Source: Halomicrobium zhouii (GTDB taxonomy: Archaea > Halobacteriota > Halobacteria > Halobacteriales > Haloarculaceae). From it: a DNA stretch of 64,000 nt. Both the position numbers and the translations under genes were made by a program. Every line of letters starts with the position of its first letter. Position 1 is the first letter of the stretch. Below the pieces are notes generated by a model that made no database searches, was not told the DNA's origin, and worked only from the letters and a program-made list of their open reading frames with translations. The DNA lies in contig NZ_FOZK01000002.1 in assembly GCF_900114435.1 (NCBI RefSeq), forward strand, positions 372,001-436,000, read 5' to 3'. Positions 1 through 64,000 of this stretch are shown one piece after another.

Positions 1-137
1 TGTCGGCACTCAACGACCCACCAGAAGGCGAACCGCGAGTCGAGAAAACCTACAGCGACTCGACGCCGCCCCAGCAGTTCACGACCGACGAACCTGGGTT
101 AATTGGGATCTATCCGGTTCAGTGGGTACAGAACTAA
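1..137 (+). CDS. C-terminal end of an unrecognised protein (partial)
   Basis: A reading frame open from base 3 gives 44 residues and stops at TAA 135-137. Its start lies left of the window. The tail is hydrophilic and Pro/Glu/Asp rich, and it ends in a hydrophobic, Trp-containing stretch (IYPVQWVQN). Composition is acidic as expected for a haloarchaeal protein, which supports real coding. I do not recognise the family and no motif assigns a function. The 244 bases that follow contain no gene I can support before the histidine kinase. Confidence 0.5.
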   Translation, partial: SALNDPPEGEPRVEKTYSDSTPPQQFTTDEPGLIGIYPVQWVQN

Positions 138-381
138 CTGGAGAGGAGTGAACGGATCGTCGCAATCGACGACGGCTTCGACTCGGCTCAGGTGCTGTTC
201 CCAGCAGCGACGTCCGTTGATGTACGTGGACGGCGTGGGAACACTGTCCGTGTCGGGAGAGTCCGAGACACCAGTAGGTGCGACCAGACGAGGAAGTACG
301 TCCAGGACACGGATCGGAGTATCAGATCTGCAAATGGGAGCATGCGGATTCATTACTGTGCTGCAAGTTGAACGTAGTATC

Positions 382-2817
382 ATGGGCGACGAGATCTCGG
401 TCCTCCACGTCGACGACGAGCCGGGGCTCGCCGAGATGGTGGGTGAATTTCTCGAACGCGAATCGGACAGGCTCACTGTCACCGCCGCAACGAGTGCGAC
501 CGGGGCACTCGAGAAGCTTGCAGACCACGACTTCGAGTGTATCATTTCCGACTACGAAATGCCAGGACGCGATGGCATCGAATTTCTCACCGACGTCCGC
601 GAGGAGTACCCCGACCTCCCGTTCGTTCTCTATACGGGCAACGGGAGCGAGGAAATCGCTAGCGACGCCATCTCCACCGGCGCGACTGATTACCTCCAAA
701 AGGAGTCCGGCACGGGTCAGTACGCAGTTCTCGCGAACAAGGTCACGAACGCCGTCGAACAGTACCGCACGCAACGCGACCAGGAGCGTCGCCACGAGCG
801 GCGGAAACGACAGAGCGATGCGCTCCTCGATCTGACGACGGACGACGCCGTGACGACCGGTGATTTCGATCGAGCGATCGAGCGGATCACCGAGACCGCT
901 GCTGCCGTGTTGGACATCTCGCGTATCAACGTCTGGTTCTTCGACGACGACCGGGAGACGCTCCAGTGTCTGGACCACTTCGATACGACGGCAGATAGTC
1001 ACGCGGATGAAGGCGAACTCGTCGTGGAGGACTACCCCGAGTACGTCGAGACGGTGGAGTCGAATCGGGTGATCGTCGCTCCCGACGCGTTCGAGGACCA
1101 CCGGACGGCAGAACTCGACGAGTACCTCCAAAAACACGACGTGCGGGCGTTACTGGACGCGACGATTCGTTCCGAAGGCGAACCTATCGGCGTGGTCTGT
1201 CACGAACACGTCGGTAGCACGCGAGAGTGGACCGAGGACGAAATCGAGTTCGCCACCAATATCGCCGATCTCGTCCACCGTGCGTGGCGAAATCGAGAGC
1301 ACGTCCAGCGCACGTCCGAACTCGAGAAGACACAGGCCCGGTTTCGGGCGCTGACGGAAAACACGACGCACGCAGTCGTGACGATCGACGACGAGAGCAC
1401 GATTCAGTACGTGACTGAGCCCATCGAGGATATTCTGGGATATCCGTCAGACGAACTGCTCCACGAGTCGTTGCTGACGATCCTGCCCGAACGATTTAGC
1501 GAAAACCACAGAGACGCCGTCACCCGGTATCTCCAGGACGGGACCAGGCGGTTGGAGTGGGACTCGATCGAACTTCCCGGACGCCACCGTGACGGCCACG
1601 AGGTTCCACTCGGGATCACGTTCGGGGAAGCGAGAATCGACGACGAACACCGGTTCACGGCCCTCATCAGAGACATCACCGAGCGAAAAGAGCGTGAACG
1701 CCGGCTCCGAGGACTCAACGAAACGGCGAACCGTCTCATGACGCCCGATACGCGTGAACGGGTCGCCGAGATCGGCGTCGAAGCGGCCGCCACGGTCCTC
1801 GGGCTGGATGCGAGCGCGATACAACTCTACGACGCGGAACAGGACGCGCTCGTCCCCGTGGCTGGAACCGACGCTGCCTACGAAATCGTGGGTGAACTGC
1901 CGACGTTCACCGAAGGAAACAGTATCGCCTGGCGTACCTACGAAAAGGGAGAAGTGCTCGCGCTCGACGACGTCCACGAAGATCCCGACGTCTACGATTC
2001 AGAGACGCCGATCAGGAGCGAACTCCACTTGCCCCTCGGCAGCCACGGTATCATGCTCGCCGGTTCGGAAACGCCCGAGGAATTCGACCAGCACGACATC
2101 GTCTTCGGTGAAATCCTCGCTGACGCCATCACTGCGGCACTGGAACAGGTCGAGCGAACCGAACAGCTGCGTGCTCGCGAACGGGAATTGAGCCGACAGA
2201 ACGAGCGGTTAGAAACGTTCGCCAGCATCGTGAGTCACGACCTCCGAAATCCGTTGAACGTCGCAGCTGGTGAACTAGAACTGGCCCGCGAGGAGAACGA
2301 GAGCGACCACCTCGACGCGGTCGCCAGCGCACACGAACGCATGGACACGCTGATAAACGAATTGCTGACGTTGGCTCGACACGGCGAGGAAATACACGAC
2401 ATCGAATCGGTCGACCTGGCGGCCCTGACCGAGCGATGCTGGCAGAGTGTCGCCACTGCCGAGGCGACGCTTTCTATCGACACCGACCAACGGGTGCAAG
2501 CGGATCGAAGTCGCCTCAGGCAACTCTTCGAGAACCTCATCCGAAACGGGGTCGAACACGGTGGCGAGACGGTGACGATCACGGTCGGCCAGAGAGAAGA
2601 CGGATTCTACGTGGAAGATGACGGCCCCGGCATCCCCGACCACGAACGTGACGACGTGTTCGAAGTGGGGTACTCGACGACCGCCGATGGGACCGGAATC
2701 GGGCTCGCGATAGTCGACCAGGTCGCCGATGCACATGGGTGGGACGTCCGTATGACCGACGGATCCGACGGCGGTACCAGATTCGAGATTACCGGCCTCT
2801 CCGAGCATCCGACGTAA
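382..2817 (+). CDS. Hybrid sensor histidine kinase (REC-GAF-PAS-GAF-HisKA-HATPase)
   Basis: 811 residues from ATG 382; the frame is open further upstream, but that extension looks unlike coding sequence. The N-terminal receiver domain (1-120) has the acidic pocket DDE (11-13), phosphoacceptor Asp57 in SDYEMPGRDG, Thr85 and Lys107. It is followed by a GAF domain (about 150-310), a PAS domain (about 320-435, ending in the RDITERK motif), a second GAF (about 440-590), HisKA with HDLRNPL (His619) and a HATPase_c domain with an N box near 717-725, a DDGPGIP box near 747 and GTGIGLAI. There is no transmembrane segment, so it should be cytoplasmic. The receiver-first layout is common among haloarchaeal kinases. 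The signal and output partner are unknown; no response regulator gene is adjacent. Confidence 0.93.
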   Translation: MGDEISVLHVDDEPGLAEMVGEFLERESDRLTVTAATSATGALEKLADHDFECIISDYEMPGRDGIEFLTDVREEYPDLPFVLYTGNGSEEIASDAISTGATDYLQKESGTGQYAVLANKVTNAVEQYRTQRDQERRHERRKRQSDALLDLTTDDAVTTGDFDRAIERITETAAAVLDISRINVWFFDDDRETLQCLDHFDTTADSHADEGELVVEDYPEYVETVESNRVIVAPDAFEDHRTAELDEYLQKHDVRALLDATIRSEGEPIGVVCHEHVGSTREWTEDEIEFATNIADLVHRAWRNREHVQRTSELEKTQARFRALTENTTHAVVTIDDESTIQYVTEPIEDILGYPSDELLHESLLTILPERFSENHRDAVTRYLQDGTRRLEWDSIELPGRHRDGHEVPLGITFGEARIDDEHRFTALIRDITERKERERRLRGLNETANRLMTPDTRERVAEIGVEAAATVLGLDASAIQLYDAEQDALVPVAGTDAAYEIVGELPTFTEGNSIAWRTYEKGEVLALDDVHEDPDVYDSETPIRSELHLPLGSHGIMLAGSETPEEFDQHDIVFGEILADAITAALEQVERTEQLRARERELSRQNERLETFASIVSHDLRNPLNVAAGELELAREENESDHLDAVASAHERMDTLINELLTLARHGEEIHDIESVDLAALTERCWQSVATAEATLSIDTDQRVQADRSRLRQLFENLIRNGVEHGGETVTITVGQREDGFYVEDDGPGIPDHERDDVFEVGYSTTADGTGIGLAIVDQVADAHGWDVRMTDGSDGGTRFEITGLSEHPT

Positions 2818-3016
2818 GTATCCGGGACGCGGCTGTGAACGTTCACCGCTTTCAGGAGACCTCCTTCACGGTCGAAACGCGCCGAATGATACAGCCAACC
2901 GGGCGGGGCTTTCAGGTCGTTCGGAGCATCGACGTCATCGCTTTCATCGGGCGAAAATACACCCGTGGAACTGACGCAAAGCGGAATTCAATCCCAGCCC
3001 CGCAAATCCACGGCCG

Positions 3017-3316
3017 ATGAGTCCCGCACGAATCCCCGATGGAACACTCGAAGTGGACCTCCATCGGTTGGGCGAGCAACTCGACCGGATTCCGCGGGCG
3101 CGAGCTGTCGAACCCGACGGCCAGTACTCCCTGCCGACTAACTACAACTACTTCGAGAGCTTCGGCGACGCGCTCGCACAGGCTGGCTTTTCGCCGAAAT
3201 CGCGAGACCACAGTTCGAAGCACCAGGCAAAACCGATCGGAGTCGCATCGGGACAGACACTGTCTGGATTCTCACTGGTTTCGAGAGTCCCACAAGCAAC
3301 GGTGCAGCAACGGTAG
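3017..3316 (+). CDS. Small protein with one homing-endonuclease-associated repeat, probable remnant
   Basis: 99 residues. Residues 8-60 match the haloarchaeal homing-endonuclease-associated (HNH) repeat pattern as I remember it: a helix of the type DLHRLGEQLDRIP, a central G-QYS element, and a closing SFGDALAQAGFSP. Complete family members carry several such repeats, often with an HNH nuclease. Here there is one repeat followed by about 38 residues of unrelated, low-information sequence. The repeat probably binds DNA. I infer a truncated leftover of a larger gene; it could also be a functional single-repeat DNA-binding protein. Confidence 0.45.
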   Translation: MSPARIPDGTLEVDLHRLGEQLDRIPRARAVEPDGQYSLPTNYNYFESFGDALAQAGFSPKSRDHSSKHQAKPIGVASGQTLSGFSLVSRVPQATVQQR

Positions 3317-3318
3317 CG

Positions 3319-3705
3319 TCATGACTCACTCCGCAACTCGTCGAGGGAGATGAGGACGTAGAGGAGGCCAACGAGGCGTGTCCCCGTGTACACCCACGGC
3401 TTCCACTCGGGCGTCGACCCGGTAGTGTACGCTACTTTCCCTCCATAGTTCACGTAGGCGCGTGGGTAGAGAAGTGCGAGGAGACCGACGAGACCGAGGA
3501 ATTTTTTGAATGCCGAATACGACTCGTTACTCCGCCACATCACCGCAAGGAAGACCAGACCTTCGAGACGGGCACCGGGCGTCACCCAGGGCCGCCAGTC
3601 ACAGTCTTCGGAATTGTCGAGTGCGAGCCGTTCGGCGGTGGTAATGAGGGCTTCCGGAGCGAGAACCTCGATAGTGCAGATCGTGGTGAACAGTGGGCGA
3701 AGCAT
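3319..3705 (-). CDS. Conserved-looking hypothetical protein, possibly membrane-associated
   Basis: 128 residues from ATG 3705; the open frame extends upstream, but an AT-rich TATA-like sequence (minus strand TAGTATTATC, about 3727-3737) lies close upstream of this ATG. The protein contains two related segments of the form W(R/K)PWV-TG(T/A)RL-GL, near residues 38-50 and 100-115, each followed by a hydrophobic stretch (LVFLAVMW, LLYVLISL), plus a third hydrophobic segment (FLGLVGLLALLYP). This suggests an internal duplication and weak membrane association. I do not recognise a named family. It is convergent with the repeat-containing ORF to its left. Confidence 0.55.
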   Translation of the reverse strand: MLRPLFTTICTIEVLAPEALITTAERLALDNSEDCDWRPWVTPGARLEGLVFLAVMWRSNESYSAFKKFLGLVGLLALLYPRAYVNYGGKVAYTTGSTPEWKPWVYTGTRLVGLLYVLISLDELRSES

Positions 3706-3942
3706 GCGTACAGGTTGGCGTTCAGGCGAGATAATACTACAGCACGGAATCTCCGAGGAGTCCGATACTGTAACAGGACGTCCGCTTCCGGGACGAGGGT
3801 GATACTCTCGAAGAAGCGATCGATGCGTTCGTCGATGGCCGTCGCGCGACCCGTTTTCCACCCCGTGTCGCGTTGCATACGGCGGACGGTGCACTTCTCT
3901 CGGTGCTCCCCGCGATGGGGGGAATGGATGCTGGAGCCAGCG

Positions 3943-5160
3943 TCATTCTCTCGGGAGTGTCGGGGAATTCGGGAGGAAGGGCGTCTGGCTCGCGACGAGG
4001 CCCGTGAGTACTGCCGCCCCGATCGCGAGTACGCCAGATACGATCAGGAGTGGGACGTACCCGAGGCCGCCAGTGCCGGCGAGACCGGCGAACGTGATGG
4101 GACCGGCGAATCGACCGAGAAACGTCGTACTGTTCCGCAGGCTGAACGCACCGGCTCGGTACGGCGGGTCGGTCCGGTCACTCAGCGCCGCATCGACGCT
4201 CGGCAAGAGCAACCCGACTCCAGCACCCGCAACGACGGCCGCGACGACGACGGCCCCGATCCACGTCGTGAGCGCGAAAATCAGGAATCCGGCGCCGTAG
4301 CACGCGAAGCCGATGGCGATCAGCTGGAGCGACGACAGCCGTCGAGCCAGCCGTCCACTCCCACTCGCGGCGACCATAGCGGTCGTTTCCGCGGTCAGGA
4401 GAACGACTCCGACGAGTACCGGGGTCAGGACGGACTCGAGGAGGAACGGGAGCGCGGTGAAGATGACGCCGAACGCGAGAAACTCCGTCAGGAAGGTTAT
4501 CGCGAACAGTGCGAGCGTCGACGGGGTCGTAATAGCGACGACTGCATCCCTGAGATACCCGACGCCGCGACCCGGCGACGTTTGCACTGGCTCCTCGAGT
4601 GACAGAGAGACGAACAGCGCGACGGGAATCGCGGCGAAGTACGTGAGGAACGGGACGGACCAGCCGAGCGTCACGAGGAAGCCACCGAGGACGGGGAACA
4701 ACGCAGCAGTAGCCGAGAGGACGGCGACGTTGACACCGAGGACGGCGGTCCGCTGGGGCCCGTCGAAGGAGTCTCCGATGATCGTCACGGTCGTGATGAA
4801 GATCGCAGCCGCGCCGGTCCCCTGTATCACTCGAAGCGCGAGTACGACCTCGAACGACGGGGCGAACGCGATCGCGCCACCGACGAGGCCGAACGTGCCG
4901 AGTCCGGCGACGAGCACGCGCTTGCGTCCGATGCGATCGGCGAGAACGCCCACGAACGGCGAGAGGACGATTCCGACCAGAAAGTAGCCGCTCACGAGCA
5001 AACTCGCCTGGGCCTCCGTCAGGGCGAAGGTATCACGGAACACCGGCAGGGTGGGGCTGATGAGCGGAACGCCGAGGGGGGCCAGGGCCGTACTCAGCAA
5101 GACGGCCTGGACGGTCCGGGATCGCCACGGCACGTCACTGCGATCCGAGACGTCGCTCAT
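3943..5160 (-). CDS. MFS transporter, drug-exporter-like
   Basis: 405 residues with about 12 hydrophobic segments, a typical major facilitator length. The loop between helices 2 and 3 carries the MFS signature GVLADRIGRKRVLVAG (about 75-90), and the helix-4 segment ALRVIQGTGAAAIF resembles the Bcr/EmrB-type drug:H+ antiporters. Likely an inner-membrane proton-coupled exporter; the substrate cannot be read from sequence. Its ATG overlaps the stop of the preceding small gene by 4 bases, and that gene overlaps the FAD oxidoreductase gene, so the three probably form one operon. One possibility is that it exports a product or substrate of the oxidoreductase, but this rests on context only. Confidence 0.9.
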   Translation of the reverse strand: MSDVSDRSDVPWRSRTVQAVLLSTALAPLGVPLISPTLPVFRDTFALTEAQASLLVSGYFLVGIVLSPFVGVLADRIGRKRVLVAGLGTFGLVGGAIAFAPSFEVVLALRVIQGTGAAAIFITTVTIIGDSFDGPQRTAVLGVNVAVLSATAALFPVLGGFLVTLGWSVPFLTYFAAIPVALFVSLSLEEPVQTSPGRGVGYLRDAVVAITTPSTLALFAITFLTEFLAFGVIFTALPFLLESVLTPVLVGVVLLTAETTAMVAASGSGRLARRLSSLQLIAIGFACYGAGFLIFALTTWIGAVVVAAVVAGAGVGLLLPSVDAALSDRTDPPYRAGAFSLRNSTTFLGRFAGPITFAGLAGTGGLGYVPLLIVSGVLAIGAAVLTGLVASQTPFLPNSPTLPRE

Positions 5161-5498
5161 CGTGGCCTGACTGCCGGGACGGGACGAGTGCTCTCCGAGT
5201 CGCAGCGCGGCAAGTCGGCCAAGGGCCGCGCTTCGGCTAGCTGGCCTTCGACGAGTCGAAAGGGGACAATCTTGGGAGGCTCGCCGGTCTCGCCGGTCTC
5301 GCCGATCGCGCCGGACACGGTCAGACCCCAGATCTCGTTCCAGAAGCCGGGGGAGACACGGTTCCAGTCAGCCGACGCGCTTCGGGATTCCTCGACCGAG
5401 TACCGGGGCTTCGACCGAGCGAGGCGCACGTCGGCGTCACTCCTGCCGTCGGTATCGGACGCGTCCGAGGGACCCTCGGTCTGTGACTGACCGGGCAT
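5157..5498 (-). CDS. Small hypothetical protein in the FAD oxidoreductase-MFS operon
   Basis: 113 residues, polar, with no predicted membrane span or signal peptide. The N-terminal third is Ser/Asp-rich and probably disordered; a core segment near 43-60 contains several aromatic residues (WNRVSPGFWNEIWGLTV). Reality is supported by tight junctions at both ends: its ATG overlaps the upstream TGA as TGATG, and its own stop overlaps the MFS start as ATGA, so translation is likely coupled. I do not recognise the family. An unrelated frame of low-complexity sequence is the alternative. Confidence 0.55.
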   Translation of the reverse strand: MPGQSQTEGPSDASDTDGRSDADVRLARSKPRYSVEESRSASADWNRVSPGFWNEIWGLTVSGAIGETGETGEPPKIVPFRLVEGQLAEARPLADLPRCDSESTRPVPAVRPR

Positions 5499-6919
5499 CA
5501 GTCGCTACCGCTCCGTGGCGCGACGTTCTGGTTGAACCGGAAGCGGTTCTCGGGGTCGTATTTGATCTTCACATCGACCAGCCGGTCGTAGTTGTCTCCG
5601 AACAGCGCCGTGGTCGGGTCCTCGCCGAGGCCGGGGAAATTCCCGTAGCGACCGGCGGCGACCGGCAGCTCCTCCAGTTCGGCGAGGCCCTCCCGCGCCC
5701 ACTGGACGTTTTCGTCGTCGTCGTCCGGGTCCTCCCAGTTCGCCTCGAAGTTCACCATGAACGGCTTGTCGCGGTGCCAGAACGCGGTCGCCTCCTGCGG
5801 GACGTCGCTGACGGCGCCCCCGAGCGACCAGATGTCGATCGTGGACAGCGTCGACGGCGCCTCCTCGTTGTACCGGCGGACGACGTCCACGACTTCGTCG
5901 GACAGTTCCGTGAGATACGTCGACTTCCAGTAGTATCGCATCCCGTCCGGATAGTCCTCGTCGAGCATCGCCTGGAGGTCCTCGAAGGACGTTCGCCCGC
6001 TGAAATCGGCGATCGCCCTTTCGGTATCGAGTAGCGGGGCGTAGACGTCGGTCGCCTCGTCGAGGTCTCCCCGGTAGGACCCGAGAAATGCGAGCGCGGG
6101 TTCGCCCCACGACTCCTCGGGGAACTCATCCAGTTCGGGTACGTGGGCGGTAAACGGGAGCACACCCGCCGTTCGCGGTGCGGAGTCAGCCCAGTCGCGA
6201 AACCGGTCGAGCCACATCGCAGCGTCGTCGGCGTGATACCACACGAACGTCGCGTACACCTCGGGACCGACCTCGTGGAGGTCGTACTCGAAGGAGGTGA
6301 CCACCCCGAAGTTGCCGCCACCGCCGCGGATGGCCCAGAACAGGTCCTCGTTGCGGTCCTCGCTCGCCGTCCGCACCTCGCCGTCCGCAGTCACGATATC
6401 GACCTCGGTCAGGTTGTCACAGGCAAGTCCGTGCTCTCTGGAGAGGTGCCCGTAGCCGCCGTTGAGCGTCAGGCCGGCGACGCCCGTCTCCGAGACGGCC
6501 CCGAGGGGCGTGGCCAGCCCGAACAACTGCGTCTCGTGGTCGACGTCGCCGAGGACTGCACCGCCCTCGACGCGGACCGTCCGATCCTCTCGGTCGACCC
6601 GAACGCCGTTCATCCGCGAGAGGTCGATCATCAGCCCGCCGTCGGAGACGGCGTTGCCCGCGACGTTGTGGCCGCCGCCGTGGATCGAGACGGCCAGGTC
6701 GTGCTCTCGGGCGAAGTCGACGGTCGCGACGACGTCTCTCGTTCCCGTACATCGCGCGATTACCGACGGCTTGCGGTCTATCATCCCGTTCCACACGGAC
6801 CGAACCACGTCGTAGTCGTCGTCCGCCGGAAGGAGGATTTCCCCCCGGAGTTCCGTTCGCAACGTCTCCAGGTGCGCTTCGAGTTCAAATACGTCTCTGG
6901 TCGAGGGATACTCGCTCAT
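5498..6919 (-). CDS. FAD-binding oxidoreductase, berberine-bridge-enzyme (BBE) family
   Basis: 473 residues from ATG 6919; a TTG one codon upstream is a less likely start. An N-terminal FAD_binding_4 (PCMH) domain spans about 45-215 and a C-terminal BBE motif includes YGNFPGLGED and LVDVKIKYDPENRFRFNQNV. The HGGGHN motif places His84 where the family links FAD covalently through a histidine. The second, cysteinyl FAD link of bicovalent members appears absent (GVAGLTLNGG has no Cys at the expected place). Such enzymes oxidise alcohols, sugars or alkaloid-like substrates and pass electrons to oxygen. The substrate is unknown here. First gene of a three-gene operon ending in an MFS exporter. Confidence 0.9.
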   Translation of the reverse strand: MSEYPSTRDVFELEAHLETLRTELRGEILLPADDDYDVVRSVWNGMIDRKPSVIARCTGTRDVVATVDFAREHDLAVSIHGGGHNVAGNAVSDGGLMIDLSRMNGVRVDREDRTVRVEGGAVLGDVDHETQLFGLATPLGAVSETGVAGLTLNGGYGHLSREHGLACDNLTEVDIVTADGEVRTASEDRNEDLFWAIRGGGGNFGVVTSFEYDLHEVGPEVYATFVWYHADDAAMWLDRFRDWADSAPRTAGVLPFTAHVPELDEFPEESWGEPALAFLGSYRGDLDEATDVYAPLLDTERAIADFSGRTSFEDLQAMLDEDYPDGMRYYWKSTYLTELSDEVVDVVRRYNEEAPSTLSTIDIWSLGGAVSDVPQEATAFWHRDKPFMVNFEANWEDPDDDDENVQWAREGLAELEELPVAAGRYGNFPGLGEDPTTALFGDNYDRLVDVKIKYDPENRFRFNQNVAPRSGSD

Positions 6920-7191
6920 CAAAGTTATTAACGAGATGACGTGAATTAGTGGTTGTTGCGCCGAACGGCCAACCGACGAACCAACTACTGGGAACTACGC
7001 TCCAGATGGTTGTTATTCGTCGCCGTCCGCCGTCGGGAGATCAGGCGACGTCGGGACGGAGTGACTCCTCGACGAGCGCCGGCGAGCGGGCGAGGAACGT
7101 GGGCGAGTCCGTCGACGCTTCCAGCGACAAATGTGTTCTCCGCCTTTTCCCAGAAAAGATACATAGAGGGAACCACCCACGTCCCCGTAGA

Positions 7192-7863
7192 ATGCCCTCG
7201 CTGACTCGTCGGCGGCTGCTCGCTGTCGCCACAGCAGGCCTCGGCACGTCAGTTGCCGGCTGCTCGACGATCGACACGTCGCCACCGACTGAGTCGCCTG
7301 TCGACGCGTCTACCCCAACACAGACGGCGACGTCCACACCGTCGCCGTCCCGGACACCTGATACCCCCGACACGGCCGCGACGCCGATCGAAGACGGGCA
7401 GGCGAGTCCTGCCCCGTCCTGCACTGACGGGTACTATCCACTCGACCCCAACTGGGTCGTCCACGGGCCTGGCCCCCTCGGTGGGTTCGCCGTGAGTCTC
7501 GACACCCGCTCGATAGCACTGGGAGAGACCCTCGTTGCCCACGTGTCGAATGTCACTGACGAGCCACGGGAGACGGCGGTCAAGGAAAAATACGACGTCC
7601 AGTATCAGGCCGAAACCGGGTGGCATTCCATCTTCGGGACGGAGATGGAACAGCCGTTGTACAATGATCTCGCGTATCGCCACGAACCAGGAGAAGGATT
7701 CACCTGGGAACTGCGATTTACGAAAGAAGGCCTGGCAGGATACCACGTCTGCGACTCGCTCGATCCCGGGACCTACCGGTTCGTCTACTGGGGCATCACG
7801 GCCGAGAAACTCGAAAATCGAGGGTACGCTATCGGCATGCCGTTTGCTGTCTCGGCCGAGTGA
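7192..7863 (+). CDS. Tat-type secreted lipoprotein, function unknown
   Basis: 223 residues from ATG 7192, chosen because it begins a Tat-like signal (TRRRLL) followed by a hydrophobic stretch and the lipobox SVAGC. A Thr/Pro/Ser-rich linker (about 28-72) follows and then a folded domain with two cysteines (CTDGYYPLDPNW and YHVCDSLDPGTYRFVYWG). The last part (LDPGTYRFVYWGI) resembles the end of an immunoglobulin-like fold. Expected to be lipid-anchored on the outer face of the membrane. It starts a run of four small lipoproteins and one membrane protein. No specific ligand or pathway can be assigned. Confidence 0.75.
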   Translation: MPSLTRRRLLAVATAGLGTSVAGCSTIDTSPPTESPVDASTPTQTATSTPSPSRTPDTPDTAATPIEDGQASPAPSCTDGYYPLDPNWVVHGPGPLGGFAVSLDTRSIALGETLVAHVSNVTDEPRETAVKEKYDVQYQAETGWHSIFGTEMEQPLYNDLAYRHEPGEGFTWELRFTKEGLAGYHVCDSLDPGTYRFVYWGITAEKLENRGYAIGMPFAVSAE

Positions 7864-7957
7864 GACCCTTGCGGTAGCGCCGAGAGCGAGGGGAATTGCC
7901 GACGGTTCATACTGTTCTGAGAGAACGGTCGTATGCGTGTTTTGTGTGTGGGACTGG

Positions 7958-8521
7958 TCAGGGTGCCTGAAGGATCTCTATTTCGACGTCTGCGGGCGTT
8001 CCGTTAATCTCGAAAGGCTCCTCGTCGCACCCCGAAAGCTCGTATCTTCCTTCGGCGATCGCTGTAGAGCGGTCACCGATCGAGGTGTCCTCCCGGAGCG
8101 TATACGTCGCAGCTAGCGAGTCTTCGGGTTGTATTATCGTACTGTATCCAGCGTTAGTCCAGAATTCGATCTGATACCCATCAGTCCGGATCTCGTTCGA
8201 TCTGGTATATCTCTCGCTCCACAGCAAGAAAGCGGCGTCAGTGTCTACTGAATCAGCGACGAGTATTCCAAAGGGCATCGGTCCCCCCGACGAGACCGAG
8301 ACGGTATCGTCGCCGGTGTTCGTGACTGTAATGTGAAGGTCAGCTAGGGCCTTCTCAGAAGTGACCTCCACGACATCAACGGTTAACGAGTAATCGTCGG
8401 AGGAGTCGTTACCAGCAACGTCGACATCCACACTGCTCTGTGGACCCTGACTGCCCGGCGTTCCGATGCACCCAGCAGCCAGGAGAGGCGGAGTTGCTTT
8501 CAGTAGGTCTCTCCGCCTCAT
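7958..8521 (-). CDS. Tat-type secreted lipoprotein, function unknown
   Basis: 187 residues from ATG 8521; an alternative start five codons upstream would weaken the signal peptide. MRRRDLLK followed by a short hydrophobic stretch and AAGC gives a Tat lipoprotein signal. The mature part has a low-complexity Ser/Asp start, then a region with LADLHITVTNTGDDTVSV that looks like a beta-sandwich (intracellular proteinase-inhibitor/BsuPI-like or CARDB-like) fold, and a C-terminal motif EGRYELSGC. Convergent with the lipoprotein to its left. Function unknown; probably a surface-exposed lipid-anchored protein. Confidence 0.7.
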   Translation of the reverse strand: MRRRDLLKATPPLLAAGCIGTPGSQGPQSSVDVDVAGNDSSDDYSLTVDVVEVTSEKALADLHITVTNTGDDTVSVSSGGPMPFGILVADSVDTDAAFLLWSERYTRSNEIRTDGYQIEFWTNAGYSTIIQPEDSLAATYTLREDTSIGDRSTAIAEGRYELSGCDEEPFEINGTPADVEIEILQAP

Positions 8522-8770
8522 TACTTGCGCTATCATATGAGTGATGGATTAAATATATTCTGTGTACCACTGCCCTCAATCAGGGAACATCGCCCCGATA
8601 CCAGCCAGCACGCGCCGTCGTTTCATTCCGGATTGGTTCTTTTCTCCCGGTGAATCATTTGTCGGCAGTGGTTATTGTGGATTGGAAAGCTCGATAACCG
8701 GAGCCGACTATCCGCTCGACGTGCGTGTTTGGCAGAAAGTATTCATACTGGAGACAGGACGATTCCAATC

Positions 8771-9172
8771 ATGCGCGAACGGTTGCTGATGGCGTTCTCT
8801 GCACTCTTTTTGCTCCTCCTCGTCACTGGCTGTATGGGGACGGTGACCCACGCATCGAGCGAACCGTCAGCAGATCATTCCGTGTATCTCGATAACCGTG
8901 GAAACGAAAGCGCAACGGTCGGCATCACGATCGTGAGAAATGCGACGGACGCGATCGTTCACGACTGGAGTTATCGAGTCGACCCTGGCGAGAGGCGAGC
9001 GGTCTACAACACCGACAGCGCGTCCCCCGACGGTATCGAGACCTTCGAAATCCACTGGGCCGTCCGAAACGAAACTGGGCAGGTAGCCGTCAGGACCAAC
9101 CAGTGTTTCGGACACGCGTACGTGCTGATTCGAGAGGACGGTACCGCTGGATCGACCTACTCGGTTTGTTGA
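8771..9172 (+). CDS. Small Sec-type lipoprotein, function unknown
   Basis: 133 residues from ATG 8771. The N terminus MRERLLMAFSALFLLLLVTGC has a basic start, a strong hydrophobic core and a lipobox Cys, without the twin-arginine motif of the neighbouring lipoproteins. The mature domain contains DNRGNESATVGITIVRN, a phrase typical of beta-sandwich proteins found in haloarchaeal lipoproteins, and two further Cys near the C terminus (TNQCFG and YSVC) that could form a disulfide. Function unknown. It faces away from the lipoprotein on its left and runs the same way as the following membrane protein. Confidence 0.7.
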   Translation: MRERLLMAFSALFLLLLVTGCMGTVTHASSEPSADHSVYLDNRGNESATVGITIVRNATDAIVHDWSYRVDPGERRAVYNTDSASPDGIETFEIHWAVRNETGQVAVRTNQCFGHAYVLIREDGTAGSTYSVC

Positions 9173-9304
9173 GTGGGGCTCTTCGCATAGCCGATTTCGA
9201 GATGCTACCGCCAATAGAACGGTCTGAATCGACCACAGACAACATTTGCGAATGAGACGTGGCTGTGGCTCGTCTATGAAAGGATTTTATCCGATCAAGT
9301 AGCA

Positions 9305-9616
9305 ATGGCTGACATGAACGGTAGCTCTACGACAGTTCCTTCCGTTTCTATCCATCGAGCCGCCCTTCAGGGATATCTTCTCGTCTTACTCGGGTTCCTG
9401 TTCGTCATCGAGAACGCGCTATCGGTGCTTACGGCCAGTGTGTCCGGTGCCCACGTCAGCGGTCTCGTCCTCGGTCTCTTCGGAATCGGAGGGGGTGTAC
9501 TCGGGTATTCCAGTCCCGAACGATTCCCTCGAGGGACCGAGCCCGCGCCGACCTATCTGTACGTTCTCGCTGGAGTAGCTACTGTTGCGTTCGTATTCTC
9601 GATACTCCTGATATAG
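9305..9616 (+). CDS. Small integral membrane protein
   Basis: 103 residues with three likely transmembrane helices (about 22-45, 50-68 and 83-103); the last ends at the C terminus (VAFVFSILLI). A short hydrophilic N terminus precedes the first. No catalytic motif or named domain is visible. It lies between two lipoprotein genes in the same orientation, separated by ordinary intergenic gaps, so operon membership is uncertain. Function unknown. Confidence 0.6.
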   Translation: MADMNGSSTTVPSVSIHRAALQGYLLVLLGFLFVIENALSVLTASVSGAHVSGLVLGLFGIGGGVLGYSSPERFPRGTEPAPTYLYVLAGVATVAFVFSILLI

Positions 9617-9849
9617 TAGGGCCAGGACGACTATCTCGCTCTCTGTTTTGTATTTGTATGTACTGAGTGGGTGTGCATGGCTGTATTGGCCGATTCTGGA
9701 ATCCTCCATTCGAAGAGGAGTCGTTGAGTCCCCCTGTTTTCTCCACGTCGTAGTCATCGTCGCTGGGAAGAGACACCAGGACGGGCACCAGCGAGTGCCT
9801 CACTTCCGCCCCCACAAAGCCCATTATCCTATTTCAGAAATCGACCGCT

Positions 9850-10845
9850 ATGAAATCGAGACGGTCCCTCCTCGCAGCCGCAGCTCCGCTGTTGGTTGGC
9901 GGCTGCATCGGTGATTCTCCGGGGTCGAATCGGTCGGCGACGCCGACGTCCGAGACGGCCCAGCGCTCTCTATCACCGACTGACGAGTCCGAGACATCAC
10001 CAGCAACCCCAGAGTGTATGCGTGGGTACAGGGTCTCCATTTCCCCGTTCGCACCGACCGAACAGCTCGTCACGGGATTTCGACCAGCACAGCAACGACT
10101 CGTCGATCGGATCGTTGCCGAAGACGGGGTCGTCCTCGAGACGTATGGCCAGCGACCGATACGGGACGAGCAATACACGCTCCGTGACGGCACGTACTAC
10201 CGGATCGACTACCAACAGACTGGGTCGGAGTCGGTCCCGGCGAAGACGGCCGATCTCTCCTGGGAGAACGGCCGGGAGGCGCCCGAAGACGAAACCGTCC
10301 TCACCTACGCTGACCTCCCTGCGGTCGACCAGCACGCGCTCGAATACCTGGTGCTCGGACCGGAGTACTCACGCGAAGGGCTCCCCGAACAGGGACTGGG
10401 TGTCGGTGACAGCCCAGCGCCGTACCCACAGGGCACTGCAGACTCCGAACTCGTCGGGGCAGGGACGACGTGGGTCGAGTGGGACGGCCGTGCGTATCGA
10501 GTGACCATCTCGACCGAGGACAGGACGAACACCCGACGGACCTTCGACTACACCGCGACTCGCGTCGCGGACTCGACGGAGTCGTTCAGCGCGTACGTTA
10601 CCGACCGGTATCTCACCGTTCTGGAGGATCTATCGACCGAAGAGCGGACGGTCCTCGAGGCGGCTATCGACGCTGGTGAGGACGGGGACTACGAGGACTG
10701 TAACGAACCCTCACCCGGCTACGAGCAACTGCGAGAACGGATGGACAGCATCTCCGACCTTCCAGACCCAGCCACCAACCACTGGTACGTTTCCTACGAG
10801 GGAGAGCGATACCTGCTCGAACTGTATAGTTTGACGCGAAGCTGA
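9850..10845 (+). CDS. Tat-type secreted lipoprotein, function unknown
   Basis: 331 residues from ATG 9850. The start MKSRRSLL, hydrophobic alanine-rich core and LLVGGC give a Tat lipoprotein signal. A Ser/Thr-rich spacer (25-55) is followed by a mature domain rich in Tyr and acidic residues. It includes a predicted beta-rich region (RDGTYYRIDYQQTG) and a closing WYVSYEGERYLLELYSL motif. Two Cys remain in the mature protein. Similar lipoproteins are common and uncharacterised in haloarchaea. The position next to other lipoproteins suggests local duplication or acquisition rather than a known pathway. Confidence 0.75.
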   Translation: MKSRRSLLAAAAPLLVGGCIGDSPGSNRSATPTSETAQRSLSPTDESETSPATPECMRGYRVSISPFAPTEQLVTGFRPAQQRLVDRIVAEDGVVLETYGQRPIRDEQYTLRDGTYYRIDYQQTGSESVPAKTADLSWENGREAPEDETVLTYADLPAVDQHALEYLVLGPEYSREGLPEQGLGVGDSPAPYPQGTADSELVGAGTTWVEWDGRAYRVTISTEDRTNTRRTFDYTATRVADSTESFSAYVTDRYLTVLEDLSTEERTVLEAAIDAGEDGDYEDCNEPSPGYEQLRERMDSISDLPDPATNHWYVSYEGERYLLELYSLTRS

Positions 10846-10986
10846 AAGAACGGTTGGCCCCGCCAATTCTACACGCCGTCGAGTTGGCAATCCACCATCT
10901 CTCGAGAGCGGATACTTCGATCACGGGGCAATCGACTACCAGTTTCGGGGCCTCGACAGGACGCGACCGCGAGAGACCCGAGAGCC

Positions 10987-11835
10987 CTAGAGCCAGTAGT
11001 AGACGAGTCCGGCGACGGCGACGACGAGGACGGCGCCGGCGAGCAAGAGTGTGGTCGGTGTACTCGACGGCGTGTCCGGTTCAGGCGTCACCGCACCGCC
11101 AGCCGTCGAGGTGTTCGTGGCGGTCGACGTCGGCGACGACGTGGCCGTCTCGTCCGGCGAATCGGTCTCGGTTCCGGCGTCACTCTCCGTCTCACTCTCC
11201 GTCGAATCGTCGTCGTCGGACGAATCATCGTCGGCAGTATCACCGTCCGACGAATCGCCGTCGGAGGAATCGTCGTCCGACGAGTCGCCGCCCGACGAAC
11301 CGCCGCTTCCGGCCGACGAGTCCTCGTCGGTCTCCGTCGGGGTGGCGGTCGCCTGGTCGCCGACGACGAGCGTCCGACCCTGCGTCTCGCCGACCGTGTA
11401 CGCCGACCCGTTCTCGTCGCCCAGCGCGCTCACGGACAGGGAGAGCCGGACGACACCGGCCTCGGCCGTCGCCACGGTGACCGTCGCGATACGGACGGGG
11501 CCGTCGTCGAGCGTCTCCATCCCGCTCGCGGCCAGCTGTGCGTCGCCACCACCGCTCGGGTGCTGGGAGTACGCCGGATCGCTGGGATAGGAGACGTTCT
11601 GGACGGTCGCGACGTCGGAGTCGTTCGTCGCGACCGTCGCGTCGAACGAGCCCACGCCGCCGCTGGCGTCCTCGACCACGACGTCGTAGGAGACAGTCGC
11701 ACCCGGTTCGACCGCTTCTGACTCGGGCGAGAGCATGACGTCGGTCGTGCCGCTCGCCGCGACGGAACCAGAGAGGACGAGGACCACGAAGCAGAGACCG
11801 ACCACCGATCCACCACCGGGGAGTGCGTCGAGCAT
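10987..11835 (-). CDS. Cohesin-domain cell-surface protein with C-terminal membrane anchor
   Basis: 282 residues. Signal peptide about 1-27; residues 30-160 match a cohesin-type beta-sandwich (VEPGATVSYDVVVEDASGGV, then an IATVTVAT strand and a closing VG-T-GRTLVVG strand). A long Ser/Asp/Thr linker (about 160-255) leads to a C-terminal hydrophobic helix (LLLAGAVLVVAVAGLVYYWL), so the domain should be displayed outside on a flexible stalk. The linker composition would suit glycosylation and high salt. The gene is divergent, across 68 bases, from a large protein carrying a type I dockerin, the usual binding partner of cohesins. I infer that the two form a surface-anchoring pair. Binding is not shown by sequence alone. 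Confidence 0.75.
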   Translation of the reverse strand: MLDALPGGGSVVGLCFVVLVLSGSVAASGTTDVMLSPESEAVEPGATVSYDVVVEDASGGVGSFDATVATNDSDVATVQNVSYPSDPAYSQHPSGGGDAQLAASGMETLDDGPVRIATVTVATAEAGVVRLSLSVSALGDENGSAYTVGETQGRTLVVGDQATATPTETDEDSSAGSGGSSGGDSSDDDSSDGDSSDGDTADDDSSDDDDSTESETESDAGTETDSPDETATSSPTSTATNTSTAGGAVTPEPDTPSSTPTTLLLAGAVLVVAVAGLVYYWL

Positions 11836-11903
11836 AGTTCCCTTCTGAATGGAATATTGTTAAATACACGTGTTTCGAGGATTGGTTCAACTGGTGTCAG
11901 TAG
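11836..11903. promoter_or_regulatory. Short divergent promoter region, cohesin gene and dockerin-toxin gene
   Basis: The 68 bases between the two start codons contain an AT-rich core (GAATATTGTTAAATACAC, about 11854-11871). On the minus strand GTATTTAAC lies about 26-34 bases before the cohesin ATG, fitting a TATA box for a leaderless transcript. The same AT-rich core is about 35-50 bases before the plus-strand ATG and may serve that gene too. Sharing one short control region suggests the two genes are expressed together. Confidence 0.5.
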
Positions 11904-14900
11904 ATGGGTGTGAGAGAACGGGGTCAGGGACGGGTGGAACTAGTGAGTGAACGACGACAACCGGTGCTCGCGCTGGTGCTGGCCGCGTTGCTGGTGACCA
12001 GCGCCGTCGTGGCGGGGGTCCCCGGTGGGGCGCTGGCAGCGGGCAACGACGCGACGACAGACGGGACGGTCACCCCTGGCTCGGCGGGGAACGCGGGTCC
12101 CGGAGCGGGTGCCGGGAACAGTCCGACCGACAGCGTCGTTGGGTCGGCACAGCCGACGGACCCCGACGGCGACGGGAACTACGAGGACGTCAACGGCGAC
12201 GGCACGTTCGACGTCGTCGACAGCCAGGCGCTACTCGCGCACCTGTCGTCGCCTGCCGTCCAGCGGAACGCCGCCAGCTACGACTTCACTGGCGACGGGC
12301 GCACGGACGTCAGCGACGTTCAGTGGCTCTACGTGCACGCGATCGATCCGGCGAGCGACGACGCCGACGGCGACGGGCTGAGCAACGAGGCGGAGATCGA
12401 ACTCGGGACGAACGCCTTCGCCGCCGACACGGACGACGACGGCATCGACGACTGGACGGAGACGAACGGCGGCGACCCGGTCGACACCGACGGTGACGGA
12501 ATCATCGACGCACGCGACGACGATAGCGACGGGGACCGGATCCCCGACCTCCGGGAGGGGACGAACGACACCGACGGCGACGGGACACCCGACTACCGGG
12601 ACCCCGACGACGACGGTGACGGAATCCCGACCCGTGTCGAGGCCCTCGACGGGGCGAACTTCACGCACGACGTCGATTTCGACGGGACGGTCAACTGGCG
12701 CGACACCGACGCCGACGGCGACGGGACGCCCGACGGCGTCGAGGGGACGAACGACACCGACGGCGACGGGATGCCCGACTACCTGGACAACGACCGGGAC
12801 AACGACGGGCTCCCGGACCACTACGAGCGTAACGTTACGGGCACCGACCCGACCAACAACGACAGCGACTCCAGCGAGGTCGCCTACGACGCCGCCGACA
12901 ACGGCGTCATCGACGGGATGGAGGACTTCGACAACGACACGCTCGGTGCCTATCGCGAGTACACGATCGGAACCGATCCTTTCGTCGCGGACACGGACGG
13001 TGACGGGCTGAGCGACGGCTTCGAACACCGTCACGAGGCGTTCGACCCGCTCGCTGCCGACACGAACGACGACGGGGTCGAAGACGGCGCCGGCGACCTG
13101 GACGACGACGGGCTGGACAACGCCGGCGAGGACGCCCACGGAACCCTCGTCGACCACAACGACACGGACAGGGACGGACTCGAGGACGGCCGCGAGGTCG
13201 ACCTCGGCACCGATCCGACGAAGGCGGACACGGACGACGACGGCCTGAACGACGCCGAGGAACTCGCCCTCGGGACCGACCCGCTGGACGAGGACACCGA
13301 CGGTGACGGGACGCTCGACGGCGAGGAGACCTTCGAGACGACGGCGACGGAGAACGAGACGGGCGCGACGGTGACCATGCGCGGGAGCGGGTCTCTCGCG
13401 GACGACGTCACGGTCGAGCCGAAGCCCACGTACTTCGCGGACCAGTCGGCCAGCGCCGGGCCCACGGTCCACGTCGTCAACCGGACCGACTTCGAGAACG
13501 CGACGGTCACCCTCCCGGTCGATAGCGCGATTCCGGATTCGGCGTCAGAGAACCTCTCCGTCTACAAGTGGAACGGGTCGGCGAACGACACCTGGTCGCC
13601 CGTCGAGACGACCATCGAGAACGGGACGGCGAGTGCGACAGTGGAGTCGTTCTCTTACTTCACCGTGCTGGACACCGAGAAGTGGACCGGTGCGGTCACG
13701 CTCGACGAGACCACCCGGCCCATCTCGCTCAACGGGACGCGCAACGTCACGTGCAGCGAGGCGTGCGACGTCCAGAACGAGTCGACGCTCATCCTCGGCG
13801 GGGAGCCGACCGCACAGAAGATCACGGTCGAACAGGGCGACCGCAGTTTCGAGGTCGTCCCCCTGAGCAACGGCGAGCGGATCGAGGAGTTCTACGACTA
13901 CGGCAACTCACAGATCAACTCGCCGCTCCCCATCTTCGAGAGCGACAAGAGTCAGCTGTTCTTCTGGTCGGGGCCGGAGGGGCTCAGTCTCGTGCTCCTG
14001 CACGACGAACCGAGTGACGGCTCCGGCGGCGCCGTCACGATGCGCTTCGACGGCCTGCCCCTGGGCCAGGGCAGCTGGGTGACGAAGGACGACCCGAACG
14101 ACTTCGTCAGCGATACCCACGCCAACTGGCACTGGAACGTCAAACGGACCGACGGCGGTGCGTTCCGCGGTGGGCTCACGAACGAGAGCGTTACCATCGA
14201 CCCGGCGTTCAACGACGCCGCCGAGGTGTCGCCACTCGACCCGGGGACACTCGAGGTGTGGCAGGTACTCACCGGTCGGGCGACCGACCCACGCAACGTC
14301 TCGCTGGACCAGGAGGAACCAGTCACCGTCCACGTCCCCGAGGCGCCCAGTTCGAACAGTTCCAGCGACACCGACGGCGACTCGGGGAGCGCCGCCTTCG
14401 ACTACGACCTGAGCGACGGGACCGACAGCGTCGTGGTCGCCTACCAGACGGAGCAGACGAACGTCGCGCCCGGGGCGACCGTCGAGGTGACCGGCGCGAA
14501 CGGCGAAACCGTCTCCGAAGATCTCAACATCGGGACCGTCGGGACTATCCAGGAAGCCGTCAACGTCTCCTCGCTGGCGGACGGGCCGGCGACGGTCAGG
14601 GTCCGCGCCGACGGCGTCAACCTCCGGGCGGAACTCGTCGGTCAGTCGACGTTCGACTCCGACGGCGACGGCATCCCCGACTCGATCGAAGAACAGACCT
14701 GGACGATGCCGAACGGGCCCGCGGAGACGTTCTCGACCGACCCCCACGACGCCGACACGGACGGTGACGGCGTCCCCGACGGCGAGGAGGTCCAGTTCAC
14801 GCGAACGGTCGAAGACGGCGAACTCGTCGTCGAACCGGTCGTCCGGTCGAACCCGACGAAGACCGACACGGACGGCGACGGACTGACCGACCGCGAGGAA

Positions 14901-17114
14901 CACGAGGGCTGGACGATCGGCGTCGCCCACGACCGAGGGCAGGCCGAGCGATACGCGAGCGCGAAAGCGGACTCCGACCGGAACGCGAACGCCGTCCTGA
15001 CCGAGATCAACGTCACCTCGAACCCGCTCGTCGCGGATTCGGACGAGGACGGCGTCGGCGACTTCACGGAGTTCCGCGACGGCACGAACCCCAACGACGC
15101 GGACACCGACGCCGACGGGATTCCGGACGGCGAGGAGTACGCGGAGAACCTCGACCCGGCGATCCACGACCACGAGGCGCCGGCCGTCCACCCCTACTCC
15201 GTCGAGGCAGACAATTTCCAGCGGACCAGCTACACGGTCTCCCTGGGCGTCTCCGACCCGAGCGGCTTCACGACGGTCGCCTTCTACAAGAAGGGTAAGC
15301 GACAGACGGAGATCACGGCCGTCGACACCACCGCCGAGACCTACAGCGGCGTCGACATCACCGTCGACCGCGGGTTCTTCGATTCGATCTTCGCCGGGGC
15401 GAGCGGGCTGTTCCGCCCGACGACGGTCGACGTGGAGACGACCGACGTCCACGGCAACGAGCGGCGCCAGGCGATCAAGGGGCCGGACACGTTCGGCCAG
15501 GCCGCGCGCGCCTACGACACCATACCGATCGACGCGGGCGAGACCGGGTTCGTCGGGCTGATGAGCTTCTCCTCGGGAACGACGACGGTGCTCGGTGAGA
15601 GTATCGTCGGCATCGTCGAGATGGTGACCAACCCCGGGAAGTTCGTCGATCAGATGGTCCAGCTGGGCCAGATGATCCTCGACAACCCGGCCATCATCAC
15701 GAAGCTCCCGGGGCTGATGGCCGACCAGATCCAGTCCCAGCACGAGACGCGCAACCCGTTCGACCGGGGTGACGAGCAGTACACCACCTTCGGTGGCGGC
15801 TGGTCGCTGGGATACGCAACCGGGACGGTTGCGCCGGCAGCGGCCTCGGGCGGCGGCAGCGTCGTCCAGAAGGGCCTGACCAAGTCGCGAAAACTCCAGC
15901 GACTCGTCGACGCCGCCGACTCCGCGACGCCGAGTCGCGTCCCGAACGGGGTGAAGCCGCACGTCCTGCGGGAGGCGGGCAAAGTCGACGACGCGCTGCC
16001 AGATACGAACGTCCGGACCGGCACACTGAGCGCGAAGCTCAACCGGATGCCCGGGCCCAAGCGGACCGAAGTCACCGAGCAGTTCGACGAACTCGACCCC
16101 CAGACGAAGCGGTATCTCGGCGAGACCGACGTCGACAATCCGGCGAGCAAATCGGCCGACCTGTTCCGCAACGCCGGGCCCGACGGACGCCGCGCGTTGA
16201 ACGACCTCGCCGACACCGACCGTGAGGCCGCCGACGCGCTGCTGGAGATGGACGACGCGGCGACGCAACGGCGGTTCGTCAAGGCCTACCAGCATGATGA
16301 GGTCGATGCCGACGAACTCTCGACGGCATTGAGGCGGTACGACGAACTGGACGCCAGCGGCAAAGACGCAGCCGACGATTTGCTTGCGTCCACCGGTGAC
16401 GACGGGTCGAAGTTGCTGGCCAACGCCGACGACGACACTGTCCGTATCCTCGCGGACGGTTCCGGTGACGTCGACCATTCCTTCCGCCGGGCAGTGGCTC
16501 GGGCAGCAGACAGCAATGCGATCGATTCCTACGCTCAACTGGACCGGGCAGTTCGACGATTCGATGATTTAGACGGTGACCGTGCAGACACGTTCCGTCG
16601 GCTAGCAGCAGACGATACGACGGGTGATTCTTGGCTTCGTGTCGCTGGTTCATCGGATATAGATAGCGACAGTGTCCGAAGAACGATCGACAGAGTCGAA
16701 GAAATCGAACACGGGTCCAGGGTCGAAAGATACAGAAAAGCCAGCGACGTTAATGATCGAGATTACGATTCGAGTACCGAAGATCCCTACACCGAGGGAA
16801 GTATTGTAGTCGAGTTCGAAACTACGGAAAAGATGAGGTTCGCCCGTGTCCACGGAGACTCGAATCAGGCTCGGTCCTGGATGTTCCGAGATCGAGGTGA
16901 AATCGAGGGGCTCTCTCCTGCCGAAATCAAAGAGAAGTATTCGCTACCAAATGAGCCGACATTTGTCTCTGACGTGGAGGTTCCTGAAGGGACGAGTGTG
17001 AGAACCGGTGATGTGGCTTCGAACTTCGGTGGCCGACAGGGTGCAACACAGTTCGAGCTGCTCGACCGACTCGATGCAAGTTCCTTCACCAACCCCAAGG
17101 AGTTGCCGCTATGA
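11904..17114 (+). CDS. Giant secreted dockerin / TSP3-repeat polymorphic toxin with pretoxin and C-terminal payload
   Basis: 1,736 residues. Sec signal about 18-46. Dockerin type I 86-148 with two 12-residue calcium loops of the form D-x-[NT]-G-D-G-x-x-D-x-x-D (95-106 and 127-138). Thrombospondin-3-like calcium repeats (DTDGDG/DDDGDGIPD type) fill about 150-480, and a second cluster lies near 915-1090. The region between is beta-rich with many N-glycosylation sequons. A hydrophobic segment (about 1215-1290) and WSLGYATGTVAPAAASGGG (near 1300) precede a helical pretoxin region (1301-1566), found again in three downstream cassettes. The last ~110 residues, lower in GC, form the payload (WMFRDRGEIEGLSPAEIKEK, then VPEGTSVRTGDV and a QFELLDR ending). 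This resembles a C-terminal module I recall from bacterial polymorphic toxins. It has no C-terminal anchor; the dockerin may attach it to the divergent cohesin protein. Its stop overlaps the next gene by 4 bases. Confidence 0.8.
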   Translation: MGVRERGQGRVELVSERRQPVLALVLAALLVTSAVVAGVPGGALAAGNDATTDGTVTPGSAGNAGPGAGAGNSPTDSVVGSAQPTDPDGDGNYEDVNGDGTFDVVDSQALLAHLSSPAVQRNAASYDFTGDGRTDVSDVQWLYVHAIDPASDDADGDGLSNEAEIELGTNAFAADTDDDGIDDWTETNGGDPVDTDGDGIIDARDDDSDGDRIPDLREGTNDTDGDGTPDYRDPDDDGDGIPTRVEALDGANFTHDVDFDGTVNWRDTDADGDGTPDGVEGTNDTDGDGMPDYLDNDRDNDGLPDHYERNVTGTDPTNNDSDSSEVAYDAADNGVIDGMEDFDNDTLGAYREYTIGTDPFVADTDGDGLSDGFEHRHEAFDPLAADTNDDGVEDGAGDLDDDGLDNAGEDAHGTLVDHNDTDRDGLEDGREVDLGTDPTKADTDDDGLNDAEELALGTDPLDEDTDGDGTLDGEETFETTATENETGATVTMRGSGSLADDVTVEPKPTYFADQSASAGPTVHVVNRTDFENATVTLPVDSAIPDSASENLSVYKWNGSANDTWSPVETTIENGTASATVESFSYFTVLDTEKWTGAVTLDETTRPISLNGTRNVTCSEACDVQNESTLILGGEPTAQKITVEQGDRSFEVVPLSNGERIEEFYDYGNSQINSPLPIFESDKSQLFFWSGPEGLSLVLLHDEPSDGSGGAVTMRFDGLPLGQGSWVTKDDPNDFVSDTHANWHWNVKRTDGGAFRGGLTNESVTIDPAFNDAAEVSPLDPGTLEVWQVLTGRATDPRNVSLDQEEPVTVHVPEAPSSNSSSDTDGDSGSAAFDYDLSDGTDSVVVAYQTEQTNVAPGATVEVTGANGETVSEDLNIGTVGTIQEAVNVSSLADGPATVRVRADGVNLRAELVGQSTFDSDGDGIPDSIEEQTWTMPNGPAETFSTDPHDADTDGDGVPDGEEVQFTRTVEDGELVVEPVVRSNPTKTDTDGDGLTDREEHEGWTIGVAHDRGQAERYASAKADSDRNANAVLTEINVTSNPLVADSDEDGVGDFTEFRDGTNPNDADTDADGIPDGEEYAENLDPAIHDHEAPAVHPYSVEADNFQRTSYTVSLGVSDPSGFTTVAFYKKGKRQTEITAVDTTAETYSGVDITVDRGFFDSIFAGASGLFRPTTVDVETTDVHGNERRQAIKGPDTFGQAARAYDTIPIDAGETGFVGLMSFSSGTTTVLGESIVGIVEMVTNPGKFVDQMVQLGQMILDNPAIITKLPGLMADQIQSQHETRNPFDRGDEQYTTFGGGWSLGYATGTVAPAAASGGGSVVQKGLTKSRKLQRLVDAADSATPSRVPNGVKPHVLREAGKVDDALPDTNVRTGTLSAKLNRMPGPKRTEVTEQFDELDPQTKRYLGETDVDNPASKSADLFRNAGPDGRRALNDLADTDREAADALLEMDDAATQRRFVKAYQHDEVDADELSTALRRYDELDASGKDAADDLLASTGDDGSKLLANADDDTVRILADGSGDVDHSFRRAVARAADSNAIDSYAQLDRAVRRFDDLDGDRADTFRRLAADDTTGDSWLRVAGSSDIDSDSVRRTIDRVEEIEHGSRVERYRKASDVNDRDYDSSTEDPYTEGSIVVEFETTEKMRFARVHGDSNQARSWMFRDRGEIEGLSPAEIKEKYSLPNEPTFVSDVEVPEGTSVRTGDVASNFGGRQGATQFELLDRLDASSFTNPKELPL
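15803..16600 (+). repeat. Pretoxin repeat, copy A (inside the full-length toxin gene)
   Basis: From GTCGCTGGGATACGC onward this tract is repeated at 20417-21210 and, from base 15859, at 22663-23160, with near-identity over several hundred bases (for example the stretch encoding VQKGLTKSRKLQRLVDAAD). It encodes the helical pretoxin part of the toxin. Identity ends where the payloads diverge, as expected of a recombination tract that lets downstream payloads replace the expressed one. Confidence 0.85.
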
Positions 17115-17446
17115 CTGAAATTTCTGCGAGCGGGAATACTCTTCAGATTGGGAATCAGACTGTCGAATTTGAGTACGGTATTGATGATCTAGTGCAGCTA
17201 AACGGGATAATCGTGGTTCTGTTGAACATCCCGACTGGAGAAACGAATAACCGCAACGTCATTGGGCTTGATCAGAATGGCTCAATCCGTTGGCGAATCG
17301 AAGAACTAGATTCCGAGAGGACTGATAAACCATACGTCGAGATTGACATTACCAACGGTGAACTTGTTGCAGATAATTGGATGGGTGTTCAGGCAATTGT
17401 AGACATAGATACCGGTGCAGTCAAAGATACGAAACTAACGAAGTAG
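17111..17446 (+). CDS. Probable immunity protein for the toxin's C-terminal payload
   Basis: 111 residues, translationally coupled to the toxin gene (ATGA overlap). It is small, has no signal peptide or membrane span, is acidic and should stay in the cytosol. The pattern VVVLLNIPTGE, NVIGLDQNGSIRWRIEE, ADNWMG and a terminal IDTGAVKDTKLTK matches a small protein family I remember encoded beside bacterial polymorphic toxins, where the same closing motif (DxxTGxx.. to F/LTK) is the natural C terminus. Overlap, size and GC drop relative to the toxin body all fit an immunity role. The assignment is by context and remembered pattern, not by search. Confidence 0.65.
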   Translation: MTEISASGNTLQIGNQTVEFEYGIDDLVQLNGIIVVLLNIPTGETNNRNVIGLDQNGSIRWRIEELDSERTDKPYVEIDITNGELVADNWMGVQAIVDIDTGAVKDTKLTK

Positions 17447-17590
17447 GTATCTCAGCTGTATTGGGACCCCGAGACGAGGCATATCGAAGGTACGTGCAAG
17501 GGAGATGGCGTTACGCATCTCTACAACCCGGATACCGGCAACAACGTTATTCTGGATCCAGATGGAAAATTCACCTTCGAGTGGAAGTGA
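17447..17590 (+). pseudogene. In-frame coding-like extension after the immunity stop codon
   Basis: Directly after the TAG of the immunity gene (17444-17446) the same frame stays open for 47 codons to TGA 17588-17590. The translation is protein-like, for example QLYWDPETRHIEG and LYNPDTGNNVILDPDGKF, ending FEWK. It has no start codon of its own. Because the 111-residue product already ends in a family-typical way, I favour a fragment of another immunity-type gene joined here by recombination. Stop-codon readthrough giving a 159-residue protein is the alternative. Confidence 0.45.
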
Positions 17591-17734
17591 GAAAATCCCG
17601 GAGACAGCACCTGATTCCACCGGAGACTTGAGTTAACCGCAGCGAGGAATTCGCTGCTGATCTATCTCAATTAAAGTCAGTTGGTTCGGATTGATACGCA
17701 CAAGATACACTGGATCTGAAGGAAACGATATACC

Positions 17735-18046
17735 ATGGACGATGACCAAATGATTCCGCTCGATCTCAGCGAGAGCGAGGCACTCGTGATGTTAGAATGG
17801 TTGGACCGGCTGGAAGAACCGGAGAATCTCGATGGTTTGCCTCCGTTTGAGTCTGCCGCACTGCGATTGCGCTGGGATCTAGAGGCCATGCTGGAGTCGG
17901 CGCATCCATACGTATTCGCCTCGGATTACGAGTCGCGACTTGAGACGGCAATCGACGAGGTTCGTGACGAAACTACCCCAGAGGACTGCGTCGAAGACGC
18001 GACACAGAGACGGCCGACTGCTGGGCCACCGACACCGGTTAACTGA
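17735..18046 (+). CDS. Orphan immunity-like small protein
   Basis: 103 residues with no signal or membrane span. The pattern SESEALVMLEWLDRLEE, then ALRLRWDLEAMLES and a closing YESRLETAIDEVRDE, resembles a small helical family commonly found beside bacterial polymorphic toxins, in which the conserved core ends near the VRD motif. Here about 22 residues of proline- and threonine-rich sequence follow, perhaps read-on into non-homologous DNA after truncation. No payload gene directly precedes it, so it may be an orphan immunity gene left after loss of its toxin. GC is lower than in neighbouring housekeeping genes. Confidence 0.5.
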   Translation: MDDDQMIPLDLSESEALVMLEWLDRLEEPENLDGLPPFESAALRLRWDLEAMLESAHPYVFASDYESRLETAIDEVRDETTPEDCVEDATQRRPTAGPPTPVN

Positions 18047-18047
18047 C

Positions 18048-18990
18048 GCCGCGGCGCGTCGGTCGAGATGGACGACGCTATATTCAGCGACATTTCGTCA
18101 AGGCGCACGAGCGAGGAGAGGTCTCGACCGACGAACTGTCGACGGTCGTCAAACGCTACGACAGTCTCGATGCCGACGAGAGGGCGCTCGCTCAGCAGTC
18201 GATGTCGCGATCCGGAGATGACGGTATCAGACTCCTGGAAACCGACGTCTGCAACAGTCCGTGTGACAGTCTCCTCAAATCCGTCGACGACTTCGCAGAC
18301 GGTCGCTCCGAATTAGACGCTGATGAAAAGCGAAAGCTCGTCGACGCGTTCGAAGACTCTGACGGCGTGTCTGACGACGTTCCTGGCGGGGACCCAGAAC
18401 AGGTACAGAACAATCTCGAGTATCTCGCCGACGAGGGGGTCGACGGGCTCGATGGCACCATCGGTGACATCTCGGGAGACCGAAACGGATACACCGGCCT
18501 CGCTGGCGAGGTCAAAACCGCAAAGCGCGTCGTTGAGAACCAGAACGACGCCGACGTGGAGATGCGAAGGGACGTCGATCCAGACGACATTGCCGACGAG
18601 GACATCCCCGACGGTCTGACGCGTTCAGACGACTTCAAAGCTGGAACCACCGACATCGACGTCAACGATAGGAACGGGGCCGCGTACGAATCGAAAAACA
18701 ACGTCGAATTCACGCCGCTGTACGACGACATCAGCGCCTATCGATCAGTAGGCGACAAACTCGACGAGCTGCGACGGAAACTAAACACCATCGCAGCGAG
18801 TGGGCAAGACGAAATCGTCATCGTGATGCGAGAAGGTGAGCTAGAGTCCGAATACAGCGATGACGTCACCAATGCATTCCCCGAATCGGTACAGGCTGTC
18901 GAGAGACCGACTGACCTGGCCGATATGGTCGAGGACAACTTCGATGGCGTCAGTGTCGAGTTCAGAAGCTACGAGGAAGTAGGGTCATGA
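18048..18990 (+). pseudogene. Orphan toxin cassette 2 (frameshifted pretoxin fragment plus nuclease-like payload)
   Basis: The cassette begins with a short, degraded piece of the pretoxin repeat (EMDDA, then QRHFVKAHERGEVSTDELST). Against the other copies one base is missing near 18079-18080, so the frame shifts. From 18088 one open frame runs to TGA 18988-18990, with the junction motif LLETDVCNSPC and a payload related to cassette 4. Near the end TTDIDVNDRNGAAYESKNNV gives a D-x(n)-E-x-K signature of the restriction-endonuclease-like fold, followed by a strand-helix pattern (DEIVIVMREGEL). No start signal precedes it; an internal ATG at 18202 exists but would leave out the pretoxin part. Probably not expressed unless recombined into the full-length gene. 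Confidence 0.65.
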
Positions 18991-20201
18991 GAATGGAAGG
19001 CACGCTTTCCGTGTTGTTCTACAGGACTGAGCGGCTGGATCGCGAGGAACTGATCGACCCCACACTCTCCATCTGTGCGGAGCAGGGACTTTCGAGCGAA
19101 ACACAGACGCCGTTGAATCCGAGGGAGATCACGGTCGACGACGAAAATAGAGTCACGGTCTACGACGATACGAGACAGGTGCGGTTGAACTTCGACATCG
19201 ATAGTTGGAGCGGTCCGGTCGGATCGGTGCTCACGATCAGTACCGACGCTGAGGGTCTCGTTTCGGCCGAAGAGAGTCTAGATACGGAGTACACTGGATT
19301 CGCTCGCGACCTCGTCGAGACGATCCGTCGACTCACCGTGGAAATCGATCCGTACTACGTCTCCTCGTACAATACGTGGGTGATGAACGGGGAAACCGCC
19401 CCGACGCCGGAAGCCGTCTTGCCGCTGGAAACTCCGTTCGAGATAGAGCGACTCCCGTGGCTCGGCGTCTACTCGGAACCACTGATCGAACGCTTCGGGG
19501 GCAGGGAGCGCGTCCTCGCAACGCCGGCGTGGAAGGTCGAGGAGTTAGACAACGGTAGTATCCTCGTCATCACGACGCGGACGCCCTGGGAAGGTTATCA
19601 CGAAAAACTGCCCGCCGATCGATATCTCCTCGACGGGGCGGACCGTGACCGTGCCACCGGCACCGACGAACAGACACCGCTCACAGACCCGTTCGCAGAA
19701 CTCGAAAGCGGCGAGTTTGGCGCGGACGTCTGCGTCCACCGCGACGACATCGCGAGTGAGTTCGTCGACGAGGATCTTCGACTCGAGCGCGTTTACGTGG
19801 ACGAGGCCAGGGACCTCCGCAGGACCGACGTCGACACGTTCGTTCGCAACGTCGTCGACGATGCCGCTGGCGAGACAGCCGACATCGTGGGACGGATGCT
19901 CGCAGACCTCCCTGCTGACGCGACGAGAGACGACCAGATGGTTTCTTCGCTGTTACACGGGGCAATTCCACCGTCGTTCGTTCGACTCGACGATCCCAAC
20001 GACGAGAACGTCGTAACGAAGGTGATGGACCTCGACGTTGACACGAGCAAACACGACCTGCTCGTCTCGCTCGGCCGCGTCGCCCAGCAAGCCGACTTCA
20101 CCAACGCCGACCTGGCGACAATGGAACGCGCACTCGACAATCTCCAGGACCTGGACGACGTTGATGGCATCGACGATTGGATCGAAGATGCACTCCTGTA
20201 G
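18987..20201 (+). CDS. Probable immunity protein for cassette 2 (large two-domain type)
   Basis: 404 residues; ATG 18987 overlaps the payload stop as ATGA. No signal peptide, so cytosolic. The N-terminal ~230 residues contain ERVLATPAWKVEELDNGSIL, also found in the proteins after cassettes 3 and 4. The C-terminal ~165 residues (GADVCVHRDDI, TFVRNVVDD, DENVVTKVMDLDV, LLVSLGRVAQQ) are very similar to the end of the protein at 23913. Location directly after a toxin-type payload supports an immunity role. The gene is intact while its neighbouring payload is frameshifted. I know no named family; the C-terminal domain might have another role in the cell. Confidence 0.6.
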   Translation: MRMEGTLSVLFYRTERLDREELIDPTLSICAEQGLSSETQTPLNPREITVDDENRVTVYDDTRQVRLNFDIDSWSGPVGSVLTISTDAEGLVSAEESLDTEYTGFARDLVETIRRLTVEIDPYYVSSYNTWVMNGETAPTPEAVLPLETPFEIERLPWLGVYSEPLIERFGGRERVLATPAWKVEELDNGSILVITTRTPWEGYHEKLPADRYLLDGADRDRATGTDEQTPLTDPFAELESGEFGADVCVHRDDIASEFVDEDLRLERVYVDEARDLRRTDVDTFVRNVVDDAAGETADIVGRMLADLPADATRDDQMVSSLLHGAIPPSFVRLDDPNDENVVTKVMDLDVDTSKHDLLVSLGRVAQQADFTNADLATMERALDNLQDLDDVDGIDDWIEDALL

Positions 20202-20266
20202 ATCCCCTTTCTCACGATGATTCGGCGTCCTGCCCGGCTTCCGCCGAAAATTCGTGTTCTACCGGG

Positions 20267-20395
20267 ATGGGGCTCTCGACTCAGTTTCCACTGGAAAGTG
20301 AAACGGTCGAAGTTCTGGAATCGCTCGTCGAGGACGACGCGGACGAGACAGTCCGTACCGCGGCACGGGAGACGCTCTCACGGATCCGAGACTGA
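20267..20395 (+). pseudogene. HEAT-repeat-like fragment between cassettes
   Basis: A 42-codon stretch reads like the end of a HEAT-repeat protein: a helix SETVEVLESLVEDD followed by ADETVRTAARETLSRIRD and a stop. The upstream sequence shows no matching coding. HEAT-repeat proteins occur among immunity genes of bacterial polymorphic toxin loci, so this may be the remains of one. It is too short to be sure. Confidence 0.35.
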
Positions 20396-20409
20396 TACCG
20401 GCGTGGCTC

Positions 20410-21871
20410 GCCGTGGGTAGTCGCTGGGGTACGCGACCGGCACGGTCGCGCCGGCCGCGGCCTCGGGCGGTGGCAGCGTCGTCCAGAAGGGCCTAACCAA
20501 GTCACGCAAACTCCAGCGCCTCGTCGACGCCGCCGACTCCGCGACGCCGTCCAGAGTACCGAACGGGGTGAAACCGCACGTTCTCCGCAGCGCTGGCAAG
20601 GTGGACGACGCGCTGCCAGATACGAACGTCCGGACCGGCACACTGAGCGCGAAGCTCAACCGGATGCCCGAGCCCAAGCGGACCGAAGTCACCGAGCAGT
20701 TCGACGAACTCGACCCCCAGACGAAGCGGTATCTCGGCGAGACCGACGTCGACAATCCGGCGAGCAAATCGGCCGACCTGTTCCGCAACGCCGGGCCAGA
20801 CGGTCGTCGCGCGTTGAACGACCTCGCAGACACCGACCGCGAGGCCGCCGACGCGCTGCTGGAGATAGACGACGCCGCGACGCAACGGCGGTTCGTCGAG
20901 GCGTACGAGCAAGGGGACGTCTCGACCGACTGTCGACAGCGGTCAAACGGTACGACGAACTGGACGCCAGTGGCACGGAGGATGCCGACGACGTGATCGC
21001 CACCATTGGCGACGACGGGGCCGACTTGCTCGCCAACGCCGACGGGGAAACCGTCCGTATCCTCATGGACGGCTCCGGCGACGTCGACCAGTCGTTCCGT
21101 CGCGCCGTTGCCCGCTCGGCCGACGGCGACAGCATCGACTCGTACACGCAACTCGATAGGGCCGTCGAGAAGGTCGATGACCTCGACGGTACGCGGCAGC
21201 GACGTGCGAAGCAGCTCGTCGCCGAGACGGACGGGGCTGGCGTCAAACTCGTCGACGAACTCGACGACGACGGACTCCGGCGGGTACTCGACCTCGAAAT
21301 CGATTCGGCTGACAGGTTTCGAACCGCAGCGGCGCGAAAGGTCGACGCGGGTCACGCTGATGCCGACGACGTTGACAAATTTGCCAAACACGCCGACAAC
21401 CTGGAGGGGGTCGATGGGCTGAATAGTGGTCCCTTCGATGACTTCGTCGAAGCTGGGGATCCGGGGAACGTCCAGGGAGCACTCAGAGAAGTTCGACGTG
21501 CCGACGAAATCGGGTCGGAGAACATCCGGCGGATGAGCCTCGAACTCAAAGACGGGAAACAGGTCAAGGGCGAGCTGGATATCCAACTGAAGTCGGGCCG
21601 GATAATCGAATCGAAGTCCTCGTTCGGATATCGAAGAGCCGAGGTTGATGATCAGTTCGAGAAGAAGCTGACGACCATGCGTGATCATCCGGACGCGACG
21701 TTCGACGGTAATACCCTCGAAATACGCGCAAGCAAGATCGGTGACCCAGACATGGTCGAAGCGAAGATTACAGAGTGGGAAACCAAGGTTGCCCAATCCA
21801 GTGATTGGAACAACGCCGATATCACGATCGAAGTAGTTGATGAGAGTACGAGTACCGTGATCACGGGATAA
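20410..21871 (+). pseudogene. Orphan toxin cassette 3 (start-less, frameshifted)
   Basis: Homology to the full-length toxin begins at the WSLGYATGTV segment, where the Trp codon is TAG here, so the frame cannot connect to anything upstream. The pretoxin repeat follows with no plausible start. At about 20932 four bases (GAAC in the other copies) are missing, shifting the frame. The reading resumes in another frame through LLANADGETVRIL and DGSGDVDQSFRRAVARS to the stop at 21869-21871. The payload holds GELDIQLKSGRIIESK, a D-x(n)-E-x-K nuclease-like core, then a helix-strand region. It resembles the full-length protein up to about 21210 and then diverges. Silent cassette by inference. Confidence 0.7.
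20417..21210 (+). repeat. Pretoxin repeat, copy B
   Basis: Near-identical to copy A over most of its first 500 bases and clearly related until about 21210, including the LDRAVEKVDDLDG part. It carries the TAG replacing a Trp codon at its left edge and a 4-base deletion near 20932. It supplies sequence identity for recombination between cassette 3 and the expressed toxin gene. Confidence 0.8.
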
Positions 21872-21884
21872 CTCGAGGGACAAC

Positions 21885-22622
21885 ATGGAAGACTACGATT
21901 GGATACAAATTGCCTATCTACTTGAGACAGAGCCATCCGTCGAAACGTACGAATCCCTCTTCAGCAGGATCAACACACACCTCGACCGACCACCGCGGTC
22001 TGACGAGGTCGAAGTCGTCTACTGGGACGACGAAGACGAACGGAACGAAACCGCTGAGGAGTACGACGGGGCCGCACAGATCGCATCCGAATACCCGACA
22101 GTCAAAGTTTTACTGGAGACCACGTGGGACGATATTTCGATCGGATTCGAAAAACAGGGCGTGGGATTCCCGTCTTACGAATCAACCCCATTTCTTCGGT
22201 TCACGACGTGGATCTACACGCTCGAGGACACCGACGAGGAGGCGTATCAAGAAGAGGTCGAACAGTATCGACGCGAGTTTGCCGAAATCCACGCACTGGC
22301 GGCCGACGTCCTCGGCCCGAAGTGGGGATTCGGCCGTCGAGGCGGTCTCGCAATCGGTGAAAATGACTCGATCGAGGAACTAGCCTCGACGACCACGCCG
22401 CCACTCTACGAGTACAACGTCTTCCGCCCCGAAACGGTCGAGGAACTCGGACGCGAGCGTGTGCTCTCCGCGCCCGCCTGGTACGTCCAGGAATTAGATT
22501 CCGGTGGTGTGTTCCTGGCCGTTCGCGAACCACCCAAGCAGTGTTCGTCCACCACCGATGCATGTCTCGACGTGGCCGATCACCTCGGGATCCCGCTCGG
22601 CAAGATCGAACGGTACCACTGA
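21885..22622 (+). CDS. Probable immunity protein for cassette 3
   Basis: 245 residues beginning 13 bases after the cassette 3 payload stop. Acidic, soluble, no signal. It contains LGRERVLSAPAWYVQELDSGGV, the motif shared with the N-terminal domains of the immunity-type proteins at 18987 and 23913, but lacks their ~165-residue C-terminal domain. So it defines the minimal shared domain of this group. Intact in spite of the frameshift in its partner payload. Function inferred only from position and relatedness. Confidence 0.55.
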   Translation: MEDYDWIQIAYLLETEPSVETYESLFSRINTHLDRPPRSDEVEVVYWDDEDERNETAEEYDGAAQIASEYPTVKVLLETTWDDISIGFEKQGVGFPSYESTPFLRFTTWIYTLEDTDEEAYQEEVEQYRREFAEIHALAADVLGPKWGFGRRGGLAIGENDSIEELASTTTPPLYEYNVFRPETVEELGRERVLSAPAWYVQELDSGGVFLAVREPPKQCSSTTDACLDVADHLGIPLGKIERYH

Positions 22623-22662
22623 CCGGCCTCAGATTCGTTTTCCCCAGCCAACGAGAGCAAAC

Positions 22663-23160
22663 GTCGTCCAGAAGGGCCTGACCAAGTCGCGAAAGCTCCA
22701 GCGACTCGTCGACGCCGCCGACTCCGCGACGCCGTCCAGAGTACCGAACGGGGTGAAACCACACGTCCTGCGGGAGGCGGACAAAGTCGACGACGCGCTG
22801 CCAGATACGAACGTCCGGACCGGCACACTGAGTGCGAAGCTCAACCGGATGCCAGGCCCGAAGCGGACCGAAGCCACCGAGCAGTTCGACGAACTCGACC
22901 CCCAGACGAAGCGGTATCTCGGCGACACCGACGTCGACGCTCCTGCGAGCAGGAGTGCTGACCTGTTCCGCAACGCGGGGCCTGGTGGCCGCAAAGCGCT
23001 CGACGACCTGGCAGAGACCGACCGTCGGGCGGCCGACGCGTTGGTGGAGATGGACGACGCCGCGACGCAACGGCGGTTCGTCACGGCGTACGATAGCGGC
23101 GATGTCGATGCCGACGAACTGTCGACGGCCGTCAAGCGCTACGACGATAGGAATGCCGAG
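22663..23160 (+). repeat. Pretoxin repeat, copy C
   Basis: Near-identical to copies A and B from the VVQKGLTKSRK segment to about the DELSTAVKRYDD segment, then it diverges into the DVCNSPC-type junction. Its abrupt left boundary just after an immunity gene is what a recombination-inserted cassette would leave. Confidence 0.8.
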
Positions 23161-23911
23161 GGGACGGAGTTCGCCGACGACGTCATCGCACAGACCGGAG
23201 ACGATGGCGTCGACCTGCTGTCGACTGACGTCTGTAACAGTCCCTGCCACGGGACGATTCGCTCCGTCTACGAGTACACCAAGCAGTCAGACGGACTGGA
23301 CGACAAGGAGGCCAAGGATCTCCTCAAAGCGTACGACGAGGCCGAGGACGTTACCACCGGTCCGGGAAGTAACGGTCCCGGGGAGGTCCAGGAAGCAGTG
23401 AATTCCCTCGACCAGAGAGACGTCGATGGCATCAGGGACGTCATGCGCCACACCCAAGGAAACGAGAAGGGGTACAAGGAGATAGCCGGCGAAACCGACG
23501 TCGCGAACAAGTTACTCGACGGTGACAACGGAATCGAGGCCGGGGACATCGAGATGCAGCGACCGATCCGTGACGTGGACGACGCTCCGATCACCAAGAG
23601 TGACGTCGACGTCGACGTCGATTCGGAACTCACCGTTAGGCAGGACGCTCGAATCCCCCGCGATCGAGTCCAAGCACCTCAGCGTCGGCGATAAAAGCGA
23701 TTTCATCATCAGACAGGAGTCGAGGGATCTCAGGAACAAACTGATGACGCAGGCCGCGGACGGTGAAGACGAACTCGTCATCGTGACCACCGACGAGTAC
23801 CTCGATCGCATGCGAGAACAAGGTATGCTCGGCGAGATACGGAACGGCGTCCACCAGCAGGATTCGGATGCGACGGTAGAGTTTACAACGTACGGGGACT
23901 TGGAGGGGTAG
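22663..23911 (+). pseudogene. Orphan toxin cassette 4 (start-less, frameshifted near the catalytic core)
   Basis: The homology starts abruptly at GTCGTCCAGAAGGGCC, 40 bases after the preceding immunity gene, without a start codon or promoter of its own. The pretoxin part is followed by the junction motif LLSTDVCNSPC and a payload related to cassette 2. The frame breaks near 23638, where an extra A appears (GTT-A-GGC). In the second frame the sequence continues as RTLESPAIESKHLSVGD, so the break lies inside the D-x(n)-E-x-K core (DVDVDVD before, ESK after). The payload ends at TAG 23909-23911, one base before the next gene. Confidence 0.7.
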
Positions 23912-23912
23912 T

Positions 23913-25106
23913 ATGTGGGACGGGACTGCTATCGCCGCGTTCTACGAACTCGAGCCAGACGCCGACGTCGTTGCTTCGGTTATCGACGCCTGTTCGGCCG
24001 CGGGCTTCGACGTCGAGCGTCTCGTAGCGAAGGACTGGCACGAAACGCAACGGGAGTCAGTGATCGTCCCCCACGATCAGGGGTCCATCAATCTGGAGGT
24101 GAACCACAGCGACGAACGTGGACCCGACGAACCAGCCGTCAGTCTCGGTCTGGGTTCGGCGATCTATCCGTCGTCGGTGGACGACGCGGTGGCGTACCAG
24201 CGGGAGATGGACGCCCTCTTCGAGTTGATCTGTCGGCTCGCAGCGAGTGTCGCTGCGGGGTACGTGGCGGTGTTCGACTCGGAGGGGCGGGCCATGGCAG
24301 TCGTGCCGACGAGTCGACCCATCGGGGACGCACTCGAGCAGCCACCGATCGTTGGAATCTACTCGGCGGACGTCCTCGACCAGTCCGGTGGGCTGGACGG
24401 GTTGTACGACTCGCCACCGTGGTACACGGCGACGCTCCCAACCGGACAGACCGTCGTCGTCGAGTCTGAGGCCCCCTGGGCCGACGGCGGGTGGCAGCCC
24501 CCGACCGAAGCCGAGTACCTGGAACGCGCCGCCTTCGGAGACGAGAGAGCCAGTGACGAGGTGGACAACCCAGATTCGCGTGGTCTGGCCGACCCGTTTG
24601 CAGCGCTCGGCCCGGGCGAGTACGGTGCCGACGTGTGCGTCCACCGCGAGGACATCTCACGGGCGTTTCCCAACGAGGACTTGCGCCTCGTACGGGTCCG
24701 CGTCGACGAGAACGGCGACCTCCGCCGACTCGACGGCGATACCTTCGTCCGGAACGTCGTCGACGACGACCCGAGTGACGACACCGCGTTCGTGAAACGG
24801 ATGCTCGTTGACGTTCCAGCCGACGCAACCGAGGGTGACGCCATGGTTTCGGCATTGCTTCACGGATCTGTTCCGACCGATTTCGTCCGCCTCGACGGGC
24901 CCGACGACGAGAACGTCGTGACGAAAGTCATGGAACTCGACGTCGGCGCCAGCAAGTTCGAGTTGCTCGTCAGCCTCGGCCGCGTCGCGCAGCAAGACGA
25001 CTTCACCAGTGCGGACCTCGCATCGATCGAGGGAGCGCTCGAGACACTCCAGCAACTCGAAGACACCGACGCCGTCGACCGGTACGTCCGCGAGAACTTC
25101 CTCTGA
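23913..25106 (+). CDS. Probable immunity protein for cassette 4 (large two-domain type)
   Basis: 397 residues, one base after the payload stop. A diverged N-terminal domain (YDSPPWYTATLPTGQTVVVE in the place of the shared APAWxVxEL motif) and a C-terminal domain (GADVCVHREDI, TFVRNVVDD, DENVVTKVMELDV, LLVSLGRVAQQ) very similar to that of the 404-residue protein at 18987. Soluble and acidic. The pairing of related payloads (cassettes 2 and 4) with related downstream proteins supports cognate immunity. The gene is intact while the payload is frameshifted. Confidence 0.6.
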   Translation: MWDGTAIAAFYELEPDADVVASVIDACSAAGFDVERLVAKDWHETQRESVIVPHDQGSINLEVNHSDERGPDEPAVSLGLGSAIYPSSVDDAVAYQREMDALFELICRLAASVAAGYVAVFDSEGRAMAVVPTSRPIGDALEQPPIVGIYSADVLDQSGGLDGLYDSPPWYTATLPTGQTVVVESEAPWADGGWQPPTEAEYLERAAFGDERASDEVDNPDSRGLADPFAALGPGEYGADVCVHREDISRAFPNEDLRLVRVRVDENGDLRRLDGDTFVRNVVDDDPSDDTAFVKRMLVDVPADATEGDAMVSALLHGSVPTDFVRLDGPDDENVVTKVMELDVGASKFELLVSLGRVAQQDDFTSADLASIEGALETLQQLEDTDAVDRYVRENFL

Positions 25107-25270
25107 ATCGATCGAACGCGATCCCCGGCCCAGATTCTCACCTCGTACCGGACGGCATCGCCGGGGTCGGTCGAGTGCAGGTTGTGGAAGCGGCGACGCC
25201 GCCGGCATCACCATCCGATGTGTCCGTCCCGGCAACGTTGACCGATTGGTCGTCCCCCACGCGATCGATC

Positions 25271-27928
25271 CTACCGGAACCGGCCGAGCAGTTCGTAGTC
25301 GTGGTCCGGCGTGTACCTGCGGAACAGCAGGCTGTTCGTCAGCACCGACACCGAGGAGACGGCCATCGCCGCCGCGGCCAGCACCGGCTGGAGCAGGCCC
25401 AGCGACGCCAGCGGGATGAGCGTCGTGTTGTATCCCAGCGCCCAGACGAGGTTCTGCTTGATCTTCTGGAGCGTGGCCTCCGAGATGCGGATGGCCTTCA
25501 CGACGTCCTGCGGGTCGTCGCGCATGAGCGTGACGTCGGCTGCCTCGATGGCGACGTCGGTGCCGCTGCCGATGGCCGTCCCGACGTGGGCGACGGCGAG
25601 CGCTGGCGCGTCGTTGACGCCGTCGCCGACCATCATCGCCTTCCGGCCCTCGGACTGGATGGCCTCGACGGCGTCGGACTTGTCTTCGGGGAGGACCTCC
25701 GCCCGGACGTTGTCCGGGTCGATGCCGACCTGTTCGGCGACGGCGCGAGCCGTCCGTTCGTTGTCGCCGGTGATCATCATCACGTCGGTGCCGCGGTCCT
25801 GGAGTGCGGCGACGGCGTCCTTCGCGTTCTCCTTGACCGTGTCCGCGTCGGCGACGACGCCGACGAGCTCGCCGTCCGCGGCGACTAGCATCGCCGTCTT
25901 CCCCTCGCTCTCCAGCCGCTCCATCGTCTCGGCGGCGGGCGTGGGGTCGACGCCCGCGTCGCGCAGGAGCTTGCGGTTGCCGACGAGCACTTCCCGGCCC
26001 TCGACAGTCGCACGGATGCCGTGGCCGGGGACGTTCTCGAAGTCCTCGGCGTCGGGGACGTCGAGCCCGCGTTCCTCCGCGCCGTCGACGATGGCCCGCG
26101 CGAGGGGGTGTTCGCTACCGCTCTCCGCAGCGGCCGCCAGCCGGAGGACGTCGTCCCCGGAAAGCCGCTCTCGCGTGGCTAATTCGCCGCCGTCGGACCG
26201 TCGGTCCGACGAGGTCCCGCTCTCACCGCTCGCGGCACCACCGTCGGCGACGGCATCACCGCCGTCGGTGACTGCGTTCCCCTCCCCGTCGACGGCGACC
26301 ACGTCGGTCAGCTCCATCGCGCCCTCGGTGAGCGTCCCGGTCTTGTCGAAGACGACGGTGTCGACGTCCTTCGCGCGTTCGAGGACGTCGCCGCCCTTGA
26401 ACAGGACGCCGTTCTGGGCGCCGATAGTGGTCCCGACCATCGTGGCAGCGGGCGTCGCCAGCCCGAGCGCACAGGGACAGGCGATCAGGACCGCGGAGGC
26501 GAAGACGACGACGGCGAACTCGAAGACGGAGACGGTGCCACCGGCCACTGCGGGGCCGCCGGCGACCTGGCCCCACAGCGGGAGCCAGTCGACGAAGCCG
26601 GCGAGCGTCTCGGGGAAGAGGAACCAGACGACGCCCCAGAAGAGGGCGTTCGCGATGACCGCGGGGACGAAGTACGCCGAGATGCGGTCGGCGAGGTTCT
26701 GGATCTCGGGCTGGCGGGACTGGGCTGCCTTCACCGTCTCGACGATCTGCTGGAGGGCGGTGTCGGCGCCGACCTTCGTCGCTTCGACCACGAGCACGCC
26801 GTTCTCGTTGATGGTCGAGCCGACGACCTCGTCGCCCGCCGTCTTCTCGACAGGGACGGACTCGCCGGTGACCATCGACTCGTCGACGGCGGACTGGCCG
26901 TCGACGACGACGCCGTCCGTGGGAATCTGTTCGCCGGGGCGGACCTTCATCCGGTCGCCGACGGCGACGTCTTCGAGGGGAACCTCGCGTTCGGTTCCGT
27001 CCTCGTCGACGAGCGTCGCCGTCTCGGCCTCCATCTCCAGGAGCTTCCGGAGCGCGTCGCCGGCCTGGCCCTTTGAGCGGGCCTCCAGGTAGTTGCCCAG
27101 CGTGATGAACACCAGGATGAGCGCGGCGGTGTCGAAGTACGTCTCGCCGGCGATCAGGCCGAGCAGGACGGCGACGCTGTAGACGTACGCCGTCGAGGAG
27201 CCGAGCGCGATGAGGACGTCCATGTTGGCCCGGCCGTTCTTCACGAGCGCCTTGTAGGAGTTCACGTAGAACGGGCGCCCCAGCACGACCTGGACTGGGG
27301 TCGCGAGGAGGAAGCCGACCCACTCGAAGGCGAACCCGAAGACGGTCTCGGGCAGGAGCGTCCCGCCCAGCAGGAACTTGTCGGCGAGGAAGACCAGGAA
27401 CGGCGCCGACAGGGCCGCGCCGAACAGCGTCAGCCGGCGCTGGCGCCGGATCTCCTCGTTGCGAGCGGCGTCGCGCCGTTCCTGGTCGGACTCGCCCGAG
27501 GCCGCCTCTTCCCGGACGGGGGAGTAGCCGGCGTCCTCGATTGCGTCGTACATCGCGTCCCGTGAGACGTCTTCGGGGTTGTACGCGACCTGGGCCTCGT
27601 CGGTCGCGTAGTTCACCTCGGCGTCGATGACGCCCGGGACGCTCTCGAGTGCCACCGCGTTCGTCTCGGCGCAGTTGGCACACGTCATGTCCGAGATGGC
27701 GATGGAGATGGTTGCCCGCTGGGGCTCGTAGCCGGCGTCCTCGACGGCGTCGTATATCTCGGCGAGCGAGACGACGTCGGGGTCGTACGTCACCGATCCC
27801 TCGTCGGTGGCGTAGTTGACGTTCGCCTCGCTGACCCCGTCGAGAGCCTCGACGGTGTCGGTTATCGTCGCCGAACAGTTCGCACAGCTCATGCCCTGGA
27901 TCGCCAGGTGTGTGGTCCGCCGACTCAT
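25271..27928 (-). CDS. copA: Copper-transporting P1B-type ATPase
   Basis: 885 residues. Two N-terminal heavy-metal-associated domains with GMSCANC (Cys15/18) and DMTCANC (Cys83/86), eight membrane helices, the intramembrane CPC motif (about 483-485), the phosphorylation motif DKTGT (about 527), SEHPLA in the nucleotide domain, and [10 protein letters not shown]. The last helices carry GYN and MAVSS, typical of Cu(I) exporters. It should pump Cu(I) out of the cytoplasm with ATP. A Gly/Ala/Asp/Ser-rich insert (about 545-588) after DKTGT is unusual and probably a flexible loop. It lies downstream of an Lrp-TRASH regulator on the same strand and near a CopZ-like chaperone gene, forming a copper-resistance cluster. 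Confidence 0.95.
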
Positions 27929-28014
27929 TGTGTAGTTGTACGGGACCCTCGTTTACCCCCTTTACTGACACGCGTCCAAAGTCCAGTCACTTACAGAATT
28001 TCGAATCCAAAGTG
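27929..28014 (-). promoter_or_regulatory. copA upstream region with repeated candidate operator
   Basis: The 86 bases between the regulator stop and copA contain two copies of TCCAAAGT (27975-27982 and 28006-28013), 31 bases apart, about three helical turns. Part of the right copy sits beside TTTCGAA. Such spacing would suit cooperative binding of an oligomeric Lrp-type regulator. The role in copper control is inferred. Confidence 0.35.
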
Positions 28015-28599
28015 CTACGCGCCTTCTTCGAGGCGTTCGTACCGGTCCTCGAACCGGCCCTGGCACGACGGGCAACAGAAGTGGTACACCTGGCCGTCGA
28101 CCCGCGTCGAGGAGCCCTCGCTGTCGACGGTGTTGCCGCACTCGGCGCAGGTGAGCGCGAACTCGGCGCCGTCGAGCGACGGGTGCCAGGAGACGTCGTC
28201 CATCAGCGTCACCGCGTAGTCGGCGCCGGCGTCGCCGAGCAGCCCGTCGACCCACTGGCGGACGTTCTCGACCTGTGCGCGGGCGTAGAACCACACCTCG
28301 CCGTCGGCGGTGACGAACACGTGCTCGACGGCGTTCGCCTCGCCGACCCGCTCGCGTAGCGCGTCGACGTCGGCGGCGCCGCGGACCTGGACGAACACCG
28401 GGACGCCGGCGTGTAGCTGCGACCGGTCGACGTCGACGGTGAACCGCTCGACGACGCCCGCCTCCCGGAGTCTGGTCACCCGGTCCGAGACCGCCGGCCC
28501 CGACAGACCGACCGCGTCGCCGATGTCGCTGAAGGGCCGCCGGGCGTCCTCGGCGAGGTACCGCAGGATCTCCACGTCCGTCTCGTCGAACTCTCGCAT
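28015..28599 (-). CDS. Lrp/AsnC-type copper-responsive regulator with TRASH domain
   Basis: 194 residues. N-terminal winged helix of the Lrp/AsnC type (MREFDETDVEILRYLAEDAR; recognition part GLSGPAVSDRVTRLREAGVV), a middle ligand-binding-like region, and a C-terminal TRASH domain with paired cysteines CAECG and FCCPSC (about 152-180) expected to bind metal. In Halobacterium a protein of this architecture controls a copper ATPase gene, and here the gene sits directly upstream of copA. It probably senses Cu and activates copA. A TATA-like ATATAT lies 22-30 bases before its ATG, implying a leaderless transcript. Confidence 0.88.
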   Translation of the reverse strand: MREFDETDVEILRYLAEDARRPFSDIGDAVGLSGPAVSDRVTRLREAGVVERFTVDVDRSQLHAGVPVFVQVRGAADVDALRERVGEANAVEHVFVTADGEVWFYARAQVENVRQWVDGLLGDAGADYAVTLMDDVSWHPSLDGAEFALTCAECGNTVDSEGSSTRVDGQVYHFCCPSCQGRFEDRYERLEEGA

Positions 28600-28616
28600 A
28601 CACGGCGTTCGGGCCC

Positions 28617-28632
28617 GCGCGCCAATATATCG
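28617..28632 (-). promoter_or_regulatory. TATA element for the TRASH regulator gene
   Basis: On the minus strand CGATATATTGGCG places an AT-rich core 22-30 bases before ATG 28599, the standard distance for an archaeal TATA box driving a leaderless mRNA. Confidence 0.5.
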
Positions 28633-28727
28633 TCCGGTCGGAGTTCAGTTTCGAAAGTTACCGTCTCCGATCGCTTCGGAATCGAAGGAGAAACCCACAA
28701 AGCCGGGGCGTCCCTACCTGTACTCGT

Positions 28728-28925
28728 ATGAGCGAAACTATCACCGTCGAAGGGATGTCCTGCGAACACTGCGAGCAGACCGTCGCGGAGGCGCTCGAGG
28801 GCGTCGACGGCGTGACCGACGTCTCCGTCGACCGCGAGGCCGAGACGGCGACGGTCGAGGGCGACGCCGACACCGGGTCGCTCGTCGCGGCCGTCGACGA
28901 CGCCGGGTACGACGCCTCGGCCTGA
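28728..28925 (+). CDS. copZ: CopZ-like copper chaperone (single HMA domain)
   Basis: 65 residues forming one heavy-metal-associated ferredoxin-like domain with GMSCEHC (Cys12 and Cys15) and a closing DDAGYDA motif. Cytosolic. Proteins of this kind carry Cu(I) to CopA or to the regulator. It is divergent from the TRASH regulator and close to copA, which supports the copper assignment; other soft metals are possible. The following 130 bases are an ordinary convergent gap. Confidence 0.85.
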   Translation: MSETITVEGMSCEHCEQTVAEALEGVDGVTDVSVDREAETATVEGDADTGSLVAAVDDAGYDASA

Positions 28926-29058
28926 CTGACGCGGAGGTTTCACCGATCCCCCGGAACCGACGGCTGGCTACCGTCGTTCGCGGACCGGTGGGCCCGTTCG
29001 TCCGGGGATTTTGACGGTATCGTTCGATCGTTCGATAGCTGTCTGGGCGGGGGCAGGG

Positions 29059-29556
29059 TCACCCCGAGCCCGTCGCCCGCTCGCGCTGGGGGTGTTCGTG
29101 GTGTGTGACAGTTCCCGCGACGGCGGTCGCCCCCTCGTCGCGGAGCAGCGCGGTTATCTCGTCGACCCGGTGGTCGGGGACTGTGACGGCGACCCGGGGG
29201 TCGTCGGTGGACGGCGCCTCGCGGAACGTTCCGACGACTCCCCCGACGAACCCGCCGACGGCGACGCCGAGACCGAGTCCGAGGAAGACGAGCGCGTACG
29301 GGCCGGCGGTCATGATCGGGCTGATCCGCGGGACCCAGAACACGTTCGCCTCCAGGCCGAGCAGCAGGAGCGCCCCGACCAGGCCGCCGACCGCGGCGCC
29401 CCACCGGAGCCCTCGTTCCTCGGGCATCGTCGTGGTCGGGTCGAAGAAGGGGTTGTCGTACGCTGGCTCCTCGGGCTCGACGTCCGCCTCCCGGAGGGCG
29501 TCACTGGCCGACTGGCTCGCCGCTTCGTCCGCGAAGGTTGCGACGAGTCGCTTCAT
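29059..29556 (-). CDS. Glycine-zipper-like small membrane protein
   Basis: 165 residues. N-terminal region with a ferredoxin-like feel (MKRLVATFADEAASQSASDALREADV), two transmembrane helices rich in Gly (GAAVGGLVGALLLLGL and LGLGLGVAVGGFVGGVVG), and a C-terminal segment DPRVAVTVPDHRVDEITALLRDEGA similar to the N-terminal one, so the two soluble parts may pack together. Its ATG overlaps the stop of the upstream CWB2-type gene (ATGA), giving the third gene of a coupled operon. Function unknown. Confidence 0.7.
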   Translation of the reverse strand: MKRLVATFADEAASQSASDALREADVEPEEPAYDNPFFDPTTTMPEERGLRWGAAVGGLVGALLLLGLEANVFWVPRISPIMTAGPYALVFLGLGLGVAVGGFVGGVVGTFREAPSTDDPRVAVTVPDHRVDEITALLRDEGATAVAGTVTHHEHPQRERATGSG

Positions 29557-30776
29557 CCGTCACCACCTGGCTCCTGTAACAGGGCGTGGAGTCGCGCCTG
29601 GACCCGTGGGTCGATCTGGTCGGTGTCGCCGACGACCCAGCCGTGGTTGTACTTGCGGTCGTAGGGCGCCGCCTCGTGGGGGCGCGTGAGGTCCGAGAGG
29701 TACCGCTCGACGTTCGAGGGGACCGACCCCTGCTCGACGAGGAGCATCGGCCCGTGTTTCCCGCGGTGGCTCTCGACGCAGGCCGGCAGGGCGATCCGCC
29801 AGTGCTCGGGGTTCGCGAAGATGAAGTTGTGCCCGCTCTCGGCGATCCCCCAGCCGATCTTGCGAGGCCACTCGCCGAACACCCACCCCTGGTTCCGGCC
29901 GACGTCGCGGTACCCGGCGAAGGCGGTGCTGAGCGTGTAGGGGTCGCCGGCGTTCGGGATCCGCTGGACGTGGCCGAACTGCGCGAGGTCGCGGGCCACT
30001 CCCTCGTCGATGGCGTCTTCGTCGCCCAGCAGGTACACGTAGGCCTCGTCGAAACGCGCTTCCAGCTGTCGCCGCGTCGGTCGGGGGATCCGGTCGCCGT
30101 CGACGTAGAGGAAACCGTCGCCGCCGTGGGCGTTCCAGGACTGGGCCGGGATCGCCCGCCGCAGGTCGTCGAGGTCGGCGACGAAGACGGTGTCACGGTG
30201 GTTCGCGTGGACGGTGCTGAGGTACTGGTCGCCGTTGGCGGCGACCTCGACGGGCGTCTCACCACCGATCCGGCTCGTCTTCAGCCCCATGTCCCGGACG
30301 GTCTGCTCGACGTCGGCGGAGACGTAGCGCTCGCCGCCGACGAGGTACACCTGGACGTTCCCGTCGACGGTGACGCCCTCCGGGTGGAGCCGCTCGATCT
30401 CGGCGCGCGTCGCGGCCGGCAGCGAGTCGCGCTCCGTCAGCAGGACGGCGCCGTCGATCGGGTGGTGGATCACCGCGACGCCGGGGAGCGCGGCCGCCAG
30501 TTCGCTGTCGTTTATCAGGATCGCCGCCCCGGGTCGGGTGTGCTCGTTGATCGCGGTGTAGACCGTCTGGGTAATCGCCGCCGCGGTCTCGTAGTCGCTT
30601 CGACCGGCGAGCCGAGTAGTCATCGTCGTGGCGGTCCACTCGCCGAAGTCGTCGGACTCGGGACCCGCCTGGTTCTCGCGGCGCCCGGTCGCTGCCAGCG
30701 CCGCGCCAGCGACACCGGTCCCGACCGGCAGGGCCGCCAGGTCGCGCAGGAACGCGCGACGGCTCCGGTCGCTCAC
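29553..30776 (-). CDS. Tat-secreted CWB2-like (cell-wall-binding repeat 2) protein
   Basis: 407 residues from GTG 30776, overlapping the upstream stop as GTGA; the twin-arginine signal SDRSRRAFLRDL starts immediately, fixing the start. After the signal come repeated units of the CWB2 type: RLAGRSDYETAAAITQTVY, VYLVGGERYVSADVEQTV, and later AYVYLLGDEDAIDEGVARDL. This family binds anionic polymers on bacterial walls; in archaea without murein the ligand is unknown. The second half is similar to the ectodomain of the membrane protein encoded just upstream. Secreted and perhaps complexed with that protein. Confidence 0.75.
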   Translation of the reverse strand: MSDRSRRAFLRDLAALPVGTGVAGAALAATGRRENQAGPESDDFGEWTATTMTTRLAGRSDYETAAAITQTVYTAINEHTRPGAAILINDSELAAALPGVAVIHHPIDGAVLLTERDSLPAATRAEIERLHPEGVTVDGNVQVYLVGGERYVSADVEQTVRDMGLKTSRIGGETPVEVAANGDQYLSTVHANHRDTVFVADLDDLRRAIPAQSWNAHGGDGFLYVDGDRIPRPTRRQLEARFDEAYVYLLGDEDAIDEGVARDLAQFGHVQRIPNAGDPYTLSTAFAGYRDVGRNQGWVFGEWPRKIGWGIAESGHNFIFANPEHWRIALPACVESHRGKHGPMLLVEQGSVPSNVERYLSDLTRPHEAAPYDRKYNHGWVVGDTDQIDPRVQARLHALLQEPGGDG

Positions 30777-32557
30777 AGCGCACCACCCGGCTTGCGGCGC
30801 TGCCTGACGAGCCGGCCGTTGACCGGCATCGCGACGACGAACCCGACGAGCGTGGCGAACACCATCACGCCGAACCAGAGGATGTTGTCGTCGCCGGGCA
30901 TCATCGGGAGGTTGAGCATCATCAGTCCCCACATGCCGCCCATCATGCCGATCGAGACGCTCGTCATGCTCACCGCGACGAGCTTCGCGCCCTCGCGGAT
31001 CGCCTCGCCGGTGTCGAGCCCGCGGGAGTCCCTGAGCATCGGGACGTGGAAGATTAGCCACGAGACGAGGAAGGCGACGGCGTAGACGAGGACGATGAGC
31101 ACCGTCATGGCGTTCCCCAGCCAGAACAGCGGGCCGTCGAGGACGACCATGGGGATGCCGACGTAGTTGAGCAGGAACGCCGTCGCGATCATCGTACTCG
31201 CGGCGAACCCGACGCCCATCGCCGTCGCCGTGGCCGCCCGGAGCCAGTACGGTCGGAGCACGCGCGGGCCGTCCTCCGTCTCGACGACCTGCCTGCCCCG
31301 GTAGGCGAGCCAGTAGAGGGCGAAGCCGAACGGGCCGAGCAGGAGCGTCGTCAGCGGCCACACCATCTTCGTCCAGCTGTTCGCCTCGGGAATGCGGTGG
31401 CGCACGTGCGCGAACACGAACGTCGTGCCGAGGAGGCTAAATCCCGCCCACACCGCCGCGACGGCCTCGAGCGGACTGAGCCCCGCCCCCTGGTGACGGT
31501 ACTGCGTGATCTCGACCGCGTAGTCCAGCCGACCCTGGGAGACCCAGGAGACCTCGTCCGTCGTCCCCATGGCGAACACGTGGTTGAACGGTCCCTCCGC
31601 GGGCGTCGAGAACCACGCCGGCTGGGTCTGCCAGGCGTAGTTCTCGGTGACGGCCGGCAGGCTCCCGTCCTCGTGGACCAGCAGGACGGGGCCGGCCTTC
31701 CCCCACTGGAGGTTCGCCGCCGAGACCGCGTGGGCCGGTTCGCCGGGGTTCACCAGCACGAAGTTGTAGTAGCCGACCTTGTCGCGCTCGTGGATGCCCC
31801 AGCCGAAGTCGCGGGACTCGTCGCGGAACTCGGCGACTTCGACGGCGTGGGACTGGGGCGTCTGGCCGGCGACCCGGGTCCACTCGACGCCGAGGTTCGA
31901 CAGCGCGTCGTCGCCGATCAGCGACGGCGGCGCGAGGACGTAGGCGTGAGACGCCCCGAGTTCGTCGATCGCTCGCCGGGTCGCGTCCGGGACGCCGTCG
32001 TCGTTCGCGTAGAGGATCGGGTCCCCGGAGTACGCGCTCCAGGCCGCGGCGGGCAGCGCCCACCGGGGCGCCCCGGAACTCACCACGACGACGTTGTTCG
32101 GGCTCACATCGTCGGCGCCGCCGCCGCGGGTCGCGAGGGCGGCGGCCGTCTCGGCGGGCGACTCGCCGGCGGCCGCCGCGTCGATCGTCGTGGCGTTCGT
32201 CCCGTTCGCGCTCCCCGGCGGCGCCGCGTCCCCGTAGAGGAGGACGGCGTCGTCGCTCGCGCGGAGGTGCGTGGCCGCCAGCGCGGTCCGCCAGTCACCG
32301 CCCGGAACCCTGACGACGGTCGAGTAGTTCAGGCCCGACCCGGGCGGTCGCGCCGCCCGCGCCGTGAGTTCGCTCTGTCGCGCCGGGTCGGCGACCGGGA
32401 ACCTGGTCACGTCCTTCGTCTGTACCGTCGCGTACGAACCGTTCGGCGCCTCCCCGTAGTCGAACAGGGTCAGCGCGACGACGTACAGCGGTTGCGTCGC
32501 CACGAGGATCGTTACCAGCGCAGCGGTGCCGATCGCTATCGTCTTCCAGCGGTCCAT
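30773..32557 (-). CDS. Membrane protein: CWB2-like ectodomain fused to Met-rich DUF4396-like membrane domain
   Basis: 594 residues from ATG 32557. One N-terminal helix (about 6-30), a large outside domain (31-360) with CWB2-like units (NNVVVVSSGAPRWALPAAAW, ASHAYVLAPPSLIGDDALSNLG), then five or six helices. The final helices include SVSIGMMGGMWGLMMLNLPM, unusually rich in Met, and resemble DUF4396 as I remember it. Methionine clusters in membranes often coordinate Cu(I) or Ag(I), and the copper genes lie 2-5 kb away, but a metal role is only a suggestion. First gene of a three-gene operon joined by 4-base overlaps. Confidence 0.7.
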   Translation of the reverse strand: MDRWKTIAIGTAALVTILVATQPLYVVALTLFDYGEAPNGSYATVQTKDVTRFPVADPARQSELTARAARPPGSGLNYSTVVRVPGGDWRTALAATHLRASDDAVLLYGDAAPPGSANGTNATTIDAAAAGESPAETAAALATRGGGADDVSPNNVVVVSSGAPRWALPAAAWSAYSGDPILYANDDGVPDATRRAIDELGASHAYVLAPPSLIGDDALSNLGVEWTRVAGQTPQSHAVEVAEFRDESRDFGWGIHERDKVGYYNFVLVNPGEPAHAVSAANLQWGKAGPVLLVHEDGSLPAVTENYAWQTQPAWFSTPAEGPFNHVFAMGTTDEVSWVSQGRLDYAVEITQYRHQGAGLSPLEAVAAVWAGFSLLGTTFVFAHVRHRIPEANSWTKMVWPLTTLLLGPFGFALYWLAYRGRQVVETEDGPRVLRPYWLRAATATAMGVGFAASTMIATAFLLNYVGIPMVVLDGPLFWLGNAMTVLIVLVYAVAFLVSWLIFHVPMLRDSRGLDTGEAIREGAKLVAVSMTSVSIGMMGGMWGLMMLNLPMMPGDDNILWFGVMVFATLVGFVVAMPVNGRLVRQRRKPGGAL

Positions 32558-32916
32558 GTCTGTGTCCCTCTCGTCAGTCGTTCCGCGGTGCGGGGTCGTG
32601 CGGGCGGCGGTTACGGCGGGGATCGGTACGGCGCCAGCGACGGGCAATCCGTCTCGACGAAGGGGCGCGAGCCGCATTGTTATTGAGCCGGGAGTCGGGC
32701 CGGACAACTAGTGAGCGGCCGGACCGGCCCGTCTAATCCGGGCGTAAATCCCGGGCGCCGGGCGTCGTACGTCCGCGGACGAGTTTGGCACGGGTTATTC
32801 GGCCGGTCCGGGCCCGACCCGGCGCGACCGCGAACGTGCAGTCAGTCGGTTCGGCGGTAGCGCGACGACCTGTCACCGACCGTGGATTAACAGAGGAGCG
32901 ACGCGTACGTCGACGC

Positions 32917-33222
32917 GTGACCGATACCATCGTCCACGCCCTCGGGATTCCCTTCGCGACCGTCACCGGCGCGGCCGCGGGCGTCCTCGCAGTGCTGTCG
33001 TGGCAGCTCTTCCGCGAGTCCCCCTTCGGTCGGGCCGTCGCGCTCCTCTCGGTCGTCGCGTCCGTGATCACGTTCTACCACGTGTTGCTCCTCGCCCTCG
33101 GGTCCGAGACGTTCGTCCTGCAGGCGCTCCGGAGCGGCGTCAACACCGTTATCGCAGGCGTGCTCCTGCTGGTCGTTCACGAGCACCGACGCCTCCGGCG
33201 CGACCGGACGGCGGACCGATAG
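32917..33222 (+). CDS. Small membrane protein paired with membrane-bound HTH regulator
   Basis: 101 residues from GTG 32917, the start nearest to the first helix. Three hydrophobic segments (about 10-26, 35-55 and 70-85) and a basic C terminus (HEHRRLRRDRTADR). It ends two bases before the ATG of a membrane protein with a winged helix, so the two genes are probably co-transcribed. A second small membrane protein/winged-helix pair occurs at 53073-53757. No enzymatic motif. It may modulate its partner. Confidence 0.6.
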   Translation: MTDTIVHALGIPFATVTGAAAGVLAVLSWQLFRESPFGRAVALLSVVASVITFYHVLLLALGSETFVLQALRSGVNTVIAGVLLLVVHEHRRLRRDRTADR

Positions 33223-33224
33223 CG

Positions 33225-33833
33225 ATGGCGCCGCTCACGGCGTTCCAGGCGTACAACCTCGTGATCGGCCTCGTCGTCGGGGCCGAACTCGTCTACCTGC
33301 TCCGCGCCGAATCTGCCGTCACGGGCTATCGCCGGTTCATGCTCGTCACCGTCTTCGGGGTCGTCACCTTCGTCGTGGCCGGCCCGGTCGCCGAGGTGCT
33401 CGCCCCGTCCCTGGTCCACTGGGTCCACGGCGTCGGCGCGCTCCTCGTCGTGCTGGGACTGTACAGTCCCGTCCGGAACGACCTCCGCACCGAAGGGTGG
33501 GCGCGCGTGCTGCTGTGTGACCCGTCCCAGATCCGTTCACCGGCAGACTGGATGCGGCCGATGGACGACGCCATCCTGGAACTGTTTCACTCCTCGGAGC
33601 TCGTTCTCACGCCCGCCGTCGTCGCGCTGAACATCGACCGCAGCCGGGAGGCGGTCAATCGCCGGCTGACCGCCCTGGCGGACCGTGACCTCGTCGAACG
33701 CGTCGAGCGGGGGAAGTACCGTCTGACGCCGCTCGGAGAGCAGTACCTCCGGGGACGGCTTCACGTGTCGATGCTGACTCGGCAGGGAAAGGAGTCGAAT
33801 CGCCCAGAGCGTGAACCGCCAGCGGAGCGGTGA
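33225..33833 (+). CDS. Membrane-bound winged-helix transcription regulator
   Basis: 202 residues. Three transmembrane helices (about 5-23, 35-60 and 65-80) are followed by a cytosolic winged helix-turn-helix: MDDAILELFHSSELVLTPAV, then DRSREAVNRRLTALADRDLV and the wing VERVERGKYRLTPLGEQYL. It probably senses a membrane or envelope signal and binds DNA directly, a one-component design frequent in haloarchaea. It follows the small membrane protein by two bases. Target genes cannot be inferred. Confidence 0.75.
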   Translation: MAPLTAFQAYNLVIGLVVGAELVYLLRAESAVTGYRRFMLVTVFGVVTFVVAGPVAEVLAPSLVHWVHGVGALLVVLGLYSPVRNDLRTEGWARVLLCDPSQIRSPADWMRPMDDAILELFHSSELVLTPAVVALNIDRSREAVNRRLTALADRDLVERVERGKYRLTPLGEQYLRGRLHVSMLTRQGKESNRPEREPPAER

Positions 33834-33865
33834 TATACCCGCCGGAATCGACAGGTGGCGGGCGT

Positions 33866-34942
33866 TCAGGCCTTCACCGCGACCCGTTCCTCGCTCTCCT
33901 CGCGCCGGACGCCGTCGAAGGCGTAGACGAACTCGGGACCGAACGCCGAGGCCGGCGTCTGGAAGCCCGGCTCGACGGCGCCCTGGAGCGCCCGGCCAGC
34001 GGCCTCGACGGCGGTCGCCGCGGTCACGTCGTAGGTGTCGGGCGTCCGGAGACGCGCCGAGACCTGTCGGCCGTCCTCGTCGATAACTTCCCCGTAGATG
34101 CGGCTCTCGCTCCGTGCGCGCTCGGTGGCCGAGGGCCCCGAAACGGCGACGTCGACCAGTTGTTTCAGCACGCTTCGGACCGGCTTCGTCCCCAGCAACG
34201 GCGCGAGGCGGCGGGTTCGCACCATCACGTCGGCGGCGTACTCGGGCACCACGGCGTAGGTCTCGATGTTGGGGATGCCCGTCGTGTAGTAGGCCGTCGA
34301 GACGTCGCCCCACGGCACGGTGACGGCAGTCTCCGGCCCGGAACCGAAGTCGAACTCCCTGGTCTTCCAGGCCATCGGGACGTCCCGGAGCCGGCCCTGC
34401 TGGCGGACCACGCCGGGGCGTTTCAGCCCGTCGATCATCGACTTGACCGTCCCCGGCGAGAACGTGCCGAGGCCGTCGATGGCGAGCGTGAGGTGGGTGG
34501 CCTCCAGGTCCTCGTCGTGGAGCTGGGCGGCCAGGCAGTCCGTCGCGACGACGTCGAACCCCACCCCGGGCAGGGACGTGATCTCGGCCGCCGAAGCCTC
34601 GGCGTCCCGCTCGGCGATGGATTCGAGGACGTCCACGTTGCCCGCGATGTCGAGGTAGTCCGTCCCGGCGTCGAGACAGGCCGAGAGCATCGGCGTCGTC
34701 GTCGCCGAGAACGGCCCGGCGCAGTTCAACACGACGTCGACGTCGCGTACCTGCCCCTCGACGACCGGCGGGTGTTCGAGGCTGAACACCGCGTGGGCAA
34801 GGCCGAGGTCGCTCGCCAGCCGCTCGACCGGTTCCGCCCGTCGCCCGGCCAGGACGGGTTCGAGCCCCTGCCTGACCGCGTGGCGAGCGATCAGCCGCCC
34901 CGCGTAGCCGTACGCGCCGTAGATGAGCAGACCGTCTGTCAT
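33866..34942 (-). CDS. Saccharopine dehydrogenase-like NAD(P)-binding protein
   Basis: 358 residues from ATG 34942. It begins with a Rossmann fold of the form LLIYGAYGYAGRLIARHAV, a second strand ending LAGRR, and NCAGPFS near residue 85. These fit the saccharopine dehydrogenase-like family (including trans-acting enoyl reductases), which mostly reduce lipids or precursors rather than lysine intermediates. The motif DYLDIAGN is also typical. Likely cytosolic, NADPH-dependent oxidoreductase with unknown substrate. The open frame extends 42 codons upstream with no sign of coding. Convergent with the regulator gene on its left. Confidence 0.82.
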   Translation of the reverse strand: MTDGLLIYGAYGYAGRLIARHAVRQGLEPVLAGRRAEPVERLASDLGLAHAVFSLEHPPVVEGQVRDVDVVLNCAGPFSATTTPMLSACLDAGTDYLDIAGNVDVLESIAERDAEASAAEITSLPGVGFDVVATDCLAAQLHDEDLEATHLTLAIDGLGTFSPGTVKSMIDGLKRPGVVRQQGRLRDVPMAWKTREFDFGSGPETAVTVPWGDVSTAYYTTGIPNIETYAVVPEYAADVMVRTRRLAPLLGTKPVRSVLKQLVDVAVSGPSATERARSESRIYGEVIDEDGRQVSARLRTPDTYDVTAATAVEAAGRALQGAVEPGFQTPASAFGPEFVYAFDGVRREESEERVAVKA

Positions 34943-35094
34943 GGCGACTAGTCCGGGCGGTATCGCCCTAAACAGAGAGCCTGTATCTGCAGGCCGTTCC
35001 TGGTACCAGAGAGTCCACAGCCGGCGGCGATTCGTCGGTGAAATCCCGTCGAACCGACGTGAAAGCATTTACCGCTATCGTGCGCCCCACCGGT

Positions 35095-36639
35095 ATGCGC
35101 AGACGAGCCCTCCTGGCCACAGTCGGCGCGTCCCTGGGCGCGGGCTGTTCGGCCCTCGTTCCGGGCGACGCCGAACGGTCGACCGAGACGGTGACCAGCG
35201 TCCCGGTGAACCACACCGCGACGGACGAGTCGACGACGCCCGGCGAGGAACGCGACGTCCCGCCGACCGACGCGCGGCAAGTGGTCGAACTCGAAACCGG
35301 GCCGCGGACCCTCGCGGTCGTCGGCAACGCGCCGGAGGACGGTCCGGTCGATCGCTACGGGCCCGACGACGGGGGACTCCGGGTCGGCTTCACCGAGACG
35401 GCGACGGCCGACGGGCCGGCGGTGCTCGAAGCGACGCTGCTGAACAACGCCGACTGGGAGAACACGTTCCAGCTGTGGAAGTTCCCGCCGTTCGGTGACC
35501 TCTCGCACACCCGGTTGCGCCGCCGGGGGATGGCGCGACGCTTCGAGGGCACTGTCCCGAACGACGTGGAAACTGGCCTCTACCTCGCACCGACCGCGAA
35601 TCACGACCTCGTCGACGAGGTGGTGGAGCCCCGTCGCGGGCCCGAGGGGTACTGGCAGACGCCGGACGTCCCGCCGGAACTCCCGACGACGGTGACGCTC
35701 GAACCCGGTGAGTACGTCACCGGCGAGTACCACGTGCTCGGTCACTGGGACCGGGCCGGGTTCCCGACGGGGACCTACGCTTTCGGCAGCCACGAGTCGG
35801 GGCTGGTCCTGTCGGCGTGGGACGCGACGGCGCCGGGACCGACAGAGGACGCCCGGATTTCGGCGTCACTCCCGTCGCTGTCCGACCAGTTCGAGATCCC
35901 CTGGTTCCACGAGGCCGACGCGTCGGCGCTCGTCTACCTGGAACCGACCCGCGAGCGGGTCGCTGCGCCGGGCCGACTCTCTTTCCGCCTGGTGAACCGG
36001 ACGCGGGGCCAAATCGGCGGCAACCCCTACCAGTGGGGACTGTACAAGCTCACCGACGGGTCCTGGCATCGGATCGCGCCCCGGGAGATCCCCATGCCCT
36101 ACACCAGCGTCTCGCCGGGCGACGCCTACGGCTACACCCTGGCGCTGTTCCACGGCGACGGGTTCGAAGTCGACGACCAGGACGCCGACCTGGCCCGGAG
36201 CGTCGGGCGCCTCGGCGGCGGTCGGTACGCCTTCATCGGCGGCTTCCACCAGAGCGATCGCCGACCGCCGGCGGCCGCGTTCGACCTCGACGCGCCGACG
36301 GTCCCGCTGTCGGTGGCAGACGCGGCCACGCAGACCGAGGACGGCGGGGACGCCCTCGTCACGTTCCCGTCGTGGGGGGACGACGACCACCCGCCGGACG
36401 CCACGCTGACCGTGCGGCGGAGCGGGGACGACGCCGACGAGACGCTGATCCGTGAGGTGATCGCACGCGACAGGCTGGTCGCGCTGGAGACGGCGCTGGC
36501 GGCCATCGGCGACCGGGAGCGCGTCGTCGTCCGCGCCGACGACCACGCCGTCGAGAACGTGACGGGTTACGACTCGACGCGTCGCGTCTTCGACTTCGAG
36601 GGGACGACCTACGCGGCCGAGGCGAACCTCGACCCCTGA
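35095..36639 (+). CDS. Large secreted lipoprotein, function unknown
   Basis: 514 residues from ATG 35095, chosen for its lipoprotein signal MRRRALLATVGASLGAGC (Cys18). A Thr/Glu/Asp spacer is followed by two regions with alternating hydrophobic strands that look like repeated beta-sandwich domains: LEATLLNNADWENTFQLWKFP, and later LSFRLVNRTRGQIGGNPYQW. The repeated form suggests an internal duplication. No catalytic motif is visible. Outside-facing lipid-anchored protein by inference. The start codons of this gene and the divergent dehydrogenase gene are about 150 bases apart. Confidence 0.75.
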   Translation: MRRRALLATVGASLGAGCSALVPGDAERSTETVTSVPVNHTATDESTTPGEERDVPPTDARQVVELETGPRTLAVVGNAPEDGPVDRYGPDDGGLRVGFTETATADGPAVLEATLLNNADWENTFQLWKFPPFGDLSHTRLRRRGMARRFEGTVPNDVETGLYLAPTANHDLVDEVVEPRRGPEGYWQTPDVPPELPTTVTLEPGEYVTGEYHVLGHWDRAGFPTGTYAFGSHESGLVLSAWDATAPGPTEDARISASLPSLSDQFEIPWFHEADASALVYLEPTRERVAAPGRLSFRLVNRTRGQIGGNPYQWGLYKLTDGSWHRIAPREIPMPYTSVSPGDAYGYTLALFHGDGFEVDDQDADLARSVGRLGGGRYAFIGGFHQSDRRPPAAAFDLDAPTVPLSVADAATQTEDGGDALVTFPSWGDDDHPPDATLTVRRSGDDADETLIREVIARDRLVALETALAAIGDRERVVVRADDHAVENVTGYDSTRRVFDFEGTTYAAEANLDP

Positions 36640-36736
36640 CCGTTCCGGATGTCCCGGCGTCGGGCGTCCACTGTCCTGTCAGTACAGCCAGTACAACGGC
36701 CACAAGAGATACCCTTCCCTTTGAGAACGACAGTGT

Positions 36737-37897
36737 ATGCGAGTTACTACGTTGCGGACGGTGGCGGTCGTCGCCGTCGTCGTCCTCGCCGGGTGTTCCG
36801 GCGTCGTGAGCCAGGGCGACCAGGCGACTCCCACTGCCCCCTCTTCTGCCGACGCATCGACCGCGAACCAGGGTTACTCGGTCTCCGTCGTCTCACAGAC
36901 GAGCGGATCCGACGACGGCGTCGACTTCTACGTCAGCGACGAGGAGAACGCCATCGACGACTTCGCCCACCTGAACGTGACCATCACCCGCGTCGGGTTC
37001 CAGCGGGCCTCCGACGGCGACAACGAGAGCGATGGCGGGTGGGTCGAGCGCGACGTGGACAACCGCTCGGTCGACCTAACCCGGCTCAAGGGCGCCAACG
37101 CGACGCGGCTCACCACCGTCGACGCCCCGAACGGGAGCTACGACACGGTGTTCGCCTACGTCAGCGACGTGAACGGCACCCTCACTGACGGCGAACAGGT
37201 CCGGGTCAAACTGCCCAGCGAGAAACTGCAGATCCACAAGCCCTTCACCGTCGGCGACGGCGAGTCGGTCGACTTCGTCTTCGACATCGCCGTGCACAAG
37301 GCAGGCAACAGCGGCAAGTACGTTCTCAAGCCAGTCGTGGGCGAGTCCGGCACCGACGTGCCGATGACGTCGGTCGACGAGGACGACGATGACGAACGGG
37401 ATGGAGTCCTCGACGTGAACTTCGTCGGGAACGTCACCCGCGGCGGTAACGCGACGCTCGAAGTGACGCGGAACGGAAGCGCCGTCGAGAACGCGACGGT
37501 GACCGTCGACGACGAGCAGGCCGGGACGACCGACGGGGACGGCCGACTCACGGTCGCCATCCCCGACGCCGACGAGGTCGAGATAACGGTCGAAGCCGGC
37601 GACGCGGAGACGGAACTCGAACTCGACTTCGAGCGCGAGGCCGACGCGGAAGAAGACGAGGAATCGGACGAAACCGAAGAAGCCGAAGACACTGAAGAAA
37701 CCGAAGAGACGGAGGACGACGAGGCCGAAGGCGAGGCCGGCGACGACGACGAGACCGAAGAGACGGCGGAGGAAGACGAGTCCGAAGAGACGGCGGAGGA
37801 CGATGACGACGGCGTCGACGACGACTCCGACGATGAGGACTCCGACGACGACGGCGACGACGACGCGACGGAAACCACCGCGTCGGGCGACAGCTAG
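36737..37897 (+). CDS. DUF4382-type lipoprotein with acidic tail
   Basis: 386 residues. Lipobox VVVLAGC (Cys20) after a hydrophobic signal. Residues 55-205 match DUF4382 as I remember it: HLNVTITRVGFQRA, SVDLTRLKGANATRL and YDTVFAYVSDVNGTL. Residues 210-300 form a carboxypeptidase-regulatory-like/Ig-like beta domain (VENATVTVDDEQAGTTDGDGR). The last ~85 residues are almost entirely Glu, Asp and Thr and are surely disordered. Outside-facing, lipid-anchored; function unknown. Confidence 0.8.
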   Translation: MRVTTLRTVAVVAVVVLAGCSGVVSQGDQATPTAPSSADASTANQGYSVSVVSQTSGSDDGVDFYVSDEENAIDDFAHLNVTITRVGFQRASDGDNESDGGWVERDVDNRSVDLTRLKGANATRLTTVDAPNGSYDTVFAYVSDVNGTLTDGEQVRVKLPSEKLQIHKPFTVGDGESVDFVFDIAVHKAGNSGKYVLKPVVGESGTDVPMTSVDEDDDDERDGVLDVNFVGNVTRGGNATLEVTRNGSAVENATVTVDDEQAGTTDGDGRLTVAIPDADEVEITVEAGDAETELELDFEREADAEEDEESDETEEAEDTEETEETEDDEAEGEAGDDDETEETAEEDESEETAEDDDDGVDDDSDDEDSDDDGDDDATETTASGDS

Positions 37898-37994
37898 GCC
37901 TCACCGTCGACAGGGCGGTCGGCCAGTCGGCGATCGCGGGACCGTCCTGTCAACGAGCTTTTAACCGTTTACTCGTCGTACGTTCCCGCACTGA

Positions 37995-39236
37995 ATGAGC
38001 CGGTTGAACGTCGGGCTCGCGCTGATCGCGGGGCTGGTACTGGTACTGAGCCTCGGAACGGGATTGCTTCGAAGTCGCGGCTACCTGCCCTCCGAACAGA
38101 TTCTCGCCGCGCTCTTCGGCGTCCTGGTCGGTCCGGCGGGGCTGGGACTGCTCTCGCTGACGGGGCTTGGCGACCCGCTCGTCGTCCTCGAACAGGTCGC
38201 GCGGCTGACGGTCGCCATCGCCGTCACCAGCATCGCCCTGCGCCTGCCACCGGACTACTACCGGGAGAATCTCCGCACGCTCGCCGTCGTGCTGGGACCA
38301 GTGATGGTGTTTATGTGGCTCGCGAGCGCGGCCGTCGCGTGGCTCTCACTGCCGGGATCGGTGTGGCTGGCGCTGCTGATCGGCGCCGTCGTCACGCCGA
38401 CCGACCCGGTCCTGGCCAACGCCATCGTCGTCGGCCAGACGGCGACGGAGAACATCCCGGAGCGACTGCGGTACCTCCTGTCGAGCGAGGCGGGGATCAA
38501 CGACGGCGCGGCCTACCCCTTCGTCTTCCTGCCGATATTCGTCATGCAACACCGGCCGGACGCGGCCGTCCTGGCGTGGGTCACGCGGACGCTGCTTTGG
38601 GAGGTGCTCGGCGCCGTCGTCCTCGGGGCGGCCATCGGCGCCGTCGTCGGTCGGGTCGAACGGTGGGCCAGTTCGGAGCAGTTCGTCGAGGACACCTCCG
38701 TGTTCACGGTGGTCGTGGCGATGACCTTCGCCGTGCTCGGGGTCGTCACGCTACTGGGTAGCGACGGCATCCTGGCGGTCTTCGTCGCCGGCGTCGCGTA
38801 CAACTGGCAGGCCGACCCGAGCGACGAGGCCGACGCCCAGCGCGTCGAGGAGGTGTTCAACCGGCTGTTCACGCTCCCTATCTTCGTCTTCTTCGGGATG
38901 GCGATTCCCTGGGCCGCGTGGGCCGCCCTCGGCTGGGCGGGCGTCGGGCTCGTCGTCGGTGTCCTGCTGGTCCGGCGACTCCCCGCGTTCTGGGCGCTCC
39001 GGGGCGCGATAGACCCCCTCGACCGGCCGGCCGCCGCCCTCTTCGTCGGCTGGTTCGGCCCTATCGGCGTCGCCGCCGTCTTCTACGCGACGCTCGCTGT
39101 CCGCGAGACGGGATCGGAGCTGCCGTGGACTGCGGCGAGCCTCGTCGTGGCGGGGTCGCTGCTGGCCCACGGGCTGTCCGCGACGCCGCTGACCCACTGG
39201 TACGGCGGCGTCGACGGCGAGCACGAGTCCACGTAG
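37995..39236 (+). CDS. Cation:proton antiporter, CPA1 (NhaP-like)
   Basis: 413 residues with about 12 hydrophobic helices. The conserved antiporter core is visible: VVTPTDPVLANAIVVG (Asp pair region of the CPA1 family) and LRYLLSSEAGINDGAAYPFV (helix with the ND pair). It should exchange Na+ (or K+) for H+ at the plasma membrane, important for salt and pH balance. A TATA-like TTTTAAC (about 37960-37966) lies about 28-34 bases before the ATG. It precedes mutL on the same strand, but the 88-base gap does not demand co-transcription. Confidence 0.88.
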   Translation: MSRLNVGLALIAGLVLVLSLGTGLLRSRGYLPSEQILAALFGVLVGPAGLGLLSLTGLGDPLVVLEQVARLTVAIAVTSIALRLPPDYYRENLRTLAVVLGPVMVFMWLASAAVAWLSLPGSVWLALLIGAVVTPTDPVLANAIVVGQTATENIPERLRYLLSSEAGINDGAAYPFVFLPIFVMQHRPDAAVLAWVTRTLLWEVLGAVVLGAAIGAVVGRVERWASSEQFVEDTSVFTVVVAMTFAVLGVVTLLGSDGILAVFVAGVAYNWQADPSDEADAQRVEEVFNRLFTLPIFVFFGMAIPWAAWAALGWAGVGLVVGVLLVRRLPAFWALRGAIDPLDRPAAALFVGWFGPIGVAAVFYATLAVRETGSELPWTAASLVVAGSLLAHGLSATPLTHWYGGVDGEHEST

Positions 39237-39324
39237 GCTAGCTGGCGAGCACGACGGGCCGAGAGACCGCAGGCTAAAGTCGCTCGGCCGTATACGCCTC
39301 TCCAATGAAGGCAGGGACGGACCG

Positions 39325-41511
39325 ATGACGGGGGACGTCGACGCCGACGACGGCCGGGAGTCGGACGACGGCGCGACTGCGTCCGCCATCCGCCAGCTCG
39401 ACGACCAGACCGTCGAGCGCATCGCCGCCGGCGAGGTGGTCGAGCGCCCGGCCTCGGTCGTCAAGGAACTCGTCGAGAACAGCCTCGACGCCGACGCGAG
39501 CCGGGTCTCGGTCGCGGTCGAGGCGGGCGGCACCGAGGGCATCCGCATCACCGACGACGGCGTCGGAATGAGTCGCGAGGCGGTCGAGACCGCCGTCGAG
39601 AAACACACCACCTCCAAGATCAGCGACATCGCGGACCTGGAGGCCGGCGTCGCCACGCTGGGCTTCCGCGGCGAGGCGCTCCACGCCATCGGCGCGGTGT
39701 CGCGGGTGACTATCACCACGCGCCCGCGCGGCGAGGATACGGGGACCGAACTGGTGCTGGAGGGCGGCGAGGTGACGAGCGTCGGCCCCGCGGGCTGTCC
39801 GGAGGGAACCACCATCGAGGTGGCGGACCTGTTCTACAACGTTCCCGCCCGCCGGAAGTACCTCAAGCAGGCCAGCACGGAGTTCGCCCACGTCAACACC
39901 GTCGTGACGAGCTACGCGCTGGCCAACCCGGCCGTCGCCGTCTCGCTGGAACACGACGGCCGCGAGACGTTCGCGACGACGGGGCAGGGCGACCTGCAGG
40001 AGACCGTGATGTCCGTCTACGGCCGGGAGGTGGCCCGGTCCATGATCGCCGTGGAGAGCGACGATTCGGACCTCCCAGAGGGTCCCCTCGACGGCGTCTC
40101 GGGCCTTGTCAGCCACCCCGAGACGAACCGCGCCGGCCGCGAGTACCTCTCGACGTACGTCAACGGCCGCTACGTCCGGGCGAACGCGGTCAGGGAGGCC
40201 GTCGTCGACGCCTACGGCACCCAGCTCGCCCCCGACCGGTACCCCTTCGCCGTCCTCTTCCTCGACGTCGACCCCGGGACGGTGGACGTCAACGTCCACC
40301 CCCGAAAGATGGAGATCCGGTTCGCCGACGAGGCGGGGATGCGCGAACAGGTCGTGAGTGCCGTCGAAGGTGCCCTACTTCGCGAAGGCCTGATCCGTAG
40401 CGGCGCACCGCGCGGGCGGTCGGCGCCCGACCAGACCGAGATCGCACCCGAGCGGAGCGAGGACGGGAGCGAGGCGGACGGCGACGGTGCCGACGACCGG
40501 GGTTCGTCCGACCGCGGCGACTCCCGCCGGCTCTCCATCGACGCCGCCGACGTCAAGGAGGGCCAGAATGCGGGCGCGTCCGAACGCGAGCGCCCGTCCC
40601 GACCCACCGGCGACGACACCCCACAGCCGCCGACAGCGGACGCCGACGGCGGGACCGACGCATCAGTTTCGTCATCGTCGACCGGCCCGGAGCCGTCGAC
40701 GCCAACTGACGCCGGGTCCGGGACCACGTCCAGCGACACCGACCTATCGAGCGACACCGACCCATCGAGCGACGCCGGCCGGTCGAGCGATACCGACCGA
40801 TCCAGCGATCCGGTCCGCCCAAGCGACCCCTCACGGAAGTTCACTGGCGGGCGCCAGCAGCGCCGACTCGGCGGCGAGGAACCCACCGAGTCCTTCGACA
40901 CGCTCCCGTCGATGCGCATCCTCGGCCAGCTCCACGAGACCTACGTCGTCGCCGAGACCGACGACGGCCTCGTCCTCGTCGACCAGCACGCCGCCGACGA
41001 GCGGATCAACTACGAGCGCCTCAAGGAGGCCTTCAGGGGGGAGACGACGACCCAGGCGCTGGCCGACCCCGTCGAACTGGAACTGACGGCCAGGGAGGCC
41101 GAACTGTTCGCCGACCGCGGCGAGGCGCTCTCCCGGCTGGGCTTCCACGCCAACCGGGTCGACGACCGCACCGTCGAAGTGACGACGGTCCCCGGCGTCG
41201 TCGCCGACGGCGCCGGCCCGGAACTCGTCCGGGACGCGCTGTCCGCGTTCGTCTCGGGCGAGGACGCGGCCGCCGAGACGGTCGAGGCCGCCGCCGACGA
41301 ACTGTTGGGTGATCTGGCCTGCTACCCGTCGATCACCGGCAACACGTCGCTGACGGAAGGGTCGATCCGCGAGTTACTGGCCGCGCTGGACGAGTGCGAG
41401 AATCCGTACGCCTGTCCGCACGGACGGCCGGTGGTCATCGAACTCGACCGCGGCGAACTGGAAGACCGGTTCGAGCGCGACTATCCCGGTCATTCTGGAC
41501 GGCGGGAATGA
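39325..41511 (+). CDS. mutL: DNA mismatch repair protein MutL
   Basis: 728 residues. N-terminal GHKL ATPase: VVKELVENSLDA, DDGVGM, GFRGEAL and YFYN-type VPARRKYL; transducer domain to about 345. A long disordered linker (about 375-510) has SSDTD/SSDPS repeats and variable acidic sequence. The C-terminal dimerisation domain carries DQHAADERINYE, fitting the endonuclease motif DQHA(x)2E(x)4E, plus ACPHGRP, so it should nick DNA as in MutL of most bacteria. mutS, often adjacent in haloarchaea, is not next to it here. The linker is unusually long. Confidence 0.95.
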   Translation: MTGDVDADDGRESDDGATASAIRQLDDQTVERIAAGEVVERPASVVKELVENSLDADASRVSVAVEAGGTEGIRITDDGVGMSREAVETAVEKHTTSKISDIADLEAGVATLGFRGEALHAIGAVSRVTITTRPRGEDTGTELVLEGGEVTSVGPAGCPEGTTIEVADLFYNVPARRKYLKQASTEFAHVNTVVTSYALANPAVAVSLEHDGRETFATTGQGDLQETVMSVYGREVARSMIAVESDDSDLPEGPLDGVSGLVSHPETNRAGREYLSTYVNGRYVRANAVREAVVDAYGTQLAPDRYPFAVLFLDVDPGTVDVNVHPRKMEIRFADEAGMREQVVSAVEGALLREGLIRSGAPRGRSAPDQTEIAPERSEDGSEADGDGADDRGSSDRGDSRRLSIDAADVKEGQNAGASERERPSRPTGDDTPQPPTADADGGTDASVSSSSTGPEPSTPTDAGSGTTSSDTDLSSDTDPSSDAGRSSDTDRSSDPVRPSDPSRKFTGGRQQRRLGGEEPTESFDTLPSMRILGQLHETYVVAETDDGLVLVDQHAADERINYERLKEAFRGETTTQALADPVELELTAREAELFADRGEALSRLGFHANRVDDRTVEVTTVPGVVADGAGPELVRDALSAFVSGEDAAAETVEAAADELLGDLACYPSITGNTSLTEGSIRELLAALDECENPYACPHGRPVVIELDRGELEDRFERDYPGHSGRRE

Positions 41512-41518
41512 GTTTTTA
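41512..41518 (+). terminator. Oligo-T transcription stop after mutL
   Basis: GTTTTTA begins directly after the mutL stop codon. Archaeal RNA polymerase stops at short T runs without a hairpin, so this is a plausible terminator in an otherwise GC-rich context. Confidence 0.35.
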
Positions 41519-41627
41519 GAATCGGTCGTTCTGGGTTCGCTTCGTACCAGTCTACTGCTGTAATACTGACAGCGGAACGCCCGTGCGTACTCTGGAGGAA
41601 CTGCTGCTAACACTCCCACCAACAGAA

Positions 41628-41742
41628 GAAAGCCCTCGGCGCACGCTCTGGAGTTGGAATCAGGACCGCCAACAACCCGAAAGCCCTCGGCGCACGCTCT
41701 GGAGTTGGAATCAGGACCGCCAACAACCCGAAAGCCCTCGGC
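41628..41742 (+). repeat. 51-base tandem repeat at the left edge of an inverted-repeat element
   Basis: GAAAGCCCTCGGC recurs at 41628, 41679 and 41730, exactly 51 bases apart; the first two units are identical throughout and the third diverges after the first ~15 bases into the element body. Each unit contains the terminal sequence of the long inverted-repeat element at 41720-42234, so the tandem probably arose by repeated end duplication. Confidence 0.85.
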
Positions 41743-42234
41743 GCGCTCGACTCGCGCGGACCCGCTGCGCGCCGTCGGTGCTTGTGGGTCCGTGCTTCGC
41801 CGGAAGACTCGCTTCGCTCGTCTTCCGAGCCATCCGCTCGCTCCGCTCGCGGAGACGCCGACCGCGCCTCGCCGTTTCAGTCCGCCAGGGACTGCATCAC
41901 TCGCGCCACGGAAGCGCTCGCGATTAAAGCCACCAGACCTCCCCGAATTCGCGCCGTCCGGCGCGAATCACGCTTCCTGCCCGCTCCGCAACCGCGCGGC
42001 GGTCGGCCGGGAGCGGAGCGGGCGCGAAGTGACCGCGTTTGCTCGAACGGCGCAGCCGTGAGAGCGCGTTTCATCGCGCGACCAGGGGGAGGGCAGGGCG
42101 GCGGTGCGGTCACCTGGTGGACTGAAAGGGCGAGGCTCGGTCGGGGAAGCCGGGACCCCTTAGCACCGCAACGAAGTGAGGAGCACAAGGTGGTCCCCGC
42201 GACCCGAGCGGGCCGAGGGCTTTCGGGTTGTTGT
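41720..42234. repeat. Long inverted-repeat element 1, non-coding
   Basis: The ends are perfect 22-base inverted repeats: CAACAACCCGAAAGCCCTCGGC on the left and its complement at 42212-42233. An inner pair (41865-41888 and 42113-42136) matches at 22 of 24 bases. The core is very GC-rich with many small palindromes and no believable gene. A second, shorter-armed relative lies at 53906-54374. Together with the flanks this accounts for the whole 883-base gap between mutL and the KDG kinase gene. It resembles dispersed repeats in Haloarcula-like genomes; it could be a MITE-like element or a structured RNA. Confidence 0.75.
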
Positions 42235-42394
42235 TGGATCTGTTGTCGACTCCAGAGAGCGGGCCGAGAAGCGTTCCTTCGGTCGTGAAATCCCAGTCGA
42301 CACCACGTGAGTCACCAACCACAGCCTCACCCACCCCCAAATCACCCGTCGACACAGCCGTGTGAACTAAGCGGGGGGCTATCGATGGGCTCGT

Positions 42395-43348
42395 ATGACA
42401 CGTCTCGTCACCTTCGGTGAGACAGCCCTCCGCATCACGCCGCCGGGGCGCGAGCGCCTCGAAACCGCCACGGACGTCCGCCTGCGGGCGGACGGGACAG
42501 AGAGTAACGTCGCCGTCGCGGCGAGTCGTCTGGGGACGCCGTCGGTCTGGATCTCGAAGCTCCCGGACACGCCGCTGGGCAAGCGGGTTCAGTCGGAATT
42601 GCACGAACACGGACTCGACACCGACGTCGTGTGGGCCGAGGCGGACGCCGGGCGCCAGGGCCTCTCGTTCCACGAGATGGCGCGCAGCCCGCGCGAGGAC
42701 GTCGCCATCCAGGACCGGGGCGACGTCGCGGCGGCGACGGTCACGCCGGGGGAACTCCCGATGACGAAGATAACGAGCGCCGACGCGGTGTTCGTCAGCG
42801 GGTCGACGATGGCGCTGTCGCCGAACGCGGCGGACACCGTCGAGGCCATCCTCCGGGCGGCCGGCGGGACGCGCGTCCTCGACCTGGACTTCGACCCCGG
42901 ACTCTGGTCGGCCGACCGGGCCCGGCGGGCGTTCGAGGGGCTGCTCGACGCCGTCGACGTCCTGATCGCCAACGAGGAGGACGCCAAGACCATCTTCGAA
43001 CGCTCTGGCAACCCGCGGGAGATCATCCACTCCATCGCGTCGGAGGGCGGCTTCGACGAGGTGGTCATCACCCGGAGCGAGCGGGGCGCCATCGCGGTCG
43101 ACGACAACATCCTTCACGAGGTCGACGCCATCGAGACGGAACTGGTCGACGCGGCCGGCCAGCACGACGCGTTCGTCGGCGGGTTCCTCCACAGGCACCT
43201 CGCCGACGCGTCGACGGAGGACGCGCTGCGCCACGGCCTCGCCGCCGCGGCTATCACGCGGACCATTCCGGGGCCGATGACGACGATGTCGGCCGGCGAA
43301 GTGGAGCGGCTGGCGGCGGCGGCCGCTGACGACGGACGCGGGCACTGA
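42395..43348 (+). CDS. kdgK: 2-keto-3-deoxygluconate kinase, PfkB family
   Basis: 317 residues. N-terminal PfkB part (LVTFGETALRITPPGRERL; ADGTESNVAVAASRLG) and C-terminal part with RSERGAIAV and AGQHDAFVGGFLHR. It should phosphorylate 2-keto-3-deoxygluconate (and possibly the galactonate form) to KDPG in the semi-phosphorylative Entner-Doudoroff pathway used by haloarchaea. Oddity: the usual GAGD catalytic motif reads GQHD; the Asp catalytic base is kept. I recall this variant from haloarchaeal KDG kinases. Assignment to KDG rather than another sugar rests on family resemblance; no pathway neighbours are present. Confidence 0.8.
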   Translation: MTRLVTFGETALRITPPGRERLETATDVRLRADGTESNVAVAASRLGTPSVWISKLPDTPLGKRVQSELHEHGLDTDVVWAEADAGRQGLSFHEMARSPREDVAIQDRGDVAAATVTPGELPMTKITSADAVFVSGSTMALSPNAADTVEAILRAAGGTRVLDLDFDPGLWSADRARRAFEGLLDAVDVLIANEEDAKTIFERSGNPREIIHSIASEGGFDEVVITRSERGAIAVDDNILHEVDAIETELVDAAGQHDAFVGGFLHRHLADASTEDALRHGLAAAAITRTIPGPMTTMSAGEVERLAAAAADDGRGH

Positions 43349-43447
43349 TCGGGCGGCGGGTACAGACTACCGAACGGGGACGCATCGGCCGAGGGACGGT
43401 GCTGATCGGACGGAAACCATTTATCCCAGGACACGTACCGGGTAGTT

Positions 43448-44659
43448 ATGATACCGACACGCGTCCACGCGACGGTCGTTCTCGTGGCCGCACTCTGTCT
43501 CTCGGTGGGGGTACCGGCAGTCGTCGCGGGCCAGAGCAACGTAACGCTCACAGTGACGGTCGTCGACCAGGACGGCGACACCGTCAGCGACGTCGACATC
43601 TCGGCGACCTGGGACGACGGCGGCCCGGTCAACGAGACCACCCGTTCCAACGGCCAGGCCCTCGTCGACGTGCCCGAGGGCGCCAACGTCACCATCTCGG
43701 TCCACGACGAGGACTACGTCCGCAACACGCCGCTCGTCATCCAGGACGCCGAGACCGGAGAGGTCGACGTCGAGGTTGCCGAGGCCGGCTCGGCGACCGT
43801 CGAGGTCGTCGACGCCCAGGGCCCGGTCGGTGACGCGAAGGTCGAAATCTACGACGGCGACGACCGCATCGCCGACGGACGCACCGCCAGCGACGGCACC
43901 TTCGCCACGCGCGACATCGAACAGGGCGACTACGAGGTCCGTGTCCTGAAGGAGGGGTACCTCCGGAACGCGACCGACCTGACAGTCGACGGTGACGTCA
44001 CCCACGAAGTCGAAGTCCAGCAGGACTCGCGGCTCCTCCAGGTCACCGTCCGCGACGACCACTACTCGCCGCCCCAGGCCGTCGCGAACGCGAGCGTGCG
44101 GGTCGGGGGCCGCGGCACGGTGACGACGCTCTCCAACGGCGAAGCGACCGTCCAGGTGCCGGTCAACGCCAACTACGATATCACCGTCACCAGGGACGGC
44201 TACGAGACCAACGAGACGTCGGTCCGCGTGCGCGAGGAGGCCGAATCGGCCAACCTCACCATCCAGCGCACCGACGCCATCAGCCTCGACGCCGCGAACG
44301 AGCGCGTCGTCGCCGGGGAGTCGGTCCGCGTGACCGTCACCGACGAGTACGGCGACCCCGTCTCCGGGGCCGACGTCGCCATCGACGGCGAGTCCGCCGG
44401 CACGACCAACGACGAGGGCGAACTCTCCGTCACGGTCGAGGGCGCCGGGACGCACAACCTCACCGCCACCAGCGGCGACCTCGAGGCCACCGCCAGCGTC
44501 GAGGGCGTCGGCGCCGACGGCGACGAGGCGACCGCCACCGCCTCGGCGACCGAGAACGAGACCGGTACCGAGACGTCCGACTTCAGCGGCCCCGGCTTCA
44601 CCGTCGTGGGGGCGGTGGTCGCGCTGCTGGCGGCCGGGCTGCTGGCGCGCCGGGACTGA
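43448..44659 (+). CDS. PGF-CTERM surface protein with repeated Ig-like domains
   Basis: 403 residues. Signal peptide about 1-28; then four carboxypeptidase-regulatory-like/Ig-like domains (for example VTVVDQDGDTVSDVDISATW, VEVVDAQGPVGDAKVEIYDG, VTVTDEYGDPVSGADVAIDG). Many Asn-x-Thr/Ser sequons. The C terminus is the archaeosortase recognition tail: SGPGF, a hydrophobic helix and LLARRD. So the protein is probably secreted, cut by archaeosortase A and lipid-linked. A TATA-like CATTTATC (about 43418-43425) lies near 25 bases before the ATG, so the mRNA is likely leaderless. Confidence 0.85.
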   Translation: MIPTRVHATVVLVAALCLSVGVPAVVAGQSNVTLTVTVVDQDGDTVSDVDISATWDDGGPVNETTRSNGQALVDVPEGANVTISVHDEDYVRNTPLVIQDAETGEVDVEVAEAGSATVEVVDAQGPVGDAKVEIYDGDDRIADGRTASDGTFATRDIEQGDYEVRVLKEGYLRNATDLTVDGDVTHEVEVQQDSRLLQVTVRDDHYSPPQAVANASVRVGGRGTVTTLSNGEATVQVPVNANYDITVTRDGYETNETSVRVREEAESANLTIQRTDAISLDAANERVVAGESVRVTVTDEYGDPVSGADVAIDGESAGTTNDEGELSVTVEGAGTHNLTATSGDLEATASVEGVGADGDEATATASATENETGTETSDFSGPGFTVVGAVVALLAAGLLARRD

Positions 44660-44689
44660 GAGAGAGCCGACTTCGAGAACTGGAGTTGG

Positions 44690-44694
44690 TTTTT
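44690..44694 (+). terminator. Oligo-T stop after the PGF-CTERM gene
   Basis: TTTTT inside GGTTTTTCCGG about 30 bases after the stop codon, the only such T run nearby. Plausible archaeal terminator. Confidence 0.35.
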
Positions 44695-44776
44695 CCGGGC
44701 CGTTTCCCCTGTACTGGCCGTTCTGTGGGTGTGCTTATTGAACAATGCTTATCGGTAGCTAAAATTACACTATTGC

Positions 44777-44968
44777 ATGGGGAGTTTGGATGAATCAGAT
44801 ACGCGTATTGTTCTTACTACTGTAGCTATGATTATCGCTGGCGGAGCCATGCTGGTGATGATTGGGCAAGGTGATGGTGAGATCTGGGCTGTTATCGGTG
44901 CAGTCTGCTCTCTGATAGTGGGTGCAATAGGAGTATTTCAGCTGGTTTCTCGGCACCTCTGGACGTGA
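44777..44968 (+). CDS. Small two-helix membrane protein
   Basis: 63 residues with two hydrophobic helices (about 9-28 and 34-55) separated by QGDGE, and a charged N terminus (MGSLDESDTR). AT content is higher than in neighbouring genes. An AT-rich stretch (GGTAGCTAAAATTACACTATTG) directly upstream may serve as promoter. No family recognised. It is convergent with the PIN-domain gene. Confidence 0.5.
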   Translation: MGSLDESDTRIVLTTVAMIIAGGAMLVMIGQGDGEIWAVIGAVCSLIVGAIGVFQLVSRHLWT

Positions 44969-45031
44969 GTGGTACGTCTTTTCCCTGTATTTATCATCAC
45001 TCCATCGACTCGCTGCCATCTTAGAGCGCTC

Positions 45032-45568
45032 TTACCGAATTTGCTCGATGGCATCCCAGATACTGAGTACTCGAATGCGCCCTTCGTAGTACGTATTGTC
45101 GATCACGCCGGAAATCGCTCTTTCGGCGTTCCGGTCGTCGATCAAGATACCGACGGAATCGTGCGCCGTCGAACCGAGAAGCTGTACAGCGGCCGCTGGA
45201 AGCTCCGAATCGGTCTTCCGCAACTCGTCCGGATCCGTCTGCTCGAACTTCGCCAGCCGTTCGTGAACCCGGTCCATGAGTTCGCCAGCGCGAGGCCCGT
45301 CGTGCATCCGTACTCCCGGTTCGACGGTGTCGATGACGGTGATCCACTCCGTCGTATCCGCTCGATCCACCCAGTCGATACTGATGTACCCGTGTTGTTC
45401 CGCGATTTCCTCCGTGACTCCTGGCGTCAAATACAGGTCGACGTCCTGTGCTCTGACGTACTGGATGAACGTCTGATACGGGGTCGAGTCTGTCCCGCCA
45501 ATCGTTCGCAAAAAGCTCGTGTCGAGAACGAGGGCCGTCGGGAACGGCGAGGGATGTTCCTCACGCAT
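45032..45568 (-). CDS. PIN-domain-like ribonuclease, probable toxin of a TA pair
   Basis: 178 residues from ATG 45568, overlapping the upstream HTH gene by 8 bases. The start of the fold reads TALVLDTSFLRTIGG, with the first catalytic Asp, followed by TPGVTEEIAEQ and near the C terminus VGILIDDRNAERAISG, giving the clustered acidic residues expected of a metal-dependent PIN nuclease. Such proteins cleave RNA and often act as toxins held by a co-encoded DNA-binding antitoxin. Its upstream partner here has a helix-turn-helix, in line with a type II module, though the HTH protein is larger than most antitoxins. A housekeeping RNA-processing role is possible. Confidence 0.6.
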   Translation of the reverse strand: MREEHPSPFPTALVLDTSFLRTIGGTDSTPYQTFIQYVRAQDVDLYLTPGVTEEIAEQHGYISIDWVDRADTTEWITVIDTVEPGVRMHDGPRAGELMDRVHERLAKFEQTDPDELRKTDSELPAAAVQLLGSTAHDSVGILIDDRNAERAISGVIDNTYYEGRIRVLSIWDAIEQIR

Positions 45569-46190
45569 CGGCGCGCTGGTACGGCCCCTGCTCGATCGCT
45601 CGGTCGTGAACGTCCACCTCGAACGCAATATCGCTGAGCGTCGGGTCGTGGTCTTTCACGACAGTGACGATCCGCTCGATCGCCTGGGTGACGGCGATGG
45701 CCTCCACGGCGGGCACGCCGAGTTCGTCTGCGACGCCACGGCGCGTCGTCTCACCCTGCAGGTACGCGAGCGTGGCCATGACCGCCGGGGCGAGTGCCGC
45801 TTTTCCGTGCCGGTCGACGAACAGTTCGAGGTCGTCGTCGACGCCGGTCGCCCCGTAGACCGCGATGATGGCGGGACCGAGTTCGAGGGTCGTTTCGTCA
45901 GTCCAGTCCCCACTCACCGGATCGGCACGCCAGAGCGAGGACCCGTCTTCGTACTCGTCCAGTTCTTCAGCGACGCCCAGTTCGGCGAGCGTATTCGCGT
46001 ACTTGTAGGCAGTGCTCTTGGAGAATCCCTGGCGTTCACGGGCCGCCGTGACCGTCGTCGGAGAGTTGACCAGGAGGTCTGTGTAGAACCGCGCGAGGTC
46101 AGGCGTCCCCAGCAGCTCCTGGACGACGAAAAACCGGTGTGCGGTGTGTCCCGCGTCCGGTGGCTGGGTGGGGGATGGAGCGTTCGACAT
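45561..46190 (-). CDS. Helix-turn-helix protein, probable antitoxin/regulator of the PIN gene
   Basis: 209 residues. N-terminal half has a winged helix (FYTDLLVNSPTTVTAARERQ, then GFSKSTAYKYANTLAELGVA); the C-terminal half (LELGPAIIAVYGATGVDDDL and AVEAIAVTQAIERIV) is a helical region of unknown fold that may hold the toxin. It is first in a two-gene operon with the PIN gene, whose start it overlaps. A palindromic sequence (46194-46213) lies immediately upstream between TATA-like sequence and start, suitable for autorepression. Confidence 0.65.
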   Translation of the reverse strand: MSNAPSPTQPPDAGHTAHRFFVVQELLGTPDLARFYTDLLVNSPTTVTAARERQGFSKSTAYKYANTLAELGVAEELDEYEDGSSLWRADPVSGDWTDETTLELGPAIIAVYGATGVDDDLELFVDRHGKAALAPAVMATLAYLQGETTRRGVADELGVPAVEAIAVTQAIERIVTVVKDHDPTLSDIAFEVDVHDRAIEQGPYQRADA

Positions 46191-46193
46191 AGT

Positions 46194-46213
46194 CTATAGT
46201 ACGCGAACTATGG
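46194..46213. promoter_or_regulatory. Palindromic candidate operator of the HTH/PIN operon
   Basis: CTATAGT-ACGCGA-ACTATGG is an inverted repeat with 6 of 7 arm positions matching and a 6-base spacer, starting 4 bases before ATG 46190 (minus strand). TCTAAAGT just beyond it reads ACTTTAGA on the minus strand, about 25 bases before the start, a TATA-like element. Position and symmetry suggest binding by the HTH protein. Confidence 0.5.
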
Positions 46214-46327
46214 TCTAAAGTGTTCTGGAGGTGTGTCGAACCAGGCGAGTATGAGTGGAACTTCGGGTAGCCCGGCCGAATCCTCGTATCTAACCCTGCA
46301 ACTGGAACAATCATCTGGCTCCGGAGA

Positions 46328-46795
46328 TCAGAGCCGTTTTTCCATGACGATTTCGTCGTAATCCCGGTAGTCGAGCGGGTAGTCGCCGGTCTCCTCGTAC
46401 CCGCGGCTCCGGTACAGGGTGGGCAGGAAGGGATGCTCGCCGGGCGTGGTGAGCCACACCCGCTCGTACCCGTCCGCTCGCGCCGCGTCCTCCGCGTGGT
46501 CCAGCAACCGACCGCCGATGCCTTGCCCCTTCCACTCCTCGTGGACGCCGAACCGGCTGATCTTGACACGGTCCGGGTCTGTCTCCGTGACCCGTACACC
46601 GCCGACGATATCGCCGTCGACCCGCGCGACGAAGACGCGGTGGTCCCGTATCCAGTCGGCGACCTCGGTCACTTCGACGCTCTCCGCGCTGGCGGGGAAG
46701 CCGAGTTCGCGGTTCCGGGCGTAGGCGCTGTGGTACACCTCGGCGAGTTCCGGTGCGTCGTCCGGAGTGGCGCATCCGATCAGTGGGTCGCTCAT
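46328..46795 (-). CDS. GNAT family N-acetyltransferase
   Basis: 155 residues from ATG 46795. The GNAT core is clear: a beta strand ending VARVDGDIVGGVRVT, the acetyl-CoA loop KGQGIGGRLLDHAE (motif A, Q/RxxGxG/A) and the final strand-helix PFLPTLYRSRGYEETGDYP. It should transfer an acetyl group from acetyl-CoA to an amine; the acceptor is unknown. Cytosolic. It stands alone between the HTH/PIN operon and a small membrane protein gene. Confidence 0.85.
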   Translation of the reverse strand: MSDPLIGCATPDDAPELAEVYHSAYARNRELGFPASAESVEVTEVADWIRDHRVFVARVDGDIVGGVRVTETDPDRVKISRFGVHEEWKGQGIGGRLLDHAEDAARADGYERVWLTTPGEHPFLPTLYRSRGYEETGDYPLDYRDYDEIVMEKRL

Positions 46796-46885
46796 CGTAC
46801 ACGGATCGTGGACCGATCGTCCTTCGATCACATCGCCGGGACTGTATCGGCTTCGGATTCGTCCATCGTGCGTCCTCCCGGCGGA

Positions 46886-47083
46886 TTACCGGACGACCAG
46901 ACCCACCAGACTGATCAGGAAGCCGGCGAGGCCGAACACCTCCAGTCCTCCGACAAATCCGCCGATGAGGGTGAGCTGGATGCCGAAGAGGATCAGCTTC
47001 ACGCCCGTGATCGGTGAGGCCCACCCGGCGGCTCGCTTCGCCCGGAGCACGCGTTCGAGCTGACTGTCTGTGTCGGTTGACAT
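46886..47083 (-). CDS. Small membrane protein
   Basis: 65 residues from ATG 47083. Basic N-terminal segment (QLERVLRAKRAAGWASP) followed by two Gly/Leu-rich helices (GVKLILFGIQLTLIGGFVGG and VFGLAGFLISLVGLVVR). No named family is recognised. An upstream in-frame start exists but would add a non-hydrophobic extension. Function unknown. Confidence 0.55.
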   Translation of the reverse strand: MSTDTDSQLERVLRAKRAAGWASPITGVKLILFGIQLTLIGGFVGGLEVFGLAGFLISLVGLVVR

Positions 47084-47209
47084 GTGTGACGTGTCAGCGA
47101 TAGCAACCAATACGCTTCTGGTATCGACGGTCGCCCGCCCGAAGCGCATTACCCGCCGACCGTCCCAGAGTACGTGGACTTATCCTTCCGAAGCGCCCAT
47201 CGGGGACCA

Positions 47210-48295
47210 ATGACCGTCATCGAGGACGTCCACGACGTCCACGGCGCGACGTACCGCGAGGTGGGTGGGCGACGCGTCGTCGACCACTACGGCCGGCCCG
47301 AGCGCGTCGTCCGCGCGGTGCGCAACGTCGTCGGCGTGATCGAGATGGGCTACGGCGTCGTCACGATAACCGGCGCGGACCGCGTCGACTTCGTCGACAA
47401 CGCCGTCTCGAACTGCGTGCCGACGGCGGACGGCGAGGGCTGCTACGCACTCCTCCTCGATCCGCAGGGCGCCATCGAGACGGCAATGTACGTCTACAAC
47501 GCCGGCGAGCGCCTGCTGATCTTCACCGCGCCGGACCGGGCCGAACCGCTCGTCGAGGACTGGCGGGAGAAGACGTTCATCCAGGACGTCGACATCGACC
47601 TCGCCACGGACGAGTTCGCCGTCTTCGGCGTCCACGGCCCCGAGGCGACGGAGAAGGTCGCCAGCGTGCTCAACGGCGCGGGCACGCCCGAAGCGCACCT
47701 CTCCTTTGTCCGCGGGACGATGGTCGACGCCGGCGTCACCGTGATCCGCGGCGACGGCCTGGCCGGTGAGGAGGGGTACGAGGTGGTCTGTGCCGCTGAC
47801 GTCGCCAGCGACGTCTTCGACACGCTGGAGAACCGCGGGGTCAACGCCGCCCCCTTCGGCTACCGCACCTGGGAGACGCTCACACTCGAAGCCGGGACGC
47901 CGCTGTTCGAGACGGAGCTGCAGGGGAGAATCCCGAACGTCCTCGGCCTGCGCAACGCCGTCGACTTCGAGAAGGGCTGTTTCGTCGGCCAGGAGGTCGT
48001 CTCCCGCGTCGAGAACCGCGGCCAGCCCTCGACGCGGCTGGTCGGCCTGACCTGCGACGCCGTCCCGGACTTGGGCGCGGCGGTCTTTGCCGGCGACGCG
48101 TCCATCGGGGAGGTGACGCGAGCAGTGGAGAGTCCGACGCGCGAGGAGCCCATCGCCTTCGCCGCCGTGGACTACGACCTGCCGGACGAGGCGCTGACTG
48201 TTCGAGTGGACAGTGAGGAAGTGGAGGCCGAGCGAACCGACCTCCCGTTCGTCGAGGGCTCGGACGAGTCGGCGCGGCTGCCGCGGTACGAGTGA
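47210..48295 (+). CDS. Folate-binding GcvT/YgfZ-family protein
   Basis: 361 residues from ATG 47210. GcvT-like aminomethyltransferase fold with VVGVIEMGYGVVTITGADRV, FGVHGPEA and a C-terminal EPIAFAAVDYDL barrel. The motif EKGCFVGQEVV corresponds to the YgfZ signature KGCYxGQE, so I favour the YgfZ/IBA57 branch, which uses folate in iron-sulfur enzyme maintenance, over a true glycine-cleavage T protein. No gcvH or gcvP is nearby, agreeing with this. Cytosolic. In databases such haloarchaeal proteins are often called aminomethyltransferase. Confidence 0.8.
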   Translation: MTVIEDVHDVHGATYREVGGRRVVDHYGRPERVVRAVRNVVGVIEMGYGVVTITGADRVDFVDNAVSNCVPTADGEGCYALLLDPQGAIETAMYVYNAGERLLIFTAPDRAEPLVEDWREKTFIQDVDIDLATDEFAVFGVHGPEATEKVASVLNGAGTPEAHLSFVRGTMVDAGVTVIRGDGLAGEEGYEVVCAADVASDVFDTLENRGVNAAPFGYRTWETLTLEAGTPLFETELQGRIPNVLGLRNAVDFEKGCFVGQEVVSRVENRGQPSTRLVGLTCDAVPDLGAAVFAGDASIGEVTRAVESPTREEPIAFAAVDYDLPDEALTVRVDSEEVEAERTDLPFVEGSDESARLPRYE

Positions 48296-48459
48296 GTTGT
48301 TTCGCCGGACCGGCGCTTTCCCAGAGGACTTCGCTCACGAACGGCTGAAGAAGTACGACAAGCTTCAAATACAAATTCTTCGTAGGTACAACAGAATTCT
48401 TCCGGCCGGAGCCGCGGCGCTGTCCGGCCGGCGGCCGTCCGTCACGCGGCACGAAACCC

Positions 48460-49392
48460 ATGACACGTGACGTCCACGACGTACTGGAATCGCATGCGAA
48501 CAGCTATACCGTCCATCGGGTCCTCCACGACGTCCCGCCACACCGCGTCTACGAAGTAACTGTGGACGGCGTTCGAGCAGCCTGCAAGCTAGCTCGGGAA
48601 CCACGAGCGACGCCTTCGATCGAAGCCCGCGTCATCGAGCACGCCGAGCGCGAAACCGACGTCCCTGTTCCCAACGTCCTCACCGTGGGCGACGGCTACT
48701 TCCTGACCGAGTGGTGTGACGACGCGCCGGACGACCAGGTCGCAGTCACGGAATCCGGAGCACGGGCCATGGGCGCCTCTCTTGCAACCCTCCACGCTCA
48801 AACCTCGTTCCAGAGTACCGGCCTGTTCGGGGGTTCCGACACGCTAGCAGTTCGATCGGAGGACACCTGGAGTGAGACGCTCAGGGAGAGACTCTCCGCC
48901 GTCCACGACGACCTGGCCGGGACCGGATACGAAGACGTCAGCGAGCGCGCGCTCGCGTTCGTCGATGATCATCGGACGTTCTTCGACGCCGCTGACGACG
49001 CGGTACTGGTTCACGGCGACTTCGTTCCGAGTCACGTCACGTTCGACCAGGACGAGGTCAGCCGCGTCGTGGACTGGGAACACGCGATAGCTGGCCCGGG
49101 CGAGTACGATTTCGCACGAACAGTCCTGCACGTCTTCGATAATCCGGCTCGTGAGAACGAGCGTCACAGCGAGGCGTTTCGTTCGGGATACGAGTCCGTT
49201 CGTGAACTCCCCGCCGGCTCCGACCTTCGGCGACGGGCCTACAAGGCACTGATCTTCGCCTTCGATATCAGACAGGGCTACGTGCAGGACCAGCGACCCG
49301 CTGAAGAACTGGAGCAGTTCAACGAGAGGTTCCGGGAGCTCGCGTTCCGCATCATCGACGACGTGGACGAGGCACTCGGCGGCAGGGATTGA
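48460..49392 (+). CDS. Aminoglycoside phosphotransferase (APH)-like kinase
   Basis: 310 residues. APH fold: N-terminal lobe with RAACKLAREP, catalytic loop VLVHGDFVPSHVTF (HGD with Asp as base) and metal-binding VVDWEHAIAGPGEYDFAR. Such kinases phosphorylate small molecules (sugars, choline, antibiotics); the substrate is not deducible. Cytosolic. The upstream gap contains an AT-rich stretch (CAAATACAAATTCTTCG) about 90-110 bases before the ATG, so a leader is possible. Confidence 0.82.
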   Translation: MTRDVHDVLESHANSYTVHRVLHDVPPHRVYEVTVDGVRAACKLAREPRATPSIEARVIEHAERETDVPVPNVLTVGDGYFLTEWCDDAPDDQVAVTESGARAMGASLATLHAQTSFQSTGLFGGSDTLAVRSEDTWSETLRERLSAVHDDLAGTGYEDVSERALAFVDDHRTFFDAADDAVLVHGDFVPSHVTFDQDEVSRVVDWEHAIAGPGEYDFARTVLHVFDNPARENERHSEAFRSGYESVRELPAGSDLRRRAYKALIFAFDIRQGYVQDQRPAEELEQFNERFRELAFRIIDDVDEALGGRD

Positions 49393-49452
49393 GGGCCACG
49401 TCGTCGAACGTCCCACTCTTAATCTGACGGTCAAAAGGCCAATCAGCAGGGA

Positions 49453-49899
49453 CTACGCGAGCGTCGCTTTGATCCGAGAAACACCGTAGATTCCAACGAG
49501 GATGGCGACTCGGCTCAGTAGATACACGATCGCGTACAGTACGCTCGTCACAGGGTGGTAGAAGAAGAGGACGAAGTACGTGCCGAACGTGACCGTAGTC
49601 CCAACGACTCTGGCCCCTGTCGAGTCGTTTAGTCTGTTAAAGTACTCACGACGTTGAACGAGATACGGGACGCCTGCACCGAGGATAACTGCCGGGATAG
49701 ACCCGAGTAGTACAGCGAAAGTGGCCGACTCGGGAGTCGATCCGAGCGGAGCAATCCGAGTCGCGGCGACGAGGTAAAACATCAATCCAAACGCAATCGC
49801 GGTCAGTATCACCTGTACGATGCCCAAAACGAACGTCCTCGTCTCCGTGAGATCGACAGACTCGACGCCAGACTGCCTCGGTGTAGTCGAAGGGGCCAT
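49453..49899 (-). CDS. Four-helix membrane protein, function unknown
   Basis: 148 residues with four hydrophobic helices (about 22-46, 58-80, 96-115 and 117-137) after a polar, Thr/Ser/Gln-rich N terminus. The loop between helices 2 and 3 is basic and polar (VQRREYFNRLNDSTGARV). No family recognised. Convergent with the APH-like kinase gene. The following 180 bases hold no supported gene. Confidence 0.6.
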   Translation of the reverse strand: MAPSTTPRQSGVESVDLTETRTFVLGIVQVILTAIAFGLMFYLVAATRIAPLGSTPESATFAVLLGSIPAVILGAGVPYLVQRREYFNRLNDSTGARVVGTTVTFGTYFVLFFYHPVTSVLYAIVYLLSRVAILVGIYGVSRIKATLA

Positions 49900-50079
49900 T
49901 GCGTTCGTGTAAGACAGTGATCAGTAAATCCTTGGCATTTCTTTCAGCGTTGGCCCACTACAAACAGCAAGGATGGAAGTGAACTGGGTGTAAGCGAGAT
50001 GGCGGCTGTCGATATTTTGCAGATAATTCTCTGAAAGACAGCGACGAGGAATCGCGGGAACACAGGTCAAAGGAACGGC

Positions 50080-50397
50080 TCAAACCAGCGCGAACACCTG
50101 CCCCCTGAGCACCAGTACCGTCACGAACCCGACGATCAGCGACAGCAAGACGTTCTCGGTCCTGTAGGCGACCACCAGCACCACCCCGGCGGCGACCCAG
50201 GTCGCGGGGTCGCCGTCGACGAGTCGCGGTGCGAGAATCGCGACGATGATCCCGCCGGGGAGGGCCTCCAGGCCGGCCTCAGTTCGCTCGGAGATCTCGA
50301 TCCGGTCGAGCACCCACATGCCGCCCGCCTTCGTGACGTAGGTGGCCAGCGCCATCGCGAAGATGGTCGCCACCGTCAGCGGGTCCAGGTCAATCAC
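50080..50397 (-). CDS. azlD: AzlD-type branched-chain amino acid exporter subunit
   Basis: 105 residues from GTG 50397, overlapping the end of azlC by 8 bases. Three to four helices with the AzlD features ATYVTKAGGMWVLDRI and LEALPGGIIVAILAP. AzlD works with AzlC as a two-component exporter of branched-chain amino acids or similar compounds. Gene order and overlap are those of the usual azlCD operon. Confidence 0.88.
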   Translation of the reverse strand: MIDLDPLTVATIFAMALATYVTKAGGMWVLDRIEISERTEAGLEALPGGIIVAILAPRLVDGDPATWVAAGVVLVVAYRTENVLLSLIVGFVTVLVLRGQVFALV

Positions 50398-51142
50398 GGC
50401 GGATCACCGCCACGGCGCTGGCGGCCAGGCCGCCGAGCAGGATATACCACTCGCCGGGGAGAAAGCGAGCGCCGGCGAGGGCGACCCCAGCGGCGACTAT
50501 CCACGGCGCCAGCGAGCGCTTGCCCGCCCACAGCGTCACCGCCAGGACGAGAAAGACGGCGGTGAGCACGAAGTCGAACCCCCAGCGGGCGGGGTCCTCG
50601 ACCACGCCGCCGACGGTCGCGCCGAGGACGGTCGCCGCGACCCAGAACGTCCAGATGGCGAGGCCGCTTCCCAACAGGTACGCGCCCTGGGTGCCGCCGG
50701 AACGCAACTCTGCCATCGTCAGCGCCCAGTTCTCGTCGGCCATGAAGAAGAGGCTCCCGTAGGTCTCGCGCGGCGAGAGGTGGCGGAACCACGGCCGCAG
50801 CGAGGCGCCCATCAGCGCGTACCGGAGGTTGACGACGAACGTGGTGACGACCAGGGCGACGACGGGGACGGGGTACTCCCAGATCCCGACCGCGATGACC
50901 TGAGCGGCGCCGGCGAGCACTGTCGCGCTCATCAGCGTCGCCTCGGCGGTGCTCAGACCGGCCCGGCGGGCGAGCACGCCGAAGACGACGCCGTAGCCCG
51001 CGACGCCGAGCGCGATGGGGACGCAGGCGCGAAAGCCGTCGCGGACGCCGGCGAGCGAGAACGAGGGTGGGTCGTCTGTGTCCGGGCCCGACGCGGCGCT
51101 CTCGGCCGACGCTGGTCCGTCGTCGGGCCGCGACTCAGCCAT
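50390..51142 (-). CDS. azlC: AzlC-type branched-chain amino acid exporter
   Basis: 250 residues. After an acidic disordered N terminus (1-25) come about six helices with AzlC motifs: GFRACVPIALGVAGYGVVFGV, EATLMSATVLAGAAQVIAVG, LRYALMGASLRPWF and FMADENWALTMAEL. Exports branched-chain amino acids or analogues together with AzlD, encoded immediately downstream in overlapping frames. Confidence 0.9.
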   Translation of the reverse strand: MAESRPDDGPASAESAASGPDTDDPPSFSLAGVRDGFRACVPIALGVAGYGVVFGVLARRAGLSTAEATLMSATVLAGAAQVIAVGIWEYPVPVVALVVTTFVVNLRYALMGASLRPWFRHLSPRETYGSLFFMADENWALTMAELRSGGTQGAYLLGSGLAIWTFWVAATVLGATVGGVVEDPARWGFDFVLTAVFLVLAVTLWAGKRSLAPWIVAAGVALAGARFLPGEWYILLGGLAASAVAVIRRD

Positions 51143-51498
51143 CCTGAGACCTCCGGTCTGCGCGCATTCAGCTAGACGGATCGAGACGGTCGCGGGGTTT
51201 AGCCGCTATTGAACTTCGGTAGCAGTCCCCACGTTGGCGAGGTGACGAGGCAATCCAGGGTGGGACGAGTCGGAACGAGCGGTAGTACGGGTCGGATCCC
51301 GGTCGAGCAGGCCCGAGCACGGTCGAGCAGGGCGGAACCCGGAAGGAGCGAGCTGTCGCCCGGAAAGCGATCGACCGATTGCTCGATAGTAGCGTTTATT
51401 GCCGTGGCAGTGACCATTCCCGTAAGACGAGTGCCACGTGAATCGTGACCGTGGCGGGCGGGCCGTCCGACGTGCCCGTCTGTGCCCTCCAGATACCC
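51143..51498. other. 356-base intergenic region between azlC and a lipoprotein-sorting-like gene
   Basis: No gene is supported here; long opposite-strand frames are by-products of high GC. AGCGTTTATT (51391-51400) is TATA-like and could start the plus-strand gene with a leader of about 80 bases, or about 25 if the protein begins at the in-frame GTG 51445. Confidence 0.5.
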
Positions 51499-52707
51499 AT
51501 GGCAACCAAACGCCCATCCACCGAACGAGCCGTCCTCCTGGTCGCGGCGCTGGTCGCCCTCGCCGGCGTCGCCGGCAGCGCCTGGGTCGCCACCTCCGCG
51601 AGCGCGCCCGACCGCCCCCAGTTCGACGACGACGTCGCCGACCAGTACGACGCCATCCAGGGCGTCGAGGGTACCCGGACGACCACCATCGAGCGGAACG
51701 GAACCGTCGAGAGCACCCGGACGTACGCGGTCCAGTTGCGCCCCGACACCGGGGAGAAACGTCTCTCCCTCCGCGAGGGGCCCGAGAGCAGGTTCGGCAC
51801 GCGGGTGTCGAACGGCTCGGTGCTGTGGCTCTACGAGCGCGAGACGCCCAACGTGACCAGGATCGAACTCGACGACGACCGCGCGTCGTCCCGTGGCGAC
51901 ACGATCGCGCGGCTGTTCGCCCGACTGAACGCGACCACTGGCGACGGGGAGACGCCGGCCGAACCGCCGACCGTCGAACCGTTGCCGGTCGTTCCCGAGT
52001 CCGCCGCCCAGTCCGGCGCCGCGACGGGCGTCGGCGGTGGTCCTCTCACCGTCAGCTACGGCGGGACCGACACCGTGGCGGACCGCGAGGTGTACGTCCT
52101 CCGCCTGACGCCGGTGAACGAATCGACCGACGCGAACTACGAGCAGACGCTGTGGCTGGACGCGGAGAACTACTTCCCCCTGAAACAGCGGACCGCGTGG
52201 ACCCACGAAGGCCAGCGGACGGTCATGACCACGACGTACACCGACGTCGCGTTCGACCCGGGACTCGACGACGACACCTTCACCCCCGACATCCCCGAGA
52301 ACGCGACCGTCCACAGCCCGGACACCGCCGAGACGACGACGTACCGGAGCGTCGGCGCGCTCAGGGAGGCGTCGGACGTCGCCGTCCCCGACCCGGTCGT
52401 CCCGCCGACCTACGAACTGACCTACGCCACGCAGACGAACGGTCGCGTCCAGGGCGTCGGGCTCCGGTACGCGAACCGGACCTCCGTGGTCAGCGTCGCG
52501 AAGTACAGCTTCACCTACGCTGACGAGGACGACGAGGGTGAGCTGACCATCGACGGCCGGCCAGCCACGCTCACCACGGGCCAGCGGGTGTCGCTGTCGT
52601 GGAACTGCGAGGACTACCGCTACACAGTCCGGGGAACCGGCATCTCGGCGGACGTCGTCGTCGACATCGGCGAGTCGGTCGGCTGTCCCGGTGCCGGCGG
52701 GCGATAG
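51499..52707 (+). CDS. LolA-like/outer-membrane-lipoprotein-sorting-like exported protein
   Basis: 402 residues from ATG 51499, chosen because a clean signal anchor follows (RAVLLVAALVALAGVAGSAW). An in-frame GTG at 51445 would add 18 non-typical residues. The mature part has the LolA/LolB-like half-barrel pattern: DAIQGVEGTRTTTIERNG, then VLWLYERETPNVTRIEL, LWLDAENYFPLKQRTAW and TYTDVAFDPGLDDDTF, the last typical of DUF2092/LolA-like families in haloarchaea. Extracellular, probably lipid- or hydrophobe-binding; ligand unknown. Confidence 0.78.
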   Translation: MATKRPSTERAVLLVAALVALAGVAGSAWVATSASAPDRPQFDDDVADQYDAIQGVEGTRTTTIERNGTVESTRTYAVQLRPDTGEKRLSLREGPESRFGTRVSNGSVLWLYERETPNVTRIELDDDRASSRGDTIARLFARLNATTGDGETPAEPPTVEPLPVVPESAAQSGAATGVGGGPLTVSYGGTDTVADREVYVLRLTPVNESTDANYEQTLWLDAENYFPLKQRTAWTHEGQRTVMTTTYTDVAFDPGLDDDTFTPDIPENATVHSPDTAETTTYRSVGALREASDVAVPDPVVPPTYELTYATQTNGRVQGVGLRYANRTSVVSVAKYSFTYADEDDEGELTIDGRPATLTTGQRVSLSWNCEDYRYTVRGTGISADVVVDIGESVGCPGAGGR

Positions 52708-53072
52708 CCCGGTCCCGGGCGGCGCGACACCAGGGCGTCAGACGGTCGACTTCTGGGTCAGAAGTTCGGCGGGACGTTATATTATCGACCCCGTCGTGGA
52801 CTGATCTGCAGCGGCACCAGCACGTCCCCGTCGCCTGTCGACCCCAGATCCCCGCTGCACGCGACCCAGCTGTCCCCGCTGGCGCTTCCCGAACGAATCA
52901 GCCGCCGTGACGGTACCGAACGCGTTGCCCACAGATGGTTCCCGTGAACACTCCTGTCGTCGGTCGACCGCCACGGCCCCCGGCCACTGCTGCGGGTCCG
53001 GCCCGGACCGGTAGCTTCCGACCCGGAAGCCGGGAGAACCTTTTATTTCGCGTCGCGTCGTTGGGTACCGAC
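52708..53072. other. 365-base intergenic region with an unassigned strong TATA-like sequence
   Basis: CGTTATATTATCG (about 52772-52784) is among the strongest TATA-like sequences in the window, yet no convincing gene starts within 250 bases. A second AT-rich element (CCTTTTATTTCG, 53039-53050) lies 23-34 bases before the GTG of the HTH gene and is its likely promoter. The region between shows no coding signal. Confidence 0.45.
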
Positions 53073-53444
53073 GTGAGCGAGGACGTGGCGCTGGGCGAGC
53101 TCCTGGACCTCCTCAGCGACGACTACGCCCGGGCCATCCTCGCGGTGACGAGTGTGCGACCGATGTCAGCCAAACAGATAGCCGAGGAGTGCGACATGTC
53201 CCAGCCCACGGTGTACCGCCGGGCCCAGCGGTTGACGGAGTTCGACCTCCTCGAGGAACAGACCCACGTCAGGACGGGCGGAAACGACTACAACGTCTAC
53301 GCGGCGACCCTCTCGGAGTTTTCCATGCAACTGGCCGAGGGCTCGTTCGAGGCCACCGTCGAGTCCTCGCCCCCGCCCGCGTTCCCTGGCGACACCGAAG
53401 ACGACACCGCGGACAGATTCACCAAGATGTGGGAGCACCTCTGA
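53073..53444 (+). CDS. Winged-helix transcription regulator (ArsR-like)
   Basis: 123 residues from GTG 53073, favoured because a TATA-like sequence lies 25-33 bases upstream. The winged helix is clear: LGELLDLLSDDYARAILAVT, then SAKQIAEECDMSQPTVYRRA as helix-turn-helix, and a wing near TGGNDYNVYAATL. No metal- or ligand-binding motif. It is followed after one base by a small membrane protein gene, a pair that parallels 32917-33833, and the two may work together. Confidence 0.82.
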   Translation: MSEDVALGELLDLLSDDYARAILAVTSVRPMSAKQIAEECDMSQPTVYRRAQRLTEFDLLEEQTHVRTGGNDYNVYAATLSEFSMQLAEGSFEATVESSPPPAFPGDTEDDTADRFTKMWEHL

Positions 53445-53445
53445 C

Positions 53446-53757
53446 ATGGTCGGCATATCGACCGCAGTCCAGTGGTTCGTCCTCGCGCTCGCCTTCGGGT
53501 CGACGGTCGTCGGCGGCTACGTCGGCTACCAGGCCTACCGCGGCTACCGCCGCCACCACAGCCGGACCATGCAGTACCTCTCGGTCGGCCTCTTCCTCCT
53601 GACGGCAGTGGCCTTCTCCACCGCGTTCGTCGGTTCCCTGCTCCTGCGACAGGGCGTCCTGCCGGAGTCACTCCAGCAGTCGCTCACGCTCCTGACGCGG
53701 ACGTTCCAGTTCGTTGGCGTGCTCTTCATCGCGTACTCGCTCCATCGCAGAGGGTGA
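53446..53757 (+). CDS. Small membrane protein partner of the HTH regulator
   Basis: 103 residues, three helices (about 7-27, 42-65 and 80-97) with a basic loop YRGYRRHHSRTMQYLS after the first. One base separates it from the regulator stop, so co-translation is likely. Related in size and pattern to the protein at 32917. No enzymatic motif; it may tether or regulate the HTH protein. Confidence 0.65.
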   Translation: MVGISTAVQWFVLALAFGSTVVGGYVGYQAYRGYRRHHSRTMQYLSVGLFLLTAVAFSTAFVGSLLLRQGVLPESLQQSLTLLTRTFQFVGVLFIAYSLHRRG

Positions 53758-53905
53758 GCGAGTGGTTGCGGATACTGGCGACTCGGGCCCTCATGTCCCA
53801 CTCAGCGAGTGATACGTGTCGGTCTGGATCTGGTCAGTGTAGGTGAACGAGTTATCGATCTGGGAGAACCGACCCGACGTCACTGAGTACGAACGCAAAC
53901 ACTTC

Positions 53906-54374
53906 GAAAGCCCTCGGCGGGCTCGCGGTCGCTCAGCGGGATACCCTCACTGCGTTCGGGTAGGGCCCGCTGAGCGACTGCCCGTCGGCGCGACCCCGCC
54001 TCGCCCTTTCAGTCCTCCAGGACCGCATAGCTCGCGCGGCCTCACTTCGTTCGGCTCGCGCTCGCGATTGGAACCACCGTCAGAGCAAGCTCTGACGAGC
54101 CTTGGCTCGCTCCGCTCGCCAAGACACCAACCCTCCCCGGATTCGGCGCGGACGCGCCGAATCACGCTTCCTACCACAACCGCCCGGCGGTCGGCCGGGA
54201 GCGCGGGCCCGAGCAACGCGAGGGACGCGCGACCCGGGGAACGGCAGGGCTGCGGTGGTGTACCTGGAGGACTGAAAGGGCGAGGCGGGCTGGACGAAGC
54301 ACGAGCCCACAAGCACCGGAGCGAAGTGAGGAGCGCAGTGGTGCTCGCGCGAGTCCAGCGCGCCGAGGGCTTTC
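53906..54374. repeat. Long inverted-repeat element 2, non-coding
   Basis: Ends GAAAGCCCTCGGCG / CGCCGAGGGCTTTC are inverted. An inner pair of 23 bases (53999-54021 and 54263-54285) is a perfect inverted repeat containing CTTTCAGTCCTCCAGG. Many small palindromes fill the core and no gene is credible. It is the same family as 41720-42234, with the terminal and inner repeats best conserved. It explains most of the 941-base gap between 53758 and 54698. Confidence 0.75.
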
Positions 54375-54376
54375 TG

Positions 54377-54698
54377 GGTGTTGGTGGTTTCCTTTCTTCC
54401 AGCACCAGACCCACAGAACCACCCACTCAACTCACAGCCCACGTTGACCAGGTGGTTCAGACGAACGTGTATCCGGAGAAGCGAAGCAGCGCAGTCACTC
54501 GTCAGGTAGCACAAAAGCGAAAGGTGAGACGGGATAGGGTCGTTCCCAGCCGTCTCGTCGCCCTGAATTGGTCCCCGCTGACGCTCCGGCCCTCCAAGAC
54601 GGAGCGTCAAGTGAAAACCCACCGGCAATGGATATAAGAGTTGTGGCATTTCCCGAGCGGTCGGACCAGTCAGCGGTGCCTATCGGGGACGGATCCGC
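54377..54698. other. Non-coding gap with a 10-base hairpin
   Basis: No gene is supported. TGACGCTCCG (54579-54588) and CGGAGCGTCA (54600-54609) form a perfect 10-base stem with an 11-base loop, followed by an AT-rich ATGGATATAAGAG. Such hairpins occur at ends of IS200/IS605-type elements and as decayed remnants; this one has no transposase gene. Confidence 0.4.
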
Positions 54699-55784
54699 TC
54701 AGGATCGTGACAGGAGCGCTTTCAACTGGTCGGTCGAGAAGACGGACGTCGGCCGGTCCATGTGGACGCCGATCTCCCCCTCGAAGGCCTTCATCCCGAC
54801 GCGCTGGAGGAGTTCGGGGAAGGAGTAGCCCGCGCGGACGACGTGGCCAAGCCGGATTTCGTTGCGGAGGTCGTCGCGCCACGCCGTCTCGTAGTCGTCG
54901 AGCGTCGCCGGGTCGTCGGGGTCGATGGTGCGCGCGGCGTGGTCGGCGGCGGTCATGCCGTAGAGGATGCCGCCGCCGGTGAAGGGCTTGGTCTGGGCGG
55001 CGGCGTCGCCGATCAGGAACGACCGGCGGCCGGTCACGCTGTCCGGCGGGCCGATGGGGATCAGCCCGGAACACCGGTTCTCGGTGTCGGCGCCGTACTC
55101 CGCGGTCAGGGCGTCGAAGCGCTCGCGGACGTCGTCGTTCGGTCCCATCGCCAGGCCGTACTCGACGCCGGCCTCGCCGCGCGGGATGCGCCAGGCGAAA
55201 AACTCCGGGACGGTGAGGTGGACGTCGACGAACTCGCCGTGGTCTGGCTCGGGGTCGAAGCCGAGCACGCCGTGGAGCAACTCGTCGGGTTCGGGCAGGT
55301 CGAGTTCGCGCCGGACGCGGGAGTTCGGGCCGTCGCAGCCGGCGACGAACTTCGCCTCGTGGGTCTCGACGCCGTCTGGGCCGCGCACCTCGACGCTCAC
55401 GTGGTCCGTGTGCTCCTCGACGCCGACGACGGTGTGGTCCTCGCGGAGGTCGACGCCCGCGTCGCGGGCCGCCTCTGCCAGGAGCTTGTCCAGGCCGACG
55501 CGGTCGATGACGTTCGAGACCGGGTCGTCCTTGTAGAAGGGGTGGGCCTCGCTGTCGGCACCGCCGAGGTGGAAGCGCGCGCCGTACACCTCGTTCTGGA
55601 GCAACTCCTCGCGAGCGCCCTCGGGGGTGTACTCCCAGATGTCGGTGCTCACGTGGCCCGAACAGGCCAGGGGCTCGCCGACGGTGCCCTGCTCGAAGGC
55701 GAGTACGTCGTGCCCGGCCTCGCTGGCCCGGCGGGCGAACCGGGAACCGGCAGGGCCGCAGCCGACGACGACGAAATCGTGCAT
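54699..55784 (-). CDS. Geranylgeranyl reductase family FAD protein
   Basis: 361 residues from ATG 55784, chosen because the nucleotide-binding fold starts at once (HDFVVVGCGPAGSRFA). The family features are CSGHVS near residue 42, a second FAD contact in GRRSFLIGDAAAQTKPFTGG and GGGILYGM. Members reduce the double bonds of geranylgeranyl chains in archaeal lipids or quinones, or act as related oxidoreductases. Since haloarchaea contain several paralogs, the exact substrate is unknown. Cytosolic, perhaps membrane-associated. Confidence 0.85.
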   Translation of the reverse strand: MHDFVVVGCGPAGSRFARRASEAGHDVLAFEQGTVGEPLACSGHVSTDIWEYTPEGAREELLQNEVYGARFHLGGADSEAHPFYKDDPVSNVIDRVGLDKLLAEAARDAGVDLREDHTVVGVEEHTDHVSVEVRGPDGVETHEAKFVAGCDGPNSRVRRELDLPEPDELLHGVLGFDPEPDHGEFVDVHLTVPEFFAWRIPRGEAGVEYGLAMGPNDDVRERFDALTAEYGADTENRCSGLIPIGPPDSVTGRRSFLIGDAAAQTKPFTGGGILYGMTAADHAARTIDPDDPATLDDYETAWRDDLRNEIRLGHVVRAGYSFPELLQRVGMKAFEGEIGVHMDRPTSVFSTDQLKALLSRS

Positions 55785-55878
55785 GTGCGAGACGTCGCGG
55801 GGACGGCCCAAATACCTTCTCCGTCGAGGCGGCGCCGGTCGTGCTCCCCGCGATATCCGGTCGGAATCGTCCGGCGTC

Positions 55879-56925
55879 TCAGCCGACCACGGCGAGGCCG
55901 CTTGGCACCTGTCGCCGGTACTCGCTCGGCCACGAGAGGGTACACAGCTCCCAGGCCCAGCCGTCGTCGCTGTGGTAGAGCCCCTGGTTCGTCAGGGCGT
56001 AGAAGCCGGTGGCGTGGGCGTCGAGGACGGCGCGGGCCAGCCCCTCCGGTCCGGGGAGGCCGTCCATCGCCTGCTCCCAGTGGACCCCGCCGGTATCGTC
56101 GGCGCCCCCGCCGTCGGCGTTCCCGTCGTCGGCGCTTTCGCTGCCACTCCCGCCGCCGGTCCGCCGGTAGACGTAGGACGTGCCGTCGGGGTCGTGCGCG
56201 GCGTAGGCGCCGCTGGCCGCGGACACCACGACCGCGTCGGGGTCGGCGGGGTCCACGGCCAGCCCCCAGACGTAGCGGTGCTCCAGGCCGTCCTGGGGGT
56301 AGTGCCACGAATCGCCGCCGTCGGTCGACTCGGCGTAGCCGTCGCCGGCCGCGGTGTACACCCGGTCCGGCGCTTCGGGATGGGTTCGGAGCGTGTGGTT
56401 GTCCCGCCGGCCGCCCTGGGGATGGTCGATCCAGCTCTCGCCGGCGTCGTCGGTACGGACGAGCGCGCCGGCCTCGATGGCCACGTAGAGCCGCTCGGGA
56501 TCGTCGGGATGGACGGATATCCACCGGACGTGGTGGGTGTCCGGCCGCGGCGGGAACGACCAGCGCTCGGCCGAGGGCAGGTCGGCGACGCCGGGGCGCT
56601 CCTCCCACGACTCGCCGCCGTCGGTCGACCGATAGACGCGAGAGGGCTCCGTGCCGACCCAGACGGTGTCGGGGTCGTGCGGGCTGACGGTGACGGCCGT
56701 GACGCGGTCGCCCGGGTCGTGGACCGTCCGCCAGGCGTCCCCGCCGTCGGTGGAGCGCTGGAGCCCCTCGTCGACGGTGCCGACGAACACGCGCTCTGGC
56801 GCCGCGGAGCTCGCCGCGACGCACTCCAGGTCGTTGGTGACCAGCCGTTCGTGCTCGAGCCACTCGTCGCGCTCGCCGTCGACGACGAGGACCCGGTCGT
56901 CCAGGGCCGCGTAGAGGGTTGGCAT
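55879..56925 (-). CDS. BNR/WD40-like repeat protein (beta-propeller)
   Basis: 348 residues from ATG 56925. Repeated units of the sialidase/BNR-type Asp-box: STDGGDAWRTVHDPG, STDGGESWEERPG, TDDAGESWIDHPQG and STDGGDSWHYPQDG, each preceded by a strand such as PERVFVGTVDEGLQR or PDAVVVSAASGAYA. This builds a six- or seven-bladed propeller. No signal peptide, so probably cytosolic. A low-complexity Gly/Ser/Asp insert occurs near residues 250-272. Likely a protein-protein or glycan interaction scaffold; substrate unknown. Confidence 0.8.
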   Translation of the reverse strand: MPTLYAALDDRVLVVDGERDEWLEHERLVTNDLECVAASSAAPERVFVGTVDEGLQRSTDGGDAWRTVHDPGDRVTAVTVSPHDPDTVWVGTEPSRVYRSTDGGESWEERPGVADLPSAERWSFPPRPDTHHVRWISVHPDDPERLYVAIEAGALVRTDDAGESWIDHPQGGRRDNHTLRTHPEAPDRVYTAAGDGYAESTDGGDSWHYPQDGLEHRYVWGLAVDPADPDAVVVSAASGAYAAHDPDGTSYVYRRTGGGSGSESADDGNADGGGADDTGGVHWEQAMDGLPGPEGLARAVLDAHATGFYALTNQGLYHSDDGWAWELCTLSWPSEYRRQVPSGLAVVG

Positions 56926-57008
56926 GTGCTCGTGTAGGCGGGCTGCGATAAAGTGTGTTGGGCGGTCGCAGTGCCTCGACTGTCCGCACGGCCACACATT
57001 CTTGTAGT

Positions 57009-57122
57009 CCCTGGAGGACTGAAAGGGCGAGACGGGATCGACGAAGCACGACACGTCGAGTACCGAAGGGCAATGAGGCGCGCAGACTGAGGCGCGCTCG
57101 CCAGCGCGCGCCACCGCCGAGA
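57009..57122. repeat. Solo right half of the inverted-repeat element
   Basis: CCCTGGAGGACTGAAAGGGCGAG and following bases match the right half of element 2 (from 54263), including the CGACGAAGCACGA region, but the left half is missing. A truncated copy between two housekeeping genes shows that the element is dispersed and can lose half. Confidence 0.6.
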
Positions 57123-57135
57123 AACCAGTCGTCAG

Positions 57136-60123
57136 TTAATCGTCAGCCGAGGGCGCGGCCATCTCGCGGTCGGCACGGGGGCCCTCCAGTTCCACGTCGG
57201 GGAGCAGGTCGCGCAGGTAGCGCCCGGTGTGGGAGTCCTCGGTCTGGGCGACCTCCTCGGGAGTTCCCTCGCCGACGATGTGGCCGCCCTTCTCGCCGCC
57301 CTCGGGGCCGAGGTCGACGACGTGGTCGGCGTTCTTCACCAGGTCGAGTTCGTGTTCGATGACGACGACGGTGTTGCCGTTGTCGGTGAGGCGGTGGAGG
57401 ACGTCGATGAGTTTGCGCTCGTCCTCGGGGTGGAGCCCGGTGGTGGGCTCGTCCAGGAGGTACAGCGTCTCGCCGGAGTCCTTCTTGCCGAGTTCCTCGG
57501 CGAGTTTGACGCGCTGGGCCTCACCACCCGAGAGGGTGGTCGAGGGCTGGCCGAGCGTCATGTAACCCAGGCCGACGTCCTTGAGGAGTTTGAGCCGGCG
57601 GCGGATGCCGGTGTGGCCCTCGAAGAACTCGAAGGCCTCGGAGACCTCCATGTCCAGCACGTCGGCGATGGTGGCGTCCTTGTAGGTGACGTCGAGGGTC
57701 TCGTCGTTGTAGCGTGCGCCGTCGCACTCCTCGCAGGGGACGGAGACGTCCGAGAGGAAGTTCATCTCGATGGTGACGGTGCCCTGCCCGCCGCAGGCCT
57801 CACAGCGGCCGCCCTTGACGTTGAACGAGAAGCGACCCTTCTCGTAGCCCCGCTGCTTGGCGAGGCTGGTCTCGGCGAACAACTCGCGAATGTGGTCGAA
57901 GACGTTGGTGTAGGTCGCGGGGTTGGAGCGCGGGGTGCGGCCGATGGGCGACTGGTCGATGAGGCGGACCGTCTCGATCTGGTCCAGGCCCTCGATGGCG
58001 TCGTGTTCCCCGGGGTCGACGCTGGTGTTGTCGTTCATCTCGCGAGCGAGGCCCTTGTACAGCACGTCGTGCATCAGGGTGGACTTGCCCGAGCCTGAGA
58101 CGCCCGTGATGGCGGTGAAGTTGCCCAGCGGGAGGTCCACGTCGAGGTCCTTGAGGTTGTGCTGGCGGGCGCCCTCGATAGTGATCGCGCCGTTCGACTC
58201 GCGCCGTTCGCTCGGCACCGGGATCGCCCGTTCGCCCGAGAGGTACTCGCCGGTGACGCTGTCGGGGTTCTCCATCAGCTCGTCGACGGGCTGGTTGGCG
58301 ACGACCTCGCCGCCGCGCTTGCCCGGGCCGGGGCCCATGTCGACGACGGTGTCGGCCCGCCGCATCGTCTCGGTGTCGTGCTCGACGACGATCAGCGTGT
58401 TGCCGAGGTCGCGGAGCTCTTCGAGCGTGTTGAGCAGGCGGTCGTTGTCGCGCTGGTGGAGCCCGATGGATGGCTCGTCGAGGACGTACAGCACGCCCAC
58501 CAGCCCCGACCCGATCTGGGTCGCCAGCCGGATGCGCTGGCTCTCCCCGCCCGAGAGCGTGGAGGCCTCCCGGTCCAGGGTGAGGTACTCCAGGCCGACC
58601 TCGCACATGAAGCCGAGGCGGGCGCGGATCTCCTTGAGGATCTCTTCGGCGATCTTGGTGTCCCGGGCGCCGAGGTTGGCCTCCAGGCCCTCGAAGTGTT
58701 CGAGCGCGTCGCCGATGGACATCCGGTTGACCTCGGTGATGGACGTTCCGTCCACGAGGACGGCCCGCGATTCGTCCTTCAGTCGGGTGCCGTCGCAGGA
58801 CGGGCAGGCGGTGACGGCCATGTACTTCTCGATGTGGTCGCGGGTGCCGTCGGAGTCGGTCTCGACGTAGCGGCGTTCGAGGTTCGGGATGACGCCCTCG
58901 AAGCGCTTGGTCTTGCGCCGGGTGCCGTTCCGGGTGCTGCGGCTGAACTCGACCTGCCGGTCGGTGCCCCAGAGGAACTGTCGCTGGACGTCCTCGTCGA
59001 TGTCCTCCCACGGCGTCGCGAGCAGGACGTCGAAGTGCTGGGCGACGGCGTCGAGGCGAGTGCGGTAGTACGACCGGTTGTAGCTCCAGGGCTCGAAGAC
59101 GTTCTTGAGCGGCTTGGAGGGGTCCTGGACGACGAGGTCGGGATCGACCTCCTTGGCCTGGCCGATCCCCTCACACTCCGGGCACGCGCCGTGGGGGCTG
59201 TTGAAGGAGAAACTGCGCGTCTCTATCTCGGAGATGTCGATGCCGCAGTGCGTGCAGGCCAGTTCCTCGGAGAACTCGACGACGAGGCGGTTGGCGTCGT
59301 CGGCGTCGTCCGCGTCCTCGCCGTCGCCTTCGTCGTCGCCAGCGGCCAGGTCGCCTGTTCGCCGGGCGGTCGCGCCGCCGATCTCGACGTCCTCCGGTGC
59401 GTCGGGGAGGATCACCTTGATCACGCCTTCGGCCTCTTCGAGCGCCGTCTCGACGGAGTCGGTGATGCGGGAGCGCCGTTCCTCGCTGACCTTCACGCGG
59501 TCGACGACGACGTCGATGGTGTGGTCGTAGTTCTCGTCGAGTTCCGGCCGGTCCATCGTGAGGTCGTACTCCTCGCCGTCGACCTCGACGCGGGCGTAGC
59601 CGTCGGCGACGAGGTCGTCGAACAGGTCCTCGAAGGCGCCCTTCTGGTCGCGGACGACCGGGGCGGCGATCTTCGCCCGGGTTCCCTCGGGCAGTTCGAG
59701 CATTCGGCGGACCATGTTCTGGGCGCTCTGGGTGCCCACTTCGCGGCCACACTCCGGGCAGTGGGGCGTCCCGACGCGGGCGTACAGCAGGCGCAGGTAG
59801 TCGTGCAGTTCGGTGACGGTCCCGACCGTCGAGCGTGGGTTGTTGGCGGCGTTCTTCTGGTCGATGGAGATAGCCGGGGAGAGCCCCTCGACGGTCTCGA
59901 CCTGCGGCTTGTCCATCTGGCCGAGGAAGTTCCGCGCGTACGCGGAGAGCGATTCGATGTAGCGTCGCTGGCCCTCGGCGTAGATCGTCTCGAAGGCGAG
60001 CGACGATTTCCCCGATCCGGACAGTCCCGTGACGACCGTCAGTTCCTCGCGGGGAATCTCGACATCGACGTCCTTGAGATTGTGTTCCTCGGCGCCGCGG
60101 ACCTCGATGTACTCCTTTGTCAT
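57136..60123 (-). CDS. uvrA: Excinuclease ABC subunit A
   Basis: 995 residues, normal length. Two ABC ATPase modules: Walker [11 protein letters not shown] (near 35) and [10 protein letters not shown] (near 680), signatures [11 protein letters not shown] and [11 protein letters not shown]. Zinc sites CPECG (near 120), CTHCG with CPECEG (about 290-315) and CEACGGQG with CEECDG (about 780-805). Recognises DNA damage with UvrB and hands over to UvrC in nucleotide excision repair. A small acidic insert ([16 protein letters not shown], near 265-280) is specific to halophilic members. uvrB and uvrC are not nearby. Typical of haloarchaea, which have both bacterial- and eukaryote-type repair. Confidence 0.97.
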
Positions 60124-60371
60124 CTATGGCTCCCTTCGGCACTCGGCGAGTGAAACCCTGTCGGTTTCGCGGCACCGATGCCCGGGAGCCTGATCGAGCG
60201 AAATCGAGTCGGACGAGGGCGCTGGGCGGCGATTACGATCCCCGTCCAGCGCTCCCTTCGATCGCGCCCGGCGCTGGCGCGAAACCACCAGACTGCGCCG
60301 CTTTTCGACCGCCATATCGGCGCCACTTCGACAGATGACGACGGGCCCGACTCATTCGCCGAAATCGGCAC

Positions 60372-60383
60372 GGGTTTTATATA
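60372..60383 (+). promoter_or_regulatory. TATA element for the LURP-one gene
   Basis: GGTTTTATATACTAC is a strong archaeal TATA box about 35-45 bases before ATG 60418, so a short leader of about 10-15 bases is likely. Confidence 0.5.
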
Positions 60384-60417
60384 CTACTGCGAGAGGGGTA
60401 CGGGCGAGGGATTCAGG

Positions 60418-61011
60418 ATGGCAACAGGTACGCAACGCGACGTCATCGAAGGGGTCGACCTGACGGGGGACGAGTACACGGTCACGCAGAAACTGCTTCG
60501 CAACAAGTACAAGGTGTACGACGAGGACGGCGAGTTGATCCTCCGGGCGAAGCAGAAACTGTTCAAGATGAAAGAGGAGTTCCCGTTCACCGACCCGGAC
60601 GGGGACGACGTCTTCGAGATCAAGGCCGAGAGCATCCTCGATCACGCGGGCGACTACACGCTGACCGAGGCCGACAGCGGCGACGCCATCGCCGTCCTCG
60701 ACAAGAACTGGACGCTGCTCTCCCACAAGTGGAAGATCCGGGACCCGGACGACGAGCGCCTGCTCGCGAAGATCGAATCGCGGGGTGCGCTGCTGGAACT
60801 GGTCCGCAACCTTCCCTACATCGGGATCGTCACGGGGCTGATCCCCCACAAGTACTCCATCGAGGACACGGACGGCAACGACATCGGCGAGATCGCCGGC
60901 CAGCTCTCGCTGGCAGACACCTACGAGATCACCGTCGAGGACAGCGGCGACGCCGACAAGGAGGCGCTCGTCGCGTCGGCTATCGCCATCGACGCGCTGG
61001 AAGGCAACTGA
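60418..61011 (+). CDS. LURP-one-related (Tubby-like fold) protein
   Basis: 197 residues from ATG 60418; the frame is open upstream, but the strong TATA box at 60372 fixes the start. The pattern of a 12-stranded barrel with YTVTQKLLRNKYKVYDEDGE, ILRAKQKLFKMKEEFPF, and LTEADSGDAIAVLDKNWTL matches the LURP-one-related family, whose role in archaea is unknown; tubby-like folds often bind lipids. Cytosolic. Convergent with the APC permease gene, three bases apart. Confidence 0.8.
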   Translation: MATGTQRDVIEGVDLTGDEYTVTQKLLRNKYKVYDEDGELILRAKQKLFKMKEEFPFTDPDGDDVFEIKAESILDHAGDYTLTEADSGDAIAVLDKNWTLLSHKWKIRDPDDERLLAKIESRGALLELVRNLPYIGIVTGLIPHKYSIEDTDGNDIGEIAGQLSLADTYEITVEDSGDADKEALVASAIAIDALEGN

Positions 61012-61014
61012 GCC

Positions 61015-62382
61015 TCACTCAGTGGGCGCCACGATCAACTCCGGCGACCGCAGGTACCGGACGACGAAGACGCCCGTCAGCAACGCGACCGTGCCGAGCG
61101 ACCAGAGGACGTTCGTCAGGCCGAGGCCGATCATCGCCACGCCGAGCGTGACGAACGCGACCCCCGCGAGGGCGTACCCGCCCGGCGCGCGGAAGCCGGG
61201 GTCGACGTCGGTCCGGTAGTATCGCAGGCCGACGAACGAGAGGAGGTTGATCGCGTAGGGAAGGCCGGTACCGACGATGGCCGAGACGACGAGCAACTGG
61301 AAGAAGTACTGAGGCACCGTCGCGAGCGCGCTGGCCAGCAGCGAGACGGCCGCCAGTCCCACCCACGGCACCTGGAACCGGTCGCTGACGGCGCCGAAGG
61401 GGCCGGGCAGGGTCCCGTTGCGCCCGAGCGCGAACAGCACCCGGCCGGCGCTCATCGTCCCGACGAGCATCGTCGTGAAGATGGCCACCAGCGCGGCGAA
61501 GGGGAGCAGGACGTCCCGCAACAGGGGGACCCCGAGGGCGGTGGCGGCGACCCCCAGCGGCGCCGTCACGGCGGAGTTACCCTCGACGAACGCCGACGGC
61601 GCGACCTGCCCGTGGAGGGCCACGAGCACCAGTCCGTAGAGGACGGTCGAGACCGCCAGCGACGCGACGATGGCGCGCGGAATCGTGCGTGTGGGCTCGC
61701 GAATCTCCTCGGCGCTGGCAGGGATGACCGTCCAGGCCCCGTAGGCGGTGATAGCCACCTGAACGGCGGCGAGGAACTGGACGGGACCGTCGAGGACGAA
61801 CGGGCGGTAGTTCGCCGGGTCGGCCCGGGCCAGCCCCAGCGCGGCGAAGACGACGAGAATCGCCAGTAGCAGGGCGGCGAACACGAGATTGACGCGGCTG
61901 GTGACGCTCACGCCGAGTGCGTTGACCAGAAAACTCAGTGCGATGCCGGTCAGGGCGATGGGGACGGCGTGGCCGCTCGCCGCCGGAACGATCATCCCGA
62001 CGTAGTCGGCGATGGCCAGCGCCGAGACGGTGATGCCGAACGCCCAGCCGACGCTGTAGGACACTCCCTCCAGGTAGCTGGCGAACGCGCGAACGACGCG
62101 GGACGGCCCGAGCGTCTCGTAGGGGAAGACGGCTGGCCCCCCGGCCTGTGGAAAGGCCAGCGACAGCTCGGTGTAACAGAGTGCGATGGTCGTCATCAGG
62201 ACACCCGCACCCATCCAGGCGACGATCGCCGAGGGGCCGGTCAGTCGCCCGGTCGTCCCGGGGAAGACGAAGATTGCCGACCCGACCATCCCGCCGACGC
62301 TCAGCAGGACGCACTCCAGCAGCCCCAGTTGCCGTTCCAGCCCGGTCGACGCGTTCCCGACCGCCGGCGACTCCTCGGACAT
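61015..62382 (-). CDS. APC-family amino acid permease
   Basis: 455 residues with about 12 helices. The N-terminal segment LLECVLLSVGGMVGSAIFVFPG is the conserved APC helix 1 (GxxxGxxIF), followed by SAIVAWMGAGVLMTTIALCYTELSL and GYALAGVAFVTLGVAM. It should import or exchange amino acids at the plasma membrane, driven by proton or sodium gradient. Substrate unknown. Its promoter region lies opposite that of the small membrane protein gene. Confidence 0.88.
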   Translation of the reverse strand: MSEESPAVGNASTGLERQLGLLECVLLSVGGMVGSAIFVFPGTTGRLTGPSAIVAWMGAGVLMTTIALCYTELSLAFPQAGGPAVFPYETLGPSRVVRAFASYLEGVSYSVGWAFGITVSALAIADYVGMIVPAASGHAVPIALTGIALSFLVNALGVSVTSRVNLVFAALLLAILVVFAALGLARADPANYRPFVLDGPVQFLAAVQVAITAYGAWTVIPASAEEIREPTRTIPRAIVASLAVSTVLYGLVLVALHGQVAPSAFVEGNSAVTAPLGVAATALGVPLLRDVLLPFAALVAIFTTMLVGTMSAGRVLFALGRNGTLPGPFGAVSDRFQVPWVGLAAVSLLASALATVPQYFFQLLVVSAIVGTGLPYAINLLSFVGLRYYRTDVDPGFRAPGGYALAGVAFVTLGVAMIGLGLTNVLWSLGTVALLTGVFVVRYLRSPELIVAPTE

Positions 62383-62496
62383 TCTGGTCCGACCTTCAGG
62401 CAGGGCCCACTTACCGTTTTCTGAATCCGATATGCATAACGGAATTGGAACGATCTCGACGGGTACCCCTTTCCGTGTCGCTGCAGTACCGCTGCT

Positions 62497-62697
62497 ATGA
62501 CCGACGAGAACCGCTCGCTGATCGCGAAACTGCTCGTGCCAGTGGGCACGCTGTACCTCGTCTCCCTCGCGCTCCAGCCGCCGCCGGCCCGGTGGGTCGG
62601 CCTGGGCTGTCTCGCCGTCGTCGTCCCGCTGCTCGTCGCCAGGGCGCTCGGCACGGTCGCGGGAATCGGGCCGTGGGCCGACGGTGAAGCCGACTGA
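62497..62697 (+). CDS. Small two-helix membrane protein
   Basis: 66 residues. Charged start (MTDENRSLIAK), two hydrophobic helices (about 12-27 and 32-55) joined by PPPARW, and an acidic end. No named family. Divergent from the APC permease gene and convergent with the SDR gene. The weak evidence is the clear amphipathic layout and normal halophile composition. Confidence 0.5.
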   Translation: MTDENRSLIAKLLVPVGTLYLVSLALQPPPARWVGLGCLAVVVPLLVARALGTVAGIGPWADGEAD

Positions 62698-62725
62698 TGC
62701 CGGCGACCACCTCGGGCACCGAGCC

Positions 62726-63463
62726 TTACACCTTCTCGGGTAACCAGCCGCCGTCGACTTCGATATTCTCGCCGGAGACGTACGCCGCGTCGTCGCCGAG
62801 GAAGAACAGGACGGTGGCCGCGATGTCCTCGAAACTCGCCGGCCGGTCGCGGGGCAGGTCGGCGGGGAACTCGTCGGAGTTCTCGACGACGTACGGCGAG
62901 ACGGCGTTGACGGTGATCCCGTCGTCGTCGGTGTCGCCGGCGAGCATCCGGGTGAACATCAGGACGCCCTTCTTGGCGACGAAGTACGGGAAGTTCTTCG
63001 GGCTGACCATGCTCTGCTCGGCAGAGGCGTAGCCGATGTTCACGATGCGACCCCACTCCTGATCGCGCATGCCGTCGAGTGCCCGCTTCGAGCAGAGGTA
63101 GGTTCCGGTGAGGTTCGTGTCCAGCACGAGATTCCAGGTGTCGAGGTCCATCTCGGCCCAGTGCTGAGGCGCGAAGGCGCCGACGTTGTTGACCAGGACG
63201 TCGACGGTCCCGAGTTCGTCCTCGACGGCGGCGAACATCCCGTCGACGCTGTCCGGGTCGGTGACGTCGCCCTGGACCGCCGTCGCCTCGACGCCCTTCT
63301 CGCGGGCGCTTTCGGCGACGTCCGCGGCGGCCTCGGCGCTACTGTGGAAGTTCACCGCCACGTCCGCGCCGCAGTCCGCGATGGCCAGGAGGAGCTCGCG
63401 ACCGATGCCCTTCGCGCTGCCCGTCACGAGTGCGGTCCGTCCCGAGAGGTCTGGCGTGGTCAT
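62726..63463 (-). CDS. Short-chain dehydrogenase/reductase (SDR)
   Basis: 245 residues from ATG 63463. Classical SDR: TGSAKGIG (dinucleotide binding), DVTDPDSVDG, NNVGAF, and the catalytic YFVAKKG (YxxxK) after a GYASAEQ segment; the usual Ser is replaced or shifted to the region GYAS. The C terminus FFLGDDAAYVSGENIEVDGG is typical of FabG-like enzymes. NAD(P)-dependent reduction of ketone substrates; precise substrate not known. Cytosolic. Confidence 0.9.
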   Translation of the reverse strand: MTTPDLSGRTALVTGSAKGIGRELLLAIADCGADVAVNFHSSAEAAADVAESAREKGVEATAVQGDVTDPDSVDGMFAAVEDELGTVDVLVNNVGAFAPQHWAEMDLDTWNLVLDTNLTGTYLCSKRALDGMRDQEWGRIVNIGYASAEQSMVSPKNFPYFVAKKGVLMFTRMLAGDTDDDGITVNAVSPYVVENSDEFPADLPRDRPASFEDIAATVLFFLGDDAAYVSGENIEVDGGWLPEKV

Positions 63464-63621
63464 GGGCACTGGTTCGCCCGGAGCGCCCTTTAGGTTCGTG
63501 TTCTCCCGGGACCCGGTTCGGCCACGCCGGGCGGCAGGCGCCACCGCGTTCACACGAGAGCGGGCCCGCGAGTCCAGCGAGCACGCTCGACGGATACCCT
63601 CCCCGTCGCGCGAATACAGTG

Positions 63622-63631
63622 AGATATTTAC
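63622..63631 (+). promoter_or_regulatory. TATA element for rnhA
   Basis: AGATATTTAC lies 23-32 bases before ATG 63654, a standard distance for a leaderless archaeal transcript. Confidence 0.5.
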
Positions 63632-63653
63632 GCCGTCGAAATAGGGTACCCGT

Positions 63654-64000
63654 ATGACCACGATCGTCGAGTTCGACGGCGCGTCGCGCGGCAACCCTGG
63701 TCCGGCCGGTATCGGCTATCGCGTCCTCCCGGACGGCGACGGCGTCGAGGGTCACGAGTACATCGGCGAGGCCACCAACAACGAGGCCGAGTACACCGCG
63801 CTGATCCGCGGCCTGGAGAGCGCCCTCGAGAAGGGCTACACCGAGGTCATCGCCGAGGGCGACTCCCAGCTCGTCGTCCGCCAGGTACGGGGCCAGTACA
63901 ACGTCGGCGCCGACAACCTGATTCCCCTGTACAAGGAGGCCCGCACCCTGGTCGAGGAGTTCGACGACTTCGAGATCCGCCACGTCAAGCGCTCGAAGAA
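63654..64000 (+). CDS. rnhA: Ribonuclease HI (partial, runs off the window)
   Basis: The 115 codons visible begin MTTIVEFDGASRGNPGPAG, the RNase HI start with the first catalytic Asp, then the NNEAEYTALIRGL helix with the catalytic Glu and the GDSQLVVRQVRGQY helix with the second Asp. Degrades the RNA strand of RNA:DNA hybrids. The final catalytic Asp/His region lies beyond the window. The TATA box at 63622 fixes the start. Confidence 0.93.
   Translation, partial: MTTIVEFDGASRGNPGPAGIGYRVLPDGDGVEGHEYIGEATNNEAEYTALIRGLESALEKGYTEVIAEGDSQLVVRQVRGQYNVGADNLIPLYKEARTLVEEFDDFEIRHVKRSK

What the first reader, a model, noticed from the sequence alone, without database searches (positions are those of the whole stretch)
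29059..32557. Coupled operon of two paralogous CWB2-like ectodomains with a Met-rich membrane module
Seen: three genes with ATGA/GTGA overlaps. The membrane protein's outside domain (AW.AY.GDPILYANDDGVPDATRRAI..YVLAP) matches the second half of the Tat-secreted protein (SWNAHGGDGFLYVDGD..). The last helices contain eight Met within about 20 residues (IGMMGGMWGLMMLNLPMM). Copper genes lie close by. Inferred: a two-part envelope complex, perhaps handling copper or binding a surface polymer.
Basis: partly seen in the sequence, partly recalled or inferred. Interest (0 to 1): 0.52.

Follow-up and report, generated by a model that had tools for sequence, protein, structure and literature searches.

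The report
Paired envelope proteins beside copper genes
A salt-loving archaeon carries three tightly coupled genes for a likely metal-handling pair on the cell surface, built from a protein shape known from the Clostridioides difficile surface coat; the same gene set recurs in other archaea and in one bacterium, usually but not always next to copper-resistance genes.

Summary
In detail: a minus-strand operon (29059-32557) with 4-base overlaps encodes a membrane protein (P0003: CWB2 ectodomain plus Met-rich DUF4396 module), a Tat-type secreted CWB2 paralogue (P0002) and a small two-helix membrane protein (P0001). It lies beside a copper P-type ATPase, a TRASH-Lrp regulator and an HMA chaperone. 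The operon is a real, conserved, mobile unit: 12 haloarchaeal copies, two copies on one Pontibacter plasmid, and a two-gene form in five archaeal genomes outside Halobacteria. P0002 is confidently modelled as a C. difficile-type CWB2 triad (Cwp6: Z 36.7, rmsd 2.2 over 304 residues). All 21 aligned full-length P0002 relatives keep five His that the P0003 ectodomain lacks at four of the five positions; three sit at the end of the helix that forms the triad's core. P0003's module has Met where ordinary DUF4396 proteins conserve Cys, Asp and Ser. Metal genes lie within 10 kb in 10 of 10 sampled haloarchaeal copies, but none were found near the five non-haloarchaeal archaeal copies. Best reading: an envelope copper-handling pair. 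Metal binding, direction and ectodomain contact are untested.

The parts
30773..32557 (-). P0003, 594 aa: N-terminal TM, CWB2-type ectodomain (about residues 30-350), C-terminal membrane part ending in DUF4396
31508..32470 (-). CWB2-type ectodomain of P0003 (approximate); lacks the five His of P0002
30791..31246 (-). DUF4396 membrane module of P0003 (residues 438-589)
   Evidence: Met replacement relative to short DUF4396:
30899..30967 (-). Met cluster, residues 531-553 (8 Met)
29553..30776 (-). P0002, 407 aa, GTG start, RR signal (SRRAFLRD), CWB2 triad with His 104, 105, 217, 316, 337, 341
29059..29556 (-). P0001, 165 aa, small glycine-rich two-helix membrane protein; HHEHP near its C-terminus; third gene of the operon
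28728..28925 (+). HMA-domain protein (CopZ-like chaperone)
28015..28599 (-). Lrp-type regulator with C-terminal TRASH domain (HVO_1752 type)
   Evidence: related system described in PMC3551603
25271..27928 (-). P1B-type heavy-metal ATPase; copper subfamily scores above cadmium subfamily (562 against 406 bits)
33000..33833 (+). divergent helix-turn-helix gene; relatives lie near the operon in 4 of 10 loci (cluster 3, window included); regulator role inferred only

Best explanation
An envelope metal-handling pair, in haloarchaea most likely for copper as part of copper resistance. P0002 is exported (Tat type in haloarchaea; a lipoprotein in the bacterial relatives) and binds the metal outside the membrane, probably at a His site near the pseudo-threefold axis of its CWB2 triad. 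P0003 carries a matching but His-less CWB2 triad that docks P0002 to the membrane, and its DUF4396 part, with Met in place of the Cys/Asp/Ser of ordinary DUF4396 proteins, forms a soft-metal path or buffer in the membrane. P0001 is a small accessory subunit. Shown: operon, paralogy, modelled fold of P0002, residue conservation, gene linkage. Inferred: metal binding, docking, transport and its direction (removal or sequestration is preferred because the neighbours are export and storage genes).
For: Overlap of -4 between genes 1 and 2 in 14 of 14 three-gene copies and between genes 2 and 3 in 13 of 14. Five His (104, 217, 316, 337, 341) in 21 of 21 aligned P0002-type proteins; at 104, 217, 337 and 341 none of 19 P0003-type ectodomains has His. 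His 104, 217 and 337 lie at or just after the end of the second helix of each repeat, which by my count of the published numbering is the helix forming the core bundle of the triad (passages of PMC8881574). Met 447, 456, 507, 531 and 538 are kept in all 10 rows compared from haloarchaea, Pontibacter and five other archaea, whereas at 447, 531 and 547 short DUF4396 proteins have Cys 34/34, Ser 33/34 and Asp 34/34. Metal ATPase, HMA or DUF326 within 10 kb: 9 of 10 copies by genome search, expected 0.53 genome-wide and 2.74 on the same contig; the tenth has a DUF326 gene just upstream. All 7 plasmid records with the P0002 family have metal genes within about 10 kb. The window's neighbours match the Halobacterium copper efflux network (passages of PMC3551603).
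Against: No recognised metal gene within about 9 kb of the five copies outside Halobacteria (the contig of one ends about 4 kb past the pair). One of the two Pontibacter copies has no annotated copper gene within about 9 kb. Two plasmid relatives sit by Zn/Cd-type ATPases, and one of these (L067) is truncated and lacks His at 104 and 217. Part of the Met run (539, 542, 547, 552) is not kept in the archaea outside Halobacteria, and one haloarchaeal copy has Ile at 447. The ten copies are related, so the P values overstate independence. No shared sequence was found between the upstream regions of the operon and the copper genes. Operon-bearing genomes have only slightly more heavy-metal ATPases than others (p 0.063).
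Confidence: 0.5

Rival explanations
1. Cell-surface anchoring: the CWB2 triads bind a surface glycan or the S-layer, as in C. difficile, and the operon strengthens or repairs the envelope under metal or other stress without binding metal.
For: Fold and Pfam family are those of C. difficile surface anchors. CWB2 repeats bind PSII there (passages of PMC4973711). Solirubrobacterales relatives without the His and without DUF4396 exist.
Against: The five invariant His and the Met pattern are unexplained. The conserved P[ILV][ILV][LV] motif is only partly kept (AVLL, FLYV, PMLL). Tight pairing with DUF4396 and copper genes is not expected for an anchor.
Confidence: 0.22
2. A metal pair not specific for copper: His site for Zn, Cd, Ni or another metal, with copper-gene linkage reflecting residence on multi-metal resistance islands.
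For: Zn/Cd-type ATPases near the Geobacillus, P. cellulositrophicus and G320 copies; ArsP-type permease in one haloarchaeal locus; no copper genes by the copies outside Halobacteria.
Against: Met enrichment favours soft Cu(I)/Ag(I); DUF326 four-helix proteins, HMA proteins and Cu-type ATPases are the commonest metal neighbours.
Confidence: 0.18
3. Copper uptake or delivery to exported copper proteins rather than removal.
For: An extracytoplasmic binding protein plus membrane partner is a common plan of importers (general knowledge); multicopper oxidases occur near some copies and near short DUF4396 genes.
Against: Neighbours are mostly export and storage genes; no ATPase or other energy-coupling domain was recognised inside the operon.
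Confidence: 0.1

Closest known systems
C. difficile CWB2 triad proteins (SlpA SLPH, Cwp6, Cwp8; Pfam PF04122)
   Same: Three (beta-alpha)4 repeats forming one triad; Cwp6 Z 36.7, rmsd 2.2 over 304 residues, 17% identity
   Different: Five invariant His, export by Tat or as lipoprotein, pairing with a membrane paralogue, copper-gene neighbours; hosts include archaea
DUF4396 proteins (Pfam PF14342), short form mostly 225-340 aa
   Same: Same Pfam domain; also often near copper genes: 9 of 20 checked loci
   Different: Short form conserves Cys/Glu/Asp/Ser at positions that are Met or non-polar in the long form; no CWB2 ectodomain seen
Halobacterium copper efflux network (VNG0700G/yvgX, VNG1179C, VNG0702H)
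   Same: P1B ATPase, TRASH-Lrp regulator and HMA chaperone next to the operon
   Different: That published set, as far as the passages read say, has no CWB2 or DUF4396 part
DUF326 four-helix bundle copper proteins (Csp type)
   Same: Lie within about 1 kb upstream of 5 of 10 haloarchaeal operons and near one Pontibacter copy
   Different: A neighbour, not a relative of any operon protein

Membership tests
CWB2 (PF04122) | Profile score above the curated cut-off | tested here: met
   P0002 45.3, P0003 31.6 against 24.9 bits
CWB2 (PF04122) | Three tandem repeats folded as a pseudo-threefold triad | tested here: met
   P0002 model: three (beta-alpha)4 units; C. difficile CWB2 chains fill the top rows. 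P0003 ectodomain weaker
CWB2 (PF04122) | P[ILV][ILV][LV] motif in each repeat | tested here: inconclusive
   P0002 reads AVLL, FLYV, PMLL; motif from PMC4973711 passages
CWB2 (PF04122) | Binding of cell-wall polymer PSII | not testable with these tools
   no binding data
DUF4396 (PF14342) | Profile score above the curated cut-off over the whole domain | tested here: met
   73.1 against 27 bits, positions 2-141 of 141
short DUF4396 subgroup | Conserved acidic residues of the short form | tested here: not met
   Glu/Asp/Glu/Asp at P0003 positions 451, 527, 532, 547 in 34 of 34 short proteins; the long form has Phe, Val, Thr, Met there in 10 of 10
copper-handling system | Genetic linkage to metal genes, mostly of copper type | tested here: inconclusive
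   10 of 10 haloarchaeal copies; none recognised at 5 of 5 copies in other archaea
copper-handling system | Copper binding or copper phenotype | not testable with these tools
   needs experiment
two-part envelope complex | Contact between the two ectodomains | not tested

The most novel reading that the evidence does not exclude
The CWB2 triad, known as a glycan-anchoring fold of bacterial surface coats, has an old metalloprotein branch: a His site at the end of the central three-helix bundle captures copper outside the cell and exchanges it with a Met-lined DUF4396 membrane conduit through a docked, His-less twin triad. This pair was inherited and transferred as a unit between haloarchaea, other archaea and Bacteroidota and is an undescribed copper system.
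Probability: 0.33. Interest if true: 0.8.

Novelty: new variant of a known kind. Interest (0 to 1): 0.58.

Why it matters
It gives two unknowns, archaeal CWB2 proteins and DUF4396, one concrete and testable role. If P0002 binds copper through its triad His, a fold regarded as a wall anchor is also a metal site, and haloarchaea gain an envelope copper step outside the known ATPase, chaperone and regulator set.

Tried and rejected
Shared upstream motif between the operon and copA or copZ: best 15-mer matches no better than shuffles. More ATPases in operon genomes: 9 operon genomes against 38 others, one-sided p 0.063, not claimed. PHROGs: only three weak unknown families for P0002. Viral contigs with A5: none. 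PDB sequence search with the C-terminal membrane part of P0003: nothing. No fold is claimed for the DUF4396 part, because the model is poor there (mostly under pLDDT 70, much of it under 50). P0003 membrane topology was not settled: by my own count the number of helices and the positive C-terminus disagree.

Literature. DUF4396 is named in one held paper, of which one passage was read. No held paper has 'cell wall-binding repeat' with 'copper resistance', 'CW_binding_2' with 'copper', or two of 'DUF4396 domain', 'cell wall-binding repeat-containing' and 'Halomicrobium'. 'cell wall binding repeat' with 'copper' gave 12 papers, 10 listed; none was opened and none of the ten is on this subject by title. 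The library lacks most subscription journals. PMC8881574, PMC4973711 and PMC3551603 were seen as found passages only; the DUF326 papers as a search listing only.

Rows dropped. Of the 81 of 391 class genomes with DUF4396, the 10 long copies plus 23 short loci were fetched wide; only the 20 short loci entered the 9 of 20 count, and the other DUF4396 loci were not looked at beyond 1.5 kb or at all. L057 is the same contig as L046 by length and was counted once. L067 (truncated) was left out of the His count and of the trees. The P0002 partner in L097 was read by eye only, has all five His, and is not in the 21. L061 counts as a copy without annotated copper neighbours. The Embleya and second Clostridioides plasmid matches were not opened.
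Full report
WHAT IS THERE. P0003 comes first, then P0002 from a GTG that overlaps its stop by four bases, then P0001 from an ATG that overlaps the stop of P0002 by four bases. Pfam finds CWB2 in P0002 and P0003 and DUF4396 at the end of P0003; P0001 reaches no family cut-off. P0002 and P0003 align at 31% identity over 193 residues, E 8e-19. A CWB2 family search of the own genome finds only P0002. On one side lie an HMA protein, a TRASH-Lrp regulator and a copper-type P1B ATPase, the kind of set described for copper efflux in Halobacterium (passages of PMC3551603).

IT IS A CONSERVED, MOBILE UNIT. DUF4396 occurs in 81 of 391 genomes of the class. The ten copies of the long form, in 9 genomes including this one, were fetched (the own copy is in the window), and all ten have the same three genes in the same order. 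Two further haloarchaeal copies came from named genomes, Haloarcula amylovorans and Halosimplex aquaticum. Only one of six other genomes of the genus has it, in two copies. Two copies lie on named plasmids, of Halobaculum roseum and Halomicrobium urmianum. The Halobaculum and Haloarcula copies are identical in the compared proteins, which suggests recent transfer (that L048 is Halobaculum rests on equal contig length). The plasmid of Pontibacter actiniarum (Bacteroidota) carries two copies. A search of 392 genomes of the phylum found five more outside the class. In four of these the second gene was found by similarity search and in the fifth by reading the overlapping frame; no relative of the third gene was seen. 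In a tree of 42 ectodomains the 19 P0003-type and 18 P0002-type rows form two groups, each holding haloarchaeal, other archaeal and Pontibacter rows (support 99/99 and 95/94). So the duplication appears older than these transfers and the pair travels together. The small third protein of Pontibacter matches the haloarchaeal one (hhalign probability 97%).

FOLD. The P0002 model has mean pLDDT 79 and pTM 0.80, most of the ectodomain above 85. Its secondary structure is three (beta-alpha)4 repeats. All eleven Foldseek matches with E under 0.001 are C. difficile CWB2 chains; Cwp6 aligns with Z 36.7, rmsd 2.2 over 304 residues, far above the next unrelated row at Z 6.5. The P0003 model has mean pLDDT 64; its ectodomain finds the same chains (E 3e-8 to 9e-6), while the membrane part is too weak to interpret.

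HISTIDINES. Five His of P0002 (104, 217, 316, 337, 341) are present in 21 of 21 aligned relatives: 12 haloarchaeal, 4 from other archaea, 2 Pontibacter, 3 Bacilli plasmid proteins. Among the 19 P0003-type ectodomains none has His at 104, 217, 337 or 341, and 4 have it at 316. The two Solirubrobacterales relatives have none of the five. His 104, 105, 217, 337 and 341 all fall in the same corner of their repeats, at the end of the second helix or between it and the third strand. In the SlpA structure paper the core bundle is made of helices 3, 7 and 11; counting four helices per repeat from helix 2, these are the second helix of each repeat. That places the His near one end of the pseudo-threefold axis. 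This is inference; no distance was measured. The bacterial P0002 relatives begin like lipoproteins, and the Alkalihalophilus one has a His- and Met-rich linker.

METHIONINES. Of 34 aligned short DUF4396 proteins, 34 have Cys at P0003 position 447 and Asp at 547, and 33 have Ser at 531; of 10 long ones, 9, 10 and 10 have Met there. The register at 447 depends on the alignment: an earlier one with only 8 short proteins put His there. Met 447, 456, 507, 531 and 538 are kept in all ten rows compared, which span haloarchaea (3 rows), Pontibacter (2) and five other archaea (5); Met 539, 542, 547 and 552 are not.

METAL LINKAGE. Within 10 kb, 9 of 10 copies have a heavy-metal ATPase, an HMA protein or a DUF326 protein by genome search; 0.53 would be expected at random in the genomes and 2.74 on the same contigs, P 2e-11 and 2e-6. 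The tenth has a DUF326 gene just upstream that the genome search missed. The copies are related, so the P values are too small. DUF326 genes lie within about 1 kb upstream of 5 of 10; DUF326 appears in papers on copper storage proteins (listing). All 7 plasmid records with the P0002 family have metal genes within about 10 kb, two of them of Zn/Cd type. More distant CWB2 matches on a Clostridioides and a Euzebya plasmid have no annotated metal transporter nearby. Short DUF4396 genes have ATPase, HMA or DUF326 neighbours in 9 of 20 loci. Against this, none of the five copies outside Halobacteria shows a recognised metal gene nearby, nor does one of the two Pontibacter copies.

INTERPRETATION. 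The most economical reading is a metal-handling envelope pair: a secreted His-bearing triad, its His-less twin on the membrane, and a Met-rich membrane part. Copper fits the haloarchaeal and most bacterial settings. Removal or sequestration is favoured over uptake only by the neighbours. I rate this at 0.5. A plain surface anchor and a pair for another metal remain open.

NOVELTY. Each domain family is known, but I found no metal role on record for either in the held literature that I searched; one passage names DUF4396 at the edge of a heavy-metal resistance cluster. The combination is best called a new variant of the CWB2 kind.

Noticed in passing
L058 9467-10615 and L059 9476-10669: Solirubrobacterales-type MAGs carry single secreted CWB2 proteins related to the P0003 and P0002 ectodomains, without DUF4396 beside them and without the five His.
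   Followed up: partly
L016-L045, L070-L089: Short DUF4396 proteins show an HCxxGC..GE pattern in the rows printed and often sit beside DUF326, HMA, TRASH or multicopper oxidase genes; DUF4396 may be a copper-related family in general.
   Followed up: partly
L063 8710-10041: Alkalihalophilus pseudofirmus OF4 plasmid: CWB2 lipoprotein with His/Met-rich linker directly after copZ and a Cu-type ATPase.
   Followed up: partly
L067 8800-9675: Paenibacillus cellulositrophicus plasmid: truncated CWB2 relative lacking the His, between an ArsR/SmtB regulator and a Zn/Cd-type ATPase, near a PCYCGC protein.
   Followed up: no
L047 761-1750, L050 12281-13282, L052 4270-5271, L060 12633-13634, L064 24482-25483: Potassium-channel family genes recur near the operon in haloarchaea and Pontibacter.
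   Followed up: no
window 33000-33833: Divergent helix-turn-helix gene with relatives near the operon in 4 of 10 loci; possible regulator.
   Followed up: no
L093-L097: Two-gene form of the pair in five archaeal genomes outside Halobacteria with no recognised metal genes nearby; its substrate is unclear.
   Followed up: partly
window 29059-29556, near the C-terminus of the protein: HHEHP near the C-terminus of the small third protein in a subset of haloarchaeal copies; possible metal ligand.
   Followed up: no
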